The translations under genes were made by a program, and so were the position numbers. The notes below the pieces were generated by a model. That model was given only the letters and a program-made list of their open reading frames with translations. It ran no database searches and was not told the origin of the DNA. Shown here piece after piece: positions 1 through 64,000 of a stretch of DNA of 64,000 bases. The stretch's first letter is position 1. Every line of letters starts with the position of its first letter. The DNA comes from Gaiellaceae bacterium (lineage in GTDB: Bacteria > Actinomycetota > Thermoleophilia > Gaiellales > Gaiellaceae), in the NCBI GenBank assembly GCA_021323315.1, contig JAJTCQ010000001.1, positions 1-64,000 on the forward strand, given 5' to 3'.

Positions 1-2048
1 AGCGCGGCGAGCTCCTCTTCCGTGAGTCGGCGACCGCCCGCCGCCGCGAGGGCGAGCGTCTTCGCGTCGTCCGCCGGCAGCGGCTCCAAGCGCAGCGTCA
101 GCGCCGGGAGCGGGGGCGTTCCCTCCGCGGCGGCGAACCCGCCGTCACCCGGGCGCCGTGTCGTGCACGCGAGCCAGGGGCGGGTCGGGAGCTGGGTGCC
201 GAGATACCGCAAGAGCTCCGACGACGCGTCGTCCATCCAGTGCACGTCGTCGAACACGAGCAGCGTGGGCGAGTCGAGCAGGTGGCCCAGCAGCGTCCCC
301 ATGACGCCGTGGAGGCGGGCGCGCCAGAACGCGGGGTCGAGGTCGCGCACCTCGGCCGTCGACTCCACGTCGACGTCGAGCGGCCCGGCGAGGAGCGGCG
401 TCCACGGTACGAGCTCCTCGTCCACCGCCGCGAGCCGCTCGGAGATCACGGTGCGGTTGTGCTCGCCGCCGCCGTTCAGCTCGACGTCGAGGAGCGACCG
501 GAGGAACGGGCGGAAGGCGTAGTACGGGGTCGACGCCTCGTACTGCTCGCAGCGCAACGAGACCTGCCGCATGTCCGTGCAGTTCTCGCGCAGCTCGGCC
601 GCGAGCCGCGACTTTCCGATCCCGGGTTCGCCGACGAGCTCGACGAGCGTTCCGAACCCCATGCGAACAGGAGCGACGGACGCGCCGAGCACAGCCCGTT
701 CGCGCTCCCGGTCGACGAACGGCAGCTCGTCCTGAGCGCTGAGCGTCTCGGGCGTCTCGGCCGCGGCAAGAAGCTCGCCGAGAATGAACGCCTGAACTGG
801 CTCGGCCTTGCCTTTGAGCGAAAGTGGCTCGAGCTCCGTCGCCTCGAACGATCCTCCTCCGCGTGTGACGGCGCCAGCCGAGACCCAGATCTCGTCCTCG
901 CCGGCGCGCGCCATCAGGCGCGCGGCGAGCGCGGCGGTATCTCCGAGGACGGTGTACGTCCGCCGGAAGCTCGCGCCGACCTGGCCGGTGAACACGCGCC
1001 CCTCGCTGACACCGACGTGTACGGGGAGTGGAAGTCCGCCGTCGACGATGGCACGGACCGTCCTGAGCATCCGCTCCTCGTCGTCTCCGAAAGTCTGCGG
1101 GGCGCCGGCGACGAGGATGATGCGTCCGCCGTCGCGATCGATGTCGCTCTCCAAAAAGGTCACGCGGTGCTCGTCGGCAGCTGTCTGCACCGCGCGGACG
1201 AGGTTATCGAGCGCGTCCGCGGCAGCCTCAGGGCCTTCCGTCTCGATGATCTCGTCGGTCCCAGCGAAGCGGATGAAGGCGATCGCCGCATGCCGATGCT
1301 CGCCCTCGAGCGGCCCGATCTCGAGGAGCTGCGCTCGCAATGGCGCCGGAACGGCAACCTCGAGCGGGATGCCTTCGATAGCGGGCAGAGGGGCCACGGA
1401 GCCGCGGACCTCGGGCGCCGAGCGGAGGAGATGCCCGTCGCCCTTCACCTCGGCGAGCTGGTCGGCGTCGAGGACGTTCGCCGTCTCTGCGCTCACGAGG
1501 ATCTCGCCGGCCTCCGACGTCCCCTCCATCTCCACCGTTCGTGTCGCCGCAGGGCCTGCGATCAGGAGCTCGCGATGTGACTCTCCGACGAGGAAGAACT
1601 GGAAGCGGCCGCTGTGCAGTCCCGCGTGCATCTTGAGCTGGATCGCCCCGGCCGACGTTCGCGGCCGACCGATCGCCCGGAGCGTTCTCCGCATCTCGAA
1701 AGCCGCCCGAGCGGCCCGGCGCGCGTGCTCCTCGCCGTCGTAGAGCAGCAGCAACGCGTCGCCGCCGAACTTCAGCAGGCCGCCACCCTGTGCGTAGGCG
1801 ACGCCGAGGAGCGCTGCGAACGTGGCATTCATCACCTCGGTGACCTCCTCGGCCCCCGCCCGGCCAAGACCCGAGAGACGCTCCGACATGGCGGTGAATC
1901 CGGAGATGTCGATGAATGCGACGGTGCCGTCGACCTCGCGCCACGAGCTCTCGGGCTCGTCCCGGAGCCACTCCAGCGTCAACCGCGGGATGAACGGGAC
2001 GAGATCGGTCGACGACGTGGAGAGTGCGTTCGCTGAGCTAGTCGCCAT
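1..2048 (-). CDS. Tandem adenylate/guanylate cyclase domains + P-loop ATPase protein (3' end truncated by window edge)
   Basis: Reading the minus strand from ATG 2048: MATSSANALSTSS...VDGTVAFIDISGFTAMSERL...GGGLLKFGGDALLLLY (class III cyclase), second cyclase-like domain, then LVELVGEPGIGKSRLAAEL (Walker A). Open to base 1. Confidence 0.85.
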   Translation of the reverse strand, partial: MATSSANALSTSSTDLVPFIPRLTLEWLRDEPESSWREVDGTVAFIDISGFTAMSERLSGLGRAGAEEVTEVMNATFAALLGVAYAQGGGLLKFGGDALLLLYDGEEHARRAARAAFEMRRTLRAIGRPRTSAGAIQLKMHAGLHSGRFQFFLVGESHRELLIAGPAATRTVEMEGTSEAGEILVSAETANVLDADQLAEVKGDGHLLRSAPEVRGSVAPLPAIEGIPLEVAVPAPLRAQLLEIGPLEGEHRHAAIAFIRFAGTDEIIETEGPEAAADALDNLVRAVQTAADEHRVTFLESDIDRDGGRIILVAGAPQTFGDDEERMLRTVRAIVDGGLPLPVHVGVSEGRVFTGQVGASFRRTYTVLGDTAALAARLMARAGEDEIWVSAGAVTRGGGSFEATELEPLSLKGKAEPVQAFILGELLAAAETPETLSAQDELPFVDRERERAVLGASVAPVRMGFGTLVELVGEPGIGKSRLAAELRENCTDMRQVSLRCEQYEASTPYYAFRPFLRSLLDVELNGGGEHNRTVISERLAAVDEELVPWTPLLAGPLDVDVESTAEVRDLDPAFWRARLHGVMGTLLGHLLDSPTLLVFDDVHWMDDASSELLRYLGTQLPTRPWLACTTRRPGDGGFAAAEGTPPLPALTLRLEPLPADDAKTLALAAAGGRRLTEEELAA

Positions 2049-2221
2049 CAAGTGATTGTCCTTTACCGGAGCGCCAAGACAAAACCGGTGCAGGCCGTCC
2101 GAACCCGTTCACGGAACGCTTACGTCTGCTCAACGCAATCCCCCCGGAAAGGGGGCGTCCGATACGTCCTACTGGACGAATAGGCGGAGTGACACCGATT
2201 CCCAACGCAAAGGGCGGCGGA

Positions 2222-2425
2222 ATGTCTGCGGCAGAGCTCGAGCTCATCCATGTGTCCGAGCGCGATCGAATAGAGCAGTGGCGTCACGAGGCGCTCGAGC
2301 GCGCGGGGTACGACCCCGAGGCGGCGATCGTCCTCGCTGCGAGCCACGACGTCGACCTCCACGACGCCGTGAGCCTGCTCGATCGCGGCTGCACGGTGGA
2401 GCTCGCCCTCCAGATCCTCCTCTAG
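2222..2425 (+). CDS. Conserved small hypothetical protein (67 aa)
   Basis: MSAAELELIHVSERDRIEQWRHEALERAGYDPEAAIVLAASHDVDLHDAVSLLDRGCTVELALQILL; followed by a strong hairpin. Confidence 0.75.
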   Translation: MSAAELELIHVSERDRIEQWRHEALERAGYDPEAAIVLAASHDVDLHDAVSLLDRGCTVELALQILL

Positions 2426-2451
2426 GCGGGGGAAGCGGCGTTTCCCCCGCC
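2425..2451 (+). terminator. Intrinsic-terminator-like hairpin
   Basis: GGCGGGGGAA-gcggcgt-TTCCCCCGCC, perfect 10-bp stem directly after the stop codon. Confidence 0.6.
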
Positions 2452-2604
2452 GGCCCCCTTCCTCTTCGCGCGGCCGTAAGGAGCGGCTGTTGGCCTGCGG
2501 GTGAGTGAATCGCCCTTCGGCCGAGACTCGCGGCTCGTAGACAACGCTGCGCACGCGGCGCTTGTTGCGCCTCGTGTCGCAAAGTGTCGGCAGAATGCCC
2601 GCCG

Positions 2605-3459
2605 GTGCTTCCGCTTCTCTCGATCCCGTCGCCCAGCTCGAGCACGATCGAGCTCGGGCCGCTCTCGATCCACTTCTACGGGCTGACGCTGCTCGTCGCG
2701 ATCGCGGCGGCGGTCGTGATCACGGGAATCCGCTGGACGAGGCGCGGCGGGGACTGGGATCTCATCTTCCGCGTCGCTGTCTGGGGTGTCGCCTCGGGCA
2801 TCGTCGGCGCGCGCCTGTACCACGTGGTCACGAGCTGGGACGAGCTGCCCGACGAGTGGTGGGGGCCGTTCGCGATCTGGAAGGGCGGCCTCGGCGTGTG
2901 GGGTGGGATCGGACTCGGCTGCCTCGTGGGCGCAATCGTCGCGAGACGCTCGGGCGCTTCCGTCGCGAAGCTCGCTGACTGCGTGGCGCCTGCGCTGCTC
3001 GTCGCGCAGGGCATCGGGCGCTTCGGCAACTGGTGGAACCAGGAGCTCTTCGGCGGCCCGACCGACCTTCCCTGGGGCCTCGAGATCGACCCCGAGAACC
3101 GGCCGATCGACGACGTCGGCTCCGAGACGTTCCACCCGGCGTTCCTGTACGAGGCGCTGTGGTGCTTCGCTGCCGCGGGTGTGCTCCTCCTGGTCGAGCG
3201 CTACTTCAAGGGCAGAATCCGGCCGGGTGGGCTGTTCGCGCTCTATGTCCTCATCTACTCGGCGGGGCGGCTCTGGATCGAGAATCTGCGCATCGACCCG
3301 TCGCACGAGTTCGGCGGCATCCGGCTCAACGTCTGGGTCGCCGGCCTCGCGATCCTGCTCTCGGCGGCGTTCTTCGTCTGGTGGCAGCGCACGTGGAAGC
3401 GTCCTGGAGCGAGCCCGCCTCCGAAGGTCGAGACGATGGCGGTGCCGAAAGGCAGGTAG
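2605..3459 (+). CDS. lgt: Prolipoprotein diacylglyceryl transferase
   Basis: IELGPLSIHFYGL...LPDEWWGPFAIWKGGLGVWGG...QGIGRFGNWWNQELFGGPTDLPWGLEI...RLWIENLRIDPSHEF; Lgt signatures. Start GTG 2605 preferred, alternative GTG 2584. Confidence 0.95.
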   Translation: MLPLLSIPSPSSSTIELGPLSIHFYGLTLLVAIAAAVVITGIRWTRRGGDWDLIFRVAVWGVASGIVGARLYHVVTSWDELPDEWWGPFAIWKGGLGVWGGIGLGCLVGAIVARRSGASVAKLADCVAPALLVAQGIGRFGNWWNQELFGGPTDLPWGLEIDPENRPIDDVGSETFHPAFLYEALWCFAAAGVLLLVERYFKGRIRPGGLFALYVLIYSAGRLWIENLRIDPSHEFGGIRLNVWVAGLAILLSAAFFVWWQRTWKRPGASPPPKVETMAVPKGR

Positions 3460-3519
3460 CGCGGGACCTTTCCGGCCGCGGGCGGTGTATCCATCGCAAG
3501 CGACCGGAAGGAGCAGTCC

Positions 3520-4014
3520 ATGCGTGTCCTCGTCGTTCTCTGCATCGTCGTCGCTGCCCTCGCGACGGCGCCTCTTGCCTCGTCCGGCGGCTGGGCGACG
3601 GTCGGCTTCTCGCCGCTTCCGGACGGCATGTCCGCCGGTGGAACCTGGAAGCCGACGATCGTCGTGAAGCAGCACGGCGTGACCCCGCTCGCGGGCCTCG
3701 TGCCTCTCGTCGAGATCTACGACGACTCCGGTGCCACGAGGTCGTTCACGGCCATCGAGACGTCCAAGCCCGGCGTGTACGAGGCCCACGTCGTCTTCCC
3801 CGCGGACGGCGACTGGCGGGTGACGGTCCACAGCGGTTTCGGCGACTCGCAGGTGACCTACGGACCGGTCGCAATCGGCGCGCCGGCGGTCGGCGACGGC
3901 GGCTCGGGCGAGATCCCCGTCATGGGTCTCGGCCTTGCGCTGCTGACGCTCGGAGGCGTCGTTGCAGTGCTCGTCGGCAAGCGCTCCCGGCGGTTGACGC
4001 CCGCGAGCGGCTAG
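3520..4014 (+). CDS. Secreted/membrane-anchored hypothetical protein (FixH/YtkA-like)
   Basis: Signal peptide, beta-rich domain, C-terminal TM followed by KRSRR. Confidence 0.7.
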   Translation: MRVLVVLCIVVAALATAPLASSGGWATVGFSPLPDGMSAGGTWKPTIVVKQHGVTPLAGLVPLVEIYDDSGATRSFTAIETSKPGVYEAHVVFPADGDWRVTVHSGFGDSQVTYGPVAIGAPAVGDGGSGEIPVMGLGLALLTLGGVVAVLVGKRSRRLTPASG

Positions 4015-4059
4015 GAGTCGCCGGGAACCCGCGCGCCGGGGTCGGTGTAGAAATGAGCG

Positions 4060-4611
4060 GTGGAGGACCGACCGCCGACGGATGCCGCGCTCGTGGAGCG
4101 CGCGAGGCAGGGCGACGAGCGCGCGTTCGAGGAGCTCGTGCGGGCTCATCAGGGCATCGCGTTCCGGGCGGCGCACCTCTTCACGGGCTCGGCAGCGGAT
4201 GCCGAGGAAGCCGTGCAGGTCGGGTTCGTCAAGGCATGGGGTGCGCTGGGGCGGTTCCGGCCGGGCGCGGAGTTCCGGCCGTGGCTGCTGCGAATCGTGG
4301 TCAACGAGGCCCACAACCGGCGCCGCTCGGCACAGCGCCGTGAGTCATTGGCGTTGCGGGCGGCGTTTGCAGATGCCTCCGGAGACGCGGTCCCGTCTCC
4401 GGAGGCGGCAACCCTCGACCGGGAGGGGCGCCAGGCGCTCGTCGACGCCGTGAACCGGCTCGACGCGCGAGACCGCGACGTGCTCGCCTGCCGCTACTTC
4501 CTCGAGCTCTCCGAGCGCGAGACGGCCGAGGTGCTCGGCGTGCGGCACGGCACCGTCAAGTCGCGGACGGCGCGGGCGCTCCAGCGGCTGCGCGCGGAGG
4601 TGAGTGAGTGA
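4060..4611 (+). CDS. RNA polymerase sigma factor, ECF subfamily
   Basis: ALVERARQGDERAFEELVRAHQ (region 2) and LSERETAEVLGVRHGTVKSRTARALQRLR (region 4). Confidence 0.9.
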   Translation: MEDRPPTDAALVERARQGDERAFEELVRAHQGIAFRAAHLFTGSAADAEEAVQVGFVKAWGALGRFRPGAEFRPWLLRIVVNEAHNRRRSAQRRESLALRAAFADASGDAVPSPEAATLDREGRQALVDAVNRLDARDRDVLACRYFLELSERETAEVLGVRHGTVKSRTARALQRLRAEVSE

Positions 4612-5330
4612 GCGAGCTCGAACAGCGGCTCCTCGCGCTCGGGCGTGAGCTCGACGTCCCCGAGCCCCCTGACGTGGCCGCGCGTGTGCTCGCGGACATC
4701 GGCGTGGCGCGACCGCCTTTCCGGCGGCGGCGACTGGTCCTCGCGCTCGCCGCGCTCGTCCTCGCGGCACTGCTCGCCGTACTCGCCGTCCCGGATGCGC
4801 GATCTGCTCTTCTCCGCTTCCTGCACATCGGCGGCGCTCGCATCGAGCTCGTCGACGACCTCCCCGAGGTCGCGGGCCCAGCCGAGCTCGAGCTCGTGCT
4901 GGGCAAGCGGGTCTCGCTCACCGAGGCTCGCAGCGAGGCGGGATTCGACCTGCTCGAGCTCGACGAGGAGCCCGACGGCGTCTTCCTCGGGGACCGAGCA
5001 ACCGTCTGGTTCCTCTACGGGGCGCCAGACGCCGTCCATCTGCTGGTCTCGCAGACGCCGGGCGTCCGCATCGACGAGCCGTTCGTCCTCAAGAAGCTGG
5101 CCGCAGCGGGAACGCGAGTCGACGCAGCTTCCGTCCGTGGGTCGCCGGCGTACTTCCTCAGTGGAGAGCCGCACGTCGTGATGCTGCTCGACGAGCTCGG
5201 GGAGGAGCTCCCGGAGTCGCTCCGCCTGGCGCGGGACGTGCTCGTGTGGGAGGAGCGCGGACGAACCGTGCGGCTCGAGGGCGATCTGACTCTCGACGAG
5301 GCGCTCGAACTGGCCGACTCGTTGCACTGA
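4608..5330 (+). CDS. Putative anti-sigma factor, single TM segment
   Basis: Overlaps the sigma factor stop codon; N-terminal cytosolic segment, TM RLVLALAALVLAALLAVLAV, extracytoplasmic domain. Confidence 0.65.
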   Translation: MSELEQRLLALGRELDVPEPPDVAARVLADIGVARPPFRRRRLVLALAALVLAALLAVLAVPDARSALLRFLHIGGARIELVDDLPEVAGPAELELVLGKRVSLTEARSEAGFDLLELDEEPDGVFLGDRATVWFLYGAPDAVHLLVSQTPGVRIDEPFVLKKLAAAGTRVDAASVRGSPAYFLSGEPHVVMLLDELGEELPESLRLARDVLVWEERGRTVRLEGDLTLDEALELADSLH

Positions 5331-5360
5331 CGCGTCCGGCGCCGCGGCTAGCCTCCGCGC

Positions 5361-6122
5361 GTGCTGCCGACCCCTGTCCGGGAGCTGGAGCTGGAGCTCG
5401 ACGCGTTCGAGGGGCCCTTCGACCTCCTCCTGACGCTGCTCCTCAAGGAGGAGCTCGAGCCCCGCGAGATCGACGTCGCAGCAATCGTGCTCGCGTTCGT
5501 CGAGCGCACGGCCGAACGCGACGAGCTCGATCTGGAGGCGTGCGGGGAGTTCCTCGTCCTCGTGTCGGCGCTCCTCGAGCTCAAGGCCCGCGCGCTCTTC
5601 CCCGACGAGGCCGCCGAGCTCGGTGAGCTCGAGCCCGAGGAGGCGGCTGAGGAGCTCGCGCGCCGGCTCGCGGAGTACCGGCGCATGAAGGAAGCCGCGG
5701 CCTGGCTGCTCGACCGCCTCGGCGCGGAGCAGGACCGGTTCTTCCGGATCGGCCCGGCGCCGCTGGCGCCTCGAGCCGAGCGCGTGCTCGCGCGGCAGGA
5801 CCCGGATGCGCTCGCCGAAGCGCTGCGCGCGCTCGCACTGCCGCCGCCGACCGTCTCCCTCGGGCACATGGCGCTGCGCTTCCCGCCTGTCTCGCAGTTC
5901 CTCGAGCGCTTCCGCACCGTGCTCTCGCACCGCCGGGTCTTCGACTTCGACGGCGAGGTCGAGGGCCTCTCGCGGGTCGAGCAGGCGGTCGCGCTCCTCG
6001 CGCTGCTCGAGCTGCGTAAGGCGGGCGAGATAGCGCTCAGTCAGGCGCAAGCGTTCGCGCCGATAAGGGTTTCGAGAGCCGACGACGAAAGGATCCACGA
6101 ATGGAAAGCCCGCTCCGCCTGA
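5361..6122 (+). CDS. scpA: Segregation and condensation protein A
   Basis: LELELDAFEGPFDLLLTLLLKEELEPREIDVAAIV...; paired with scpB. Confidence 0.95.
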   Translation: MLPTPVRELELELDAFEGPFDLLLTLLLKEELEPREIDVAAIVLAFVERTAERDELDLEACGEFLVLVSALLELKARALFPDEAAELGELEPEEAAEELARRLAEYRRMKEAAAWLLDRLGAEQDRFFRIGPAPLAPRAERVLARQDPDALAEALRALALPPPTVSLGHMALRFPPVSQFLERFRTVLSHRRVFDFDGEVEGLSRVEQAVALLALLELRKAGEIALSQAQAFAPIRVSRADDERIHEWKARSA

Positions 6123-6703
6123 TCGCCCTCAATCCGGTCGACCGCCTCGCGCGGACGGTCGAGGCGCTCCTCGTCGTTGCGAGCGCACCGCTGTCGCTCG
6201 ACGAGCTCGCCGACGCGACGGAGGATCATCCCGAGCGGATCGAGACCGCCATCTGCCTGCTGCGGGAACGCCATGCCGAGGGTCGGAGCGGCATCGTGCT
6301 CGAGGAGGTCGCCGGCGGCTTCGCCTTCCGCGCGAGCCGTGACGCGGCCGACGCGTGCGCGAGGCTCTTCGAGCGGCCGGTGGAACGAGGCCTGTCCCAG
6401 GCCGCGCTGGAGACGCTCGCGATCGTCGCGTACCTCGGCCCGTGCTCACGGCCAGACGTCGCGCGCATCCGCGGGGTCGCGGCCGACTCGGCGGTGGCGA
6501 GCCTCGTCGAGCGCGGCCTCATCAGCGAGGCGGGACGGGAGCCCGGCCAGGGGGGCGCCGTTCGCTACCGCACGACGCCGCTCTTCGAGCGCGTGTTCGG
6601 CCTGGAGAGCCTCGCCGCGCTGCCGCGGCTCGACGATCTCGGCGAGGATGCCGCAGAGCTCCGCGAGCGCCTGCTCGAGGTCGCCGAAGCGCGCGCGTCC
6701 TAG
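6101..6703 (+). CDS. scpB: Segregation and condensation protein B
   Basis: LSQAALETLAIVAYLGPCSRPDVARIRGVAADSAVASLVERGLISEAGRE; ScpB winged helix. Confidence 0.93.
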   Translation: MESPLRLIALNPVDRLARTVEALLVVASAPLSLDELADATEDHPERIETAICLLRERHAEGRSGIVLEEVAGGFAFRASRDAADACARLFERPVERGLSQAALETLAIVAYLGPCSRPDVARIRGVAADSAVASLVERGLISEAGREPGQGGAVRYRTTPLFERVFGLESLAALPRLDDLGEDAAELRERLLEVAEARAS

Positions 6704-6710
6704 GCCGCCG

Positions 6711-7946
6711 TCAGATCTGCCAGGCGCCGTCGCGCAGCACCGGCACCGTGTCTCCGTCGAGGGTGATGCCGTCGACGGCGAGCTCGGGGCTGCCGATCAT
6801 GAAGTCGACGTGCACGACGCTCTGGTTGACGCGTGCCTTGTCCACGGGATCGTCGACGGGGTGCTCGTAGCCGCCGCCGAGCGCGATGTGCGAGGCGGCG
6901 TTCTCGTCGATAAGCGTGTCGTAGAAGACGCGTCCGAGGGGTCCGATCCGGCCCTCTCCGTCGACGAGCGCGATCTCGCCGAGGCGCGACGCACCCTCGT
7001 CGCGCGCCGCGACGGAGCGAAGGGCGTCGGCGCCCGAGTCCGCGTCGATCTTCACGGCACGGCCGCCCTCGAACTCGACCCGGATGTTCTCGATGATCGA
7101 GCCGGAGAGCTCGAGGGGCATGGTCGCCGACACGTGGCCGTCGACGCGCTCGGGATCCGGCGTGCTGAACACTTCCTCCGTCGGGAGGTTCGGCGAGTGA
7201 CGCCGGCCGTCGACCGTCTCGAGGTCGCCGGCGGCCCAGTGCGCCGACTGGAAGAGGCCGATCGTGAGGTCGGTGCCGGGCCCATGAAGTCGCAGGGCGT
7301 CGAAGCGCCGATCGGTGAGTCGCTGCGCGTTCGCCTTCAGTGCCGTGGAGCGCTCGATCCACGCGGTAGCCGGATCGTCCTCGTCCAGGCGGCAGATGTG
7401 CGCGACGTCCTCCCAGAGCCGCTCGTACGCTTTGCCGACGTCGCGCCATGCGCGCGAGACGTCGGGGTAGACGAGCTCGGCCCACGGAGGCGTCGGGACG
7501 GGGACGATGCACCAGCTCGTCGTCATCCGGTTGACGACCTCTCCCGTCTCCGGGAGATAGGGGAGAAGGTCACGCCCGGCGCGCGCGGGATCGAGGCCCT
7601 CGAGTGCGTGGGGCGCGTGCGGGCCGGAGAGCGAGATGCGCGCGGCGTGCTCGTCGGAGAGGTGATACAGCCGCTCCGTCATCCACGGCGGCACGTAGTC
7701 GAGGGTGTCCTCGTCGGCGCGCGCGATCCGCTCGCGCTTCAGCCATTGATCGAAGTAGAGGACGTCGACGAACTTCGCGCCGCGTTCGTACGCCGCGCGC
7801 GTGATCTTCCGCGTGAGCATCTCTTTGCCGACGTAGCTGGTGATCGAGACCAGCTGCCCCGGCTGGACGTTTGCGCCGAAGACCGCGAGGTCGGCAAGCC
7901 TGTCGGAGAGGGTGTCGATCCGGGTCGGAGTCTCGAGCTGGGCCAT
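6711..7946 (-). CDS. Aminopeptidase, M29 (thermophilic aminopeptidase) family
   Basis: MAQLETPTRIDTLSDRLADLAVFGANVQPGQLVSITSYVGKEMLTRKITRAAYERGAKFVDVLYFD...; start moved to ATG 7946, preceded by TAGGGT. Confidence 0.88.
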   Translation of the reverse strand: MAQLETPTRIDTLSDRLADLAVFGANVQPGQLVSITSYVGKEMLTRKITRAAYERGAKFVDVLYFDQWLKRERIARADEDTLDYVPPWMTERLYHLSDEHAARISLSGPHAPHALEGLDPARAGRDLLPYLPETGEVVNRMTTSWCIVPVPTPPWAELVYPDVSRAWRDVGKAYERLWEDVAHICRLDEDDPATAWIERSTALKANAQRLTDRRFDALRLHGPGTDLTIGLFQSAHWAAGDLETVDGRRHSPNLPTEEVFSTPDPERVDGHVSATMPLELSGSIIENIRVEFEGGRAVKIDADSGADALRSVAARDEGASRLGEIALVDGEGRIGPLGRVFYDTLIDENAASHIALGGGYEHPVDDPVDKARVNQSVVHVDFMIGSPELAVDGITLDGDTVPVLRDGAWQI

Positions 7947-7974
7947 CGCCTCGAACCCTAGCCAGAATGCGGCC

Positions 7975-8679
7975 GTGCGCCTGAATGCATATCTCGCGCG
8001 CGCAGGCGTGGCGTCGAGACGGCGCGCCGACGACCTCATCCGCGCGGGCCGCGTGCGGGTCAACGGCGACGTCGGCCAGCTCAACACCGTCGTCGGCCGG
8101 CACGATGTGGTGGAGGTCGACGGCGAGCGCGTCCAGCGCCAGCCGCTGTCCTACGTGCTGCTGCACAAGCCGGCCGGCGTCGTGACGACCGCGAGCGACC
8201 CACAGGGGCGGCCGACGGTCGTCGAGCTCGTACCGCACGAGCCACGCGTCGTTCCCGTGGGGCGGCTCGACGTCGACACGACCGGCGCGCTCGTGCTCAC
8301 GAACGACGGCGACCTCGCGCATCGCCTCGCCCACCCGCGCTACGGCGTCCCCAAGGTCTACGAAGCGCATGTCGTGGGCTCGCCGTCGCCCGACGCCCTG
8401 GCCCGGCTCCGCGACGGGGTCGAGCTGGAGGACGGCATGACGGCGCCCGCTCTCGTCCGAGCCCTCGTCCAAGGAGACCGCTCGAGCCGGCTGGAGCTCA
8501 CGCTCCACGAAGGCCGCAAGCGTCAGGTCAGGCGCATGTGCGAGTCCGTGGGACACCCCGTGCGTGGCCTCCGCCGCGTCCGCTATGCGGGGCTCGACCT
8601 CGAAGGGCTCGAGCCCGGAGAGTGGAGGGAGCTGACGGCCGCAGAGGTCGGGCTGTTGAAAGCTGCGGTCGGCCTCTAG
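7975..8679 (+). CDS. rluB: Pseudouridine synthase (RluB/RsuA family)
   Basis: VRLNAYLARAGVASRRRADDLIRAGRVRVNG (S4) and VGRLDVDTTGALVLTNDGDLAHRLAHPRYGVPKVYEAHV. Confidence 0.9.
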   Translation: MRLNAYLARAGVASRRRADDLIRAGRVRVNGDVGQLNTVVGRHDVVEVDGERVQRQPLSYVLLHKPAGVVTTASDPQGRPTVVELVPHEPRVVPVGRLDVDTTGALVLTNDGDLAHRLAHPRYGVPKVYEAHVVGSPSPDALARLRDGVELEDGMTAPALVRALVQGDRSSRLELTLHEGRKRQVRRMCESVGHPVRGLRRVRYAGLDLEGLEPGEWRELTAAEVGLLKAAVGL

Positions 8680-9659
8680 CCGAGCCGGACGAAGCCCATT
8701 CGCTCGTACATGCTCTCGAGCGTCGGCCGGGATACCTCGGCCGCCTTCTCGGCACCGAGCGCCAGTAGTCGGCGCAGCTCGCCGGGATCGTCGCGGATCT
8801 CGCGAAACCGCGCCTGGATCGGCTCGAGGAGCGCGATTACCGACTCGGCCGTCTCCGACTTGAACGCCCCGTATCCCTGGCCGTCATACCGCGACTGGAC
8901 GCCGTCGATGGAGTCGCCGGTGGACACGGTCATGATCTCGATGAGGTTCGAGATCCCGGGCTTGTCCTCCGCATGCCGGATCTCGCGGCCGGAGTCGGTG
9001 ACGGCGACCTTGAACTTCCGGCGCACCACGTCGGGTGAGTCGAGGAGGTAGACCGTCCCCTGCTCGGTGCCGCCCGTCGTCGACATCTTCTTCTCCGGCT
9101 CCTGGAGATCCATGATCTTGGCGCCGATCTCCGGGTAGACACCGCTGGGCAGCCGGAACGTCTCGCCGTAGCGCGAGTTGAATCGCTCCGCCACGTCGCG
9201 CGTGAGCTCGAGGTGCTGGCGCTGGTCGATCCCGACCGGGACGATGTCGGTCTGATAGAGCAGGATGTCACCCGCCTGCAACACCGGGTACGTGAAGAGG
9301 CCGGCGGAGACGAACTCCTGCGACTCGGACTTCTCCTTGAACTGCGTCATGCGGCGCAGTTCGCCGAAGCTCGTGACCGACGAGAGCAGCCAGCTCGCCT
9401 CGGCGTGCGCGCTCACGTGGCTCTGCGCGAACACGGTCGAGCGGTCGGGGTCGAGGCCCGTCGCGACGAGCAGCGCGAAGAGGTCGAGCGTCCGCTCGCG
9501 GAGGTCCGCCGGGTCGTACGGGACGCTGACCGAGTGCAGGTCGACGATGCAGAAGAAGGCCTCGCCCTGCTCCTGGGTCGCGGCGTACTGGCGGAACCCA
9601 CCCGCGTAGTTGCCCAGGTGCTTGGCGCCGGTGGGCTGGATGCCGGAGAAGATCCGCAT
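8676..9659 (-). CDS. trpS: Tryptophanyl-tRNA synthetase
   Basis: [25 protein letters not shown]...[20 protein letters not shown]...KKMSTT. Confidence 0.95.
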
Positions 9660-9714
9660 CGCTGGATTGTCCCTGGACCGGCCGGTGGGCGTCACGTCCA
9701 CTTACACTCGCGGA

Positions 9715-10560
9715 GTGGAAACGGCAGGCACGCCCGAGCTGCTCGCGTATCCGCTCGTCGCGCGCGGGCTGACGCCCGACTCCACCCTCATCGAGGTGCG
9801 GGGCAGGCGCATCGGCGACGGCTTCTTCGGCCTCGTGGCGGGGCCGTGCACCGTCGAGACGCGGGAGCAGACCCTCGAGACGGCCCGTGCCGTCGCCGCT
9901 GCAGGGGCGACCATGCTCCGCGGGGGCGCGTTCAAGCCGCGTTCCTCGCCGTATGCGTTCCAGGGGCTCGGCGCGAAGGGTCTCGAGATCCTCGCCGAGG
10001 CCCGGGACGAGACGGGCCTGCCGATCGTCACGGAGCTCCTCGACCCGCGCGACGTCGCCGCCGTCGCAGGGATCGCGGACGTGATCCAGATCGGCGCGCG
10101 CAACATGCACAACTTCAACCTCCTCGCCGAGGTCGGCCGCGTGCCGAACCCGGTCCTCCTCAAGCGCGCGCCGTCCGCGACCGTCGAGGAGCTGCTCATG
10201 GCCGCCGAGTACGTGGCGAAGGAGGGCAACGAGCGTGTGATTCTCTGCGAGCGCGGGATCAAGACGTTCGAGCGCTCGACGCGCTACACACTGGATCTCT
10301 CGGCGGTGCCGGTGCTCAAGCGCGAAACGCATCTCCCGGTCCTGGTCGACCCCTCGCACGCCGCGGGGCGCAGTGACCTCGTCCTCCCGCTCGCCCGCGC
10401 GGCCGTCGCGGCCGGAGCGGACGGGGTGATGATCGAGGTGCACCCGCAGCCCGAGGATGCGCTCTGCGACGGGCCGCAGCAGATCCGGGTCGGGGAGTTC
10501 GGGCGCTTCGCCGACGAGATCCGCACGCTCGTCGCCCTGATGGGGAAGACCGTTGGTTGA
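9715..10560 (+). CDS. aroF: 3-deoxy-7-phosphoheptulonate (DAHP) synthase
   Basis: [49 protein letters not shown]...[36 protein letters not shown]. Confidence 0.93.
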
Positions 10561-10564
10561 CGCC
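10540..10564 (+). repeat. Copy 1 of direct repeat (aroF C-terminal tail MGKTVG*)
   Basis: ATGGGGAAGACCGTTGGTTGACGCC; 21/25 identity to 10661..10685, all mismatches at codon third positions. Confidence 0.7.
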
Positions 10565-10614
10565 CCTCGCATCACCCGCGGCCGCGAAGCGGACGCCTTT
10601 AGGGGTGTTCGCGC

Positions 10615-10647
10615 GACCGGAAACTCCGCGCTAGCGGATTTCCGGTC
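10615..10647. terminator. Hairpin between aroF and aroA
   Basis: GACCGGAAACTCCGC-GCTA-GCGGATTTCCGGTC (one bulge). Confidence 0.55.
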
Positions 10648-10660
10648 TTGCGCACGGCCG

Positions 10661-10685
10661 ATGGGCAAGACGGTCGGCTGACGCC
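10661..10685 (+). repeat. Copy 2 of direct repeat (duplicated aroF tail)
   Basis: ATGGGCAAGACGGTCGGCTGACGCC. Confidence 0.7.
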
Positions 10686-11990
10686 ATGCGTATCGAGCCG
10701 GTTCCCGCGCTGGTCGCGCATCTCGCGGTGCCGGGCGACAAGTCGATCTCGCACCGCGCCGTCCTGATCGGAGCCGTCTGCGAGGGGGAGACGCGCATCT
10801 CGGGCTTCGGCCGGTCGGGAGACACCGAGGCGACGATGGCCGCGGTCCGCGCGCTCGGCGTCGAGGTGGTGGAGGAGGACATCGACGTGCTGCGCGTGCT
10901 GGGGGTCGGGCTGCAAGGGCTGAGGCAGCCCGACGCGCCGATCGACTGCGGAAACGCCGGCACGCTCATGAGGCTGATTGCGGGGCTCCTCGCGGGTGGG
11001 GAGGGCCGCTTCGAGCTCATCGGGGACGAGTCGCTCTCCGTGCGTCCGATGGAGCGCGTCGCAGAGCCGCTGAGGCGGATGGGCGCGCACGTCGAGACGA
11101 CCGACGGGCACGCGCCGCTCGTCATCGAGGGCGCGGTGCTGCAGGCGATCGACTACGAGCTCCCGGTCGCGTCGGCGCAGGTGAAGTCGGCCGTCCTCCT
11201 CGCCGGGCTGTGCGCCGAGGGCGTCACGACGGTCGTCGAGCCGATGCCGACGCGCGACCATACGGAGCGGCTGCTCGAGCGAGCGGGCGCGCGCGTGACG
11301 CGGCGCCCGACGAGCGTCACGGTCGAGCAGACGACACGCCTCGAGCTCTCCGAGCTGGAGATCCCCGGCGACATCTCGTCGGCGGCGCCGTTTCTCGTCG
11401 CAGCGGCGATCGTGCCGGGCTCGGCGGTCACCGTGCACGGCCTCGGGCTCAATCCGCGGCGCGCGGGGCTCCTGAGCATCCTCGAGCGCATGGGGGCGAA
11501 GATCGCGATCTACAACCGGCGCCCCATCGGTGGCGAGCCCGCCGGTGACGTCGAGCTGCGCGCCTCCGAGCTCGTCGGCGCGACCGTCTCGGCGGACGAG
11601 GTGCCGACGCTCGTCGACGAGTTGCCGCTTCTTGCCGTGGCCGCCTGTCATGCGCGCGGCGACACCGTCGTTCACGGCGCGTCGGAGCTCCGCTACAAGG
11701 AGTCGGATCGTCTCGAGGCGATCGTGGAGGAGCTACGGCGCATCGGCGGCCATGTGCGGTCCACGAGCGACGGCTTTCGGATCAAGGGCGTTCCGGCGCG
11801 CCTACGCGGCGGCGTGGTGGACTCGCGCGGAGACCACCGGCTGGCGATGCTCGGCGCGGTTGCCGGAGTCGCGTCGCGCGAAGGCGTCGAGCTCCGGGAT
11901 GCCGAGGCCGTCGAGACGAGCTTCCCGGGGTTCTATGACGTTCTCGGACAGATCGCGCCGGGCGCCGTTCACTACCCTGCCGCGTCATGA
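10686..11990 (+). CDS. aroA: 3-phosphoshikimate 1-carboxyvinyltransferase (EPSP synthase)
   Basis: VPGDKSISHRAVLIGAV...DCGNAGTLMRL...RYKESDRLEAIVEELRRIG...DHRLAMLGAVAG. Confidence 0.95.
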   Translation: MRIEPVPALVAHLAVPGDKSISHRAVLIGAVCEGETRISGFGRSGDTEATMAAVRALGVEVVEEDIDVLRVLGVGLQGLRQPDAPIDCGNAGTLMRLIAGLLAGGEGRFELIGDESLSVRPMERVAEPLRRMGAHVETTDGHAPLVIEGAVLQAIDYELPVASAQVKSAVLLAGLCAEGVTTVVEPMPTRDHTERLLERAGARVTRRPTSVTVEQTTRLELSELEIPGDISSAAPFLVAAAIVPGSAVTVHGLGLNPRRAGLLSILERMGAKIAIYNRRPIGGEPAGDVELRASELVGATVSADEVPTLVDELPLLAVAACHARGDTVVHGASELRYKESDRLEAIVEELRRIGGHVRSTSDGFRIKGVPARLRGGVVDSRGDHRLAMLGAVAGVASREGVELRDAEAVETSFPGFYDVLGQIAPGAVHYPAAS

Positions 11991-12613
11991 TCGTGGCCAT
12001 CGACGGCCCCGCCGGTTCGGGGAAGAGCACGGTCGCCTCGACGCTGGCCAGCCGGCTCGGGTTCCACTACCTCGACACGGGCGCGATGTACCGAGCGCTC
12101 ACCTGGATCGCTCGGCGCGACGGGACGGACCTCGCCGACGGGCCTGCGCTCGCTGCGCTCGCGGTCGCGCATCCCCTCAGCTTCGGGCTGGACGGGCACC
12201 TCGAGATGGACGGCGAGGACGTCACGGCGCCGATTCGCGACGCCGAGATCGATCGACTGGTCCCGACCGTCGCGGGGCATCCCGAGGTGCGAGAGGTCAT
12301 GCGCCAGCGCCAGCGTGCGCTCGCCGTCGCCGGCGACTCCGTGATCGAGGGCCGAGACATCGGCACGGTCGTCGCCCCAGATGCGGAGGTCAAGGTGTTC
12401 CTGCTCGCGGACGAGAGCGAGCGGGCGCGGCGACGGACACAGGATCGTCCGGGGGTGCCGGCCGAGACGCTCGCAGCCGACCTCCGCAGCCGCGACGAGC
12501 GCGACGCCGTCAACACGCGGCCGGCCGAGGACGCCGTGCTCCTCGACACGACGGTGCTCTCCGTCGACGACGTCGTCGAGCGGATCGCGGAGCTCGTGGA
12601 GCGCGTGCGGTGA
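11987..12613 (+). CDS. cmk: Cytidylate kinase
   Basis: [40 protein letters not shown]...[21 protein letters not shown]. Confidence 0.95.
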
Positions 12614-13260
12614 ACAGGACCGATCGCGTCTGGGCCGTCGGCCGGAGGACGATCGGCACCGCCGCCGAGCTGCTCACGAGGCTCCGGGTGTACGGTCGGG
12701 AGCGCGTGCCGATGGAGGGCGGTCTCGTCGTCGCGTGCAACCATCTCAGCTGGATCGACCCGCCCGTTCTCGGTGCGGCGATCCCGCGCACGCTGTACTT
12801 CATGGCCAAGGTCGAGGCGCACCGTGTGCCTGGGCTCGGGCAGCTCATGCGCTCGTTCGGCGCGTTCCCCGTCCGCCGAGGCGAGTCCGATCGGGAGGCT
12901 GTGCGGACGATGCGCCGGCTCGTGCGCGACGGGCATGCCCTCGGGCTCTTCGCCGAGGGGACGCGGCAGCGCTCCGGCGTGCCTGGCCCGGTCCTCCCGG
13001 GCGCCGCGATGGTCGCCATCAACGAAGAGGTGCCAGTCATCTGCTCCGCGATCTACGGCTCCTTCGAGTGGCGCCTCGGCAACTTCAGCCCCGTGTCGCT
13101 GGCGTGGGGGACGCCGATGTCCTTCGACGGCCTGCCTCGCGGAGGGAAGGGCTACAAGGAGGCGTCGGCCGAGATCGAACGCGAGATCCGGAAGCTGTGG
13201 GAGTGGCTGGCAGGCGTACACGAGCTCGGCCGGCCGGACGACGCAACGCCGCCTCGATGA
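12610..13260 (+). CDS. plsC: 1-acyl-sn-glycerol-3-phosphate acyltransferase
   Basis: GTG 12610: [28 protein letters not shown] (NHxxxxD) and [11 protein letters not shown]. Confidence 0.9.
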
Positions 13261-14582
13261 CTACCGAGACCGCGAGCGATCTCGAGATCGCGGGCACGGT
13301 CGCGATCGTGGGCTTCCCGAACGTGGGCAAGTCGACGCTGATCAACCGTCTGACGCAGACGCGGAACGCCGTCGTCCACGAGACTCCGGGCGTCACCCGC
13401 GACCGCAAGGAGCTCCTGTGCGAATGGTCGGGGACGACCTTCCGCCTCGTGGACACAGGCGGGGTCGACCGAGCGGACACGGGGCCGTTCGGCCAGCAGA
13501 TCGCGGCACAGGCGCGCGAGGCCGTCGAGGAGGCCGACCTCGTGCTCCTCGTCGTCGACGCGACGGCGGGAGTGACGCCAGGAGACGCGGAGCTCGCGGA
13601 GATCCTGCGCGTGTCGCGCCGTCCGGTCCTCGTGCTCGCGAACAAGCTCGACGACCCCCGGAGGGACCCGGAGGCGCTCGAGTTCCACCGGCTGGGGCTC
13701 GGCGACCCGATTCCGATCTCCGCGCTGCACGGACACGGCTCGGGCGACCTGCTCGACGAGATCGTCTCCCGGCTCCCCGGTCACGGGGAGCGACCCGTCG
13801 GCGACGAGGCGATCAAGGTCGCGATCCTTGGCCGCCCGAACGTCGGCAAGTCGTCGCTCCTGAACGCGCTCGTCGGTCGGGACCGCGTCATCGTGTCGGA
13901 CGTCCCGGGGACGACCCGCGACTCCATCGACACGGTCCTCCGGCGGGATGACTCGACCCTCGTGCTCGTCGACACCGCAGGCCTCCGCCGGAAGCGCAAG
14001 CAGCGGCAGGGGATCGAGTACTACTCCGAATTGCGCGCGCTCGAGGCCGCGGAGAGGGCAGACGTCGCGCTCGTCCTGATCGACGCGAGCCAGGGGGTCG
14101 TCGAGCAGGATCTCGCCGTGGCCGACGTCGCCCGCAGGGCGCAGTGCGCGACGATCGTCGTGCTCTCGAAGTGGGATGCCACCGAGATCCGGCTCGAAGA
14201 GGTGCGGCCGGAGATTCTCCCGCGGCTGCGCCAGCGCCCGCCGCTCATCGCCGTCTCGGCCCACTCGGGGCGCGGCCTCGAGCGTCTCCTGGACATGATC
14301 GAGAAGGTGTTCGTGCGCTATGCGGGCCGCATCGCGACCGCTGAGCTCAACCGCGCGCTGCAGGAGCTGCGCGAGGCGCGGCAGCCACCTGGCCGGCGCG
14401 GGCGCCGCCTGAACCTGCTCTACGGAACGCAGGTGAGCTCGCGCCCGCCGCGCTTCCGGCTGTTCGTGAACGACCGCCGCCTCGTGACCCGCGACTACGG
14501 CTACTGGGTCGAGAACGAGCTCCGCAAGCGCTTCTCACTCGAAGGCGTCCCCGTCTCCATCGACTTCGTGACCTCCGAGTGA
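13257..14582 (+). CDS. der: GTPase Der (EngA), two G domains
   Basis: [17 protein letters not shown]...[12 protein letters not shown] and [39 protein letters not shown]. Confidence 0.96.
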
Positions 14583-15535
14583 GAGCTGTCGTCGTCGGCG
14601 CCGGCTCGTGGGGCACCGCTGCGGCGTGCCTGCTCCGCGACAACGGGCACGAGGTGACGCTGGCGGCGCGCGATCCCGCCCAGGCCGAGGCCATCAACGA
14701 AACCTCGCGGAACCCGCGCTACGCGACGAGCGCGCGGCTCGACGGCATCTCGGCTGCGACCATCGACGCCGCCCCGATAGCCGAGGCCGAGCTCGTCGTC
14801 GTCGCGGTTCCCAGCCGGGTCTTCGGCGAGGTGGTTGCGCCGCTTCCCGGCCACGCGCCGATCCTCAGTCTCACCAAGGGCCTCGACCCGGCGACCGGAG
14901 CCCGTCTTTCGACGCTCGTCCGGAATCGACCCGTCGCGGTGCTCTCGGGGCCGAACATCGCCGACGAGATCGTCCGCGGACTTCCCGCTGCCGCTGTCGT
15001 CGCGAGTGACGACCTCGAGCTCGCGGTTCGGGTCCAGGTCGCCGTGCACTCGGTCCTCTTCCGCGTCTACGTGAGCGACGACGTGGCCGGAGTGGAGCTG
15101 TGCGCGGCGGCGAAGAACGTCATCGCGCTTGCCGCGGGCGGGGCGGACGGCCTCTCGCTCGGCGACAACTCGAAGGCGGCGCTCGTAGCCAGGGGGCTCG
15201 CCGAGATGCGGCGTCTGGCCGAGTCGGCCGGTGCCCGGCCGGATACGTTCGCCGGGCTCGCTGGCATGGGCGACCTGATCGTCACCTGCTGGTCGCCGTC
15301 CGGAAGGAACCGCCGCGCCGGAGAGCTGATCGCGCGCGGCGCCCGCCCGGACGAGGCCGCCGCGGAGATCGGCATGGTCGTCGAGGGCCTGACCACGGCG
15401 CCGGTACTGCGGGATCTCGCGCGCCGTCTGGAGATCGAACTGCCCATCACGGAAGGTGTCTGTGCGGTGCTCGAAGGCTCCTCGCTCACCGACCTGGTCG
15501 GCCAGCTCATGAGCAGGGCGCCAACAACCGAATAG
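14579..15535 (+). CDS. gpsA: NAD(P)H-dependent glycerol-3-phosphate dehydrogenase
   Basis: [30 protein letters not shown]...[23 protein letters not shown]...[23 protein letters not shown]. Confidence 0.95.
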
Positions 15536-15564
15536 CGCCTCCCGCACAGGTACCCTTCCGCGCC

Positions 15565-16815
15565 ATGGCGGCGCGCTCGTTCTCGTTCACGTCCGAGTCG
15601 GTCACCGAGGGCCATCCCGACAAGATCGCCGATCAGATCTCGGACTCCGTCCTCGACGCGATCCTCACTGACGACCCGCACGGCCGCGTGGCGTGCGAGA
15701 CCCTCATCACGACCGGCCTCGTCGTCGTCGCCGGCGAGATCACCACCGACATCTACGTCGACATCCGCTCGGTGGTGCGAGAGCGGATCGCGGAGATCGG
15801 GTACACGCGCGCCAAGTACGGCTTCGACTACGAGACGTGCGGCGTCGTCGTCGCCATCGACGGCCAGTCGCCGGACATCGCGCAGGGCGTCGACATCTCG
15901 TACGAGGCCCAGCACGGCGATACCGATCCGCTCGATCTCGTGGGGGCGGGAGACCAGGGAATGATGTTCGGCTACGCGACACACGAGACGGACGAGCTCA
16001 TGCCGATGCCGATCATGCTCGCGCACAAGCTGGCGAAACGGCTCGCCGAGGTCCGCAAGGCAGAGGTTCTCCCGTACCTGCGGCCCGACGGCAAGACGCA
16101 GGTGACCATCCGCTACGAGGTCGACGAGCACGGCATCCAGCGCCCCGTCGAGATCGAGCGCGTTCTCGTCTCGACGCAGCATCGCGACGGGCTCGACGTC
16201 GAGTCGCTGATGAAGCCCGACCTGCTCGAGCACGTCGTGGAGCCGATCCTGCATTCGTCCGCACGGGACCTCTTCGAGCCGGCCAAGCTCGGAGCGAAGG
16301 ACTTCCTGTACGTGAACCCGACCGGCAAGTTTGTGATCGGCGGACCGATGGGGGACACAGGCGTGACGGGCCGCAAGATCGTGGTCGACACGTACGGCGG
16401 CGCCGCCCCACACGGCGGTGGCGCGTTCTCCGGCAAGGACCCCACGAAGGTCGACCGCTCGGCCGCGTACGCGGCGCGGTACGTCGCGAAGAACGTCGTT
16501 GCCGCGGGCCTGGCGGATCGCTGCCAGATCCAGGTCGCCTACGCGATCGGCGTGGCGCACCCGATGAGCATCAACGTCGAGTGCTTCGGGACGGAGACGA
16601 TTCCCCTCCAGCGGATCGAGAAGCTCGTCGCCGAGCACTTCGACCTGCGCCCGGGCGCGATCATCCGCGACCTCGACCTCATGCGGCCGATCTACGCGAA
16701 GACCGCCGCGTACGGCCACTTCGGGCGCGACGACAAGGACTTCACGTGGGAGCGCACCGACAAGGCCGAGGCCCTCCGCGACGCCGCAGCACTGTTCGCC
16801 GAGTCCACGGCCTAG
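15565..16815 (+). CDS. metK: S-adenosylmethionine synthetase
   Basis: [27 protein letters not shown]...[12 protein letters not shown]...[29 protein letters not shown]. Confidence 0.97.
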
Positions 16816-16819
16816 GAAC

Positions 16820-16850
16820 GACGAAAGCCCGCTGCTGGCGGGCCTTCGTC
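16820..16850 (+). terminator. Terminator-like hairpin after metK
   Basis: GACGAAAGCCCGC-TGCTG-GCGGGCCTTCGTC (12/13 pairs). Confidence 0.65.
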
Positions 16851-16944
16851 TGGAGGGCAGTCGATCGGAGGGAGTTGCGAACCCCATCCCATCGCCGGCG
16901 CCTGAGAACGCCCTGTGAGTTCTCTAAGAACTGCCTAAGAACGC

Positions 16945-16974
16945 CGAAGGGGCCCGGCCAGACGAGCCCCTTCG
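16945..16974. terminator. Second terminator-like hairpin between metK and the DtxR-family gene
   Basis: CGAAGGGGC-ccggccagacga-GCCCCTTCG. Confidence 0.55.
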
Positions 16975-17071
16975 TGTTGCCTCGTTTCGAGGCGGAAGTG
17001 CTTGCCGGTACATCGTCGCAGCTCGATGTGAGCCTGCGCGAAGGATCTCGTCAGGGAATCGTTAGGCGCGC

Positions 17072-17758
17072 TCAGGCTGCGCGGACGTAGATGCCGTCGG
17101 CGGCGCGCTCGGTGATCGGCCGCTCGGCGCCGTCGACGGTGATCACGAGCTGGCCCGCCGCCGGTTGGGCGGAGACGACCGCGACCTGGGATCCCGGCAC
17201 GAGCCCCTCGTCGTAGAACCAGTGCAGGAGGTCGCCGTCATGCTCTGCGAGCCGGACGATCTGCCCGTCACGACCGACCGGGAGCTCCGCGAGCGCAACG
17301 AGCTCCGCGTTCTCGGACTGCTCGAACGCGGTATCGACGGGCCAGCCGTGCGGGCAGCGGTCGGGGTTGCCGAGCCGCTCGTTGATCCGCTCGATCATGT
17401 CGTCGGTGAAGGTGTCGCCGAGCTCGTCTGCGTGCACGTGCGACTCCGCTGCCGTATAGCCCATGAAATCGGTGAGAAAGCGCTCGATGATCCGATGCTT
17501 GCGCACGACCCGGCGCGCTCGCTCGGCGCCGTCGGGCGTGAGGATCGCCTCCTTCTGCTCACCCCGTTCGACCAGGCCGTCGCTCTCGAGCCGCTTGAGC
17601 ATCTCGCCGGCCGACGCGCGGGAGACGCCGAGCATCTCCGCCACGCGCGACGCGATCGCGGTCGACCCGGTCGCCGGCCGATATTCGCCGATCGGAAACG
17701 CGAGGAAGTAGATCGTCTCCAGGTACTCGTCGACGGAGTGCCCGGCCATGGTGGCCAT
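17072..17758 (-). CDS. DtxR/MntR-family metal-dependent transcriptional regulator
   Basis: VDEYLETIYFLAFPIGEYRPATGSTAIASRVAEMLGVSRASAGEMLKRLESDGLVE...VRKHRIIERFLTDFMGYTAAESHVHADELGDTFTDDMIERINERLGNPDRCPHGWPV; FeoA-like C-terminus. Confidence 0.93.
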   Translation of the reverse strand: MATMAGHSVDEYLETIYFLAFPIGEYRPATGSTAIASRVAEMLGVSRASAGEMLKRLESDGLVERGEQKEAILTPDGAERARRVVRKHRIIERFLTDFMGYTAAESHVHADELGDTFTDDMIERINERLGNPDRCPHGWPVDTAFEQSENAELVALAELPVGRDGQIVRLAEHDGDLLHWFYDEGLVPGSQVAVVSAQPAAGQLVITVDGAERPITERAADGIYVRAA

Positions 17759-17787
17759 TGTAAAGGCCGGACTCGCCTGGCCTCCGG

Positions 17788-19404
17788 CTACTCCGTCGCG
17801 CCGAGCTCCCAGGCATTGCGCCAAGACAGCAGGTAGACGAGCGGCGCTGCGATGACGATGAGGAGCAGCGCCGAGGGCGCGACCTCGGAGTACGCACCGA
17901 TCGAAGTTCCCTTCCAGATCTCGGTCGCGAGGGTCTCGAACCCGATGGGCTTGAGCAGGAGCGTCGCCGGAAGTTCCTTGATCGTGCTCAGGAAGACGAG
18001 TGCGGCACCGGCGAGCACGCCCGAACGCGCGAGCGGGAGCACGACCGCGGTCATCGCGCCGACCGGCCGTCGGCCGAGCGATCGCGCGGCCTCCTCGAGC
18101 CGGGGGCTCACCGCATCGAGCGAGGCGCGCGTCGAGGCCAGCCCGTACGGCATGAAGCGGATGACGTAGGCGACGAGCAGGAGGCCGAGGCTCTGGTAGA
18201 CGGGCGCGCCGATGCGCGCTCCGACGAAGACGAGCGCGAGCGCGACGGCGATCCCCGGGAGCGCGCTCGGCAGGAGCGTCAGGCGCTCCAGCCAGCGCGA
18301 GAGGGCCGACGGGTAGCGCCATGCCAGCACAGCAGCAGGAAGGACAACGATCGCCGCGACGAGAGCCGTCGCCGTAGCCATCGAGGCAGAGCCGACCGCC
18401 GCCGACCAGTCCACGCCCGCCCGGCCCGTGATCGGGTCGGCGCTGAACGACCACCAGGCCAGGACGCCGACGGGAAGGACGAGGAACAGGCCGATCAACG
18501 TCGCGCAGAAGACGAGAGCGGGCCAGCGCCACCAGCCGAGATTCGTCACCTTGCCTGCTCGCCCCGCGCCGGGCGTGCTGCGATAGACGGGGCCGCGAAG
18601 CCTGAACCGCGACGCGACGAGAACGATTGCGAGCGCGAGCGCGAGGAGTGCCAGCGCGAGGAGTGCGGCGGACTCGAGCGCGAGGAGCGACTCGTAGCGG
18701 ACGTAGATGCCCGTGGTGAGCGTCGAGTAGCCCATCAGCGATACGACGCCGAAGTCGGAGAGGACGTAGAGCGCGACGAGAAGCGATGCGGCCGCGAGGG
18801 ACGGGCGGATCGCGGGCAGCGTCACCCGTGTGAGCACGCGGAAGCGTCCGGCGCCGAGACTGCGCGCCGCCTCCTCTGCCGATGCGTCGGCGCTTCGGAG
18901 ACCGGCCGCGGCCAGGAGGTACACGTACGGGTACGTCGAGAGCGTGAGCGCGACGAGCGCTCCCCAATAGCCGGTGACCTCGGGAAGCCGCTCCACGCCG
19001 AGTGGCTCGAGCGCCTCCTGGACGAGCCCGCGAGGCGCGAAGGCGCCGAGCAGGGCCAGCGCTGCCACGAAGCTCGGGATGACGAGCGGGAGTGACGCGG
19101 CGATCCCCCAGAGGCGCCGGCCGGGGAGATCGGTGCGAACGACGAGCCAGGCCAGCGGCACGCCGACGACGAGCGTCGCAACGACGACGCCGAAGGCGAG
19201 GACGGCCGTGTCCAGCGCCAGCTCGACCGTCGTCGAGGCAGGGGCGAGCGCGCGAGCTGCGGCGTCGGCCGAGAGGGCGCGGAGCGCCAGGTACGCGACG
19301 GGGAGGATCGCGCCCAGTGCGACCAGCCCGGCGAGCGTGACGAGCAGCCGCGGTGCGCGGCGACCGTGGGACGAGACCGCGGTCGCCGCGCCCGCAGCGG
19401 TCAC
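17788..19404 (-). CDS. Iron ABC transporter permease (FbpB-like, fused double permease)
   Basis: Two binding-protein-dependent permease domains, ~12 TM segments; GTG start overlaps the SBP stop. Confidence 0.85.
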   Translation of the reverse strand: MTAAGAATAVSSHGRRAPRLLVTLAGLVALGAILPVAYLALRALSADAAARALAPASTTVELALDTAVLAFGVVVATLVVGVPLAWLVVRTDLPGRRLWGIAASLPLVIPSFVAALALLGAFAPRGLVQEALEPLGVERLPEVTGYWGALVALTLSTYPYVYLLAAAGLRSADASAEEAARSLGAGRFRVLTRVTLPAIRPSLAAASLLVALYVLSDFGVVSLMGYSTLTTGIYVRYESLLALESAALLALALLALALAIVLVASRFRLRGPVYRSTPGAGRAGKVTNLGWWRWPALVFCATLIGLFLVLPVGVLAWWSFSADPITGRAGVDWSAAVGSASMATATALVAAIVVLPAAVLAWRYPSALSRWLERLTLLPSALPGIAVALALVFVGARIGAPVYQSLGLLLVAYVIRFMPYGLASTRASLDAVSPRLEEAARSLGRRPVGAMTAVVLPLARSGVLAGAALVFLSTIKELPATLLLKPIGFETLATEIWKGTSIGAYSEVAPSALLLIVIAAPLVYLLSWRNAWELGATE

Positions 19405-20423
19405 TTGAGGTAGCCCTCCTCGAGGAGCATCCGCACCGCCGGCGTGAGGTCCGCAGACAGACGCCCGAGGATGTACTTCGGGCCCTTGATGGTCGAGAGC
19501 GGTCGCAGGCCGGGCCTGCGGGGGACGCCGTCGATGAGCGGATACTCCGCCGCGCCGGGCCCGCGTGCGATGAAGCGCTGCGCCCACTTCGAGAGCAGGA
19601 AGTCGACGAAGCGCTGGGCGGCGGTGGCCTTCTGCGTCGACGAGACGATGCCGACGCCCGCCGCGAGCACGAGGTTGCCGGGGTCGCCGTCGCGGAACCA
19701 GTGGTTCCTCACGGGCAGATCCGGGGTCTCGGCGAGGAGGTTGTAGAGGTAGTAGTGGTTTACGAGGCCGACCTCCACGTCACCGCGTCCGACTGCCTGG
19801 ACGACGGTCGTGTTGTTCGGGTACAAGCGAACGTCGTTCTCCTCGAGCCCGCGGAGCCACGCGCGGACGCGCGCCTCACCGTAGAGATGGATCGTCGCCC
19901 CGAGAAACGCCTGGAAGGACGCGTTCGTGGGGGCGATGCCGATCTTCCCCTTCCACCGCGGGCTGGTCAGCCCCCAGACCGATGCCGGGAGCTCGCCCTG
20001 CTGCAGCTCGTTCGTGTTGTAGACGAGGACCCGCGAGCGCCCGCTCGTGCCGACCCAGCGTCGACTGCGCGTGGAGAACCGCGCCGGCACCTTGCCGATC
20101 GTCGCCTGGGAGAGTCGCGCCAGGAGGCCCCGTGCCCCGACGAGACCGAGCGTGCCGGGCTCCTGCGACCAGTAGATGTCCGCAGGGCTGTTCCTGCCTT
20201 CCTCCACGAGCGCAGTTGCGAGCGTGGTCGACGACGCGTAGCGGACCTTGAGTTCGATCCCCGTGTCGCGCGTGAACCGATCCATGATCGGCTTCACGAG
20301 CCGCTCCTCGCGGCCCGAGTAGATCGTGAGCGACGTGCTCTGGCTCGGCGCCGTAGCCGCGCCGGTCGCGAGGGAGAGAGCGGCCACCACGGCCGCGAGC
20401 ACCACCACCGACACCTTCTTCAC
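19401..20423 (-). CDS. Iron(III) ABC transporter substrate-binding protein (FbpA/FutA-like)
   Basis: Signal peptide; LTIYSGREERLVKPIMDRFTRDTGIELKVRYASSTTLATALVEEGRNSPADIYWSQEPGTLGLV. Confidence 0.88.
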   Translation of the reverse strand: MKKVSVVVLAAVVAALSLATGAATAPSQSTSLTIYSGREERLVKPIMDRFTRDTGIELKVRYASSTTLATALVEEGRNSPADIYWSQEPGTLGLVGARGLLARLSQATIGKVPARFSTRSRRWVGTSGRSRVLVYNTNELQQGELPASVWGLTSPRWKGKIGIAPTNASFQAFLGATIHLYGEARVRAWLRGLEENDVRLYPNNTTVVQAVGRGDVEVGLVNHYYLYNLLAETPDLPVRNHWFRDGDPGNLVLAAGVGIVSSTQKATAAQRFVDFLLSKWAQRFIARGPGAAEYPLIDGVPRRPGLRPLSTIKGPKYILGRLSADLTPAVRMLLEEGYLK

Positions 20424-20457
20424 GTCCGACCTCCTGTAAGAGTCACCTCAGCCGCGG

Positions 20458-20475
20458 TGTAAGGCAAACCTTACA
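20458..20475. promoter_or_regulatory. Palindromic operator candidate upstream of the iron SBP gene
   Basis: TGTAAGG-CAAA-CCTTACA, perfect 7-bp inverted repeat; same half-sites as 21517..21534. Confidence 0.7.
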
Positions 20476-20500
20476 TCCGGGGCCGTTCGGTGCACACGCC

Positions 20501-21505
20501 TCAGTCGAGGACCGGCACACGCCCCTGATGCACGCGAATCGAGACGCGGGTGCCGAGGTCGACGACCTCCGTGGACGGCCGCTGCGAGACGAGCTCCACC
20601 CCGTCGAGGAGGACGCGGTAGAAGACGTCGTGACCGCGGAACTCCCGCGCGACCACCTCGGCTGCTCCGCTGGGGCTCGGCTCCAGCTCCAGGAGCTCCG
20701 GGCGCACGAGCACCTGCGCGGCATGGGCAGAGCTCGCGCCGTTCGCGGGAAACGCACCGAGCGCCGTCTCGACACGGCCGGCGACGACGCGTCCGTGAAG
20801 CACGTTGGCTGCGCCGACGAACTCGGCCGCCCAGCGCGATGCGGGCGCGAAGTAGAGCTGCTCGGCAGTGCCCTCCTGGACGATCGCGCCGTCGCGCATA
20901 AGCGCGATCCGGTCGGCGAGTGAGAACGCCTCCTCCCGGTCGTGCGTGACGAGCAGTACCGTGACACCGAGCGGTCGGATGATGTCGGTCACCTCCGCGC
21001 GGAGCGACTCGCGGAGGAACGGGTCGACGTTCGACCACGGCTCGTCCAGCAGCACGAGCTCCGGTGCGGGGGCAAGGGCGCGGGCGAGCGCGACGCGCTG
21101 CTGCTGGCCGCCCGAGAGCTCGTGCGGGAAGCGCCTCTCGAGCCCTTCCAGACGTGCGAGCGCGAGCAGCTCGGGGACGCGCGTCGCGCGCTGCTGTCGC
21201 GGAAGGCCGAAGCCGACGTTCGCCGCGACCGTGAGGTGCGGAAACAGTGCGTAGTCTTGGAAGACCATCCCGACCCGCCTCGCCTCCGGCGCCACCCACG
21301 CGCTCCCGGCGACGATGCGGCCGTCGACCTCGATCGATCCGCGATCGGGCCGCTCGAAGCCGGCGATGAGCCGTAGGAGGGTCGTCTTCCCGCAGCCGGA
21401 CGGGCCGAGAAGCGCAACGACCTCCCCTCGCCCGACGCAGAGGGACGCGTCGTCGACGGCCGCGACGGCACCGAACCGCTTGGTCACGCCGTCCAGGCGG
21501 ATCAT
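20501..21505 (-). CDS. Iron ABC transporter ATP-binding protein (FbpC-like)
   Basis: MIRLDGVTKRFGAVAAVDDASL...LLGPSGCGKTTLLRLIAGFERPDRG...LSGGQQQRVALARALAPAPELVLLDEPWSNVD. Alternative ATG at 21517 lies inside the operator. Confidence 0.92.
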   Translation of the reverse strand: MIRLDGVTKRFGAVAAVDDASLCVGRGEVVALLGPSGCGKTTLLRLIAGFERPDRGSIEVDGRIVAGSAWVAPEARRVGMVFQDYALFPHLTVAANVGFGLPRQQRATRVPELLALARLEGLERRFPHELSGGQQQRVALARALAPAPELVLLDEPWSNVDPFLRESLRAEVTDIIRPLGVTVLLVTHDREEAFSLADRIALMRDGAIVQEGTAEQLYFAPASRWAAEFVGAANVLHGRVVAGRVETALGAFPANGASSAHAAQVLVRPELLELEPSPSGAAEVVAREFRGHDVFYRVLLDGVELVSQRPSTEVVDLGTRVSIRVHQGRVPVLD

Positions 21506-21516
21506 CGAGCAGTCCA

Positions 21517-21534
21517 TGTAAGGGACACCTTACA
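21517..21534. promoter_or_regulatory. Palindromic operator candidate upstream of the iron ABC ATPase gene
   Basis: TGTAAGG-GACA-CCTTACA, perfect 7-bp inverted repeat. Confidence 0.7.
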
Positions 21535-21598
21535 GAGGATTCGCGCGCCGTACGGGCGCCACGGGGCGGCGCCGACCTCGCGGATACGCTCGCCGTCC

Positions 21599-23530
21599 GT
21601 GTCTTACGCCGAGGTCTACCCGCTGGTCACGGCCCGCGCGCTCGCGCGGGCCTTCACGTACCGCGTGCCAGACGACGTCACGCGTGGCGACGTCGTGTCG
21701 GTCGGCCTCGGCGGCCGGCGCGTGCGAGGGGTCGTGGTGGACGTCGGGGTCGACCCGCCCGCCGGCATCGACATCGCGGAGGCGGGTGCGGTCGTGGATC
21801 GGGTTCCGGCTCGACTCGTCGAGCTCGCGCTGTGGCTGGCCGACTACTACGGCTCCACGCCGGCGCGCGCTCTGGCGCTCGTCGCTCCGCATGCCGCGGC
21901 CCGGCGCGGAGCGCCGCGGGAGCCCTGTGCACGTGACGCGCTCGAGGGTGAGCCCGAGCCGGCCCAGCTCACGCAGGCGCAGCGCTCGGCAGTTGCGCGG
22001 ATCATCGGCGCCCTCGCCGACGCGAGCGGTGGACACGTGCTCCTCCACGGGCCGACCGGGAGCGGCAAGACCGAGGTCTACCTCCAGGCCGCCGCGGCGG
22101 CGCTCGAGCGGGGGCGGGGCGTCATCGTGCTCGTTCCGGAGATCGCCCTCACGCCCCAGACGTTCGGCCGCTTCCGTGCGCGCTTCGGCGACCGCGTCGC
22201 CGTCCTCCACTCGGCGCTGACAGACGCGGAACGACGTGACGAGCGCGAGCGGATCTCCTCCGGCGCCGCGCCGGTCGTGGTCGGCGCCCGCTCGGCAGTC
22301 TTCGCGCCGGTTGCCCGCCTCGGCCTCGTCGTCGTCGACGAGGAGCACGACGCCTCCTTCAAGCAGGAGTCGGATCCCCGCTACGACGCGAGAACCGTCG
22401 CAGCGAAGCGCGCCGCGCTGGAGGGCGCCGTGGCCGTCTACGGGAGTGCGACACCGCGGGTGGAGAGCTGGTCCCGCCTCGAGCGGCTCGCGCTTCCCTC
22501 GCGGATCGGGGCGCCGCTGCCGACCGTGAAGCTGGTCGACCTCCGGCGCGAGGCGGGGTATCCGCTCTCCGCACCTCTTCTCGCCGAGCTCTCGGCGGTC
22601 GAGCAACGCGGCGGCAAGGCCATCCTCCTCCTCAATCGGCGCGGAATCTCCGGCGCCGTCCACTGCAGGTCGTGCGGCGTCACGCGGCGTTGCCGCAGCT
22701 GCGACATCGCACTGACTCTGCACTCGGACGGGCGTCTCCACTGCCACCACTGCGGCTTCTCCGTCGAGATGCCGGAGGCGTGCCCGGACTGCGGCTCGGT
22801 CGAGCTCGCGCGGATCGGTGCGGGGACGCAGCGCCTCGACGCGGAGCTGGCCCGGCGGCTTCCGGGCCTCGAACGAATCCGCCTGGACGCCGACACCGCG
22901 GCGAGGACCGGCGCGCTCCGCGAGGCGCTCGAGAGCTTTGCGTCCGCCAGATCGGCGGTGCTGATCGGGACGCAGATGGTGGCGAAGGGGCACCACTTCT
23001 CGGGCGTCGAGGTCGCGGCGGTCGTCGACGCCGACGCGGGGCTCGCATTCCCGGACTTCCGCTCGGAAGAGCGGACCTTCCAGCTCGTCACGCAGCTCGC
23101 CGGCCGCAGCGGCCGGGACGCACCAGGGCGCGTCATCGTGCAGACGTTCCAGCCGGAGGCCACGCCGTTTACCTATGTCCTCCGGCACGACGTCGCCGGC
23201 TACCTCGCCTACGAGCTCGCGCGGCGCGAGGAGCTCTCCTACCCACCTTTTTCACATCTTGTTTCACTCGTCGTCTCAGGACCTGACCCGGATCCCGTCA
23301 GGCGGGCGCTGCGAGAGCTGCGGGGAGCGCTCGACACGCCCGGCTCCCGCCTTCTCGGGCCGGCGCCCCTACTTCGCCTTCGTGGCCGCCATCGCGCTCA
23401 GCTGCTGGCGAAGACGACTTCGCCGCGGGCTTTCGCGACCCGTGCCGCAACCGTTCTCGCGCGCGCCGCTCCCGCGATGCGTCGCGACGGTTTGAGCGCC
23501 GTCGTCGACGTCGATCCGCAGTCCCCCTAG
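21599..23530 (+). CDS. priA: Primosomal protein N' (PriA helicase)
   Basis: GPTGSGKTEVYLQA, DEEHDASFKQE, zinc-binding CRSCGVTRRCRSCDIALTLHSDGRLHCHHCGF...CPDCGS. Confidence 0.93.
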   Translation: MSYAEVYPLVTARALARAFTYRVPDDVTRGDVVSVGLGGRRVRGVVVDVGVDPPAGIDIAEAGAVVDRVPARLVELALWLADYYGSTPARALALVAPHAAARRGAPREPCARDALEGEPEPAQLTQAQRSAVARIIGALADASGGHVLLHGPTGSGKTEVYLQAAAAALERGRGVIVLVPEIALTPQTFGRFRARFGDRVAVLHSALTDAERRDERERISSGAAPVVVGARSAVFAPVARLGLVVVDEEHDASFKQESDPRYDARTVAAKRAALEGAVAVYGSATPRVESWSRLERLALPSRIGAPLPTVKLVDLRREAGYPLSAPLLAELSAVEQRGGKAILLLNRRGISGAVHCRSCGVTRRCRSCDIALTLHSDGRLHCHHCGFSVEMPEACPDCGSVELARIGAGTQRLDAELARRLPGLERIRLDADTAARTGALREALESFASARSAVLIGTQMVAKGHHFSGVEVAAVVDADAGLAFPDFRSEERTFQLVTQLAGRSGRDAPGRVIVQTFQPEATPFTYVLRHDVAGYLAYELARREELSYPPFSHLVSLVVSGPDPDPVRRALRELRGALDTPGSRLLGPAPLLRLRGRHRAQLLAKTTSPRAFATRAATVLARAAPAMRRDGLSAVVDVDPQSP

Positions 23531-23536
23531 CGGTCG

Positions 23537-23566
23537 TGGCCGAAACGGCCGTGTCCGTTTCGGCCA
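23537..23566. terminator. Perfect inverted repeat after priA (terminator or operator)
   Basis: TGGCCGAAACGG-CCGTGT-CCGTTTCGGCCA, 12-bp perfect stem. Confidence 0.6.
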
Positions 23567-23625
23567 ATTGCGTCGCGGTTCGTGCACGGGTAGACCGGCG
23601 ACGCACAGCGATCGAAGGAGGCGTG

Positions 23626-23967
23626 ATGAAGCGACTTGCGTTGCTCGTGCTCATCGTGGTTGCCCTCGCCGTGAGTGCGACCGCGTGGGCAGGCACGTAC
23701 TCGTACGCGGGACACTCGTACTGGCCTGCCGGGCAGGCCCACTCCACCTGGTTCGCCTCGAGCTGGTGGAACAACATCTTCTACAAGACCGCGTCGTACG
23801 ACACGACGCTCACCTTCATCGACAACACGTCGTACGGTTGGCACTCGACCGTGCGCGGTTGGGCGACCTACCAGCAAACGCACTGGATGTCCTCGGCCGT
23901 GAAGAAGGCCCACTGCCGCGCGAACACGAGCGCTTTTTCATGGGCTGCATGCACTGCCTACAACTAG
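23626..23967 (+). CDS. Small secreted aromatic-rich protein, unknown function
   Basis: Shine-Dalgarno GGAGG, signal peptide MKRLALLVLIVVALAVSATAWA, mature part rich in W/Y/H/S with two Cys. Confidence 0.7.
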   Translation: MKRLALLVLIVVALAVSATAWAGTYSYAGHSYWPAGQAHSTWFASSWWNNIFYKTASYDTTLTFIDNTSYGWHSTVRGWATYQQTHWMSSAVKKAHCRANTSAFSWAACTAYN

Positions 23968-23977
23968 GAGGAAGACG

Positions 23978-24580
23978 ATGCTGAGACGTTTCCGGGCGCG
24001 ACACGTTGCAGTGCTGTTGGGCGCGCTCGTTGCGGGCGGTGCACTCGTTGGTGTAGTCGTAGCCGCCCAGGCTGGCCAGCCGGTGCCTCAGGGTCTCGCG
24101 GCGGCGATCGCGAACGAGCCGCTCGTCAAGGTGCTCGACTTGCCGGACGCGAGCGGAGCGCCCTCGCGGTCGATGTTCGTCCAGCCGACTTCAGCAGGGT
24201 TTCTCTGCATGTGGGATGCACCGAACGCGCTGTCGCGCATGCGGCAAGGCGGCTGCAATCCGAGCGACGACCCCCTTGCCGGTCGGTCGATCTCGGGCAG
24301 CCTCGCGTACGACGGCGGACCTGCGATCGACCGAGTCGACGACGCGCGACTCATCGGGCTGGCGGTCGCCGATACTGCACGCATTCACGTCGAGATGAGT
24401 GATGGGACGATCCGCACGGTCAAGCTGAAGAAAACGAAGGCGGGCTCGAACGAGTTCCAGGCGTTCGGCTACCGCTTCAAGAAGCAGGATCTCAAGAACG
24501 GGATCGGCCCGATCGCGATCGTCGCGTTCGACGCGAACGGCGTGGAGGTCGGGCGGCAGCCGACGGGCATCGGCGGCTGA
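23978..24580 (+). CDS. Secreted/membrane-anchored hypothetical protein
   Basis: SD AGGAGG; N-terminal hydrophobic helix LLGALVAGGALVGVVVAAQAG; C-terminal beta-rich domain. Confidence 0.7.
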   Translation: MLRRFRARHVAVLLGALVAGGALVGVVVAAQAGQPVPQGLAAAIANEPLVKVLDLPDASGAPSRSMFVQPTSAGFLCMWDAPNALSRMRQGGCNPSDDPLAGRSISGSLAYDGGPAIDRVDDARLIGLAVADTARIHVEMSDGTIRTVKLKKTKAGSNEFQAFGYRFKKQDLKNGIGPIAIVAFDANGVEVGRQPTGIGG

Positions 24581-24586
24581 GGGTCT

Positions 24587-24625
24587 GGCCATCGCGCGGC
24601 GGGCTAGACTCGCCGCGCGATGGCC
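24587..24625. repeat. 15-bp perfect inverted repeat spanning the def start codon
   Basis: GGCCATCGCGCGGCG-ggctagact-CGCCGCGCGATGGCC. Confidence 0.8.
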
Positions 24626-25255
24626 GACCACGACCACGATCACAGCCAGGATCACGGCGATCACGACCACGCCGATCACTACCACGGCGACGACGAGCAC
24701 GTCCACGACCACGCGGCTGACGAGCAGGAGCTCGAGCGCGAGGCGCGCAGGCTCCTCGCCCTCTCGCGGATTCGTCAATACGGCGACACGGCCCTCCGCA
24801 TGAAGGCGCGCGAGGTCGAGGTTTTCGACGCTGACCTCGAGCGCCTCGTCGCGCGAATGACCGCGCTCATGCACGAGGCGAACGGCGTCGGGCTCGCTGC
24901 GACGCAAATCGGAGTGCTGCGTCGGCTGTTCGTGTTCGTGGACGCCGGCGAAGACCGTGTGCTCGTCAACGCGACGATCACCAAGAGCTCGAAGGACACG
25001 GAGATCGACGACGAAGGCTGTCTGTCGCTGCGAGACGTGCTCGTTCCCGTCGAGCGGTCGAAGGCGGTCACGGTCGAGGGGCTCGACGTGCACGGCGAGC
25101 CCGTGACGCTCGAGCTCGAGCAGCCCTCCTCGCGGGTCGTACAGCATGAGCTCGACCACCTCGACGGCGTCCTGATCATCGATCGCACGGACGACGAGTC
25201 GCGACGCGCAGCGCTCGCCAGGCTCAGGCCGCAGCCCGTCCTCGGCGCGCGTTGA
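24620..25255 (+). CDS. def: Peptide deformylase with His/Asp-rich N-terminal extension
   Basis: MADHDHDHSQDHGDHDHADHYHGDDEHVHDH... then GVGLAATQIG, EGCLSL and QHELDHLDG. Confidence 0.93.
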   Translation: MADHDHDHSQDHGDHDHADHYHGDDEHVHDHAADEQELEREARRLLALSRIRQYGDTALRMKAREVEVFDADLERLVARMTALMHEANGVGLAATQIGVLRRLFVFVDAGEDRVLVNATITKSSKDTEIDDEGCLSLRDVLVPVERSKAVTVEGLDVHGEPVTLELEQPSSRVVQHELDHLDGVLIIDRTDDESRRAALARLRPQPVLGAR

Positions 25256-26058
25256 GGGCGTCGATCGCGGTCGCCGCGACCGCCCCGTTCGGCGCCGACG
25301 TCCTCGAACGGCTCGCGGCGACACACGAAGTCAAATCCGTCGTGACCCGCCCGGACGCACCGGCGGGCCGAGGGCGCAAGCTCGCGCCTTCCCCCGCCAA
25401 GCTCGCGGCCGAGCGACTGGGCGTCCCCGTGCTCGAGCCGGAGCGGCTGGAGCCGGGCCTCGATCTCGGCGCCTCCGTGGTCGTCGCGGTGGCCTACGGG
25501 CTGATCGTCCCCGACCTAGTGCTCGACGAGCGTCTCTGGCTGAACGTGCATCCGTCACTTCTTCCCCGTTGGCGCGGCGCCGCGCCGGTCGAGCGTGCGC
25601 TGATGGCGGGCGACTCCGAGATCGGCGTATCGATCATCAAGCTCGTGAAGGAGCTCGATGCAGGCCCGATCGCCGCGCAAGCCTCGTTCGCGGTCGAGCC
25701 CGAGGAGGACGCCGGCGCCGTGTTCACGCGTTCCGTCGAAGTTGCAGCCGACCTGCTCGACGGGGTGCTGGCCCAACCTGATCCGACGTTCCGCGAGCAG
25801 GAAGGCGAACCGACGTACGCCGCCAAGATCACAGCCGCGGATCGCCGTCTCGATCTCGATCGGCCCGCGCGCGAGCTCGTCGATCACGTTCGCGCGCTCT
25901 CACCGCACATCGGCGCCCGTGCGGATCTTCACGGGCGGGGGGTCACGATCTGGAAAGCGCGAGTGGGGAGTGACGGGCGGTTCGATCCCGTCGAGGTGCA
26001 GCCGGACGGAGGCCGTCGAATGACGTACGACGAATGGGTCCGCGGCCTGCGAGCGTAA
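25252..26058 (+). CDS. fmt: Methionyl-tRNA formyltransferase
   Basis: TTG start overlapping the def stop; WLNVHPSLLPRWRGAAPVERALMAGDSEIGVSIIKLVKELDAGPI. Confidence 0.93.
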   Translation: MRASIAVAATAPFGADVLERLAATHEVKSVVTRPDAPAGRGRKLAPSPAKLAAERLGVPVLEPERLEPGLDLGASVVVAVAYGLIVPDLVLDERLWLNVHPSLLPRWRGAAPVERALMAGDSEIGVSIIKLVKELDAGPIAAQASFAVEPEEDAGAVFTRSVEVAADLLDGVLAQPDPTFREQEGEPTYAAKITAADRRLDLDRPARELVDHVRALSPHIGARADLHGRGVTIWKARVGSDGRFDPVEVQPDGGRRMTYDEWVRGLRA

Positions 26059-27281
26059 GTCCGGCGCGAGCGGCCGCGTACGCCGTCCTCGTCCGCGTGT
26101 TCGAGGAAGGCGCTTACGCGGATCGAGCCTTGCGCACAGCCGTGGCCGCTCTCGACGACCGCGATCGTGCGCTCGCACAGCGTCTCGCCTACGGTGCCGT
26201 GCAGCGCGCGCGGACGCTCGACCACGCGATCGAGAGTCTCGGGCGCCGCCGCGTCCACCGCCTCGACCCGCCGGTGCGAGCGGCATTGCGCCTCGGCGCC
26301 TACCAGCTCGGTTTCGTCGAGGGCGTCGCCCGCTACGCGGCAGTCAACGAGTCCGTCGAGCTCGTCCGCCGCGCCGGCCTGGCACGTGCCGTGGCGTTCA
26401 CGAACGCCGTGCTTCGCCGACTCGCGGACGGCATCTGCCCGCTCCTCGAGGAGCTCCCGGAGAGGACCGCGGCGGAAGCGGCGCTCAAGCACTCGTACCC
26501 GGACTGGATCGCGGACGTCTGGTGGCGGGATCTCGGCGCCGACGAGGCGCTCGCGGTCATGCGTGCCCTGAACGAGCCGGGCCGGCCGGTCGTCCGGCTC
26601 GTGCGCGGAGAGCTCGACGGCACGCCCGACGCGGACGTCCCCGGCGCGTGGCACGTCGACCGGGTCGACGAGGCCGCGTTCGCCGAGGGCAGGATCTGGC
26701 CGCAGAGTGCGGCCTCGCAGCTCGTCGGGCTCGCGGTGGGCGCCCGAAACGGCGAGCGGACGCTGGACCTGTGTGCGGCTCCCGGCGGCAAGGCGACGAT
26801 GCTCGCAGGCGAGGTGACCGCGGTCGAGGTGAACGAGGCGCGCGGGCGAGAGCTCGAGGAAACGGCCCGCCGGCTCGAGGCCTACGGCGTGCGTGTCGTC
26901 GTCGCCGACGGGCGCGAGCTCCCGCCCGAGCTCACTGCCTTCGACCGCGCTCTCGTCGACGCGCCGTGCTCCGGGCTCGGCGTCCTGAACCGCCGCCCGG
27001 ACCTTCGTTGGCGCGCCGAGCCGCTTTCCGAGTTGCAGCTCGAGCTCCTTCGCGCTGCAGCCGAGCGCGTGCGCCCGGGCGGCACGATCGTCTACTCCGT
27101 CTGCACGATCAACGCAGACGAGTCGGAAGCCGTGGTGGAGGCGTCCGGGCTGGAGGTCGACCCGACGCTCGCGGACGAGTGGCCGCAGTTCCGGCATCCG
27201 CGCCGACCCGAGTTCCTGCAGACGCTCCCGCACGTCCACGGGACAGCTGGATTCTTCGTTGCGCGCCTCACCGCGCGTTGA
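26034..27281 (+). CDS. rsmB: 16S rRNA (cytosine-C5) methyltransferase RsmB (Sun), NusB-like N-terminus
   Basis: RTLDLCAAPGGKATMLAG...DRALVDAPCSGLGVLNRRPDLRWR...YSVCTINADESE. Confidence 0.93.
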   Translation: MGPRPASVSPARAAAYAVLVRVFEEGAYADRALRTAVAALDDRDRALAQRLAYGAVQRARTLDHAIESLGRRRVHRLDPPVRAALRLGAYQLGFVEGVARYAAVNESVELVRRAGLARAVAFTNAVLRRLADGICPLLEELPERTAAEAALKHSYPDWIADVWWRDLGADEALAVMRALNEPGRPVVRLVRGELDGTPDADVPGAWHVDRVDEAAFAEGRIWPQSAASQLVGLAVGARNGERTLDLCAAPGGKATMLAGEVTAVEVNEARGRELEETARRLEAYGVRVVVADGRELPPELTAFDRALVDAPCSGLGVLNRRPDLRWRAEPLSELQLELLRAAAERVRPGGTIVYSVCTINADESEAVVEASGLEVDPTLADEWPQFRHPRRPEFLQTLPHVHGTAGFFVARLTAR

Positions 27282-28092
27282 GGATGCGCCGCACTTCCTC
27301 GACATGCTGCTCGAGCCAGCCGCGTCGTTCGTCCCATGCCCACGCGAGGTTGTGGGCAACGCCCCAACCTCGTGCACGTTCACGGTCGAAGCCGAGCTCG
27401 ACGAGCACGTCGAGCCACCGCGAGACGTCGTGAGTGTTTCTCAGGAGCCCGCTGGCCTCGAGCTCCCGCTCGCCGACGAGCGGCTTGGGATCGATGACGA
27501 GCCACGCCTCGCGCTCCGCGGCGAGGATGTTGGCGCCGTGCAGGTCCTGGTTCACGAGAACCGACGCGGATCGGTCGATCGTTCGGTACACGTCCAGAGC
27601 GTGCTCGAGGATGCGTTTCTCGAACGGCCGACCCCCGGCCGCGTACCACTTCGGCAGCTCCGCGTCCCAGCGGCCGGCCTCCGTCGCCAGTAGCGGGAAG
27701 CGATGGTCACCCGCGACCTCGAGTTGTAGCCGGGGGATGAGTTCCGACACGACTGGCGCCTCGTCGGCCTCGGCGTCCCAGAGCCGTGTTCCCGGCACGC
27801 AGCGCTCGAGAAGCAGCGCATGCCTGGCCTCGTCGCGGGCGATCAGTCGCGCGGCGCCGTTGCCGGCCCAGGTGGCAAGTGCATCAGCCTCGAAATGCGC
27901 TTCGACGTCCGACGGAGCATGCAGCTTGAGCACGACGTCTCCGGCGGGCACGACCAGCGAGTACGGCGTGTCCACCGGTTGTTCGAGGCGGATTGCCCAC
28001 TGCTGCGCGCACTCCTCCGCCAGTCGCGGAAGAACCGTCAGCCATTCCGGCTCGTGCTGCCACACGTCCGCGAGCGCCTGCGGAATCCGCAT
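27268..28092 (-). CDS. Aminoglycoside phosphotransferase/kinase-like protein
   Basis: SASVLVNQDLHGANILAAEREAWLVIDPKPLVGE (APH catalytic loop). Confidence 0.82.
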   Translation of the reverse strand: MRIPQALADVWQHEPEWLTVLPRLAEECAQQWAIRLEQPVDTPYSLVVPAGDVVLKLHAPSDVEAHFEADALATWAGNGAARLIARDEARHALLLERCVPGTRLWDAEADEAPVVSELIPRLQLEVAGDHRFPLLATEAGRWDAELPKWYAAGGRPFEKRILEHALDVYRTIDRSASVLVNQDLHGANILAAEREAWLVIDPKPLVGERELEASGLLRNTHDVSRWLDVLVELGFDRERARGWGVAHNLAWAWDERRGWLEQHVEEVRRILNAR

Positions 28093-28125
28093 CTTGCGAG
28101 ACTACGCCCGCCCTAGGATCAGCAC

Positions 28126-29082
28126 ATGCAGCCCGGCTTCCTGGAGCGCGCGCTCGAGCTCGCCGAGAAGGGTCGCGGGACGACGCACCCGAACCCCATC
28201 GTCGGCGCCGTCGTCGTCGCCGGTGACGAGATCGTCGGGGAGGGCTGGCATGAGAGGAAGGGCGGCCCGCACGCGGAGGTGGTCGCGCTCGAGGCTGCGG
28301 GGGAGCGTGCGCTCGGCGCAACGCTCTACGTCACGCTGGAGCCGTGCGCGCACCACGGCGCGACGCCACCGTGCGTCGATGCGCTCCTCACCGCCGCCGT
28401 GGAACGAGTCGTCGCAGGGCAGCTCGACCCCGACCCCGAGCACGGCGGCGGCCTCGCGAAGCTGCGCGCGGCAGGCGTCGATGCCGAGGTCGCCGACGGC
28501 GAGCCGGCGTTCCGCTGCCGGCAGCAGGTCGAGGAGTGGCGGCGGTGGGTGACGAGCAGGCGCCCGTTCGTCACGTACAAGGTCGCCGTGACGCTCGACG
28601 GGCGCGTACGCATATCGGGCGACCGGTGGGTGACGGGCGAGGCGTCGCGAAGGCTCGTGCACGTGCTCCGCGCGCAGTCGGATGCCGTCGCCGTCGGGAT
28701 GGGAACCGTGCGCTCGGAGAACCCGCGACTCGACGCGCGCGACGTGCCTGTTGTCCGGCAGCCGCGAAGGATCGCGTTCGGCCGCGGCCCGCTGCCGGAG
28801 GGCTCCGAGCTGGAGCTCCGCTCCGGGCCGCTCCGCGAGGAGCTCGACGCGCTCGCTGCCGACGGCGTCCAGTCGCTACTGCTCGAAGGCGGCCCGACCC
28901 TCGCTGCCGCCTTCCTCGAGGAGGATCTCGTGGACAAGCTCCTCGTCTTCGTCGCGCCGCGGCTCTCCGGCGAGGGACCGGAGATGCTGGAGGGTCTCCC
29001 ACGCCCGCTCGAGCTCACGCGCATGGAGGCGAGATCGGTCGGCGCCGACGTGCTGCTCCAGGCCTACGTGCACGAGCCCTAG
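28126..29082 (+). CDS. ribD: Riboflavin biosynthesis deaminase/reductase
   Basis: THPNPIVGAVVV...GGPHAEVVALEAAGERALGATLYVTLEPCAHHGATPPCVDALL. Confidence 0.95.
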   Translation: MQPGFLERALELAEKGRGTTHPNPIVGAVVVAGDEIVGEGWHERKGGPHAEVVALEAAGERALGATLYVTLEPCAHHGATPPCVDALLTAAVERVVAGQLDPDPEHGGGLAKLRAAGVDAEVADGEPAFRCRQQVEEWRRWVTSRRPFVTYKVAVTLDGRVRISGDRWVTGEASRRLVHVLRAQSDAVAVGMGTVRSENPRLDARDVPVVRQPRRIAFGRGPLPEGSELELRSGPLREELDALAADGVQSLLLEGGPTLAAAFLEEDLVDKLLVFVAPRLSGEGPEMLEGLPRPLELTRMEARSVGADVLLQAYVHEP

Positions 29083-29095
29083 GTACGGTCCGGCC

Positions 29096-29683
29096 GTGTT
29101 CACCGGGATCGTCCGCGAGCTCGGCGTCGTCGTCTCTGTGGAGGAGGCGGGCGGCGGTCGGGCGCTCGTCGTCCGTGCGCCGAACACCGCCGCAGCAGCT
29201 GCTGTCGGCGACTCTGTCGCGCTCAACGGCTGCTGCCTCACGGCTACGAGCATCTCGGGCGAGGAGCTCGCCTTTCACGCCGTCCCCGAGACGATCGCCC
29301 GCACGACGGTGGGTGCGCTCGAGCGGCACGACCGGGTCAACCTCGAGCCGGCGCTGCGCGTGGGTGACGAGCTCGGCGGGCACCACGTGCAAGGCCACGT
29401 CGACGCGGTCGGGCGGATCCAGTCCGTGGAGGCTGAGGGTGAGGGCCTTCGTGTCTTCGTCGAAGCGCCCGAGGACGTGCTGCGCTACTGCGTCGAGAAG
29501 GGATCGGTCACGGTCGACGGCGTCTCGCTCACGGTCGCCGAGCTGAGCCCGGACGCGTTCGCGGTCGCACTGGTGCCGCACACCCTCGAGGCGACGACGC
29601 TGGCCGCGCTCAGACCGGGGCAGCCGGTGAACCTCGAGGCGGACGTCCTCGCGAAGTACGTCGAGCGGCTCCTGCGAAGGTAG
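29096..29683 (+). CDS. ribE: Riboflavin synthase alpha subunit
   Basis: FTGIVRELGVV...VALNGCCLT...LGGHHVQGHVDAVG; GTG start 29096. Confidence 0.95.
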   Translation: MFTGIVRELGVVVSVEEAGGGRALVVRAPNTAAAAAVGDSVALNGCCLTATSISGEELAFHAVPETIARTTVGALERHDRVNLEPALRVGDELGGHHVQGHVDAVGRIQSVEAEGEGLRVFVEAPEDVLRYCVEKGSVTVDGVSLTVAELSPDAFAVALVPHTLEATTLAALRPGQPVNLEADVLAKYVERLLRR

Positions 29684-29764
29684 CTGGGAGAGCCTCCCGT
29701 TTCCCGGACGCCTCCACTGGTCCGCTTCGCGGACAGGCACGACGTGCCGGGCTACGATCCGAGC

Positions 29765-31051
29765 GTGGCAACCGACCTGAACCAGGCCGAGACGGCGTCG
29801 CCGTTCGCGACGATCGAAGAGGCGATCGAGGACGTCCGCGCGGGGCGGTTCGTGGTCGTGGTCGACGACGCGGACCGCGAGAACGAGGGAGACCTCACGA
29901 TCGCGGCGCAGTTCGTCACGCCCGAGGCGATCACCTTCATGGCCACGCACGGGCGAGGCCTCATCTGCCTCTGCCTCACACCCGAGCGCTGCGACGAGCT
30001 CGACCTCCGCCCGATGACGGATCACAACGAGGCGCCGCTCAATACGGCGTTCACTGTCTCGATCGAAGCGCGCGAGGGCGTATCGACCGGGATCTCGGCC
30101 CACGACCGCGCACGTACGATCCAGGTTGCGATCGATCCAGGCTCGGTACCGCACGACCTCGTTCAGCCCGGGCACGTCTTCCCCCTGCGCGCCAAGAAGG
30201 GCGGCGTGCTCGAGCGCGCAGGCCAGACCGAGGCGGCGGTCGACCTCGCGCGGCTCGCAGGCCTGATTCCCGCAGGCGTCGTGTGCGAGATCATGAACGA
30301 CGACGGGACCATGGCGCGCGTGCCCGATCTCACCGTCTTCTGCGAGCGCCACGAGCTGAAGATGGTCACGGTCGCCGACCTCATCGAGTACCGGCGCCGC
30401 ACCGAGAAGCTCGTCGAGCGTGCCGTCTCGGTCAGGCTGCCGACGGAGTTCGGCGAGTTCCGGGCGGTCGCCTACCGCGAGCTTCTCACCGACAAGCAGC
30501 ACGTCGCGCTGGTCAAGGGCGACCTCGAGGGCGCGGAGAACGTCCTCGTGCGCGTGCACTCCGAGTGCCTGACCGGAGACGTCTTCCACTCGCTCCTGTG
30601 CGACTGCGGCGAGCAGCTCGAGAACGCGCTCACGCGCATCGCCGAGGAGGAACGCGGGGTCGTCCTGTACATGGGCCAGGAGGGACGCGGGATCGGGCTT
30701 CTCAACAAGCTCCGTGCGTACGAGCTGCAGGCGAGCGGGCTCGACACGGTCGAGGCGAACCTCGCACTCGGTTTCCCGCCCGATGCGCGGGAGTGGGGGA
30801 TCGGCAACCAGATCCTCGCCGACCTCGGCCTCACGACGATTCGGATCCTCACCAACAATCCGCGCAAGCTCACGGGCCTCGACGGCTACGGCTTGACCGT
30901 CGTCGAGCAGGTCCCGCTCGAGGTCGAGCCTACGGCGGAGAACGCGCGCTACCTCGCCGTAAAACGTGAGAAGCTGGGCCACACGATCACGAAGCTTCAC
31001 CACCAGGGCGCGCGGCTCGAGGGCGCCGTCCCGGAGGAGGCCGATGAGTAA
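29765..31051 (+). CDS. ribBA: 3,4-dihydroxy-2-butanone 4-phosphate synthase / GTP cyclohydrolase II
   Basis: [41 protein letters not shown] and [23 protein letters not shown]...[21 protein letters not shown]. Confidence 0.96.
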
Positions 31052-31832
31052 CCGCGACATCGACTCGACCAGCGAGAACGTCCTTCACGACTGGGCACGC
31101 GAGCCCGACCCGGCTGAGCCCGAGGCTGCCGTGGAGGCGGAGCCCGACGAGCCCGTCGACGCCTCTGCGGAGGACGGGCCGGCCTGGGGAACCGCGACCC
31201 AGGGCGAGGAGGCGGAGCACTCGGTGGCCGTAGAGCTCGACGAGGTCGAGCCGGCGGAGGTCGAGGAGACGAGCGAGCCGGAGGACGCGGAGATCGTCGA
31301 GGAGGCGCTCGTCGTCGAGCTCTCGCACGAGCACGCCGCGGGCGATCTGCACATCCCTGACGGCTACGCGGTGCTCGAGGGAGCGTCGGAAGGCGGGAGG
31401 CGTGCGGTCGGCGTCGTCGTGTCGCGCTTCAACGGCAGCGTCACGTCCCAGCTTCTCGACGGCGCGCTCTCGGAGCTCGCGGGTGCGGGCGTCGGTCAGG
31501 AGGCGATCACGATCATGGTCGTACCCGGCGCCTTCGAGCTCCCGCTCGCGGCGACCGCGCTCGCCAAGACCCGGCGCTTCGCATGCATCGTCGCGCTCGG
31601 CTGCGTCATCCGCGGTGACACGCCGCACTTCGACTACGTCTCGAGTGAGGCGGCGAGCGGCCTCCAGCTCGCGGCGCTCGAAACGGGCGTACCGGTCGCG
31701 TTCGGCGTTCTCACGCTCGATCGCGTCGAGCAGGCCGAGGCACGTGTCGGCAAGGGCGCCGAAGCCGTGCGGAGCGCGCTCGAGATGGCCGACCTCTTCG
31801 CGCACCTCCGCGCGGCGGCCGCCGCCCACTGA
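31044..31832 (+). CDS. ribH: Lumazine synthase with long acidic N-terminal extension
   Basis: ~109-aa Glu/Asp-rich N-terminus then [27 protein letters not shown]...[18 protein letters not shown]...[41 protein letters not shown]. Confidence 0.93.
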
Positions 31833-31854
31833 CAGCTACACTCGGTCGCCGCTC

Positions 31855-32046
31855 ATGAGCAAGGTCTGCGCCATCTGTGGAAAGAAGCCGGGTTTCGGCA
31901 ACAGCCGGAGCCACTCCATGGTCGCGACGAAGCGACGCTTCAACCCGAACCTGCAGCGCGTGCGCGTGCTGCTCGACGGCCACGCGACGCGCGCATACGT
32001 CTGCACCCGGTGCTTGAAGGCCGGGAAAGCGCAGAAAGCGGTCTGA
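31855..32046 (+). CDS. rpmB: 50S ribosomal protein L28 (Zn-type)
   Basis: [42 protein letters not shown]...[11 protein letters not shown]. Confidence 0.95.
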
Positions 32047-32105
32047 GCAAGACACGTTCGGGGACAGAACTCATTCTGTCGCCGACTCGGTTATATCCTC
32101 GCGCC

Positions 32106-32456
32106 GTGGAGCGCGAGCCCTTCGTGATCGCGGAGACCGAGCGCGGGCGCATCGCGATCTCTCCCGACGCGATCACGCAGATCGTCGGCTTGGCAGCGGC
32201 TGAGAGCTACGGCGTCGTCGCGCTCGCGGGGCGCGGCCGGCTCTCCCGGCTGTTTCCGTGGGGGATCAAGAAGGGCGTCGACGTCGACCTCCGGGCGGAC
32301 GGGCTCGCGATCGAGCTGCGCGTCGTGGTCGAGCACGGGCTGAAGCTCGCAGAGGTCGCGGAGACGGTCCGCTCGCGCGTGCGCTACGAGCTCGAGCGGA
32401 TGGTCGGCCTGCCGATCGCCTCGCTCGAGGTGCACATCGAAGGGGTCCGGCACTGA
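32106..32456 (+). CDS. Asp23/Gls24 family envelope stress protein
   Basis: RIAISPDAITQIVGLAAAESYGVVALAGRG...KKGVDVDLRADGLAIELRVVVEHGLKLAEVAETVRSRVRYELERMVGLPIASLEVHIEGV. Confidence 0.88.
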   Translation: MEREPFVIAETERGRIAISPDAITQIVGLAAAESYGVVALAGRGRLSRLFPWGIKKGVDVDLRADGLAIELRVVVEHGLKLAEVAETVRSRVRYELERMVGLPIASLEVHIEGVRH

Positions 32457-34051
32457 TGGAGCTCGAGCTCGTCCGTCATCTCGCGCGGAGCGCCATGCAG
32501 AACCTCGAGGCGCACCGCCGCCGCATCGACGACCTGAACGTGTATCCGGTGCCGGACGGCGATACGGGAACGAACCTCGTCCTGACCCTCCGCTCGATCG
32601 TCGAGGCGCTCGACGCGTCGACGGCCACGGACAGCGAGGCCGTCGCCAAGGACGTCACACGCGCGGCGCTGATGGGAGCTCGCGGCAACTCCGGCGTGAT
32701 CTTCTCGCAGATCGTCCGTGGCTTCGTCGAGGTGCTCGGTGAGCACGAGGGCATCAGCTCGGCGCTGCTCGGCCGCGCGTTCCGAGGCGCGAGCGACACG
32801 GCGTACCGCGCCGTCAAGCGCCCCGTCGAGGGGACGATGCTCACGGTCATTCGCGAAATGGCCGAGGAGAGCGAGAAGAAGGAGCACCGCCGCGTCCCGC
32901 CCGCCGACCTGCTCCGAGCCGTGCTGGCGGCAGGCGAGGACGCCGTCGCTCGCACGCCTGAGCTCCTCGACGTGCTGCGGAACGCCGGGGTCGTCGACGC
33001 CGGCGGCGCCGGCCTCGTCGAGATCGCGCGGGGCATGGTCCACGGCGCGACGGGTGAGGAGCTCCCGGAGGCGCCGATGGAAGCCGATGCACTCGGCTTC
33101 GACGCGATCCACCAGGAGCTATCGGAGTACCGCTACTGCACGGTGTTCGTCGTGGAGGGCGAGTCGCTCGACAAGGACGGGCTGGAAGCGGAGCTCGAAA
33201 AGATCGGCGACTCGCTCCTCGTCGTCGGGGATGCGACGGCGCTCAAGGTGCACGTCCACACGGACGATCCCGGGCATGCACTCATGCTCGGGACAGCGGT
33301 CGGAGTGGTCGAGGGGGTCGAGATCGCGAACATGCACCACCAGACCGCGCAGCGCGAGGTTCGGCTGCTCGAAGGCGGCGCGCCGTCCGCGCTCGCGACG
33401 CTCGCAACGGGCCTCGTCGCCGTCTGTCCCGGGCGCGGCAACCGGCGTCTCTTCGAGAGCCTCGGCGCGACGCGCGTCATCGAGGGCGGTCAGTCGATGA
33501 ATCCGTCTGCGAAGGACATCGTCGACGCCGTCGAGGCGGTCCCGACGGACGACGTGCTCGTCCTTCCGAACAACTCGAACGTGATTCTCACGGCCGAGCA
33601 GGCGGCGTCCATGAGCGGAAAGACCGTCCGCGTGATCCCGTCGAAATCGGTGCAGGCGGGCTTCGCGGCCATGGGCAGGTTCGTGCCGACGGAGTCAGCC
33701 GACGAGAACGAGCGCGCGATGCTCGAGGAGCTCGAGGGGGCGGCGACCGCGGAGATCACCGTCGCCTCGCGCGACGCGAGCCTCGACGGCGTCGACATCC
33801 GCGAGGGTGAGTATCTCGGTCTCGTCGACGACGTCGCGGTCATCTCGGGCAGCGACCTCGACGTCGTCCTCGACGAGGTCGTCGACCGCGTGCTCGCCGG
33901 CGGACAGGGCTTCCTCACGATTCTGACCGGCGAGAACGCTCCTCCGCTCGACGGCCTCGTCGCGTCGCTCGAGGAGCGTGACCCCCACCTCGAGGTCGAG
34001 ATCCACGAGGGCGGGCAGCCGCACTACCCGCTGCTCCTCGTCGCTCAGTGA
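32456..34051 (+). CDS. fakA: DAK1/DegV domain fatty acid kinase subunit (FakA/YloV-like)
   Basis: DDLNVYPVPDGDTGTNLVLTLRS...LMGARGNSGVIFSQIVRGF...DAGGAGLVEI. Confidence 0.9.
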   Translation: MELELVRHLARSAMQNLEAHRRRIDDLNVYPVPDGDTGTNLVLTLRSIVEALDASTATDSEAVAKDVTRAALMGARGNSGVIFSQIVRGFVEVLGEHEGISSALLGRAFRGASDTAYRAVKRPVEGTMLTVIREMAEESEKKEHRRVPPADLLRAVLAAGEDAVARTPELLDVLRNAGVVDAGGAGLVEIARGMVHGATGEELPEAPMEADALGFDAIHQELSEYRYCTVFVVEGESLDKDGLEAELEKIGDSLLVVGDATALKVHVHTDDPGHALMLGTAVGVVEGVEIANMHHQTAQREVRLLEGGAPSALATLATGLVAVCPGRGNRRLFESLGATRVIEGGQSMNPSAKDIVDAVEAVPTDDVLVLPNNSNVILTAEQAASMSGKTVRVIPSKSVQAGFAAMGRFVPTESADENERAMLEELEGAATAEITVASRDASLDGVDIREGEYLGLVDDVAVISGSDLDVVLDEVVDRVLAGGQGFLTILTGENAPPLDGLVASLEERDPHLEVEIHEGGQPHYPLLLVAQ

Positions 34052-34413
34052 CCGCGGAGGACGCGCCCATACGCGTGCTCCTCGTCGAGGACTCCGACGT
34101 CTATCGCGACTCGCTCGTCTTCCTGCTCGGGACGCGGACCGGCCTGGAGATCGTCGGCGCGGTTGCGGACGGCGCCGCGGCGGTTCGCGCTGTTCGCGAG
34201 CACGAGCCGGACGTCGTCGTTCTCGACTACCGCCTGCCCGACGTCGACGGGGCGGCAGTCGCGGCGGAGATCGATTCGGCCGTGGTCTTCCTGAGCGCCT
34301 CCGCCGGTCGTGAGGAGTACGATGCCGCGTCGGGCGCGGGAGCGGCGCTCGTGCGCAAGGACGAGGGGATCGACGCGGTCGTTCGCGCAGTCCGTGCGGC
34401 GGTCGGGAGGTGA
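34048..34413 (+). CDS. Single-domain response regulator receiver protein
   Basis: IRVLLVEDSDVYRDSLVFLLG...EPDVVVLDYRLPDVDGAAVAAEI...VVFLSASAG...ALVRKDEG. Confidence 0.85.
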   Translation: MTAEDAPIRVLLVEDSDVYRDSLVFLLGTRTGLEIVGAVADGAAAVRAVREHEPDVVVLDYRLPDVDGAAVAAEIDSAVVFLSASAGREEYDAASGAGAALVRKDEGIDAVVRAVRAAVGR

Positions 34414-34417
34414 GGCA

Positions 34418-35281
34418 GTGAACCTGACGAGCGAGAACACCGCCATCGTCCTCGACTCCACGTCCGACTACCCGGACGCACCCGCGCGGTTCCCCAACAT
34501 GCGCTTCGTCCCGTTGTACGTGCGCTTCGGCGACGAGACGTTTCGCGACTACCTCGAGCTCGGCCCCGCGGAGTTCTACGAGAAGCTCCGCACCTCGCCG
34601 GTCACGCCGGCCACGGCCCAGCCGACGCCGGCGGACTTCGTCGAGGCCTACGAGACGCTCTCCGCCTACGAGCGGATCTACTCGCTCCACGTGTCGGCCA
34701 AGGTCTCCGGGACCTTTCAGAGTGCGGAGCTCGCGGCGCAGGACGTCGGCGGTGACAAGGTGCGCGTCGTCGACTCGATGACGGCGTCGCTCGCGATCGC
34801 GATGCTTGCCCACGCCATCCAGCGCAGGCTCGCGCGCGGAACCACCGACGACGAGATCTCGGCGCTCGTCGAGCGCTTCCACGTGCACTGCGACGTGCTC
34901 TTCACGGTGGAGACGCTCGAGTACCTCCAGCGCGGCGGTCGCATCGGGAAGGCGCAGGCCGTTGCCGGTTCGCTGCTGAACCTGCGGCCCGTGCTGAGCG
35001 TGGAGAACGGGGAAGTGGTCGCCGTCGCCCGCGTACGCGGCAAGCAGAAGGCCGTCGCCGAGATCGAGCGACGGTTCGCCGATGCGACCACCGACGAGCC
35101 CGGGCTGAGGGTCGCCGTCGCGCACGCCGACTCGGCAGAGTGGGTCGGAACGCTCTCCGAGCTCGCGTGGCGCGTGCGACCCAACGCGGAAGTCGAGTTC
35201 ACGTCGACGCTCGGCGCGGTCGTCGGCACGCACGCCGGGCCAGGCGCGGTCGGCTTCTTCTGGTTCCAAGACACCGACTGA
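34418..35281 (+). CDS. DegV family fatty acid-binding protein (FakB-like)
   Basis: IVLDSTSDYP...VPLYVRFGDETFRDY...TSPVTPATAQPTPADF...LHVSAKVSGTFQSA...VETLEYLQRGGRIGKAQAVAGSLLNLRPVL. Confidence 0.92.
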   Translation: MNLTSENTAIVLDSTSDYPDAPARFPNMRFVPLYVRFGDETFRDYLELGPAEFYEKLRTSPVTPATAQPTPADFVEAYETLSAYERIYSLHVSAKVSGTFQSAELAAQDVGGDKVRVVDSMTASLAIAMLAHAIQRRLARGTTDDEISALVERFHVHCDVLFTVETLEYLQRGGRIGKAQAVAGSLLNLRPVLSVENGEVVAVARVRGKQKAVAEIERRFADATTDEPGLRVAVAHADSAEWVGTLSELAWRVRPNAEVEFTSTLGAVVGTHAGPGAVGFFWFQDTD

Positions 35282-35284
35282 GCC

Positions 35285-35851
35285 ATGGCCCGCCGCAGGC
35301 GCGCGTCGAAGATCGAAATCGTCTTCGAGACGCATTCGACGACGACGGACAACGAGCGCTGGGTCGCGTCGGGCTGGCTGGACGGGCAGCTCTCCACCCT
35401 CGGGCGGCGGCAGGCGCAGGAGCTCCGCGAGCGTCGGGAGGACGACGAGGTCGTGGCCGTCTTCACCTCGGATCTCGGACGAGCCGTCGAGACGGCTCAG
35501 ATCGCCTTCGGCGGAAAGGGCCTGCCGATCTTCAAGGACTGGCGTCTGCGGGAGTGCAACTACGGGATGCTCAACGGGACCGCGGTGGCGCGACTGGAGA
35601 TCGAGCGGACGAAGCACGTCGTCGACCCGTACTCGGGGGGTGAGAGCTACCTCGACGTCGTCGCGCGAGCCCGCAGCTTCCTCCACGACCTGCCCCCGCG
35701 CTACCCGGACAAGCGCATCGCCGTCATCGGGCACTCCGCGACCAAATGGGCTTTCGACCACATCCTGGAAGGCACGCCGCTCGAGGAACTCGTCGAAGGC
35801 TCGTTTCGCTGGCAACCGGGCTGGTTGTACACGCTTGCCATCGACGCCTGA
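35285..35851 (+). CDS. Histidine phosphatase family protein
   Basis: ETHSTTTDNERWVASGWLDGQLSTLGRRQAQELRER...FTSDLGRAVETAQIAF...IAVIGHSATKWAFDHILEG. Confidence 0.85.
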   Translation: MARRRRASKIEIVFETHSTTTDNERWVASGWLDGQLSTLGRRQAQELRERREDDEVVAVFTSDLGRAVETAQIAFGGKGLPIFKDWRLRECNYGMLNGTAVARLEIERTKHVVDPYSGGESYLDVVARARSFLHDLPPRYPDKRIAVIGHSATKWAFDHILEGTPLEELVEGSFRWQPGWLYTLAIDA

Positions 35852-35882
35852 CGGCCGCTCTCGGGACCTATCATCGGGCGTG

Positions 35883-37985
35883 ATGGGGACGGTGACGCGC
35901 ATCGTGCTTCCGACTGGATTCGCAGGACTCGAGGCGCCCGAGGTCTGGCCCCGGCCTCGGTCGGCGCCGAGACCCGATCGTCTCGGCGCCTCGATCGAGT
36001 CCCTCGACGGAGTCGGCCCGACGATCGCCCGCCGGCTCGGGAAGCTGGGCCTCCGGACCGTCGGCGACGTCCTCTGGCAGCGTCCGCGGCGCTACGAGGA
36101 GCCGGTACCGACCAAGCAGATCTGCGATCTGTTCGGGGACGAAGAGGCCGTCGTCGAAGGCGTCGTCCGCTCCGCGACGAGTCGCCGGCGGGGCCGGCTG
36201 AAGATCCTCACGGCGCGTATCGCCGACGAGACCGGAGAGATCAAGGCGACCTGGTTCAACCAGCCCTGGCTCGAGGGGAAGCTGGTCGCCGGCACGTCGG
36301 TGCGGATACGCGGACGTGCGAATCGTCACGGCTTCGCCGTCTCGTCGTACGATCTCGACGGCGACGCGGAGACCGGCGACTTCGCCCCCGTCTACCCGGC
36401 GGGGGAGGACGTCACGCAGAAGAAGCTCCGCGACCTCCACGGCCAGGCGCTCGCGTACGTCCGCGATGTGGGGGACGACGTGCCCGGCGCACTGCTCGTG
36501 TCCGACGGCCTTCCCATCCGCGCGGACGCGCTCGCCGCGATCCATCGCCCCCGTTCGCTCGCCGAGGCGGAGGTCGGGCGCACGCGGCTCGCGTTCGACG
36601 AGCTCCTCGTCCTGAGGCTCGCGCTGCTGCGCACGGCCGCCGCACGCGAGAGCGCGTCTGCGCAACCCCTCGGTGAGCCGGGCGTTCTGATCGGGCGCTA
36701 CCGCAGCTCGCTGCCGTTCGAGCTCACCTCGGACCAGGAGCGGGCGATGCAGGAAATCGATGCCGACCTCGACCGCGCGATCCCGATGCAGCGCCTGCTG
36801 CAGGGCGACGTCGGCTCCGGCAAGACCGTCGTCGCGCTGCACGCGCTGCTGCGTGCGGTGGAGCGCGAGCGACAGGGCGCATTGATGGCGCCGACCGAGA
36901 CACTGGCCGAGCAACACTTCCTCACGATCGACGAGCTGTGCGCGCCGCTCGGCCTGCGCGTCACGCTGCTCACGAGCTCATTGCGGGCGAAGGAGCACGC
37001 GGCCGCGCGCCAGCTGATCGCCTCCGGAGATGCCCGGATCGTGGTCGGAACCCATGCTCTGATCGAGAAGGAGGTCGACTTCCACGACCTCGCCGTCGCG
37101 GTGGTCGACGAGCAGCACCGCTTCGGCGTGGCGCAGCGCAGCGCGCTGGTCGAGGGACGAAGCCCGCACGTGCTTCACCTGACCGCAACGCCGATCCCCC
37201 GGACGCTCGCGCTGACCGTCTACGGCGACCTCGAGGTGTCGGAGCTCGCGCTTCCGCCTGCCGACCGCAAGCCGATCGTCACGGCATGGGTCACGGACGA
37301 CCGCAGCTCCGCGGCGTACTCCCGGCTGTGCCGGCACCTGGACGACGGCCGGCAGGCCTACGTCGTGTGCCCACTGATCGAGGCCTCCGAGACGCGTGTC
37401 GCGCGCGCGGCGGAGGAGGAGGCCGAGCGGCTCCGCTCGGCCGAGCTACGCGGCTACCGCGTCGGCTGCCTGCACGGGCGGTTGCCACCCGTCGAGCGGC
37501 GACGAGTGATGGCGCAGTTCAAGGCGCGCGAGCTCCACGTCCTCGTCGCGACGACCGTGATCGAGGTCGGCGTCGACGTGCCCAACGCGACGATCATGAT
37601 CGTTCAGGAGGCCGACCGCTTCGGCCTCGCGCAGCTCCACCAGCTCCGCGGCCGCGTCGGACGCGGGCCCGAGCAGTCGTACTGCCTGCTCGTCTCGCGT
37701 TCGCGTGACGAGCTCTCTGAAAGCGCCGAGGAGCGGCTGGAGGCGATGGTCGCCACGACGGACGGCTTCGAACTCGCAGAGCGGGATCTCGAGATCCGCG
37801 GCGAGGGGCAGCTGCTCGGTGCGCGGCAGTCCGGCTACTCGGATCTCCGCGTCGTGCGCCTGCGCCGCGACCAGGATCTTCTCGAGCGCGCGCGCGACGT
37901 GGCGCGCACGCTGACCGACGAGGGCCTGCTCGCGGACGCCGTCGATCGCCTGCTCGGCGAGTCCGAGCACCTCGGAGAGTCTTGA
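35883..37985 (+). CDS. recG: ATP-dependent DNA helicase RecG
   Basis: LLQGDVGSGKTVVALHALLRAVE...MAPTETLAEQHF...VVDEQHRFGVAQR...TATPIPRTLALTVYGDL...VIEVGVDVPNATIMIVQEADRFGLAQLHQLRGRVGRG. Confidence 0.96.
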   Translation: MGTVTRIVLPTGFAGLEAPEVWPRPRSAPRPDRLGASIESLDGVGPTIARRLGKLGLRTVGDVLWQRPRRYEEPVPTKQICDLFGDEEAVVEGVVRSATSRRRGRLKILTARIADETGEIKATWFNQPWLEGKLVAGTSVRIRGRANRHGFAVSSYDLDGDAETGDFAPVYPAGEDVTQKKLRDLHGQALAYVRDVGDDVPGALLVSDGLPIRADALAAIHRPRSLAEAEVGRTRLAFDELLVLRLALLRTAAARESASAQPLGEPGVLIGRYRSSLPFELTSDQERAMQEIDADLDRAIPMQRLLQGDVGSGKTVVALHALLRAVERERQGALMAPTETLAEQHFLTIDELCAPLGLRVTLLTSSLRAKEHAAARQLIASGDARIVVGTHALIEKEVDFHDLAVAVVDEQHRFGVAQRSALVEGRSPHVLHLTATPIPRTLALTVYGDLEVSELALPPADRKPIVTAWVTDDRSSAAYSRLCRHLDDGRQAYVVCPLIEASETRVARAAEEEAERLRSAELRGYRVGCLHGRLPPVERRRVMAQFKARELHVLVATTVIEVGVDVPNATIMIVQEADRFGLAQLHQLRGRVGRGPEQSYCLLVSRSRDELSESAEERLEAMVATTDGFELAERDLEIRGEGQLLGARQSGYSDLRVVRLRRDQDLLERARDVARTLTDEGLLADAVDRLLGESEHLGES

Positions 37986-38515
37986 GGATCGTCGCCGGCT
38001 CGCGGCGAGGCCACCGGATCGCGGCACCGAAAGGCGCAGTCACCCGTCCCACCAGCGACCGGGTGCGTGAGGCGCTGTTCTCGATCGTCGGGCAGGTCGA
38101 TGGTGCGGCGGTCCTCGATCTGTTCGCAGGCTCCGGCGCGCTGGGCCTCGAGGCGCTGTCGAGGGGCGCGGCCAGCTGCGTCTTCGTCGAGCGCGACCGC
38201 GAGGCGGCGCGCGTGATCCAGGCGAACCTCGAGAAGCTTCGGCTTACGGGTGCGACCGTCGTGGCACGCGAGGTGGCGTCCGCGCTCCGCGACGACCGCT
38301 CGCGGGGACGTCGCTACGACCTCGTTGTCGCGGATCCACCGTACGAGGACTGGGAGACCCACGCCAAGACGCTCGGTGAGCTGTTGCCCGATGTGCTTGC
38401 CGACGACGCGCTCGTCGTCGTCGAGACCGCGGATCGCGTCCAGCCGGAGCTCCCGCTCGATCTCGTCACCACACGCCGGTACGGTTCCGCGCGGGTTACG
38501 GTCTTCTCGCGATGA
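37982..38515 (+). CDS. rsmD: 16S rRNA (guanine966-N2)-methyltransferase
   Basis: MRIVAGSRRGHRIAAPKGAVTRPTSDRVREALFSIVG...VLDLFAGSGALGLEALSRGA...VVADPPYED; TTG start. Confidence 0.94.
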   Translation: MRIVAGSRRGHRIAAPKGAVTRPTSDRVREALFSIVGQVDGAAVLDLFAGSGALGLEALSRGAASCVFVERDREAARVIQANLEKLRLTGATVVAREVASALRDDRSRGRRYDLVVADPPYEDWETHAKTLGELLPDVLADDALVVVETADRVQPELPLDLVTTRRYGSARVTVFSR

Positions 38516-39027
38516 TCACCGCAATCTGCCCAGGCAGCTACGACCCGGTCACGAACGGCCACGTCGACGTGATCAAGCGCGCCGCGGCGATCTTCGACCG
38601 CATCGTGATCGGCGTCGTCCGCGACCCGACGCACAAGCAGACGCTGTTCAGTGTCGAGGAACGCGTGGCGTTCCTCGAGGACGCGCTCGGTTCCTGCGAG
38701 AACGTCGTCGTGGACGTCTTCTCCGAGCTGGTCGTCGACTTCGCGCGCAAGCACGACGCGACGACGATGGTGAAGGGCCTGCGTGTCATCTCGGACTTCG
38801 AGTGGGAGTTCCAGATGAATCACCTGAACCGGCAGCTCGCTCCCGAGATCGAGACGCTGTACGTCATGTCCAGCCCCCTGTACAGCTTCGTCTCGTCGAG
38901 CGGCGTCAAGGAAATCGCCTCCTTCGGCGGGAAGGTCGACGAGCTCGTCCCGGCCGCCGTCGCGCGACGTTTCACGGAGATCTATCCGGACGGGCGCCCA
39001 GGCGCTCCCGTCTCACCCTCCGAGTAG
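38512..39027 (+). CDS. coaD: Phosphopantetheine adenylyltransferase
   Basis: AICPGSYDPVTNGHVDVIKRAAAIFDRIVIGVVRDPTHKQTLFSVEERVAFLE. Confidence 0.96.
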   Translation: MITAICPGSYDPVTNGHVDVIKRAAAIFDRIVIGVVRDPTHKQTLFSVEERVAFLEDALGSCENVVVDVFSELVVDFARKHDATTMVKGLRVISDFEWEFQMNHLNRQLAPEIETLYVMSSPLYSFVSSSGVKEIASFGGKVDELVPAAVARRFTEIYPDGRPGAPVSPSE

Positions 39028-39038
39028 ACTGGCCGCCC

Positions 39039-39563
39039 ATGGACGTACTCGTGCTCATCGACAGGCTCGACGACCTCGTGCACAACGCGAAGGCCGTGCC
39101 GCTGACCGATCAGGTCCGCCTCGATCGCGAGGAGATCTACGAGATCCTCGACCAGATGCGGGCGACGATTCCCGAGGAGATCAAGCAGGCCCGCTGGATC
39201 GTCAAGGAGCGTCAGGAGATGCTCGCCGAGGCGAAACGGGAGTGCGACCGGATCATCCAGGACGCCCGCGAGCAGGCCATGCGCGAGGCCTCGCAGACCG
39301 AGATCGTCAAGCTCGCCGAGAAGCAGGCCGATGACATCGTCGACGACGCCAAGCGGCGGGCGCGCGAGACGCGCCTCGAGATGGAGGACTGGGCCGATTC
39401 GATCCTCTCGACGCTCGAGCTGAACCTCGACAAGTTCCTCACCGCGGTGAAACGGGGCCGCGAACGACTGCACGAGCGCTCGCAGGAGACGGTCGTCGCC
39501 GGCGTCGGGCCAGAGCCACTCGAGCCGGTCGAGCCCGCTCCGGAGTTCGATCGCTTCAGCTGA
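39039..39563 (+). CDS. DivIVA/ATP-synthase-B-like coiled-coil protein
   Basis: MDVLVLIDRLDDLVHNAKAVPLTDQVRLDREEIYEILDQMRATIPEEIKQARWIVKERQEMLAEAKRE; actinobacterial coaD-adjacent coiled coil. Confidence 0.8.
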   Translation: MDVLVLIDRLDDLVHNAKAVPLTDQVRLDREEIYEILDQMRATIPEEIKQARWIVKERQEMLAEAKRECDRIIQDAREQAMREASQTEIVKLAEKQADDIVDDAKRRARETRLEMEDWADSILSTLELNLDKFLTAVKRGRERLHERSQETVVAGVGPEPLEPVEPAPEFDRFS

Positions 39564-39569
39564 GGTTTC

Positions 39570-39582
39570 CCCGCAGAGCGGG
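39570..39582. terminator. Short hairpin between convergent genes
   Basis: CCCGC-AGA-GCGGG. Confidence 0.35.
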
Positions 39583-39652
39583 TATCAGCCGGCGCGGACA
39601 CCGGCCCGGGAAAGGAAGCCGGCCGCCTGCTCCGACTGAATCGGGTGACGTG

Positions 39653-40591
39653 CTACGCGGCCGCAGGCTCTGCGGCGAGCTCGCGGCACACGGCGAGCGC
39701 GGACTCGGTGAACGCTTCGGCTGCCGCGCTGCGATGGCGGTCCGAGTGCCAGACGAGTCCGATCACCCGTGGCGGGATCCTCCCGTGGAGGTCGATCACC
39801 GCGACGCTCGCGTCGTCCTCGTCGACGGTCAGCTTCGGGGAGACGGCCAGGCCGACGCCCGCGCCGACGAGACCCTGCACCGTGCCGTTGTTGTCCGAGC
39901 GAAAGACGATGTTCGGCGAACGGCCGGTCGAGCTGAGCTGCGACTCGACGTGGTCCATCGCGCTGCAGTGGTTGAAGCCGATGATCGGGTGCAGGACGAT
40001 CTCCTTCAGCGTCGGCGCGCGCTCGAGTGCCGCGAGCGGGGAGTCCGACGGAACCACGAGCACGTAGGGATCGTGGAGGAGCTCGACGGTCTCATACGGC
40101 CCAGCGGCAACCGGGAGCGTCCAGAACGTGACGTCGAGATCGCCGCGCTCGATCATCTCGAGGAGCTCGCTCTCGTCCTGCGACTCGCGGAGCACCATCT
40201 CGACCTGCGGATGGCTCTCGGAAAAACGGCGCAGGAGCCGCGGGATGATCTTCGCGCCGACGCTCTGGAACGTCCCGACACGGAGGCGTCCGGCGTCACC
40301 TGCCTCGAGCGCGCTCATGTCGGCCTTCGCCGCGAGCAGCCGCGCCTGGATCGCGTCTGCGTGCCGGAGGAGGATGCTGCCCGCTTCCGTCAGCGAGATA
40401 GGCCTTGGGCCGCCCGGCCGCTCGATCAGGCGGAGCCCGACGATGCGCTCGAGCGTCGCGATCTGCTGCGAGATCGCCGACTGCGTGTAGCCGAGCTTCT
40501 CGGCCGCCCTCCCGAAGGAGCCCTCGTCGGCGATTGCCTTGAGCGCGACCAGATGCCGAAGATCGAGCCCCAGCCAGCGATCAGCTTCCAT
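39653..40591 (-). CDS. LysR-family transcriptional regulator
   Basis: RHLVALKAIADEGSFGRAAEKLGYTQSAISQQIATLERIVGLRLIERPGGPRPISLTEAGSILLRHADAI. Confidence 0.93.
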   Translation of the reverse strand: MEADRWLGLDLRHLVALKAIADEGSFGRAAEKLGYTQSAISQQIATLERIVGLRLIERPGGPRPISLTEAGSILLRHADAIQARLLAAKADMSALEAGDAGRLRVGTFQSVGAKIIPRLLRRFSESHPQVEMVLRESQDESELLEMIERGDLDVTFWTLPVAAGPYETVELLHDPYVLVVPSDSPLAALERAPTLKEIVLHPIIGFNHCSAMDHVESQLSSTGRSPNIVFRSDNNGTVQGLVGAGVGLAVSPKLTVDEDDASVAVIDLHGRIPPRVIGLVWHSDRHRSAAAEAFTESALAVCRELAAEPAAA

Positions 40592-40658
40592 GATCGCAAA
40601 GTAGCAGCTGAGCAGGCGGGCTAATAGTCATAGAGAGACCCTGCGGTACCCTCAGACG

Positions 40659-41180
40659 GTGACGACGACCGTTGATCTGAGAACGCTCCGTCTCCGCCCG
40701 GGCGAGGTGCGGAGGGAGACGCTCGACGTCGAGCTCGAGCCGTTCGTGCTGGGCGGGCAGCGCTACGAAGCGATGCCCGGAACGATCCCCGTCGAGCTGC
40801 AGCTGTCGCAGGCCTCCGGCGCGACGGTCTTCGACGTGCAGCTCGACGTCCATTTGAACGGTCCCTGCATGCGCTGCCTCGGGTTCGCCGAGGTCGAGCG
40901 CCACGTCCGTGCGCGCGAATTCCACGACTTCGACGCGCCGGCCTCCGACGAGCTCCACTCCGACTACGTCGTCGACGACCACCTGCAATTGAGTGCGTGG
41001 GCGCGGGATGCGGTTGCTCTCGAGCTTCCCGAGCAGATCCTCTGCCGTGAGGACTGCGCCGGGCTCTGCCCGGTCTGCGGGAAGGATTTGAACGAGGAGC
41101 CCCACGAGCACCTCGAGCGCGACCCGGACCCTCGTTGGGCGGCGCTGCAAGGTCTGCTGCAGGACGAGGACGTCCGCTAG
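40659..41180 (+). CDS. DUF177/YceD family protein
   Basis: VQLDVHLNGPCMRCLGFAEVERHVRAREF...LCREDCAGLCPVCGKDLNEEPHEH...DPRWAALQGLL. Confidence 0.92.
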   Translation: MTTTVDLRTLRLRPGEVRRETLDVELEPFVLGGQRYEAMPGTIPVELQLSQASGATVFDVQLDVHLNGPCMRCLGFAEVERHVRAREFHDFDAPASDELHSDYVVDDHLQLSAWARDAVALELPEQILCREDCAGLCPVCGKDLNEEPHEHLERDPDPRWAALQGLLQDEDVR

Positions 41181-41218
41181 CGCGACGCCCTCGTCGCAAG
41201 AGCCCTGATCCTGTCAAC

Positions 41219-41252
41219 GATCCGGGTATCCGCTGCCGCGGACACCCGGATC
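41219..41252. terminator. Bidirectional terminator-like hairpin
   Basis: GATCCGGGTATCCGC-TGCC-GCGGACACCCGGATC (14/15). Confidence 0.65.
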
Positions 41253-41304
41253 GCAGATCCCTGAAGCCGGCCGACTTCCGGCCGGGCGCGGTGGAGCTCG
41301 ACCT

Positions 41305-42423
41305 CTAGCTCGCCAAGCGCACCTGCACGAGGCGGTAGCCGGCGATGCCGCCCAGGCCGGGATCCCCTGAGCGATACACCTTCACGAAGAACTGGACGTT
41401 GTAGCCCCGCCGCGGCTTCGGGAAGTTCCCGTTCGGCGCGAGCTGGTACGTGACCCAGCCGTCGGTCGTGGTGACCTGCCGGTCGCCGCCGGTCGTGACG
41501 CGCGGCGTCGACCGCACGAAGACGAGCGCGTCCCGGATCACGAACCCGCGCGTGTCCTTCGCGCGCACGCGCACCGTGAGCACCCGCGTACGGCCCGTTA
41601 CCGGGTTCGGCGAGAACTGCACCTGCGAGACGATCAGCCGGTGGTTCGACGGCACGCTCACCGCCGGGATCGAGTACTCGCCGCTCGGCAACTTGATCGC
41701 CCCGGCAGGTAGGGGCTCCGTCACGACGGCGGACTCCGTCGAGATCATCGTCACGCTGCCAAGCGAGTTCCGCGCCGTCACGTTGAACCGCAGCTTCCGG
41801 CCGACGTCGCTCTGGCCGACCCGGTAGTTCCGGGACGTCCCGCCGGCAATCGACGCACACTCGCCGCCGGCCGAGTTGCAGCGCAGCCAGCGGTAGGCGA
41901 ACGAGATCGGCGACGCACCCGTCCAGGTCCCCGGTTCGGCCGTGACGACCTGGCCCACGAGCGTCGATCCTCGCGGCCACGGGACGGCGGTGTTCACGGG
42001 CGGCCCGGCGACCGGGGCCGTCGGATTCGAAGCGGCGACGCGCGATCCGTCCGCGTTGGTCGCGGTGACGCGCACCCGCATCCGGAAGCCGACGTCGCTC
42101 CGTCCGAGCCGGTGGTCGCGGCGCGTCGCGCCGGAGACGATGGTGCAGTCGCCTCCGTCGGACCGACCGCCGTCCGCTCCGCAGCGCAGCCACTGGTAGG
42201 CGTATGAGATCGGTCGGGTACCGGTCCACGAACCGGGCGACGCAGTCAACGTGCGGCCTTGCTCGGCGCGGCCGCTGATCGTCGGCTCGGCGGTGTTCGA
42301 CGGTGGTGCGGTCGGCGCCGCAACGCCCTCGCCCGACGGGACCACGAGCGCGCAGATCGCGACGAGCGCGAGCAGGACGACTCCCCCGATGATCCAGCGA
42401 TCCGATCGTGTTCTCAGAGACAT
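41305..42423 (-). CDS. Secreted/anchored protein with two Ig-like repeats
   Basis: Signal/TM segment, then two copies of NTA.P..SG....G..LTA.PGSWTG..PISYAY.WLRC; SD AAGGAGGGG before ATG. Confidence 0.78.
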   Translation of the reverse strand: MSLRTRSDRWIIGGVVLLALVAICALVVPSGEGVAAPTAPPSNTAEPTISGRAEQGRTLTASPGSWTGTRPISYAYQWLRCGADGGRSDGGDCTIVSGATRRDHRLGRSDVGFRMRVRVTATNADGSRVAASNPTAPVAGPPVNTAVPWPRGSTLVGQVVTAEPGTWTGASPISFAYRWLRCNSAGGECASIAGGTSRNYRVGQSDVGRKLRFNVTARNSLGSVTMISTESAVVTEPLPAGAIKLPSGEYSIPAVSVPSNHRLIVSQVQFSPNPVTGRTRVLTVRVRAKDTRGFVIRDALVFVRSTPRVTTGGDRQVTTTDGWVTYQLAPNGNFPKPRRGYNVQFFVKVYRSGDPGLGGIAGYRLVQVRLAS

Positions 42424-42636
42424 GACCCCTCCTTGGTCGTCAGGGTTATGACGCGCCGGAGGGGTCGCCGCCGCGAACTCTTGCGGATCTCTTACAGCGC
42501 CTTACATGGCGCTTACCGGGTCGTCTACGATGCCCGGGCGGCCCTGCAGGGCGCCACCATGACGGACTGACGACTCCATTCCCGATCTCGCGTGCGCCGC
42601 CCGGCGTGCGCTCGTCCACGGTCTCGGAGGTCGTCC

Positions 42637-44220
42637 ATGCGAGTGCAACTCGCGGGCGTCGGCAAGCACCACGGCGCCCAGGCCATTCTCGATCAGGTCA
42701 CGCTCACCATCGGGGAGGGGGCGCGCGTTGGCCTGGTCGGGCCGAACGGCGTGGGCAAGACCACGCTGCTGCGGATCGTCGTCGGTCACGAGCTGCCGGA
42801 CACGGGGACGGTCGTGCGCGCGCCCGAGCGGGCGGCCATCGGCTACCTGGCGCAGGAGCGCGTGTCGGAGCGCGGTGTCTCGATTCTCGCCTGGCTCTCC
42901 CGTCAGGCCGGGATCGACCACGCGGAGAGGGAGCTCGAGGAGTCTGCGCACGCTCTCGCGGACGGGCATGCGGCGGGCGACCGCTACGCGGCCGCACTCG
43001 ACCGCCTCGTGGCGCTCGGGGCCAGGAGCTTCACGGCGCGCGCACGCACGACCTGCGCCGAGCTCGGCCTCGGATTCGATCTCGACCGCGCCCTCGTGGG
43101 TCTGTCCGGCGGCGAGGCGTCGCGCGTGGCGCTCGCGGCGATCCTGCTCTCACGCTTCGACCTGCTGCTCCTCGACGAGCCGACGAACGACCTGGACTTC
43201 GACGGGCTGGACCGGCTCGAGCGCTTCCTCGGCTCGTATCGCGGCGCGCTGGTGGTCGTGTCGCACGACCGCGAGTTCCTGGATCGCACGGTCGACCGCA
43301 TCGCGTCGATCGAGGCAGACACGCATCGCGTACGTGAGTGGACCGGAGGCTTCAGCGAGTACGAGGCCGCGCGCGACACGGAGCGCGCGGCGGCCCTGGC
43401 CGACTACGAGCAGGGGCAGCTGCGACGCAAGGAGCTCACACGGCTCCTGAGCACGCGGCGCACCGAGGCACGTGGCAAGGGCGCGTCCCTCGGGGACAAG
43501 ACCGGGGGCCAGGATCGGCGCGCCACCCACGCGCTGCAGACGAAGGTGCGCCAGGCCGAGCGGCTCCTCGAGCGCAACGAGTTGCCGCCGAAGCCGTTCG
43601 AGCCGTGGGAGCTCGAACTGACGCTTCCGTCTGAGCGCCCCTCCGACGTGGTGTTGCAGCTCGCGGACGCGGTCGCCGAGCGGGGCACGTTTCGTTTCGG
43701 TCCCGTCGATCTCGATCTCGCCCCGCGCGAGCGGTTGTCGATCGTCGGGCCGAACGGCGCCGGGAAGTCGACGCTGCTCCGGCTCGTCCTCGACGGCGCG
43801 GGCCTCGTCGGCGGACGCCGCGTGGTGGGCAGACGGACCGTGATCGGCGCGATCGGCCAGGAGCGCGACGCGTACTCCGGCGGGGCTCCGCTCGTCGACG
43901 AGCTGATGACGCGATCCGGTCTCGCGCGGGTGGAGGCTCGCACACTGCTCGCCAAGTTCGGGCTCCGCGCAGAGCACATCGGTCGTGCGTGCGCGTCGCT
44001 GTCGCCCGGAGAGCGGACGCGAGCGCACCTCGCGGAGCTCCAGGCCCGCGGCGTGAACCTGCTCGTCCTCGACGAGCCGACGAACCACCTCGATCTCGAG
44101 GCCGTCGAGCAGCTCGAAAGTGCGCTCGTGGACTACGAAGGGACCCTCGTGGTGGTCTCGCACGACCGCCGTTTTCTGGAGCGGATCGCGCCGACCAAAG
44201 AGCTCCCGCTGCCGCTATAG
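42637..44220 (+). CDS. ABC-F family ATPase (two ABC domains)
   Basis: VGPNGVGKTTLLRIVVGHE...LSGGEASRVALAAILLSRFDLLLLDEPTNDLD and IVGPNGAGKSTLLRLVLDGA...LSPGERTRAHLAELQARGVNLLVLDEPTNHLD. Confidence 0.93.
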   Translation: MRVQLAGVGKHHGAQAILDQVTLTIGEGARVGLVGPNGVGKTTLLRIVVGHELPDTGTVVRAPERAAIGYLAQERVSERGVSILAWLSRQAGIDHAERELEESAHALADGHAAGDRYAAALDRLVALGARSFTARARTTCAELGLGFDLDRALVGLSGGEASRVALAAILLSRFDLLLLDEPTNDLDFDGLDRLERFLGSYRGALVVVSHDREFLDRTVDRIASIEADTHRVREWTGGFSEYEAARDTERAAALADYEQGQLRRKELTRLLSTRRTEARGKGASLGDKTGGQDRRATHALQTKVRQAERLLERNELPPKPFEPWELELTLPSERPSDVVLQLADAVAERGTFRFGPVDLDLAPRERLSIVGPNGAGKSTLLRLVLDGAGLVGGRRVVGRRTVIGAIGQERDAYSGGAPLVDELMTRSGLARVEARTLLAKFGLRAEHIGRACASLSPGERTRAHLAELQARGVNLLVLDEPTNHLDLEAVEQLESALVDYEGTLVVVSHDRRFLERIAPTKELPLPL

Positions 44221-44233
44221 TGCCCAGCCGCTC

Positions 44234-44422
44234 ATGGCCGTTCCGAAGCGAAAGACATCGAGGTCGCGCCGCGACAAGCGTCGCGCCCAGCACGGGATCT
44301 CCGCGCCGCACCTCCAGGTCTGCCCGACGTGCAAGCAGCCGAAGCGGACGCACCGCGTCTGCCCGACCTGCAAGACGTACAGGGGCCGGGACGTCGAGCC
44401 GCTCCGCCTCGACGCGCCGTAG
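44234..44422 (+). CDS. rpmF: 50S ribosomal protein L32
   Basis: MAVPKRKTSRSRRDKRRAQHGISAPHLQVCPTCKQPKRTHRVCPTCKTYRGRDV. Confidence 0.96.
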   Translation: MAVPKRKTSRSRRDKRRAQHGISAPHLQVCPTCKQPKRTHRVCPTCKTYRGRDVEPLRLDAP

Positions 44423-44433
44423 ATACTCCGCGG

Positions 44434-45441
44434 ATGATCCGCGTCGCAGTCGACGCTTTGGGCGGAGATCGCGCGCCCGACGAGATCGTCGCCGGCGCGG
44501 TCGACGCTGCCTCCGCCGAGATCCAGCCCCTCCTCGTCGGGCCGCCGAGCCTCGATGGGCACGGCCTGCCGCTTATCGCGGCCCCAGAGACGATCGACAT
44601 GGACGAGCACGCCGTGTACGCCGTCCGCGCCAAGCCGGACTCCTCGCTGGTGCGGGCTGCTCGCGCGGTCGCGGACCGGGATGCGGACGCAGTCGTCTCG
44701 GCAGGGAACACCGGCGCGATGCTCGCCGCGTCGCTTCTCCACATCCGCCGGCTGCCGGGCGTCTACCGCCCCGCCATCGCGATCGTGATCCCGACGAAGG
44801 TCGGCCGTAGTGTGCTCATCGACGCGGGGGCGAACGCCGACGGGCGTCCCGAGCACCTCGTCCAGTTCGCACACATGGGCGCGGTGTTCGCGGAGGAGAT
44901 CCTGGAGATCAGCGATCCCGAGGTGCGGCTCCTCTCCATCGGCGAAGAGCCCGAGAAGGGCAACCAGCTCACGCTCGAGGCACACGAGCTCCTGCGCGGG
45001 GCCGACCACCTCCGGTTCGGCGGGAACACCGAAGGACGGACACTGCTCGAGGGCGACGCGGACGTGATCGTCACGGACGGCTTCACCGGCAACGTGGCGC
45101 TCAAGACGATCGAGGGAACGGTCAAGAGCCTGCTCGACGCACTCCGCTCCGAGCTCGAGTCGTCCACACGTGGGAAGCTTGGTGGCGCGCTCATCCGACC
45201 CGCCGCACGAGGGATCCGTTCACGCCTGGATCCGGAGACGTACGGGGGCGGCTACCTCCTCGGGCTCAACGGGCTCGTCGTCATCGCACACGGCTCCAGC
45301 TCACGCGTCGCCATCGCGAACGCGATCCGCCACGCCGCCCGTGGAGTGGAGCACGACGTCGTGGGCCGCCTGCAGCACCGACTTACGACCTATGCGGCAG
45401 CTGCTCGCGTTTCAGCCGGTGACGGAAACACCGCGTTGTAG
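44434..45441 (+). CDS. plsX: Phosphate acyltransferase PlsX
   Basis: RVAVDALGGDRAPDEIVAGAV...AVVSAGNTGAMLAASLLHIRRLPGVYRPA...GEEPEKGNQLTLEAHELL...DVIVTDGFTGNVALKTIEG. Confidence 0.95.
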   Translation: MIRVAVDALGGDRAPDEIVAGAVDAASAEIQPLLVGPPSLDGHGLPLIAAPETIDMDEHAVYAVRAKPDSSLVRAARAVADRDADAVVSAGNTGAMLAASLLHIRRLPGVYRPAIAIVIPTKVGRSVLIDAGANADGRPEHLVQFAHMGAVFAEEILEISDPEVRLLSIGEEPEKGNQLTLEAHELLRGADHLRFGGNTEGRTLLEGDADVIVTDGFTGNVALKTIEGTVKSLLDALRSELESSTRGKLGGALIRPAARGIRSRLDPETYGGGYLLGLNGLVVIAHGSSSRVAIANAIRHAARGVEHDVVGRLQHRLTTYAAAARVSAGDGNTAL

Positions 45442-45591
45442 GCCGTAGGCCGACTCTGCCGGCCTGGAGGTTCGTCGCCTGCTTGCGGTGCCGCTGTGGC
45501 GACGCAGGGGCGCGAACCTAGGTTTCCGCCACGACTCTGTTAGCATCGGCGCGCTCCACGACCCCGACGGTAGAGAGGTGAGATTTCAGGA

Positions 45592-45840
45592 ATGGCGACT
45601 TCGCGTGAGGAGATCCTCGAGCAGGTCAAGGGCGCGCTGAGCGAGAAGCTCGGCATCGACGAGACCGAGATCACTGAAGAGGCGTCCTTCGAGGAGGATC
45701 TGGGGGCCGACTCGCTCGATCTCGTCGAGGTCGTCATGGACCTCGAGGACCAGTTCGGGCTCAAGATCCCTGACGAGGACGCTCGAGAGCTCACGACCGT
45801 CGGCAAGGCGATCGACTACGTCATCGCGCACCAGGGCTGA
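45592..45840 (+). CDS. acpP: Acyl carrier protein
   Basis: SFEEDLGADSLDLVEVVMDLEDQFGLKIPDEDARELTTVGKAIDYV. Confidence 0.97.
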   Translation: MATSREEILEQVKGALSEKLGIDETEITEEASFEEDLGADSLDLVEVVMDLEDQFGLKIPDEDARELTTVGKAIDYVIAHQG

Positions 45841-45895
45841 CCTCGACCCGACCGGGTCGGACGCCGGCGAAGGCGGGTCGGCCCAGCTCGGTCGC

Positions 45896-46558
45896 CTGAT
45901 CTCGAGGCTTCCTCCGGTTCGTCTCGAGCAGGTGTTCACCCACACCTCGTGGGTCGAGGACCGTTCGGACTCGTACGAACGGCTGGAGTTTCTGGGTGAC
46001 AGCGTGCTCGAGCTCGCCATTGCGCGCGCCGTCTTCGACCGCTTTCCCGGCGCCTCCGAAGGCCGGCTTGCCAAGGTGCGCGCGCACGTCGTGTCCCGGC
46101 AGAGCTGCGCTGCGGTCGCGAAGGAGCTCGGCCTCGGCGACCGGCTGCTGGAGTTCGCGCGCGAGGCGCCTCGCGACGAGCTCCAGCGCATCTCTCGCAG
46201 CCGCAACGTCCTCGCGGCGGTGCTCGAGGCCGCGATCGCCGCCGTCTACCTCGAGCACGGGTTCGAGGCGATCGAGCCGGCAATCGTGGACGCGTTCTCC
46301 GAGCGCATCGAGTACGCGCGCTCGAGTCACGTCGACTACAAGACGGAGCTGCAGGAGGCGTTGGCGCGAACGGGCCGGCAGGTGCACTACACGGTGCTCG
46401 AGGTCGAGGGGCCGCCCCACGACCGTCGCTTCGTCTGCGCCGCCCATGTCGCCGGCGAACAGCTCGGCATCGGCCGGGGCTCGACCAAGAAGGCGGCCGA
46501 GCAGGAGGCCGCACGCCAGGCACTCGACGCCCTCGGGGTCGTGCCGGAACGCATCTGA
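45896..46558 (+). CDS. rnc: Ribonuclease III (start codon uncertain: CTG 45896 or GTG 45932)
   Basis: VFTHTSWVEDRSDSYERLEFLGDSVLELAIARAVF...AAVLEAAIAAVYLEHGFEA...DYKTELQEAL...GRGSTKKAAEQEAARQAL. RNase III-like residues continue in frame upstream of GTG 45932. Confidence 0.9.
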   Translation: MISRLPPVRLEQVFTHTSWVEDRSDSYERLEFLGDSVLELAIARAVFDRFPGASEGRLAKVRAHVVSRQSCAAVAKELGLGDRLLEFAREAPRDELQRISRSRNVLAAVLEAAIAAVYLEHGFEAIEPAIVDAFSERIEYARSSHVDYKTELQEALARTGRQVHYTVLEVEGPPHDRRFVCAAHVAGEQLGIGRGSTKKAAEQEAARQALDALGVVPERI

Positions 46559-46591
46559 GTCGTCCGAGACGACCGCGAGAATCCTCTCCCG

Positions 46592-49243
46592 GTGCACCTG
46601 CGCTCGCTCCGCATCCGCGGCTTCAAGTCGTTCCCGGACTCGCTCGAGATCAGTCTCGAGCCGGGGGTCGCCGTCATCGTCGGGCCGAACGGCTCGGGGA
46701 AGTCGAACATCGCCGATGCGATCGTCTGGGCGGCCGGCTCCCTGACACCGTCCGAGCTTCGCGCGGAGAAGCCGGACGACGTCCTGTTCGCGGGCGGTGG
46801 GGATCGCCGGGCCGCGGAGCACTGCGAGGTGGAGCTCGTCTTCGACAACGAGGATGGCGCCTGGCCCGACCTCGAGTTCTCGGAGGTGTCGATCGCGCGG
46901 CGGCTCGTCCGTGGCGCGGAAGGCCAGTACCTCGTGAACCGCGCCGCCGTGCGGCGAACCGATCTCGTGGAGATCCTCGCCGATGTGGGGCTCGGCGCGG
47001 CGATGCACTCGATCGTCGGGCAGGGGAAGGTCGAGCAGGTGCTCGCATCCAAGGCCGAGGACCGGCGCGCGTTCGTGGAGGAGGCGGCCGGGCTCGGCAA
47101 GTTCAAGCGCCGGAGACATCGTGCCGAGCTCAAGCTCGCTCGCGTTGCCGTTCAGGTCGAGCGCGCGCGCGACGTCGAGGACGAGGTGCGCAAGCGGCTG
47201 CGCCCGCTGGCGTTGCAGGCCACGGCCGCCGAGCGCGCGGAGAAGCTCGGCTCGGAGATCGCAGGGTTGCGCGCACGCATTGCGCAGCTCGATCTCGCCG
47301 AATTCGGCGCGCGCCGCTCCGAGGCTGAGGAGAGCCGTGACACGGCTGCGTTCGCGAAGAGGGGCGCCCAGGGAAGACTGGAGGGCTTGCTGGTCGATCG
47401 CGCGCGCGCCGAGGACGAATTGTCGGACGCGGCGGGCCGGCGAGAGTCTGCGGTTGCGGCGCGGTATCGGCTCCAGGGCGGCTGCGAGCGTCTCGAGTTG
47501 CGGGCGGAGTCGGCAGCCGCGCTGCTCGAGCGCTTCCGCAGCGAGACGCCTGCAGCGGACGACGAGCCCGGAGCTCAGAGCGATCTCGCCCGTCTCGAGC
47601 TGGAGGCGGGTCGGGCGGCGGACGCGGCGCGGAGCGCCGAGCGCGAGCGCATCGCCGTCTCCGAGCGTGCGGAGCTCGTGGCCGAGCGTTTCCGCGCGCT
47701 CGAGCAGGCGCTGGCCGAGCAGGAGGGCCTGCCGCCGGCAGCTCGTGCCCTCGCGGAGGAGGGCGCTCGCCTCGCTCTGGCCGAACTCGACGTCCCGTCG
47801 GGCGACGAGCGCGCGGTCGCGGCCGCGCTGCGGTCGCGGGCGTCGGCCGTGCTCGCGGACGACCCGACCGTCGGGCTGGCCCTGCTGCAACGCGCTCGCG
47901 CGGCAGGCCTCGGAAGCCTCACGGTGCTCGCGGGGCGCCCGCCGCAAGAGCTCGTGGCGGAGTTCCCCGTCGTGCCGCTCGACGAGCTGCTCGACGTCTC
48001 CACACCGTCGGTGACGGCCGAGGGCTTCGGCTACGACCCGGCGCGCGGCGAGCTGTGGTTCGTGGGCGAGACCGCAGAGGCCGTCCTGCTCGAGCTCCAG
48101 AGCCGGCGGAGCGCACTCGCCGCCGAGGCGTCGGCACTCGCCGAGGACGTCGCTGCGGCGACGAGTGCCGCCGAGGCCGCAGCCGGCCGGGCCACAGCGG
48201 CCGAGACCGCGCTCGGTCGCGCGCCGAGGATGCGCGCGACGGCGATCGACGCCCGGACGCTCGGCCGCCTCGTGGATCTCGCGACGGCACTCCGGCAGGG
48301 AGTGGAGGATGCCCGACGCGCGGGGAGCCGCTTCGAAGCACCGCTGCGCGCCAGGGTCGACGCGGGCGCCACCCGCGCGCGCGATCTCGGCGACGAGCTC
48401 CGACGCCTCGGGGCGGCAGAGGTGGCCCTGCGGCGTGAGCTGGAGGAGGCGAGCGCAGCGGTCACGGCCAGGGATGTCGAGATCGCGCGGATCGACGCCG
48501 ACGTGGCGGACGCGAGGCGGCGGCTCGATTCGGCGGGAAAGGTCGAGGCCGCGGACGGAGACGACCGCGCCGAGCTCGTCGCCCGCGTCGAGCGACTCGA
48601 GAACCGCCGCGTCACGCTCGGCCAGGTCAATCCGCTCGCACGCGAGGAGTACGAGGCCGAGAAGGAGCGGCTCGACGACCTGAAGATGCAGCGTGCCGAT
48701 CTCGAGCAGAGCCTCGAGGAGCTCGAGAAGCTCCGCGCCGAGCTGACGGCGACCGTCGAGCGCCGCTTCGCGGAGACCTTCGCCGCGGTGGCCGAGCACT
48801 TCGAGGAGGTCGCGGCCACGCTCTTCCCCGGCGGTGAGGGCAGGCTCCGGCTGGTCGAGTCGGAGGAGGAAGGCATCGAGCCGGGGATCGAGGTCGAGCT
48901 GCGTCCCGCCGGCAAACGGATCACCCGCCTCTCCCTGCTGTCGGGCGGCGAGAAGGCGCTCGGCGCGATCGCGTTCCTCTTCGCGCTCTTCCTTGCGAGG
49001 CCCTGTGCGTTCTATCTCCTCGACGAGGTCGAAGCGGCGCTCGACGACACGAACATCGCGCGCTTCGTCGAACTCCTGCGTCGCTACTCCGATCGCGCGC
49101 AGTTCGTCGTCGTGACGCATCAGAAGAGGACGATGGAGGCCGCCGATATCCTCTACGGCGTGACGATGGGGCCTGACGGCGTCTCGCAGGTCGTTTCCCG
49201 GCGGCTTCCGCACCACCAGCAACCCCTCGCTGCTGCGGTGTGA
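46592..49243 (+). CDS. smc: Chromosome segregation SMC protein (short, 883 aa)
   Basis: LRIRGFKSFPDSLEISLEPGVAVIVGPNGSGKSNIADAIVWAAG...LSLLSGGEKALGAIAFLFALFLARPCAFYLLDEVEAALDDTNIARFVELL. Confidence 0.95.
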   Translation: MHLRSLRIRGFKSFPDSLEISLEPGVAVIVGPNGSGKSNIADAIVWAAGSLTPSELRAEKPDDVLFAGGGDRRAAEHCEVELVFDNEDGAWPDLEFSEVSIARRLVRGAEGQYLVNRAAVRRTDLVEILADVGLGAAMHSIVGQGKVEQVLASKAEDRRAFVEEAAGLGKFKRRRHRAELKLARVAVQVERARDVEDEVRKRLRPLALQATAAERAEKLGSEIAGLRARIAQLDLAEFGARRSEAEESRDTAAFAKRGAQGRLEGLLVDRARAEDELSDAAGRRESAVAARYRLQGGCERLELRAESAAALLERFRSETPAADDEPGAQSDLARLELEAGRAADAARSAERERIAVSERAELVAERFRALEQALAEQEGLPPAARALAEEGARLALAELDVPSGDERAVAAALRSRASAVLADDPTVGLALLQRARAAGLGSLTVLAGRPPQELVAEFPVVPLDELLDVSTPSVTAEGFGYDPARGELWFVGETAEAVLLELQSRRSALAAEASALAEDVAAATSAAEAAAGRATAAETALGRAPRMRATAIDARTLGRLVDLATALRQGVEDARRAGSRFEAPLRARVDAGATRARDLGDELRRLGAAEVALRRELEEASAAVTARDVEIARIDADVADARRRLDSAGKVEAADGDDRAELVARVERLENRRVTLGQVNPLAREEYEAEKERLDDLKMQRADLEQSLEELEKLRAELTATVERRFAETFAAVAEHFEEVAATLFPGGEGRLRLVESEEEGIEPGIEVELRPAGKRITRLSLLSGGEKALGAIAFLFALFLARPCAFYLLDEVEAALDDTNIARFVELLRRYSDRAQFVVVTHQKRTMEAADILYGVTMGPDGVSQVVSRRLPHHQQPLAAAV

Positions 49244-49246
49244 GCG

Positions 49247-49267
49247 ACGTTCGCCTGCGGCGAACGT
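49247..49267. terminator. Hairpin between smc and ftsY
   Basis: ACGTTCGCC-TGC-GGCGAACGT. Confidence 0.5.
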
Positions 49268-49373
49268 TCACGGCGGAAACCATGTTTCGCCCGTGTGCCC
49301 CCTTCTTCCGGGTCTGGGGAACCTCCTGCTTCCGCACACTCCTCCACGCTCACGAGGTAACCGAGGTTGCATC

Positions 49374-50321
49374 GTGAGCTACACCTGGTCGGAGCTCCTC
49401 GGCGACGATGTCGCGCCCGAGGACGAGTCCGAGCGCACCGGGTTCTTCGCGCGGATGCGGGAGTCCCTCGCGAAGAGTCGGACGGCGCTCACCGCCGAGC
49501 TCGCGTCCGCCGGCTTCGACTCGTCGGACGACGAGGCGTGGGAGCGGCTCGAGGAGGCGTTGATCCGAAGCGACGTCGGCGTCCCCGCGACAGCCGAGCT
49601 CGTGCGAAGACTCGAGGCCAGGGGCCTCACCGGTGGCCTCGAGGACGCGCTCGCCGCCGAGGTCGAGGAGCTCTTCGGCGACCCGCCGACCCTGGCCGTC
49701 GCTGCGAGGCCGAGCGTGATTCTCGTCGTGGGCGTCAACGGCACCGGGAAGACGACGACGATCGGGAAGCTGGCGCGCAAGCTCCACGAGCACGGGCGGT
49801 CGGTGCTCGTCGGCGCGGCGGACACCTTTCGCGCGGCCGCCGAGGAGCAGCTCGAGATCTGGGCAGAGCGGGCCGGCGCGGACTTCGTCGGCGCGCCACG
49901 CGGCGCGGATCCCGCGGCCGTCGCCTTCGACGCCGTCGAGGCGGCGCGGGCTCGAGGACGTGACGTGGCCATCATCGACACCGCCGGCAGGCTCCATACC
50001 CAGACGAACCTCATGGCCGAGCTCGAGAAGGTGCGGCGCGTGATCGAGGGCCGCGTCGAGGGCGCGCCGCACGAGACGCTGCTCGTCGTCGACGCGACCA
50101 CGGGTCAGAACGGCCTCCAGCAGGCGAAGCTCTTCGGTGCGACGGCAAGCGTTACCGGGGTCGCGCTGACGAAGCTCGACGGCAGCGCCCGCGGAGGCGT
50201 CGCAATCGCAATCGCGGTCGAGCTGGGTCTTCCCGTGAAGCTCGTCGGTGTCGGCGAGGGCGTCGAGGATCTCCGCCCGTTCGACGCCGGCGACTACGCA
50301 CGCGCCCTGATCTCCCCCTGA
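49374..50321 (+). CDS. ftsY: Signal recognition particle receptor FtsY
   Basis: VILVVGVNGTGKTTTIGKLARKLHEHGRSVLVGAADTFRAAAEEQLEIWAER...DTAGRLHTQTNLMAELEKV...TKLDGSARGG. Confidence 0.96.
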   Translation: MSYTWSELLGDDVAPEDESERTGFFARMRESLAKSRTALTAELASAGFDSSDDEAWERLEEALIRSDVGVPATAELVRRLEARGLTGGLEDALAAEVEELFGDPPTLAVAARPSVILVVGVNGTGKTTTIGKLARKLHEHGRSVLVGAADTFRAAAEEQLEIWAERAGADFVGAPRGADPAAVAFDAVEAARARGRDVAIIDTAGRLHTQTNLMAELEKVRRVIEGRVEGAPHETLLVVDATTGQNGLQQAKLFGATASVTGVALTKLDGSARGGVAIAIAVELGLPVKLVGVGEGVEDLRPFDAGDYARALISP

Positions 50322-50430
50322 GTAGGGGTGCGAATCACTGGATCGAGGGCTTTAGGTCGTTGCGTGGGTCCTCGGGCCCGCGTACGCTGTGGCACGACCC
50401 CTGAGGCGACGCAGGCAAGGAGGACTGGGA

Positions 50431-50775
50431 ATGGCTGTCGCGATGACCATGCACTGGCCAGGCTTGACCTCGGACCAGTACGACGCCGTCATGGCCAAGC
50501 TCGGCCTCGACGCGAACCCGCCTGCTGGCTCGGTGCTGCATGCGGCGACGGAGACGGATCACGGGATCGACGTGTTCGAACTGTGGCAGACCGAGCAGGC
50601 GTTCAACAGCTTCCTCGAGCAGAGGATGCTGCCGGTCGTGAGCGAACTCGGCATCACGGGCGAGCCCTCCATCACGATCGTTCCGCTGCACAACCTGTAC
50701 GCCGCCGATCCCGACATGATCGACCGGATCGGCGCTGTCTCGCTTCCGGCTGCGGTCGCGAGCTGGGCTAGCTAA
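50431..50775 (+). CDS. Hypothetical protein (ABM-like alpha/beta-barrel small protein)
   Basis: MAVAMTMHWPGLTSDQYDAVMAKLGLDANPPAGSVLHAATETDHGIDVFELWQTEQAFNSFLEQRMLPVVSELG. Confidence 0.78.
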   Translation: MAVAMTMHWPGLTSDQYDAVMAKLGLDANPPAGSVLHAATETDHGIDVFELWQTEQAFNSFLEQRMLPVVSELGITGEPSITIVPLHNLYAADPDMIDRIGAVSLPAAVASWAS

Positions 50776-50783
50776 TGGTGCGT

Positions 50784-50809
50784 GGAGGCGCGTCCCCGGA
50801 CGCGCCTCC
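50784..50809. terminator. Terminator-like perfect inverted repeat
   Basis: GGAGGCGCGTCC-CC-GGACGCGCCTCC. Confidence 0.6.
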
Positions 50810-50827
50810 GCCTTCTAGGATCGGGGC

Positions 50828-51028
50828 GTGACCGAGCGCCGCGAAACGACCATCGGATTCGGCCCAGTCGGGCTCGCCGGATGGGGGCTCCTCGTGCTCG
50901 GTGTGCTGCTTCGGCGGCGCTTCGTGGCGCTCCTGGGCCTCGGCGCTGTGGTCGCAGACGTCACCGTCGCCGAGCTCGGCGGCTTCAAAGCGGTGAACGA
51001 GAGTCGCAGCGACGCCTCAGTCGCCTGA
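50828..51028 (+). CDS. Small hydrophobic hypothetical protein (66 aa)
   Basis: GTG start exactly 6 nt after TAGGAT; central hydrophobic stretch LLVLGVLLRRRFVALLGLGAVVADV. Confidence 0.45.
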   Translation: MTERRETTIGFGPVGLAGWGLLVLGVLLRRRFVALLGLGAVVADVTVAELGGFKAVNESRSDASVA

Positions 51029-51045
51029 GCCGTCGCTGCGCAGCC

Positions 51046-51285
51046 CTAGCTACGTGGCGTCGCACCGATCGAGAACGTCTTGACGTTCTGGTTCTCGATC
51101 TCCACTTGCATGAAGGTGATGTCGAACCACTTCGGTCCGGTCCCTTCTTCCCCGCCGGTTACGAATCTCGACTCGTTGACGATCTGCTCGGCGAGGCCCT
51201 TCAGCGCCTCGTCCACCGTTGCGGGTCGTCCCGTGGATTCGCCCACGTAGACTGTCTTCTCGCCGCCTGGTCTTGGCTCTCCCAT
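51046..51285 (-). CDS. Small beta-alpha-beta-beta protein A (dodecin-like pattern), downstream partner of cyclase-STAND A
   Basis: EKTVYVGESTGRPATVDEALKGLAEQIVNESRF...PKWFDITFMQVEIENQNVKTFSIGATP; SD GGAGG. Confidence 0.65.
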   Translation of the reverse strand: MGEPRPGGEKTVYVGESTGRPATVDEALKGLAEQIVNESRFVTGGEEGTGPKWFDITFMQVEIENQNVKTFSIGATPRS

Positions 51286-51319
51286 CGTCCCAGCCTCCAG
51301 TCTTGGTGACGCGGGGATC

Positions 51320-54004
51320 CTACGGCTTCGCCTCGATCAACACAATGTCGCGAAGGGCACGCCCTTCCCGCTCGAGCTCGTCGAACGCAATGCGACCGAG
51401 CCGCGCCTCGAGCACAGGCGTGAACCGCTCGAGGACAGGGAGCTCGAACTCATCGGGTTCATCCGTGCCGCGAGCAGCCGTCGCGGCGCCCACCAGGCGC
51501 GCCGCCGTCTCCGGCGATCCGCTTTCGGCAGCTGCGCCGGCGAGAACGACAAGGCAGCGGGCACGTGAACGATCGTCCTCGAGATCGGTGTACAACGTCA
51601 GGCTCTCGCGCGCTCTGCTCGCGGCGGCCTCGGCCGCGCCCTCCAGGAGGTCGAGCTCGGCGAGCATGAGTTGCGCAGCCGCAACGTAGGGCACCTCGCC
51701 GAGCTCCCGAGCTTGAGAGAGGGAATCCGCGAATGCCTCGCGAGCGCGGCGGAAGTCGTGCGCGTGGAACGCGGCGACGCCGAGGTTGTAGATCGCGTCC
51801 GCTACGAGGAGCGGGTCGCCGAACCGGATACGGAGCTGCACTGCTTGCTCGTACTGCGCGAGCGCGAGGTGGTGCTCGCCGCGAGCTGAGTAGACATCCC
51901 CGAGCACGGTGGCGGCGGCCGATCGAGCTCGATCGTCGTCCAGGCGGCTCGCGGCAGCAACGGCGTCGTGTGCGTACTGCTGTGCGACGTCGATGTCGCC
52001 TTGCATCCGCGAGAAGAAGCTGAGATACGACAGAGCGAGGATCTCGTCGCGAGTCTGACCTTCTGCCCGATACACCTCGCGCGCCTCGTCGAACATGCTT
52101 CGCGCGGCGCCCCAGTCGCTCTGGGCAGCGGCCTGGAGGGCCGCCGTTCGAAGGGCCGCGGCCCGCACGTCGGCAGGCGCTCCGTCTGCGAGTGACAGCC
52201 CGAGAGACAGCCACCGGCGGGCGTCGCTGACATGCGCGTGTGCGCGCCAGAACCGCTCGAGTGCCGAGATCGCGCGTAGAGCGTCCTCGGCCCGACCCGA
52301 GGCGAGGAGCCAGTCGAGGGCCGCCCCCAAGTTGTCGAACTCAACCTCGAGCCTGTCGAGCCACGCCGCCTGCTCCATGCCGGCGAGCTCGCGCTCTGCT
52401 TCGAGGGCGAGTGCGAGGAACTGCTCGGCATGGCGCTGCCGCAGCTCGTCGAGTCGCCCCTCGGACGCTTCGTGCTCGAGGGCGTACTCGCGGACAGTTC
52501 TCAGCATCGAGAGCCGGAGCTCACCGTCCGCCGACTCGGCTCGAATCAGGCTCCACCCGACGAGCGCTTCGAGATCGCGCAGGAACTCGGGGCCCGTGTC
52601 TGCGATCTTGCGCGCATCGTCGAGCGAACCGCTGTCCGCGAAGACGGCCAGCGTCCCGGCCAGTGCGCGCTGGCTCGGGCTCAGCCGCTGGTAGCTCCAG
52701 TCGATTGCGGCGCGCAGCGTCCGCTGTCGCTCGGGCAGGTCGACCGGGCCCTCCATCTCGAGTGCGAGCCCCTCGCCGAGTGCGCGCAGGATCTCGGTCG
52801 GCGGCAGGAGCGCGAGGCGGGCTGCGACGAGCTCGATCGCGAGCGGCAGGCCGTCGAGCTTCCGGCAGATCTCGTGGACGGACGCGAGAGCGCTCTCTTG
52901 CAGCAGGACGCCGCGTGCTGCGGCCAGCTCGATGAAGAGCGTCGTGGCGTCCTCGATCGACAGCGGCTCGAGCGGCAGAACGCGCTCTGCCGAGAGCCGA
53001 AGCGGCGTGCGGCTCGTGGCCAGGATCTGGAGGTCGGGCAGGCGATGGAGCAGCTCGGCGACGACGGGTGCGACGGTGGGCAGGTGCTCGAGGTTGTCGA
53101 GGTAAAGCAGCGCGCCGGAGCCGTCCATGCTGTCGGCAACCGATTCGAGGACGGTCCGGCCGCCCGACTCGCGCGCGCCGATCGCGCGTGCGATCGCGCT
53201 TGGAACGAGCTCGGCATCCAAGACGGGGGCGAGCCCGACGAGGTGCACTGGCCGATCGAGCGCTGCCCGCGCAGCCACTTCGAGTGCAAGCCGGCTCTTC
53301 CCGGCTCCACCTGGGCCGGTGATCGTTGCGAGGCGCACCTCCGGCGACTCGAGGAGAGCCTCCACGCGAGCAAGGGCGTCCGCGCGCCCGACGAGGCGAT
53401 GGTGCAAAGCCGGCAGGCTCGTCGCCGTCAGGGTTTTGAGTGGCGGGAACTCCTCGCGAAGCCCAGGCACGAGGATTTGGAACGCCTGCACAGCAGCCGG
53501 AACGTCCTTCAGCCGGTGATGTCCGAGGGGCCGAAACGCCGCGCCGGGAAGGGGCTCGGCGCCTGCCATGTCCTTCGTTGCTCGCGTCACGACGATCTGC
53601 TCGCCGTGCGCCGAGGCGCACACTCGGGCAGCGACGACGACGTCCATCCCGACGTAACCCTCCGGGCCGAGCTCCGGCTCCCCGGTGTGGATGCCGATGC
53701 GCAGGCGGTGCGCCTCCTCGTCGGGCCAAGGCTCCTCCGCGAGCGAGCGCTGGATCGAGGTGGCGGCCGCCACGGCGTCGCTGGCTCGCGAGAACGCGAG
53801 GAATACACCGTCGCCGGCCCAGTCGACCTCGACGCCGCCGTTGTCGGCTGCGGCCATGCGCACGAGCTCGCGCATCCGTGCCCGCGCTGGGCCGAACCGC
53901 TTGCCCAGGAGGTGCAGGAGCCGCGTCGACCCCTCGACGTCGGCGAAGAGGAGCGTCACCGTGCCGGCCGGAAGCCGGCTTGGGGCGTCGTCCGACCCGT
54001 TCAC
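51320..54004 (-). CDS. Class III cyclase-like domain + STAND/LuxR-type ATPase + TPR protein, paralog A (894 aa)
   Basis: GTVTLLFADVEGSTRLLHLLGKRF...VDWAGDGVFLAF...ITGPGGAGKSRLALEVAARAAL...YLDNLEHLP...; C-terminal TPR-like helices. Confidence 0.9.
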   Translation of the reverse strand: MNGSDDAPSRLPAGTVTLLFADVEGSTRLLHLLGKRFGPARARMRELVRMAAADNGGVEVDWAGDGVFLAFSRASDAVAAATSIQRSLAEEPWPDEEAHRLRIGIHTGEPELGPEGYVGMDVVVAARVCASAHGEQIVVTRATKDMAGAEPLPGAAFRPLGHHRLKDVPAAVQAFQILVPGLREEFPPLKTLTATSLPALHHRLVGRADALARVEALLESPEVRLATITGPGGAGKSRLALEVAARAALDRPVHLVGLAPVLDAELVPSAIARAIGARESGGRTVLESVADSMDGSGALLYLDNLEHLPTVAPVVAELLHRLPDLQILATSRTPLRLSAERVLPLEPLSIEDATTLFIELAAARGVLLQESALASVHEICRKLDGLPLAIELVAARLALLPPTEILRALGEGLALEMEGPVDLPERQRTLRAAIDWSYQRLSPSQRALAGTLAVFADSGSLDDARKIADTGPEFLRDLEALVGWSLIRAESADGELRLSMLRTVREYALEHEASEGRLDELRQRHAEQFLALALEAERELAGMEQAAWLDRLEVEFDNLGAALDWLLASGRAEDALRAISALERFWRAHAHVSDARRWLSLGLSLADGAPADVRAAALRTAALQAAAQSDWGAARSMFDEAREVYRAEGQTRDEILALSYLSFFSRMQGDIDVAQQYAHDAVAAASRLDDDRARSAAATVLGDVYSARGEHHLALAQYEQAVQLRIRFGDPLLVADAIYNLGVAAFHAHDFRRAREAFADSLSQARELGEVPYVAAAQLMLAELDLLEGAAEAAASRARESLTLYTDLEDDRSRARCLVVLAGAAAESGSPETAARLVGAATAARGTDEPDEFELPVLERFTPVLEARLGRIAFDELEREGRALRDIVLIEAKP

Positions 54005-54049
54005 GCAAGAAGTCTAGGAGTCGAGGGCGTCGGCGTACACTGTCCGGCC

Positions 54050-54115
54050 GCGTTCGACACGCTCTCCGACAAGCCGCAGGCGACGCTCGGCGGTCTCGGC
54101 GGGAACGGCGAGTAG
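54050..54115 (+). pseudogene. Truncated duplicate of the ffh 5' end (start codon GTG changed to GCG)
   Basis: GCG TTC GAC ACG CTC TCC GAC AAG CCG CAG GCG ACG CTC GGC GGT CTC GGC GGG AAC GGC GAG TAG = AFDTLSDKPQATLGGLGGNGE*, versus ffh VFDTLSDKLQATLGGLGRSGR; upstream promoter region also duplicated. Confidence 0.85.
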
Positions 54116-54209
54116 GGCTAGTCGGTCTTGCGCGGAAGCGCGTCTAGCACGTGCGTCCGATTCACTCGAGGCGATGAAGGAAGCGCCTGATGCGAAGGAG
54201 CCTTCCGGC

Positions 54210-54455
54210 TCAACCGCCCGGCGTGATGATGACCTTGTATGCGGTTGGACCCGGGTTGCCGACCCGTACCTGGATCCGACTCACCTCGAAGTACGTGTTA
54301 CGCAGATCCGGCGCGTCGTAGTACGCCCGATACGCCGCGTCGGCGATGGCTCTCGCGAGCCCCGTGTCGATCGACACCTGTTCGGCCGAATCTATTTCGA
54401 CCTCGCCCTCGAAGGCGTGGATCCGGTGCCCCCGACCGTCGTCCGCTTCGGACAT
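54210..54455 (-). CDS. Small beta-alpha-beta-beta protein B (dodecin-like pattern), downstream partner of cyclase-STAND B
   Basis: HRIHAFEGEVEIDSAEQVSIDTGLARAIADAAYRAYYDAPDLRNTYFEVSRIQVRVGNPGPTAYKVIITPGG; SD AAGGAG. Confidence 0.65.
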   Translation of the reverse strand: MSEADDGRGHRIHAFEGEVEIDSAEQVSIDTGLARAIADAAYRAYYDAPDLRNTYFEVSRIQVRVGNPGPTAYKVIITPGG

Positions 54456-54483
54456 AGCTACTCCTTTCGTTGGACCGACGAGC

Positions 54484-57186
54484 CTACTTCGTTACCCGCT
54501 CGCCAACAAGCACGCCGGCCGTGGTCTCGGTACCGGTCGAGCGTCCCTCAGACCTCAGTTCCAAATAGCGTCGCTCCCCGAGCGCATCGATCACCACCGA
54601 GAGGAAGCGCTCCTCGATCGCGGGTTCCGCGTACTCGAGCGGACTATCGCCACGAAGTCTGTCCGCCGCGCCCCAGAGGCGCGCGGCGTCCACGGGCCTG
54701 CCTGTCGCCGCCGCATATCCGCCTAGGGCGCAGAGACATTCCGCCATGCTGCGGTCGTCGGCCAGCGCGGTGTAGATCGAGAGGCTCTCGTCCAGGCGCG
54801 GATGTGCAGGCGCAACATCGCCTCGAAGCAGGTCGATCGCCCCCAACATACAGAGCGCGGCGGCCCTGTACAGCGCGTCTCCGAGCTCGCCAGCGAGCTC
54901 GAGGGTCGCCATCAGCGCTTCAGTACTGCGGACGTAGTCGCCGGCGGCGAAGGTGGACACACCGACGTGGTAGATCGAATCCATCACGAGAGTCGCGTCG
55001 CCAAGCGATCGACGAAGAGCAAGTGCCTCGTCGGAGAACGCGACCGCTTGTTCGAAGTCGCCGCGGATCCGCGAGACGTCGGCGAGAATCGCGAGCACGC
55101 CCGATGTCGCTCGCGGTTCGTCGAGCTCGCGAGCGATGATCAGCGCTTCGCTGCTCAGGCTTGAGGCAAGGTCCTTGTCACCTCGCCGAAGAGCAATGAA
55201 CGCAAGCTCGGATAGCGCAAAAGCGATGTCTCGTCTGCGGCCCTGCGCACGGAAGAGGACGAGCGCATCCTGCAGCACGGGAACGGCCGCCTGCCAGTCA
55301 CTCTGGGCAGCCGCCTGGCGCGCTGATGCCCAGAGCGCGTCCGCTCGCACGTCTGGCGCAAGGTTCGTCCCAAGCTCGAGGCCGATCGTCAGCCAACGTC
55401 GCGCCTCGCCAACGTGTGCGTGTGCGCGCCAGAAGCGTTCGAGCGCCGAGATTGCACGAAGAACGTCCTCGGCCCGCGCGGAAGCGAGCAGCCAGTCGAG
55501 CGCGGCTCTCAGGTTGTCGAACTCCCGCTCGAGGCGCTCCAGCCACTGAGCCTGCTCCGTGCCGGCAAGGTGGCCCTCGGCCTCGAGGGCGAGTGCGAGG
55601 AAACGCTCGGCGTGGCCGCGCTGCAGCTCCTCGAGATGTCCTTCCGCCTCAGCGTTGCCCAGCGCGTGCTCCCGAACGGTCTCGAGCATCGACAACCGGA
55701 CCTCCCCGTCGGTCGAGTCGCTGCGAATGAGGCTCCAGCCGACGAGCGCCTCGAGATCCGACAGGAATGCTGGGCCAGCCTCCGCCACCGCGCGCGCATC
55801 GTCGAGGGTGGCGCTGTCGGCGAACACCGCGAGCGCGCCGTGCAGGTCGCGCTGGCCCGGGCTCAGGCGCTGGTAGCTCCAGTCGATGGCCGCTCGGAGC
55901 GTCCGCTGGCGCTCGGGAAGATCGACCGGGCCCTCCATTTCGAGCGCGAGGCCCTCGCCCAGCGCGCGCAGGATCTCGGACGGAGGGAGCACCGCGAGCC
56001 GGGCCGCGACCAGCTCGATCGCGAGCGGGAGCCCGTCCAGTCGCCGGCAGATCTCGTGGACGGACGCAAGCGCGTCGTCCTGCAGGAGGACACCGCGGGC
56101 TGCCGCAAGCTCGACGAAGAGCGTCGTCGCGTCGTCGAGGGCGAGCGGCTCCAGAGGCAGCACACGCTCGGTCGACAGGCGAAGCGGCGTGCGGCTCGTG
56201 GCGAGGACCTGGAGGTCGGGCACGCGATCGAGCAGCTCCGTGACCTGGGCTGCGACGGTCGGGAGGTGCTCGAGGTTGTCGAGGTAGAGCAGCGCGCCGG
56301 CCCCGCCCAGGTTGTCGGCGATCGACTCGATCACACTACGGCTGCCGGACTCTCGCGCTCCGATCGCGCGGGCGATCGCGCCGGGCACCAGCTCGGGATC
56401 CAGGATGGGGGCGAGGCCGACGAGATATACGGCTCGATCGAGTGCCGCCCGCGCGGCCACCTCGAGCGCGAGCCTGCTCTTGCCGGCTCCTCCCGGGCCC
56501 GTGATCGTCGCGAGGCGCACCTCCGGCGATTCGAGGAGAGCCTCCACGCGAGCGAGGGCGTCCGCGCGCCCGACGAGGCGATGATGCAAGGCCGGCAGGC
56601 TCGTCGCCGTCAGGGTCTTGAGGGGCGGGAAATCCACGCGAAGCCCAGGCCCGAGGAGCTGGAACGCCTGCACAGCGGCCGGGACGTCCTTCAACCGGTG
56701 GCGGCCGAGGGGGCGAAACGCGGCACCGGGAAGGGGCTCGGCGCCGGCCATGTCCCTGGTCGTGCGGGTGACGACGATCTGCTCGCCGTGCGCCGAGGCG
56801 CACACCCGGGCAGCGATGACGACGTCCATCCCGGTGTAGCCGTCCGGAGCGAGGTCGGGCTCGCCGGTGTGGATCCCGATGCGCAGGCGGTGCGCCTCGT
56901 CGTCGGGCCACGGCTCCTCCGCCAGCGCCCGCTGGATCTGCGCGGCCGCTGCAACGGCGTTTGTCGCTCTCGAGAACGCGAGGAACACGCCGTCGCCGGC
57001 CCAGTCCACCTCGGCACCGTCGTGGTCGGCGGCTGCCTTGCGGACGTGCTCCCGCATGCGGGCACGAGCAGGCGCGAAACGCTTCCCGAGGAGATGCAGC
57101 AGCCGCGTCGACCCTTCGACGTCTGCGAAGAAGAGCGTCACCGTGCCCGAGGGAAGTGGGCGTCGTGCGTCGTCCGACCCGGTCAC
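54484..57186 (-). CDS. Class III cyclase-like domain + STAND/LuxR-type ATPase + TPR protein, paralog B (900 aa)
   Basis: GTVTLFFADVEGSTRLLHLLGKRFAPARARMREHVRKAAADHDGAEVDWAGDGVFLAF...ITGPGGAGKSRLALEVAARAAL; near-identical N-terminal two thirds to paralog A. Confidence 0.9.
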   Translation of the reverse strand: MTGSDDARRPLPSGTVTLFFADVEGSTRLLHLLGKRFAPARARMREHVRKAAADHDGAEVDWAGDGVFLAFSRATNAVAAAAQIQRALAEEPWPDDEAHRLRIGIHTGEPDLAPDGYTGMDVVIAARVCASAHGEQIVVTRTTRDMAGAEPLPGAAFRPLGRHRLKDVPAAVQAFQLLGPGLRVDFPPLKTLTATSLPALHHRLVGRADALARVEALLESPEVRLATITGPGGAGKSRLALEVAARAALDRAVYLVGLAPILDPELVPGAIARAIGARESGSRSVIESIADNLGGAGALLYLDNLEHLPTVAAQVTELLDRVPDLQVLATSRTPLRLSTERVLPLEPLALDDATTLFVELAAARGVLLQDDALASVHEICRRLDGLPLAIELVAARLAVLPPSEILRALGEGLALEMEGPVDLPERQRTLRAAIDWSYQRLSPGQRDLHGALAVFADSATLDDARAVAEAGPAFLSDLEALVGWSLIRSDSTDGEVRLSMLETVREHALGNAEAEGHLEELQRGHAERFLALALEAEGHLAGTEQAQWLERLEREFDNLRAALDWLLASARAEDVLRAISALERFWRAHAHVGEARRWLTIGLELGTNLAPDVRADALWASARQAAAQSDWQAAVPVLQDALVLFRAQGRRRDIAFALSELAFIALRRGDKDLASSLSSEALIIARELDEPRATSGVLAILADVSRIRGDFEQAVAFSDEALALRRSLGDATLVMDSIYHVGVSTFAAGDYVRSTEALMATLELAGELGDALYRAAALCMLGAIDLLRGDVAPAHPRLDESLSIYTALADDRSMAECLCALGGYAAATGRPVDAARLWGAADRLRGDSPLEYAEPAIEERFLSVVIDALGERRYLELRSEGRSTGTETTAGVLVGERVTK

Positions 57187-57231
57187 GCGAGAAGTCTAGG
57201 AGTCGAAACGCTCGGCGTACACTGTCCGGCC

Positions 57232-58554
57232 GTGTTCGACACGCTCTCCGACAAGCTGCAGGCCACGCTCGGCGGCCTCGGTCGCAGCGGCCGCCTGGAC
57301 GAGGAGGCCGTCTCCAGCGCGATGCGCGAGATCCGCGTCGCGCTCCTGGAGGCCGACGTCAACCTGGAGGTCGCACGGGACTTCACGGCCACGGTGAAGG
57401 AGCGCGCGCTCGGCCAGGATGTCCTCAAGAGCCTGACCCCCGGCCAGCAGGTCGTGAAGATCGTGCACGAGGAGCTGACCGCGCTCATGGGCTCGGGCGA
57501 CTCGCGGCTCGCATTCGGCAGGCCGCCCACCGTGATCCTCCTCGCCGGACTGCAGGGCTCCGGCAAGACGACAGCGGCCGCGAAGCTCGCGCTGCTCCTG
57601 CGCAAGGACGGAAAGCGCCCGGGTCTCGTCGCGTGCGACCTGCAGCGTCCTGCCGCAGTCGACCAGCTCGAGCAGCTCGGCAAGCAGATCCAGATTCCCG
57701 TCTACGCGCTCGATCGCGGCGATCCCGTCAAGGCCGCGCAGTTCGGGCTCGACAGCGCCCGCAAGGACGGCCTCGACGTGGTGATCCTGGACACCGCCGG
57801 CCGTCTCCATGTCGACGTGGAGCTGATGGACGAGCTCGAGCGGGTTGCCGCCGCGACGAAGCCGACCAACGTGCTCCTCGTGCTCGACGCGATGACGGGC
57901 CAGGAGGCCGTGAACGTCGCCATCGCGTTCCAGGAGCGGGTCGCGTTCGACGGCGTCGTCCTCACCAAGCTCGACGGCGACGCGCGCGGTGGGGCTGCGC
58001 TCTCCGTGCGAGCCGTCACCGGTCGCCCCGTCAAGCTCGTCTCCGTCGGGGAGAAGCTCGACCAGCTCGAGTACTTCCATCCCGACCGCATGGCGTCGCG
58101 CATCCTCGGGATGGGCGACGTCCTCACGCTCATCGAGAAGGCCGAAGCCGCGGTCGAGCTGGACGAGCAGGCGGAGATGGAGAAGCGCATCCGTGCGGGC
58201 GAGTTCACGTTCGACGACTTCCTCGCGAGCTACCGGATGATCCGCCGCATGGGGCCGCTTCAGGGAGTCCTCAAGATGATCCCCGGCATGGGCAAGCAGC
58301 TGCAGGGGCTCGACCTCGACGAGAAGCAGCTCGCCCGCGTCGAGGCGATCGTGCTCTCGATGACGCCTCAGGAGCGCCGCATGCCGCACGTCATCTCGAC
58401 CCAGCGCCGGCGGCGCATCGCGGCGGGCAGCGGCACGTCCCTCGACGAGGTGAACAAGTTGATGGCCGCCCGCAAGCAGATGGCGAAGATGATGAAGCAG
58501 ATGGGGAAGGGGAAGCTGCCTGCCCTTCCCGGCGTGCAGCCTCCCCGGCGCTAG
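57232..58554 (+). CDS. ffh: Signal recognition particle protein Ffh
   Basis: ILLAGLQGSGKTTAAAKLALLLRKDGKRPGLVACDLQRPAAVDQLEQLG...TKLDGDARGGAALSV; C-terminal M domain. Confidence 0.97.
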   Translation: MFDTLSDKLQATLGGLGRSGRLDEEAVSSAMREIRVALLEADVNLEVARDFTATVKERALGQDVLKSLTPGQQVVKIVHEELTALMGSGDSRLAFGRPPTVILLAGLQGSGKTTAAAKLALLLRKDGKRPGLVACDLQRPAAVDQLEQLGKQIQIPVYALDRGDPVKAAQFGLDSARKDGLDVVILDTAGRLHVDVELMDELERVAAATKPTNVLLVLDAMTGQEAVNVAIAFQERVAFDGVVLTKLDGDARGGAALSVRAVTGRPVKLVSVGEKLDQLEYFHPDRMASRILGMGDVLTLIEKAEAAVELDEQAEMEKRIRAGEFTFDDFLASYRMIRRMGPLQGVLKMIPGMGKQLQGLDLDEKQLARVEAIVLSMTPQERRMPHVISTQRRRRIAAGSGTSLDEVNKLMAARKQMAKMMKQMGKGKLPALPGVQPPRR

Positions 58555-58556
58555 AC

Positions 58557-59453
58557 CTAGGGCCAGGCGTTCACACTCGGGTTGCGATCGAGCCGCCCAC
58601 CGTTGCGGCACCCGTCGGATCGGAACTGCGGCGGCAGCCTCAGGTACGAGAGCTCCCACGCATGAAGCGCGATCTCGTGCGCGAAGCTCGCCCCCCAGGC
58701 CTCGTGGACGAGCGGGCGAACGTGCTGGACCGCGTAGCACTCGGTGGCGGCCTCGGACGCCGACGGCGCCTTCAGGTGCTCGGCCTCGTGGCTCAGGACG
58801 GAGAGGGCTTCGGCGAGCTCGAAGTTCTGGTAGGTCAGGGGCGACGGGCGCTTCCGTTGCAGGTAACGACCGAGGGCGGCGCAGACGCCGGGGTCGAGGT
58901 CGATGCGCCTCCTCGACGTGTCCGCGATTCCCTTCAGCGAAGCCTCCTCGCCTCCGCGCACGATCGCGTACTGCTCGGAGAACGCCGCCCAGGCGTCGGG
59001 TCGCCAGCAGTAGACGGTCGGCTGCATGCCGACGCTCGAGTGCGCGATCGTCGCCAGGTCACGGCGTTGTCGCGGCGGGAGCAGATCGTCGTGCGCCGCC
59101 ATGAGTGAACGCACGACGCCCTCTTCGGATGCCCGCCAGCCGCCTCGAGACAGCGCGGCACAGCCGCGGCGAGCCGTATCGGACAGGCGCTGGAGTCGCT
59201 CCTTCGGCGGATTCCCGACCTCGTCGTCGAACGTCGTCTCGCACGTCACTCGCGACACGGTCAGTCCGCCGTCAAGCGACGCTGCGACCCCGTCGGACCA
59301 TGCCTCGTACCTGCTGAGCCACTCGGACTCCGAGGGCTGCACCCATGGGCTCCAGGCGAAGAGCCCGATCACTCCCGCCGCGACGACGATGGTGCCGAGA
59401 ATGGCGAGGAGCGGCCCTTTGAGGCTCCCTCCGCCCCAGTGGTCGTCAGACAG
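58557..59453 (-). CDS. Membrane-anchored putative metallopeptidase-like protein (HEXXH); start uncertain (CTG 59453 or GTG 59372)
   Basis: Frame open upstream of GTG 59372, encoding [36 protein letters not shown] (TM); [27 protein letters not shown]. Confidence 0.65.
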
Positions 59454-59583
59454 CGGTCCCGCCTTGCCGACGGCTCGCGCTCACACGGCTTCTGACGATG
59501 GCCAGCACCGGAAGTTGTCCGGGAGCGTTTCCTCCGCACACGTAGAATGCGGCGTCCACAACGTCGTTGCTGCAAGGAGAGAG

Positions 59584-59832
59584 ATGGCTGTAAAGATCAG
59601 GTTGACACGCGTCGGATCGAAGAAGAACCCGATCTACCGTGTCGTCGTGGCCGATTCGCGCTCGCCGCGCGACGGTCGCTTCATCGAGATCGTCGGTCGC
59701 TACAACCCACAGACCGACCCGTCCACGATTGACCTCGACGAGGCGAAGATCAAGGACTGGATGGCGAAGGGCGCGCAGCCGACGGCTCCCGTCTCGCGGC
59801 TCATCCGAGCCGCGGGCTTCGGCGGCTCGTGA
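59584..59832 (+). CDS. rpsP: 30S ribosomal protein S16
   Basis: [51 protein letters not shown]. Confidence 0.97.
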
Positions 59833-59923
59833 GCACACCGCAACCCGGCCTGCGAAGCCGGCGGCTCCAAAATCTTGCGCGTACGGAATCCGTGCTTGCG
59901 GACTCCGTGCTTGCCCCAGGCTA

Positions 59924-60154
59924 ATGGCTGAGCTTCTGGAATGGCTCGCGCGGGGGCTCGTGGACGAGCCCGACGCGGTGCGCGTCGAGACGGAGCAGCG
60001 CGAGGATGCGATCGTCTTCCATCTGTACGTCGCGCCCGACGACGTCGGGAAGGTGATCGGCAAGCAGGGCCGGCTCGCGCGTGCCCTCCGCAGCGTCGTC
60101 CGTGCGGGCGGCGCACGTGCGGAGGAACGGTACGTGCTCGAGATTGCCGGCTGA
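59924..60154 (+). CDS. khpA: KH-domain RNA-binding protein
   Basis: VFHLYVAPDDVGKVIGKQGRLARALRSVVRAGG. Confidence 0.93.
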   Translation: MAELLEWLARGLVDEPDAVRVETEQREDAIVFHLYVAPDDVGKVIGKQGRLARALRSVVRAGGARAEERYVLEIAG

Positions 60155-60620
60155 GCCCGGCTCCGAGCTCGTCCGCGTGGGGAGGGTCGGGAGGCCGCAC
60201 GGCGTGGACGGTGCGTTCGTGGTCGAGGAGGCGAGCGAGGACCCACAGCGATTCGAGATAGGCGCCGAGCTGCTCGTCGATGGCCAGCCGGCACGTGTCA
60301 CGGTCTCACGGCAGGTCGGCGGTCGTCGCCGTGCGATCAAGCTCGACCGCCCGGTCGAGCGAGGGGCGGAGCTCGGCCTGCGACGCGAGGACCTCGCCCC
60401 GCTCCCGGACGACGCGTTCTACGTCTCGGACCTGATCGGCCTCCAGGTGCTCGACGAGCGCGGCGAAGTCGTGGGAGTCGTGCGCGAGGTGCATCCTGGC
60501 CCCGCCAACGACGCGCTCGAGCTCGACACGGGAGTGCTCCTCCCGCTCGTGGAGGACTGCGTCCGCGAGGTGGACGTCGACGCCGGCCGCGTCCTTCTCA
60601 ATCCCGGCTTCACCGACTGA
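60144..60620 (+). CDS. rimM: Ribosome maturation factor RimM
   Basis: VRVGRVGRPHGVDGAFVVEE...DDAFYVSDLIGLQVLDERGEVVGVVREV; probable TTG 60144 or GTG 60171 start. Confidence 0.9.
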   Translation: MPAEPGSELVRVGRVGRPHGVDGAFVVEEASEDPQRFEIGAELLVDGQPARVTVSRQVGGRRRAIKLDRPVERGAELGLRREDLAPLPDDAFYVSDLIGLQVLDERGEVVGVVREVHPGPANDALELDTGVLLPLVEDCVREVDVDAGRVLLNPGFTD

Positions 60621-60638
60621 CGGCTACGGTTTCGCGTC

Positions 60639-61289
60639 GTGCGCCTCGACGTTTTCACGCTCGTTCCGGCCGCGTTCGACTGGGCTCGCGAGCGGCGTCC
60701 GCTCGCTGCCGTGCTCGGCGGCGAGCTCGAGCTCCGCATCTTCAACTATCGAGACTCGACCCCCCTGACGGCCGGGCAGGTGGACGACGACCCGTACGGG
60801 GGCGGCCCGGGGATGGTGCTGCGTGTCGACGTGGTCGCGGCTGCGCTCGAAGCCGTGTACGGCGGCGTGCCGGAGCATCGGGTGATCGCGCTCTCGCCGC
60901 AGGGACGCCAGCTCGACCAGGAGCTCGTCGAGGAGCTCAGCCTCGAGTCGGCGCTCACCGTCCTGTCCGCGCGCTTCGAGGGCTTCGACCAGCGCATACT
61001 CGACCATCTGTGCACCGACGTCGTCTCGATCGGTCCGTACGTCCTGTCCGGTGGGGAGATTCCGGCGCTCGCACTCGTCGACGCCGTCGCGCGCAGGCTT
61101 CCGGGAGCGCTCAGTGAAGGCTCAGGCGAGGTGGAGAGCTTCTCGGCAGCGCTGGACGGGGGTCTCGAGTATCCGCACTACACGCGTCCTGCCGAGTTCC
61201 GCGGCTGGACGGTGCCGGAGATCCTCCTCTCCGGCGACCATGCGCGGATCGACGCGTGGAGACGCGAGAACGTCAAGGCCCTCTCGTGA
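60639..61289 (+). CDS. trmD: tRNA (guanine37-N1)-methyltransferase
   Basis: VDDDPYGGGPGMVLR...ALSPQGRQLDQELVEEL...GPYVLSGGEIPALALVDAVARRLPG. Confidence 0.96.
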   Translation: MRLDVFTLVPAAFDWARERRPLAAVLGGELELRIFNYRDSTPLTAGQVDDDPYGGGPGMVLRVDVVAAALEAVYGGVPEHRVIALSPQGRQLDQELVEELSLESALTVLSARFEGFDQRILDHLCTDVVSIGPYVLSGGEIPALALVDAVARRLPGALSEGSGEVESFSAALDGGLEYPHYTRPAEFRGWTVPEILLSGDHARIDAWRRENVKALS

Positions 61290-62056
61290 GCGACACCGAA
61301 GAGCGGGAGATCCCGCGCGACGCACCCGACGAGTGGACGATGCCGCGCGCGTACCGCTCGCCACCGCCTCCCGCTCCGCCGTTCTCGTGGCCCGTACCAC
61401 CGCCTTCGTCTGCGGACGACGGCTCGGGCCAGCACCACGAGTTCCACCACCCGCTGGACCGGGTCACCGGCCGGTTGCCGCGCAGGCTCCGGATCACCGT
61501 CGACTGGATCGTGACCATCGTCGGCGCCGTCGCGATCGTCCTGGCGATCAAGGCATGGGTCGTCAACCCGTACCGCATTCCCTCGTCGTCCATGGAGTCG
61601 ACGCTGCACTGCGCCCGCCCGGCTCCCGGATGCGAATCGCGGTTCTCGGACCGGGTGCTCGCGAACCGCTTCATCTATCACGTCCGCGACCCGCAGCGCG
61701 GCGACATCGTCGTCTTCGAGACGCCGCCTGCAGCCAAGGCCAAGTGCGGCGCGGGCGGGACGTTCGTCAAGCGCATCATCGGGCTGCCGGGAGAGCGGGT
61801 CGGGATTCGGCTGCGCCGTGGCGCGGCGTTCGTGTACGTCGACGGGAAGCGCCTGGACGAGCCGTACATCGAGAACGACCGGCGAGACATCGGTCCCGAA
61901 GAGACGTTCAGGGTCCCCCAGGACCACTACTTCGTGATGGGGGACAACCGCTCGCAGTCGTGTGACTCCCGGGTGTGGGGCTCGGTGCCCGAGGGGAACC
62001 TCATCGGGCCCGTCTTCATGACCTACTGGCCGCCCCTGCGAATCAGCTTCCGCTGA
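61286..62056 (+). CDS. lepB: Signal peptidase I with Pro-rich N-terminal cytosolic segment
   Basis: NPYRIPSSSMESTL...RGDIVVFETP...FVKRIIGLPGERV...YFVMGDNRSQSCDSRVWGSV. Confidence 0.95.
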   Translation: MSDTEEREIPRDAPDEWTMPRAYRSPPPPAPPFSWPVPPPSSADDGSGQHHEFHHPLDRVTGRLPRRLRITVDWIVTIVGAVAIVLAIKAWVVNPYRIPSSSMESTLHCARPAPGCESRFSDRVLANRFIYHVRDPQRGDIVVFETPPAAKAKCGAGGTFVKRIIGLPGERVGIRLRRGAAFVYVDGKRLDEPYIENDRRDIGPEETFRVPQDHYFVMGDNRSQSCDSRVWGSVPEGNLIGPVFMTYWPPLRISFR

Positions 62057-62176
62057 GTCGTCCGCATCGGCGATTCACTCGCGCGAACCTCCGATCGCGA
62101 AGAGTGGCTCCGCAGCCGAAGCTTGATGCGAACGGTTCCGCTACCATCATTGGCCTTCCGGGCCGGTTCCTTTGCG

Positions 62177-62527
62177 ATGAACACGATTATCGAGAGCCTC
62201 GAGCAGCGCAACATGCGCACGGACTTGCCGCAGTTCAAGGCAGGGGACACGCTGCGCGTCCACTTCAAGGTCATCGAGGGCAACCGGCAGCGGATCCAGG
62301 TCTTCGAGGGCATCTGCCTCAAGCGCCAGGGCTCCGGCTTCCGCGAGACCTTCACGGTGCGGAAGCAGTCCTTCGGCGTCGGCGTCGAGCGGACGTTTCC
62401 CCTTCACTCGCCGAAGATCGAGAAGCTCGAGGTCGTCGCGATCGGTGACGTTCGGCGCGCCAAGCTCTACTACTTGCGCAAGAGAGTGGGGAAGAAGGCG
62501 CGCGTCCGCGAGCTCCGGCAGAGCTAG
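62177..62527 (+). CDS. rplS: 50S ribosomal protein L19
   Basis: [70 protein letters not shown]. Confidence 0.97.
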
Positions 62528-62544
62528 CTCGTACACTCCGCCGC

Positions 62545-63189
62545 GTGGCTCGATCCAGCGGCCAGCGCCTCCTCGGCTTCGATCGCAAGCTCGGCGTCCG
62601 CTTCGTTGCGGGTGCGGACGAGGCCGGGCGGGGATCGCTCGCCGGGCCGCTCGTCGTCGCCGGGGTCCTCCTCGACTACGAGACGTTGCACGGCTCGCGC
62701 GTGCGCCCGCTGTCGACGCTGAACGACTCGAAGCAGGTCTCGGTCGCGGAACGCGAGGAGCTGTTCGGTGCGGTCGGAGCCTGCGCGTCGGCCATCAGTG
62801 TCCGGGTCGTGCCCGTCGGGGCGATCGACCGGAACGGCCTGCACCGCTCGAACCTCGCGGGCCTCCGTGCGGTCCTCTCCGACCTGCACCCGCCCGCGGA
62901 CGCATGTCTCGTCGACGGCTTCCGGCTCGGCCCGAGCGCGCCTCCGCACCGTGCCGTCGTCGACGGCGACGCCCGGAGCGCTGCGATCGCAGCAGCCTCG
63001 ATCGTCGCGAAGGTCGTCCGCGACCGGGTGATGCGCCGCCTCGACGCCCTGTACCCGAACTACGGGTTCGTCTCGCACGTCGGGTACATCACCCCCGCCC
63101 ACAACGAGGCCGTGCGCTCGTTCGGCCCGTCCGAGCTCCATCGCCGCTCCTTCCAGGCTCGCTGCTACGCCGCTATCGAAGCGGCGTGA
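62545..63189 (+). CDS. rnhB: Ribonuclease HII
   Basis: VAGADEAGRGSLAGPLVVAGVLL...LNDSKQVS...ARSAAIAAASIVAKVVRDRVM...YGFVSHVGYITPAH. Confidence 0.95.
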   Translation: MARSSGQRLLGFDRKLGVRFVAGADEAGRGSLAGPLVVAGVLLDYETLHGSRVRPLSTLNDSKQVSVAEREELFGAVGACASAISVRVVPVGAIDRNGLHRSNLAGLRAVLSDLHPPADACLVDGFRLGPSAPPHRAVVDGDARSAAIAAASIVAKVVRDRVMRRLDALYPNYGFVSHVGYITPAHNEAVRSFGPSELHRRSFQARCYAAIEAA

Positions 63190-63506
63190 ACCGCGGCGAG
63201 CGGCGCGCCCTCTTCCACTACAGGCTTCGCGGCTACCGCCTTGTCGAGGCGAACGCCCGTGTGGGGCGGTACGAACTCGACCTGATACTGCGCCGCGGCG
63301 GGCGGCTGCTGGTCGTCGAGGTGAAGGAGAAGGACGGCGTGGCGTACGGCGATCCGCTCGAGATGATCGACGAGGAGAAGGTGCGGCGCGTCCACGCCGC
63401 GGCGGCGGGCTGGCTCGCGGGCCACCCCGACCTTGCGCGTCTGGAGCTCGGGTTCGAGGCCGCCGGAGTGCGCGGGAGGAGAGTGGAGCGCGTGCCACTC
63501 ATGTAG
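63186..63506 (+). CDS. UPF0102 (YraN) family endonuclease-like protein
   Basis: RLVEANARVGRYELDLILRRGGRLLVVEVKEKDGVAYGDPLEMIDEEKVRRVHAAAAGWL. Confidence 0.92.
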   Translation: MNRGERRALFHYRLRGYRLVEANARVGRYELDLILRRGGRLLVVEVKEKDGVAYGDPLEMIDEEKVRRVHAAAAGWLAGHPDLARLELGFEAAGVRGRRVERVPLM

Positions 63507-63537
63507 GACCGCGAGCCCGGGGGGCGAAGGAGCGTGC

Positions 63538-64000
63538 ATGGCGACGCAGGCCGCGCTCTACGAGGACCTCGCCGCCGACCTACATCTCTCGTGGTCGGAG
63601 GCCGAACTCCCCGAGCGCGAGCGGACGAAGCACGTGCACCGCCTCCATCCGTACCTCGGGAAGTTCGTCCCGCAGCTCGTGGAGGCGCTCCTGGAGCGAT
63701 ATGTTCGCCCGGGCGGACGCGTCCTCGATCCCTTCGCCGGATCGGGGACCACGCTCGTGCAGTGCCTCGAGTCCGGCTACGACGCGGTCGGCGTCGACGT
63801 CGCCGCGTTCAACTGCCTGTTGATGCGCGTGAAGACCACCGAGTACGAACTCGACCGCCTCGAGACCGATCTCCGTCGCGCTCTGGCCCATGGAGGACGA
63901 TCGCGGGCGCGGGCGACGGCGTACGTACGGGAGTGGTTCGCTCCCGACGCGGCCGCCGAGCTCTTGCACTTCCGCTCGATCGTCGACGACTACGAGCACG
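63538..64000 (+). CDS. DNA methyltransferase (3' end beyond window)
   Basis: ATG 63538; HPYLGKFVPQLVEALLERYVRPGGRVLDPFAGSGTTLVQCLESGYDAVGVDV (SAM-binding DPFAGSGTT). Confidence 0.85.
   Translation, partial: MATQAALYEDLAADLHLSWSEAELPERERTKHVHRLHPYLGKFVPQLVEALLERYVRPGGRVLDPFAGSGTTLVQCLESGYDAVGVDVAAFNCLLMRVKTTEYELDRLETDLRRALAHGGRSRARATAYVREWFAPDAAAELLHFRSIVDDYEH

Follow-up and report, generated by a model that had tools for sequence, protein, structure and literature searches.

Peptide deformylase (Def) is essential and a target of antibiotics, and its labile Fe2+ and its susceptibility to zinc poisoning are recognised to leave it vulnerable when oxidative, nitrosative, or zinc stress sets in. 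By the Irving-Williams order, peptides combining histidine with carboxylates should bind Fe2+ less readily than Zn, Cu, or Ni. The Salmonella Def is an Fe2+ enzyme that undergoes mismetallation with zinc in vivo, its zinc-bound form showing about 10% activity, and overexpression of Def relieves zinc stress (PMC7683392). In mononuclear iron enzymes, Def among them, H2O2 oxidises and releases the iron, and reloading of the site is possible (PMC8115020).

Histidine-rich stretches have been described on several other metal proteins. The Cu,Zn-superoxide dismutases (SODs) of the Haemophilus ducreyi type likewise carry a His-rich N-terminal extension on a metalloenzyme, a metal-binding domain interpreted as serving metal chaperoning (Battistoni 2001, as cited in PMC8382915), and metal binding by such a peptide is the subject of work cited in PMC8584440. 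The SODs are periplasmic Cu/Zn enzymes of an unrelated fold whose metal binding has been studied, whereas the Def tail described below is known from sequence. HxHxH-type stretches are also found in UreG, HypB, and the COG0523 GTPases, the one in UreG occurring where UreE is missing (PMC2770081); these proteins, however, are dedicated metallochaperones or insertases with GTPase domains, while Def is an end-user enzyme. Opisthokont nitrile hydratase beta-alpha fusions have a His-rich stretch (PMC3323583), and zinc transporters with (HX)n loops (CDF, ZIP, ZnuA) show the same kind of low-complexity His/acid sequence but transport rather than catalyse. A His-rich deformylase was not found in our full-text literature search, a provisional result, since papers were judged by title and abstract and few subscription sources were included; it agrees with the initial annotation of the locus, which had regarded His-rich tails as not known on Def.

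Results

The def product is an ordinary deformylase preceded by a His/Asp-rich tail

The window analysed here, a 64-kb stretch of DNA from a draft genome (53% complete, 1.5 Mb) of a Gaiellaceae bacterium from a soil actinobacterial lineage, contains the one def gene found in that genome (Table 1). Its product matched the Pfam family PF01327 over residues 50 to 195 (E=7e-44; 149.6 bits, cut-off 22.8) and scored above the NCBIfam cut-offs of NF001159 (158.9, cut-off 125) and TIGR00079 (124.1, cut-off 104). All three deformylase motifs (GVGLAATQ, EGCLS, and QHELDHLDG) are present, and C134, H176, E177, and H180 turned out to be invariant in 11 aligned sequences of relatives. The best sequence match in the PDB was the Thermotoga maritima PDF (1lme; E=3e-33), and the 50 Foldseek matches listed for the AlphaFold model, whose mean pLDDT was a modest 68.6, were all PDFs with a probability of 1.00. 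By domain, motifs, and fold the product is an ordinary peptide deformylase, predicted to remove the formyl group from N-formyl-Met peptides with Fe2+ (or Zn/Co/Ni) as the metal; it shares with known PDFs the full domain, the three motifs, the Cys and HExxH ligands, and the def-fmt operon, in keeping with its initial description as an otherwise typical deformylase. PF01327 was the sole domain detected in the Pfam search, and a G3E GTPase domain was absent, so the protein is not a metallochaperone GTPase of the COG0523/UreG/HypB kind.

The first 31 residues, MADHDHDHSQDHGDHDHADHYHGDDEHVHDH, contain 11 His, 10 Asp, and 1 Glu, a recount that bears out the 11 His and many Asp noted earlier, while the remaining 179 Def residues have only 4 His. 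With an assumed background of 2.3% His, the binomial probability of at least 11 His in 31 residues is 5e-11, and in the six frames of the window the tail is the sole 31-aa stop-free stretch with at least 8 His. The tract had originally been placed at 24620 to 24730; the His-rich segment is real, but the tract proper ends at 24712 and gives way to a linker. AlphaFold pLDDT was below 50 at residues 1 to 4 and 9 to 27, the tail being mostly predicted as disordered, and a helix was predicted with low confidence over residues 31 to 53. Solved PDFs align almost all from about residue 46 of Def; two matches begin at residue 27 and are taken to be expression tags, and no native His/Asp tail was found among the PDB sequence matches.

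Table 1. Features of the def locus in window coordinates
Feature	Position	Strand	Evidence or remarks
DtxR/MntR-type metal-dependent repressor with FeoA domain	17072..17767	-	PF02742, PF01325, PF04023
ABC permease, same FbpABC-type importer	17788..19470 (start not fixed)	-	PF00528, two stretches
FbpA-type ferric-iron-binding protein	19401..20423	-	PDB iron-binding proteins, E=9e-75 (7w3w) and others
ABC transporter ATPase, FbpABC-type ferric iron importer	20501..21517	-	PF00005; NF008513 ferric ABC ATPase and others below cut-off
priA	21599..23530	+	Conserved upstream neighbour of def
-10-type promoter box TAGACT	24605..24610	+	9 nt before def ATG; TANNNT conservation
def, peptide deformylase with His-rich N-terminal extension, 211 aa	24620..25255	+	ORF, PF01327, NF001159/TIGR00079, PDB 1lme
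His/Asp-rich tail, residues 1-31	24620..24712	+	11 His and 10 Asp; composition kept in 30/30 relatives
Acidic/Arg helical linker AADEQELEREARRLLALSR	24713..24769	+	Common to tail-less remainder of family; predicted helix
Def catalytic domain	24767..25204	+	Predicted ligands C134 in EGCLS (25013-25027), H176/H180 in HELDH (25145-25159)
fmt, methionyl-tRNA formyltransferase	25252..26058	+	Start overlaps def stop by 4 nt (TTGA); adjoins def in loci examined

The start codon lies upstream of the His tract

The def ORF opens with the codons ATG GCC GAC CAC GAC CAC GAT CAC. Between position 24620 and the catalytic domain there is no in-frame ATG, GTG, or TTG, the next being a Met codon at about 24800, within the first strand of the domain. 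The tail is therefore not an upstream misannotation of a Def of normal length, and the sequence itself closes the possibility, raised in the initial annotation, that translation begins downstream of the His tract. A TANNNT box was located 6 to 9 nt before the start in 93 of 103 related def genes (those with a usable 5' end from the family, order, and class of the window genome, the box-bearing start codon being preferred where several were possible); shuffled upstream sequences gave a mean count of 2.1 and a maximum of 7 in 500 trials. With this spacing, transcription is expected to begin at or beside the ATG, so that the def mRNA is probably leaderless, and the conserved leaderless promoter in turn fixes the start codon ahead of the His tract independently of the ORF. 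Given the absence of an alternative start and the conserved promoter box directly upstream, a start-codon artefact was rejected. In Gaiellales, the box can also serve to annotate promoters and start codons.

A perfect 15-bp inverted repeat, GGCCATCGCGCGGCG-GGCTAGACT-CGCCGCGCGATGGCC, occupies window positions 24587 to 24625; it is centred on the -10 box of def, includes the start codon, and may be an operator or a chance occurrence. Inverted repeats of 8 to 13 bp cover the same box in G036, G039, and G038, and the other genomes of the genus lack them. An inverted-repeat operator as a general feature of def was rejected: in the genus, just 4 genomes out of 11 have such a repeat.

The tail is retained throughout four genera

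A comparison of the N-termini of 105 def genes revealed a His tail in all 30 Def proteins of four genera: 11/11 in the window's own genus (g1), where all ten other genomes carry the tract, 7/7 in g10, 11/11 in g30 (counted over genomes with def read), and 1/1 in g11 (the one def read). Each tail has between 3 and 17 His, with two contigs ending inside the tract. Elsewhere in the family the tail was absent from 57 of 58 members, the exception being G085 of genus g32, with DDHGDHGEHGDH. The search for His-rich N-termini among Def homologues that had been proposed for this locus thus gave 30/30 in four genera and 1/58 in the rest of the family.

In the tree of the catalytic domain, g1 and g10 formed a supported clade and g30 another. 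A tree constrained to a single origin of the tail in g1, g10, g30, and g11 had a slightly higher likelihood (AU p = 0.56); such an origin is compatible with the sequences but not proven. G085 was nested within the tail-free g32 with strong support, which points to a separate gain, and the tree accordingly indicates at least one independent origin of the tail.

Other members of the family begin with a short acidic stretch (e.g., MAEIEGQVKDEQLDPE) followed by the same helix, EREARRRxALxQIRQYGD. Since this arrangement is common to the tail-less relatives, the tail was inserted ahead of a pre-existing acidic and helical segment. The His tract could then simply elaborate that segment, as part of an acidic low-complexity region that is charged, disordered (most of residues 1 to 27 are predicted so), and partly pH-sensitive, and that, independently of any metal, makes Def more soluble or guides it on the ribosome or on its substrates. 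We consider such a role rather unlikely: neither the alternation of H with [DE] nor the 3 to 17 His per tail would be needed for charge, for which Asp and Glu would suffice, and where such tracts can be recognised elsewhere in the genus, they sit on metal proteins (see below).

Outside the family, a stricter DNA pattern, which recovers about half of the known tails, yielded no His-tailed Def beyond the family in 297 genomes drawn from the phylum, and with this sensitivity absence elsewhere is not proven; its one Def was from the sister genus g10, and the other six places lacked Def motifs. A class-wide scan combining a short His motif with a Def motif was discarded as too noisy, 383 of 399 genomes being positive. 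A His-tailed Def on L144 (JAICUZ010000038.1), titled Burkholderiales bacterium, groups with genus g30 and probably reflects a mislabelled MAG or contig.

Amino acids rather than DNA are maintained in the tract

Minor wobble codons were used in the tract at frequencies like those of the catalytic domain (CAT, 13% versus 10%; GAT, 23% versus 17%; GAA, 12% versus 10%), which rules out a DNA microsatellite or a recent hexanucleotide expansion. For the N-terminal region of the close genomes G071, G080, and G081, pS was about 0.74 to 0.81 and pN 0.03 to 0.05; other pairs evolve faster, with pN/pS ratios of 0.2 to 1.1, all these values being subject to the ambiguity of register inside the repetitive tract. 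Free codon wobble together with low pN argues that the amino acids are selected and not the DNA, and on this evidence the tail is a selected protein feature. Its composition and the H-[DE] alternation are kept, while its length and exact order vary, as expected for a disordered ligand-rich tail.

The rapid change in length and order, and the pN/pS near 1 of some pairs, are also what a neutral low-complexity expansion without function would produce; with a wrong start codon, the tract would not be translated at all. Both are highly improbable given the 30/30 retention in four genera, the wobble diversity, the low pN/pS of the closest genomes, and the conserved leaderless promoter directly upstream.

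The priA-def-fmt locus is associated with metal regulation and import

In the window, genes for a metal importer and a DtxR/MntR-type repressor lie divergent from priA, on the minus strand. A repressor of this type stands beside priA-def-fmt in 32 of the 35 family members with contigs reaching that far, and in none of 4 genomes outside the family; judged by its gene content, the locus is metal-linked throughout the family. Between repressor and priA, the 19 tail-bearing genomes have FbpABC or FTR1 (PF03239) in 12 cases, a ZIP-like importer in 6, and none found in 1, whereas 12 of the 18 tail-less genomes have ZIP and none has an iron importer (ZIP-like calls being PF02535 matches just under the cut-off). 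The shift to iron import coincides with the tail-bearing g1, g10, and g11. Because g1 and g10 share ancestry, the association between iron importer and tail cannot be read as causal. The exchange of FbpABC, FTR1, or ZIP at one place between lineages constitutes a natural series of metal-transporter replacement.

The confinement of ferric importers beside def to tail-bearing genomes (12/19 versus 0/18) would suit a tail that acts as a decoy for zinc (or Cu/Ni), trapping the tighter-binding metals and guarding the Fe2+ site from mismetallation instead of supplying metal. The affinity of (H[DE])n peptides for Zn, Cu, and Ni would favour it as well, and so would the low activity of Zn-Def (about 10% of that of Fe-Def), zinc mismetallation in vivo, and the relief of zinc stress by extra Def (PMC7683392). 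We nevertheless hold a decoy to be unlikely, given that the importer association is confounded by ancestry and that one tail per Def makes a small buffer against cellular zinc.

The position of the locus beside a metal-dependent repressor and an importer could also suggest that zinc or iron, once bound by the tail, alters the activity, oligomerisation, or localisation of Def and so couples N-terminal processing to metal status. This seems very unlikely, since the low pLDDT gives no structural hint of a defined interaction between tail and catalytic domain and the variable length of the tail argues against a defined switch.

Two small exported-looking ORFs of 143 and 200 aa lie between priA and def (window 23536-24580); the former had no NCBIfam match and the latter no Pfam match, and homologues were seen in this position in only part of the genus.

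Other HDHDH tracts in the genus

A scan for the HDHDH pattern gave 4 to 21 sites in each genome. Of the sites read, most fell in out-of-frame or antisense ORFs, and chance occurrences of short motifs are thus not negligible. Two metal proteins, a cation-efflux transporter and the alpha subunit of nitrile hydratase, are among the other matches recognisable as genes. The nitrile hydratase alpha tracts are N-terminal, MSHDHDHDHE and MSHHDHDHSHE, in G030 (L129, about 1195-1839) and G034 (L133, about 773-1406). Like Def, this is a metalloenzyme with an HDHDH tract, but it is a Co/Fe enzyme, its tract is much shorter, and the function of that tract is putative. A search of the genus for COG0523/cobW gave marginal matches only, in 3 of the 11 genomes; the tail may conceivably stand in for a metallochaperone that is missing.

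Discussion

The chemistry of (H[DE])n sequences, together with the repressor and importer neighbourhood, makes it likely that the tail binds divalent metal. Of the metal-binding interpretation given in the initial annotation, the genuine, translated, lineage-conserved tail stands and binding is chemically very likely, while loading of the active site by the tail is putative. The tail may be pictured as an intrinsically disordered, metal-binding segment fused in cis to an otherwise ordinary Def, in which alternating His and Asp/Glu would provide a number of weak sites at which Zn2+ and similar divalent ions (Fe2+, Co2+, Ni2+) could exchange, and which a short helix would tether to the active-site domain. 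Exchangeable metal would then be kept near an enzyme that readily loses its Fe2+ to oxidants, and apo-Def could be refilled quickly from the metal held by the tail.

That the tail is a reservoir for the self-metallation or remetallation of Def is the reading we tentatively prefer, at somewhat less than even confidence, with metal binding, the identity of the metal, and its transfer to the active site all inferred. In its favour, the tail has been lost in none of the four genera, its amino acids are selected, and its start codon is fixed; the metal repressor and importer beside the operon, the metal proteins among the other HDHDH genes, the loss and reloading of iron in mononuclear iron enzymes, and the SOD and UreG precedents also count for it. 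Against it, Fe2+, the activating metal of Def in the species studied, ranks below Zn, Cu, and Ni in the preference of His and carboxylate ligands, which makes a zinc decoy as logical as an iron reservoir. Tail-less close relatives, that is, most of the family, evidently manage, and the repressor and importer neighbourhood, being common to tail-less genomes, is not specific to the tail. Ligand chemistry favours the decoy if the native metal is iron, and the reservoir if it is zinc, cobalt, or nickel. We place the reservoir ahead of the decoy because the precedents, His-rich tails on metal proteins, point that way.

More broadly, and with less assurance than we attach to the reservoir, an in-cis metal buffer or chaperone on Def may possibly couple protein maturation to changes in metal supply, or protect it from them, at a locus shared with a metal repressor and importer; if true, it would be without known precedent among deformylases. 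As a device, the His-rich tail is already familiar from other metalloenzymes; on Def, with lineage-wide retention and repeated gain, it is new as far as we have checked. A lineage whose Def carries a metal-binding tail would offer a natural test of how an enzyme acquires and retains the right metal without a separate chaperone, with the tail-less sister genera as ready controls, and the tail could prove a transferable module for keeping labile iron enzymes active.
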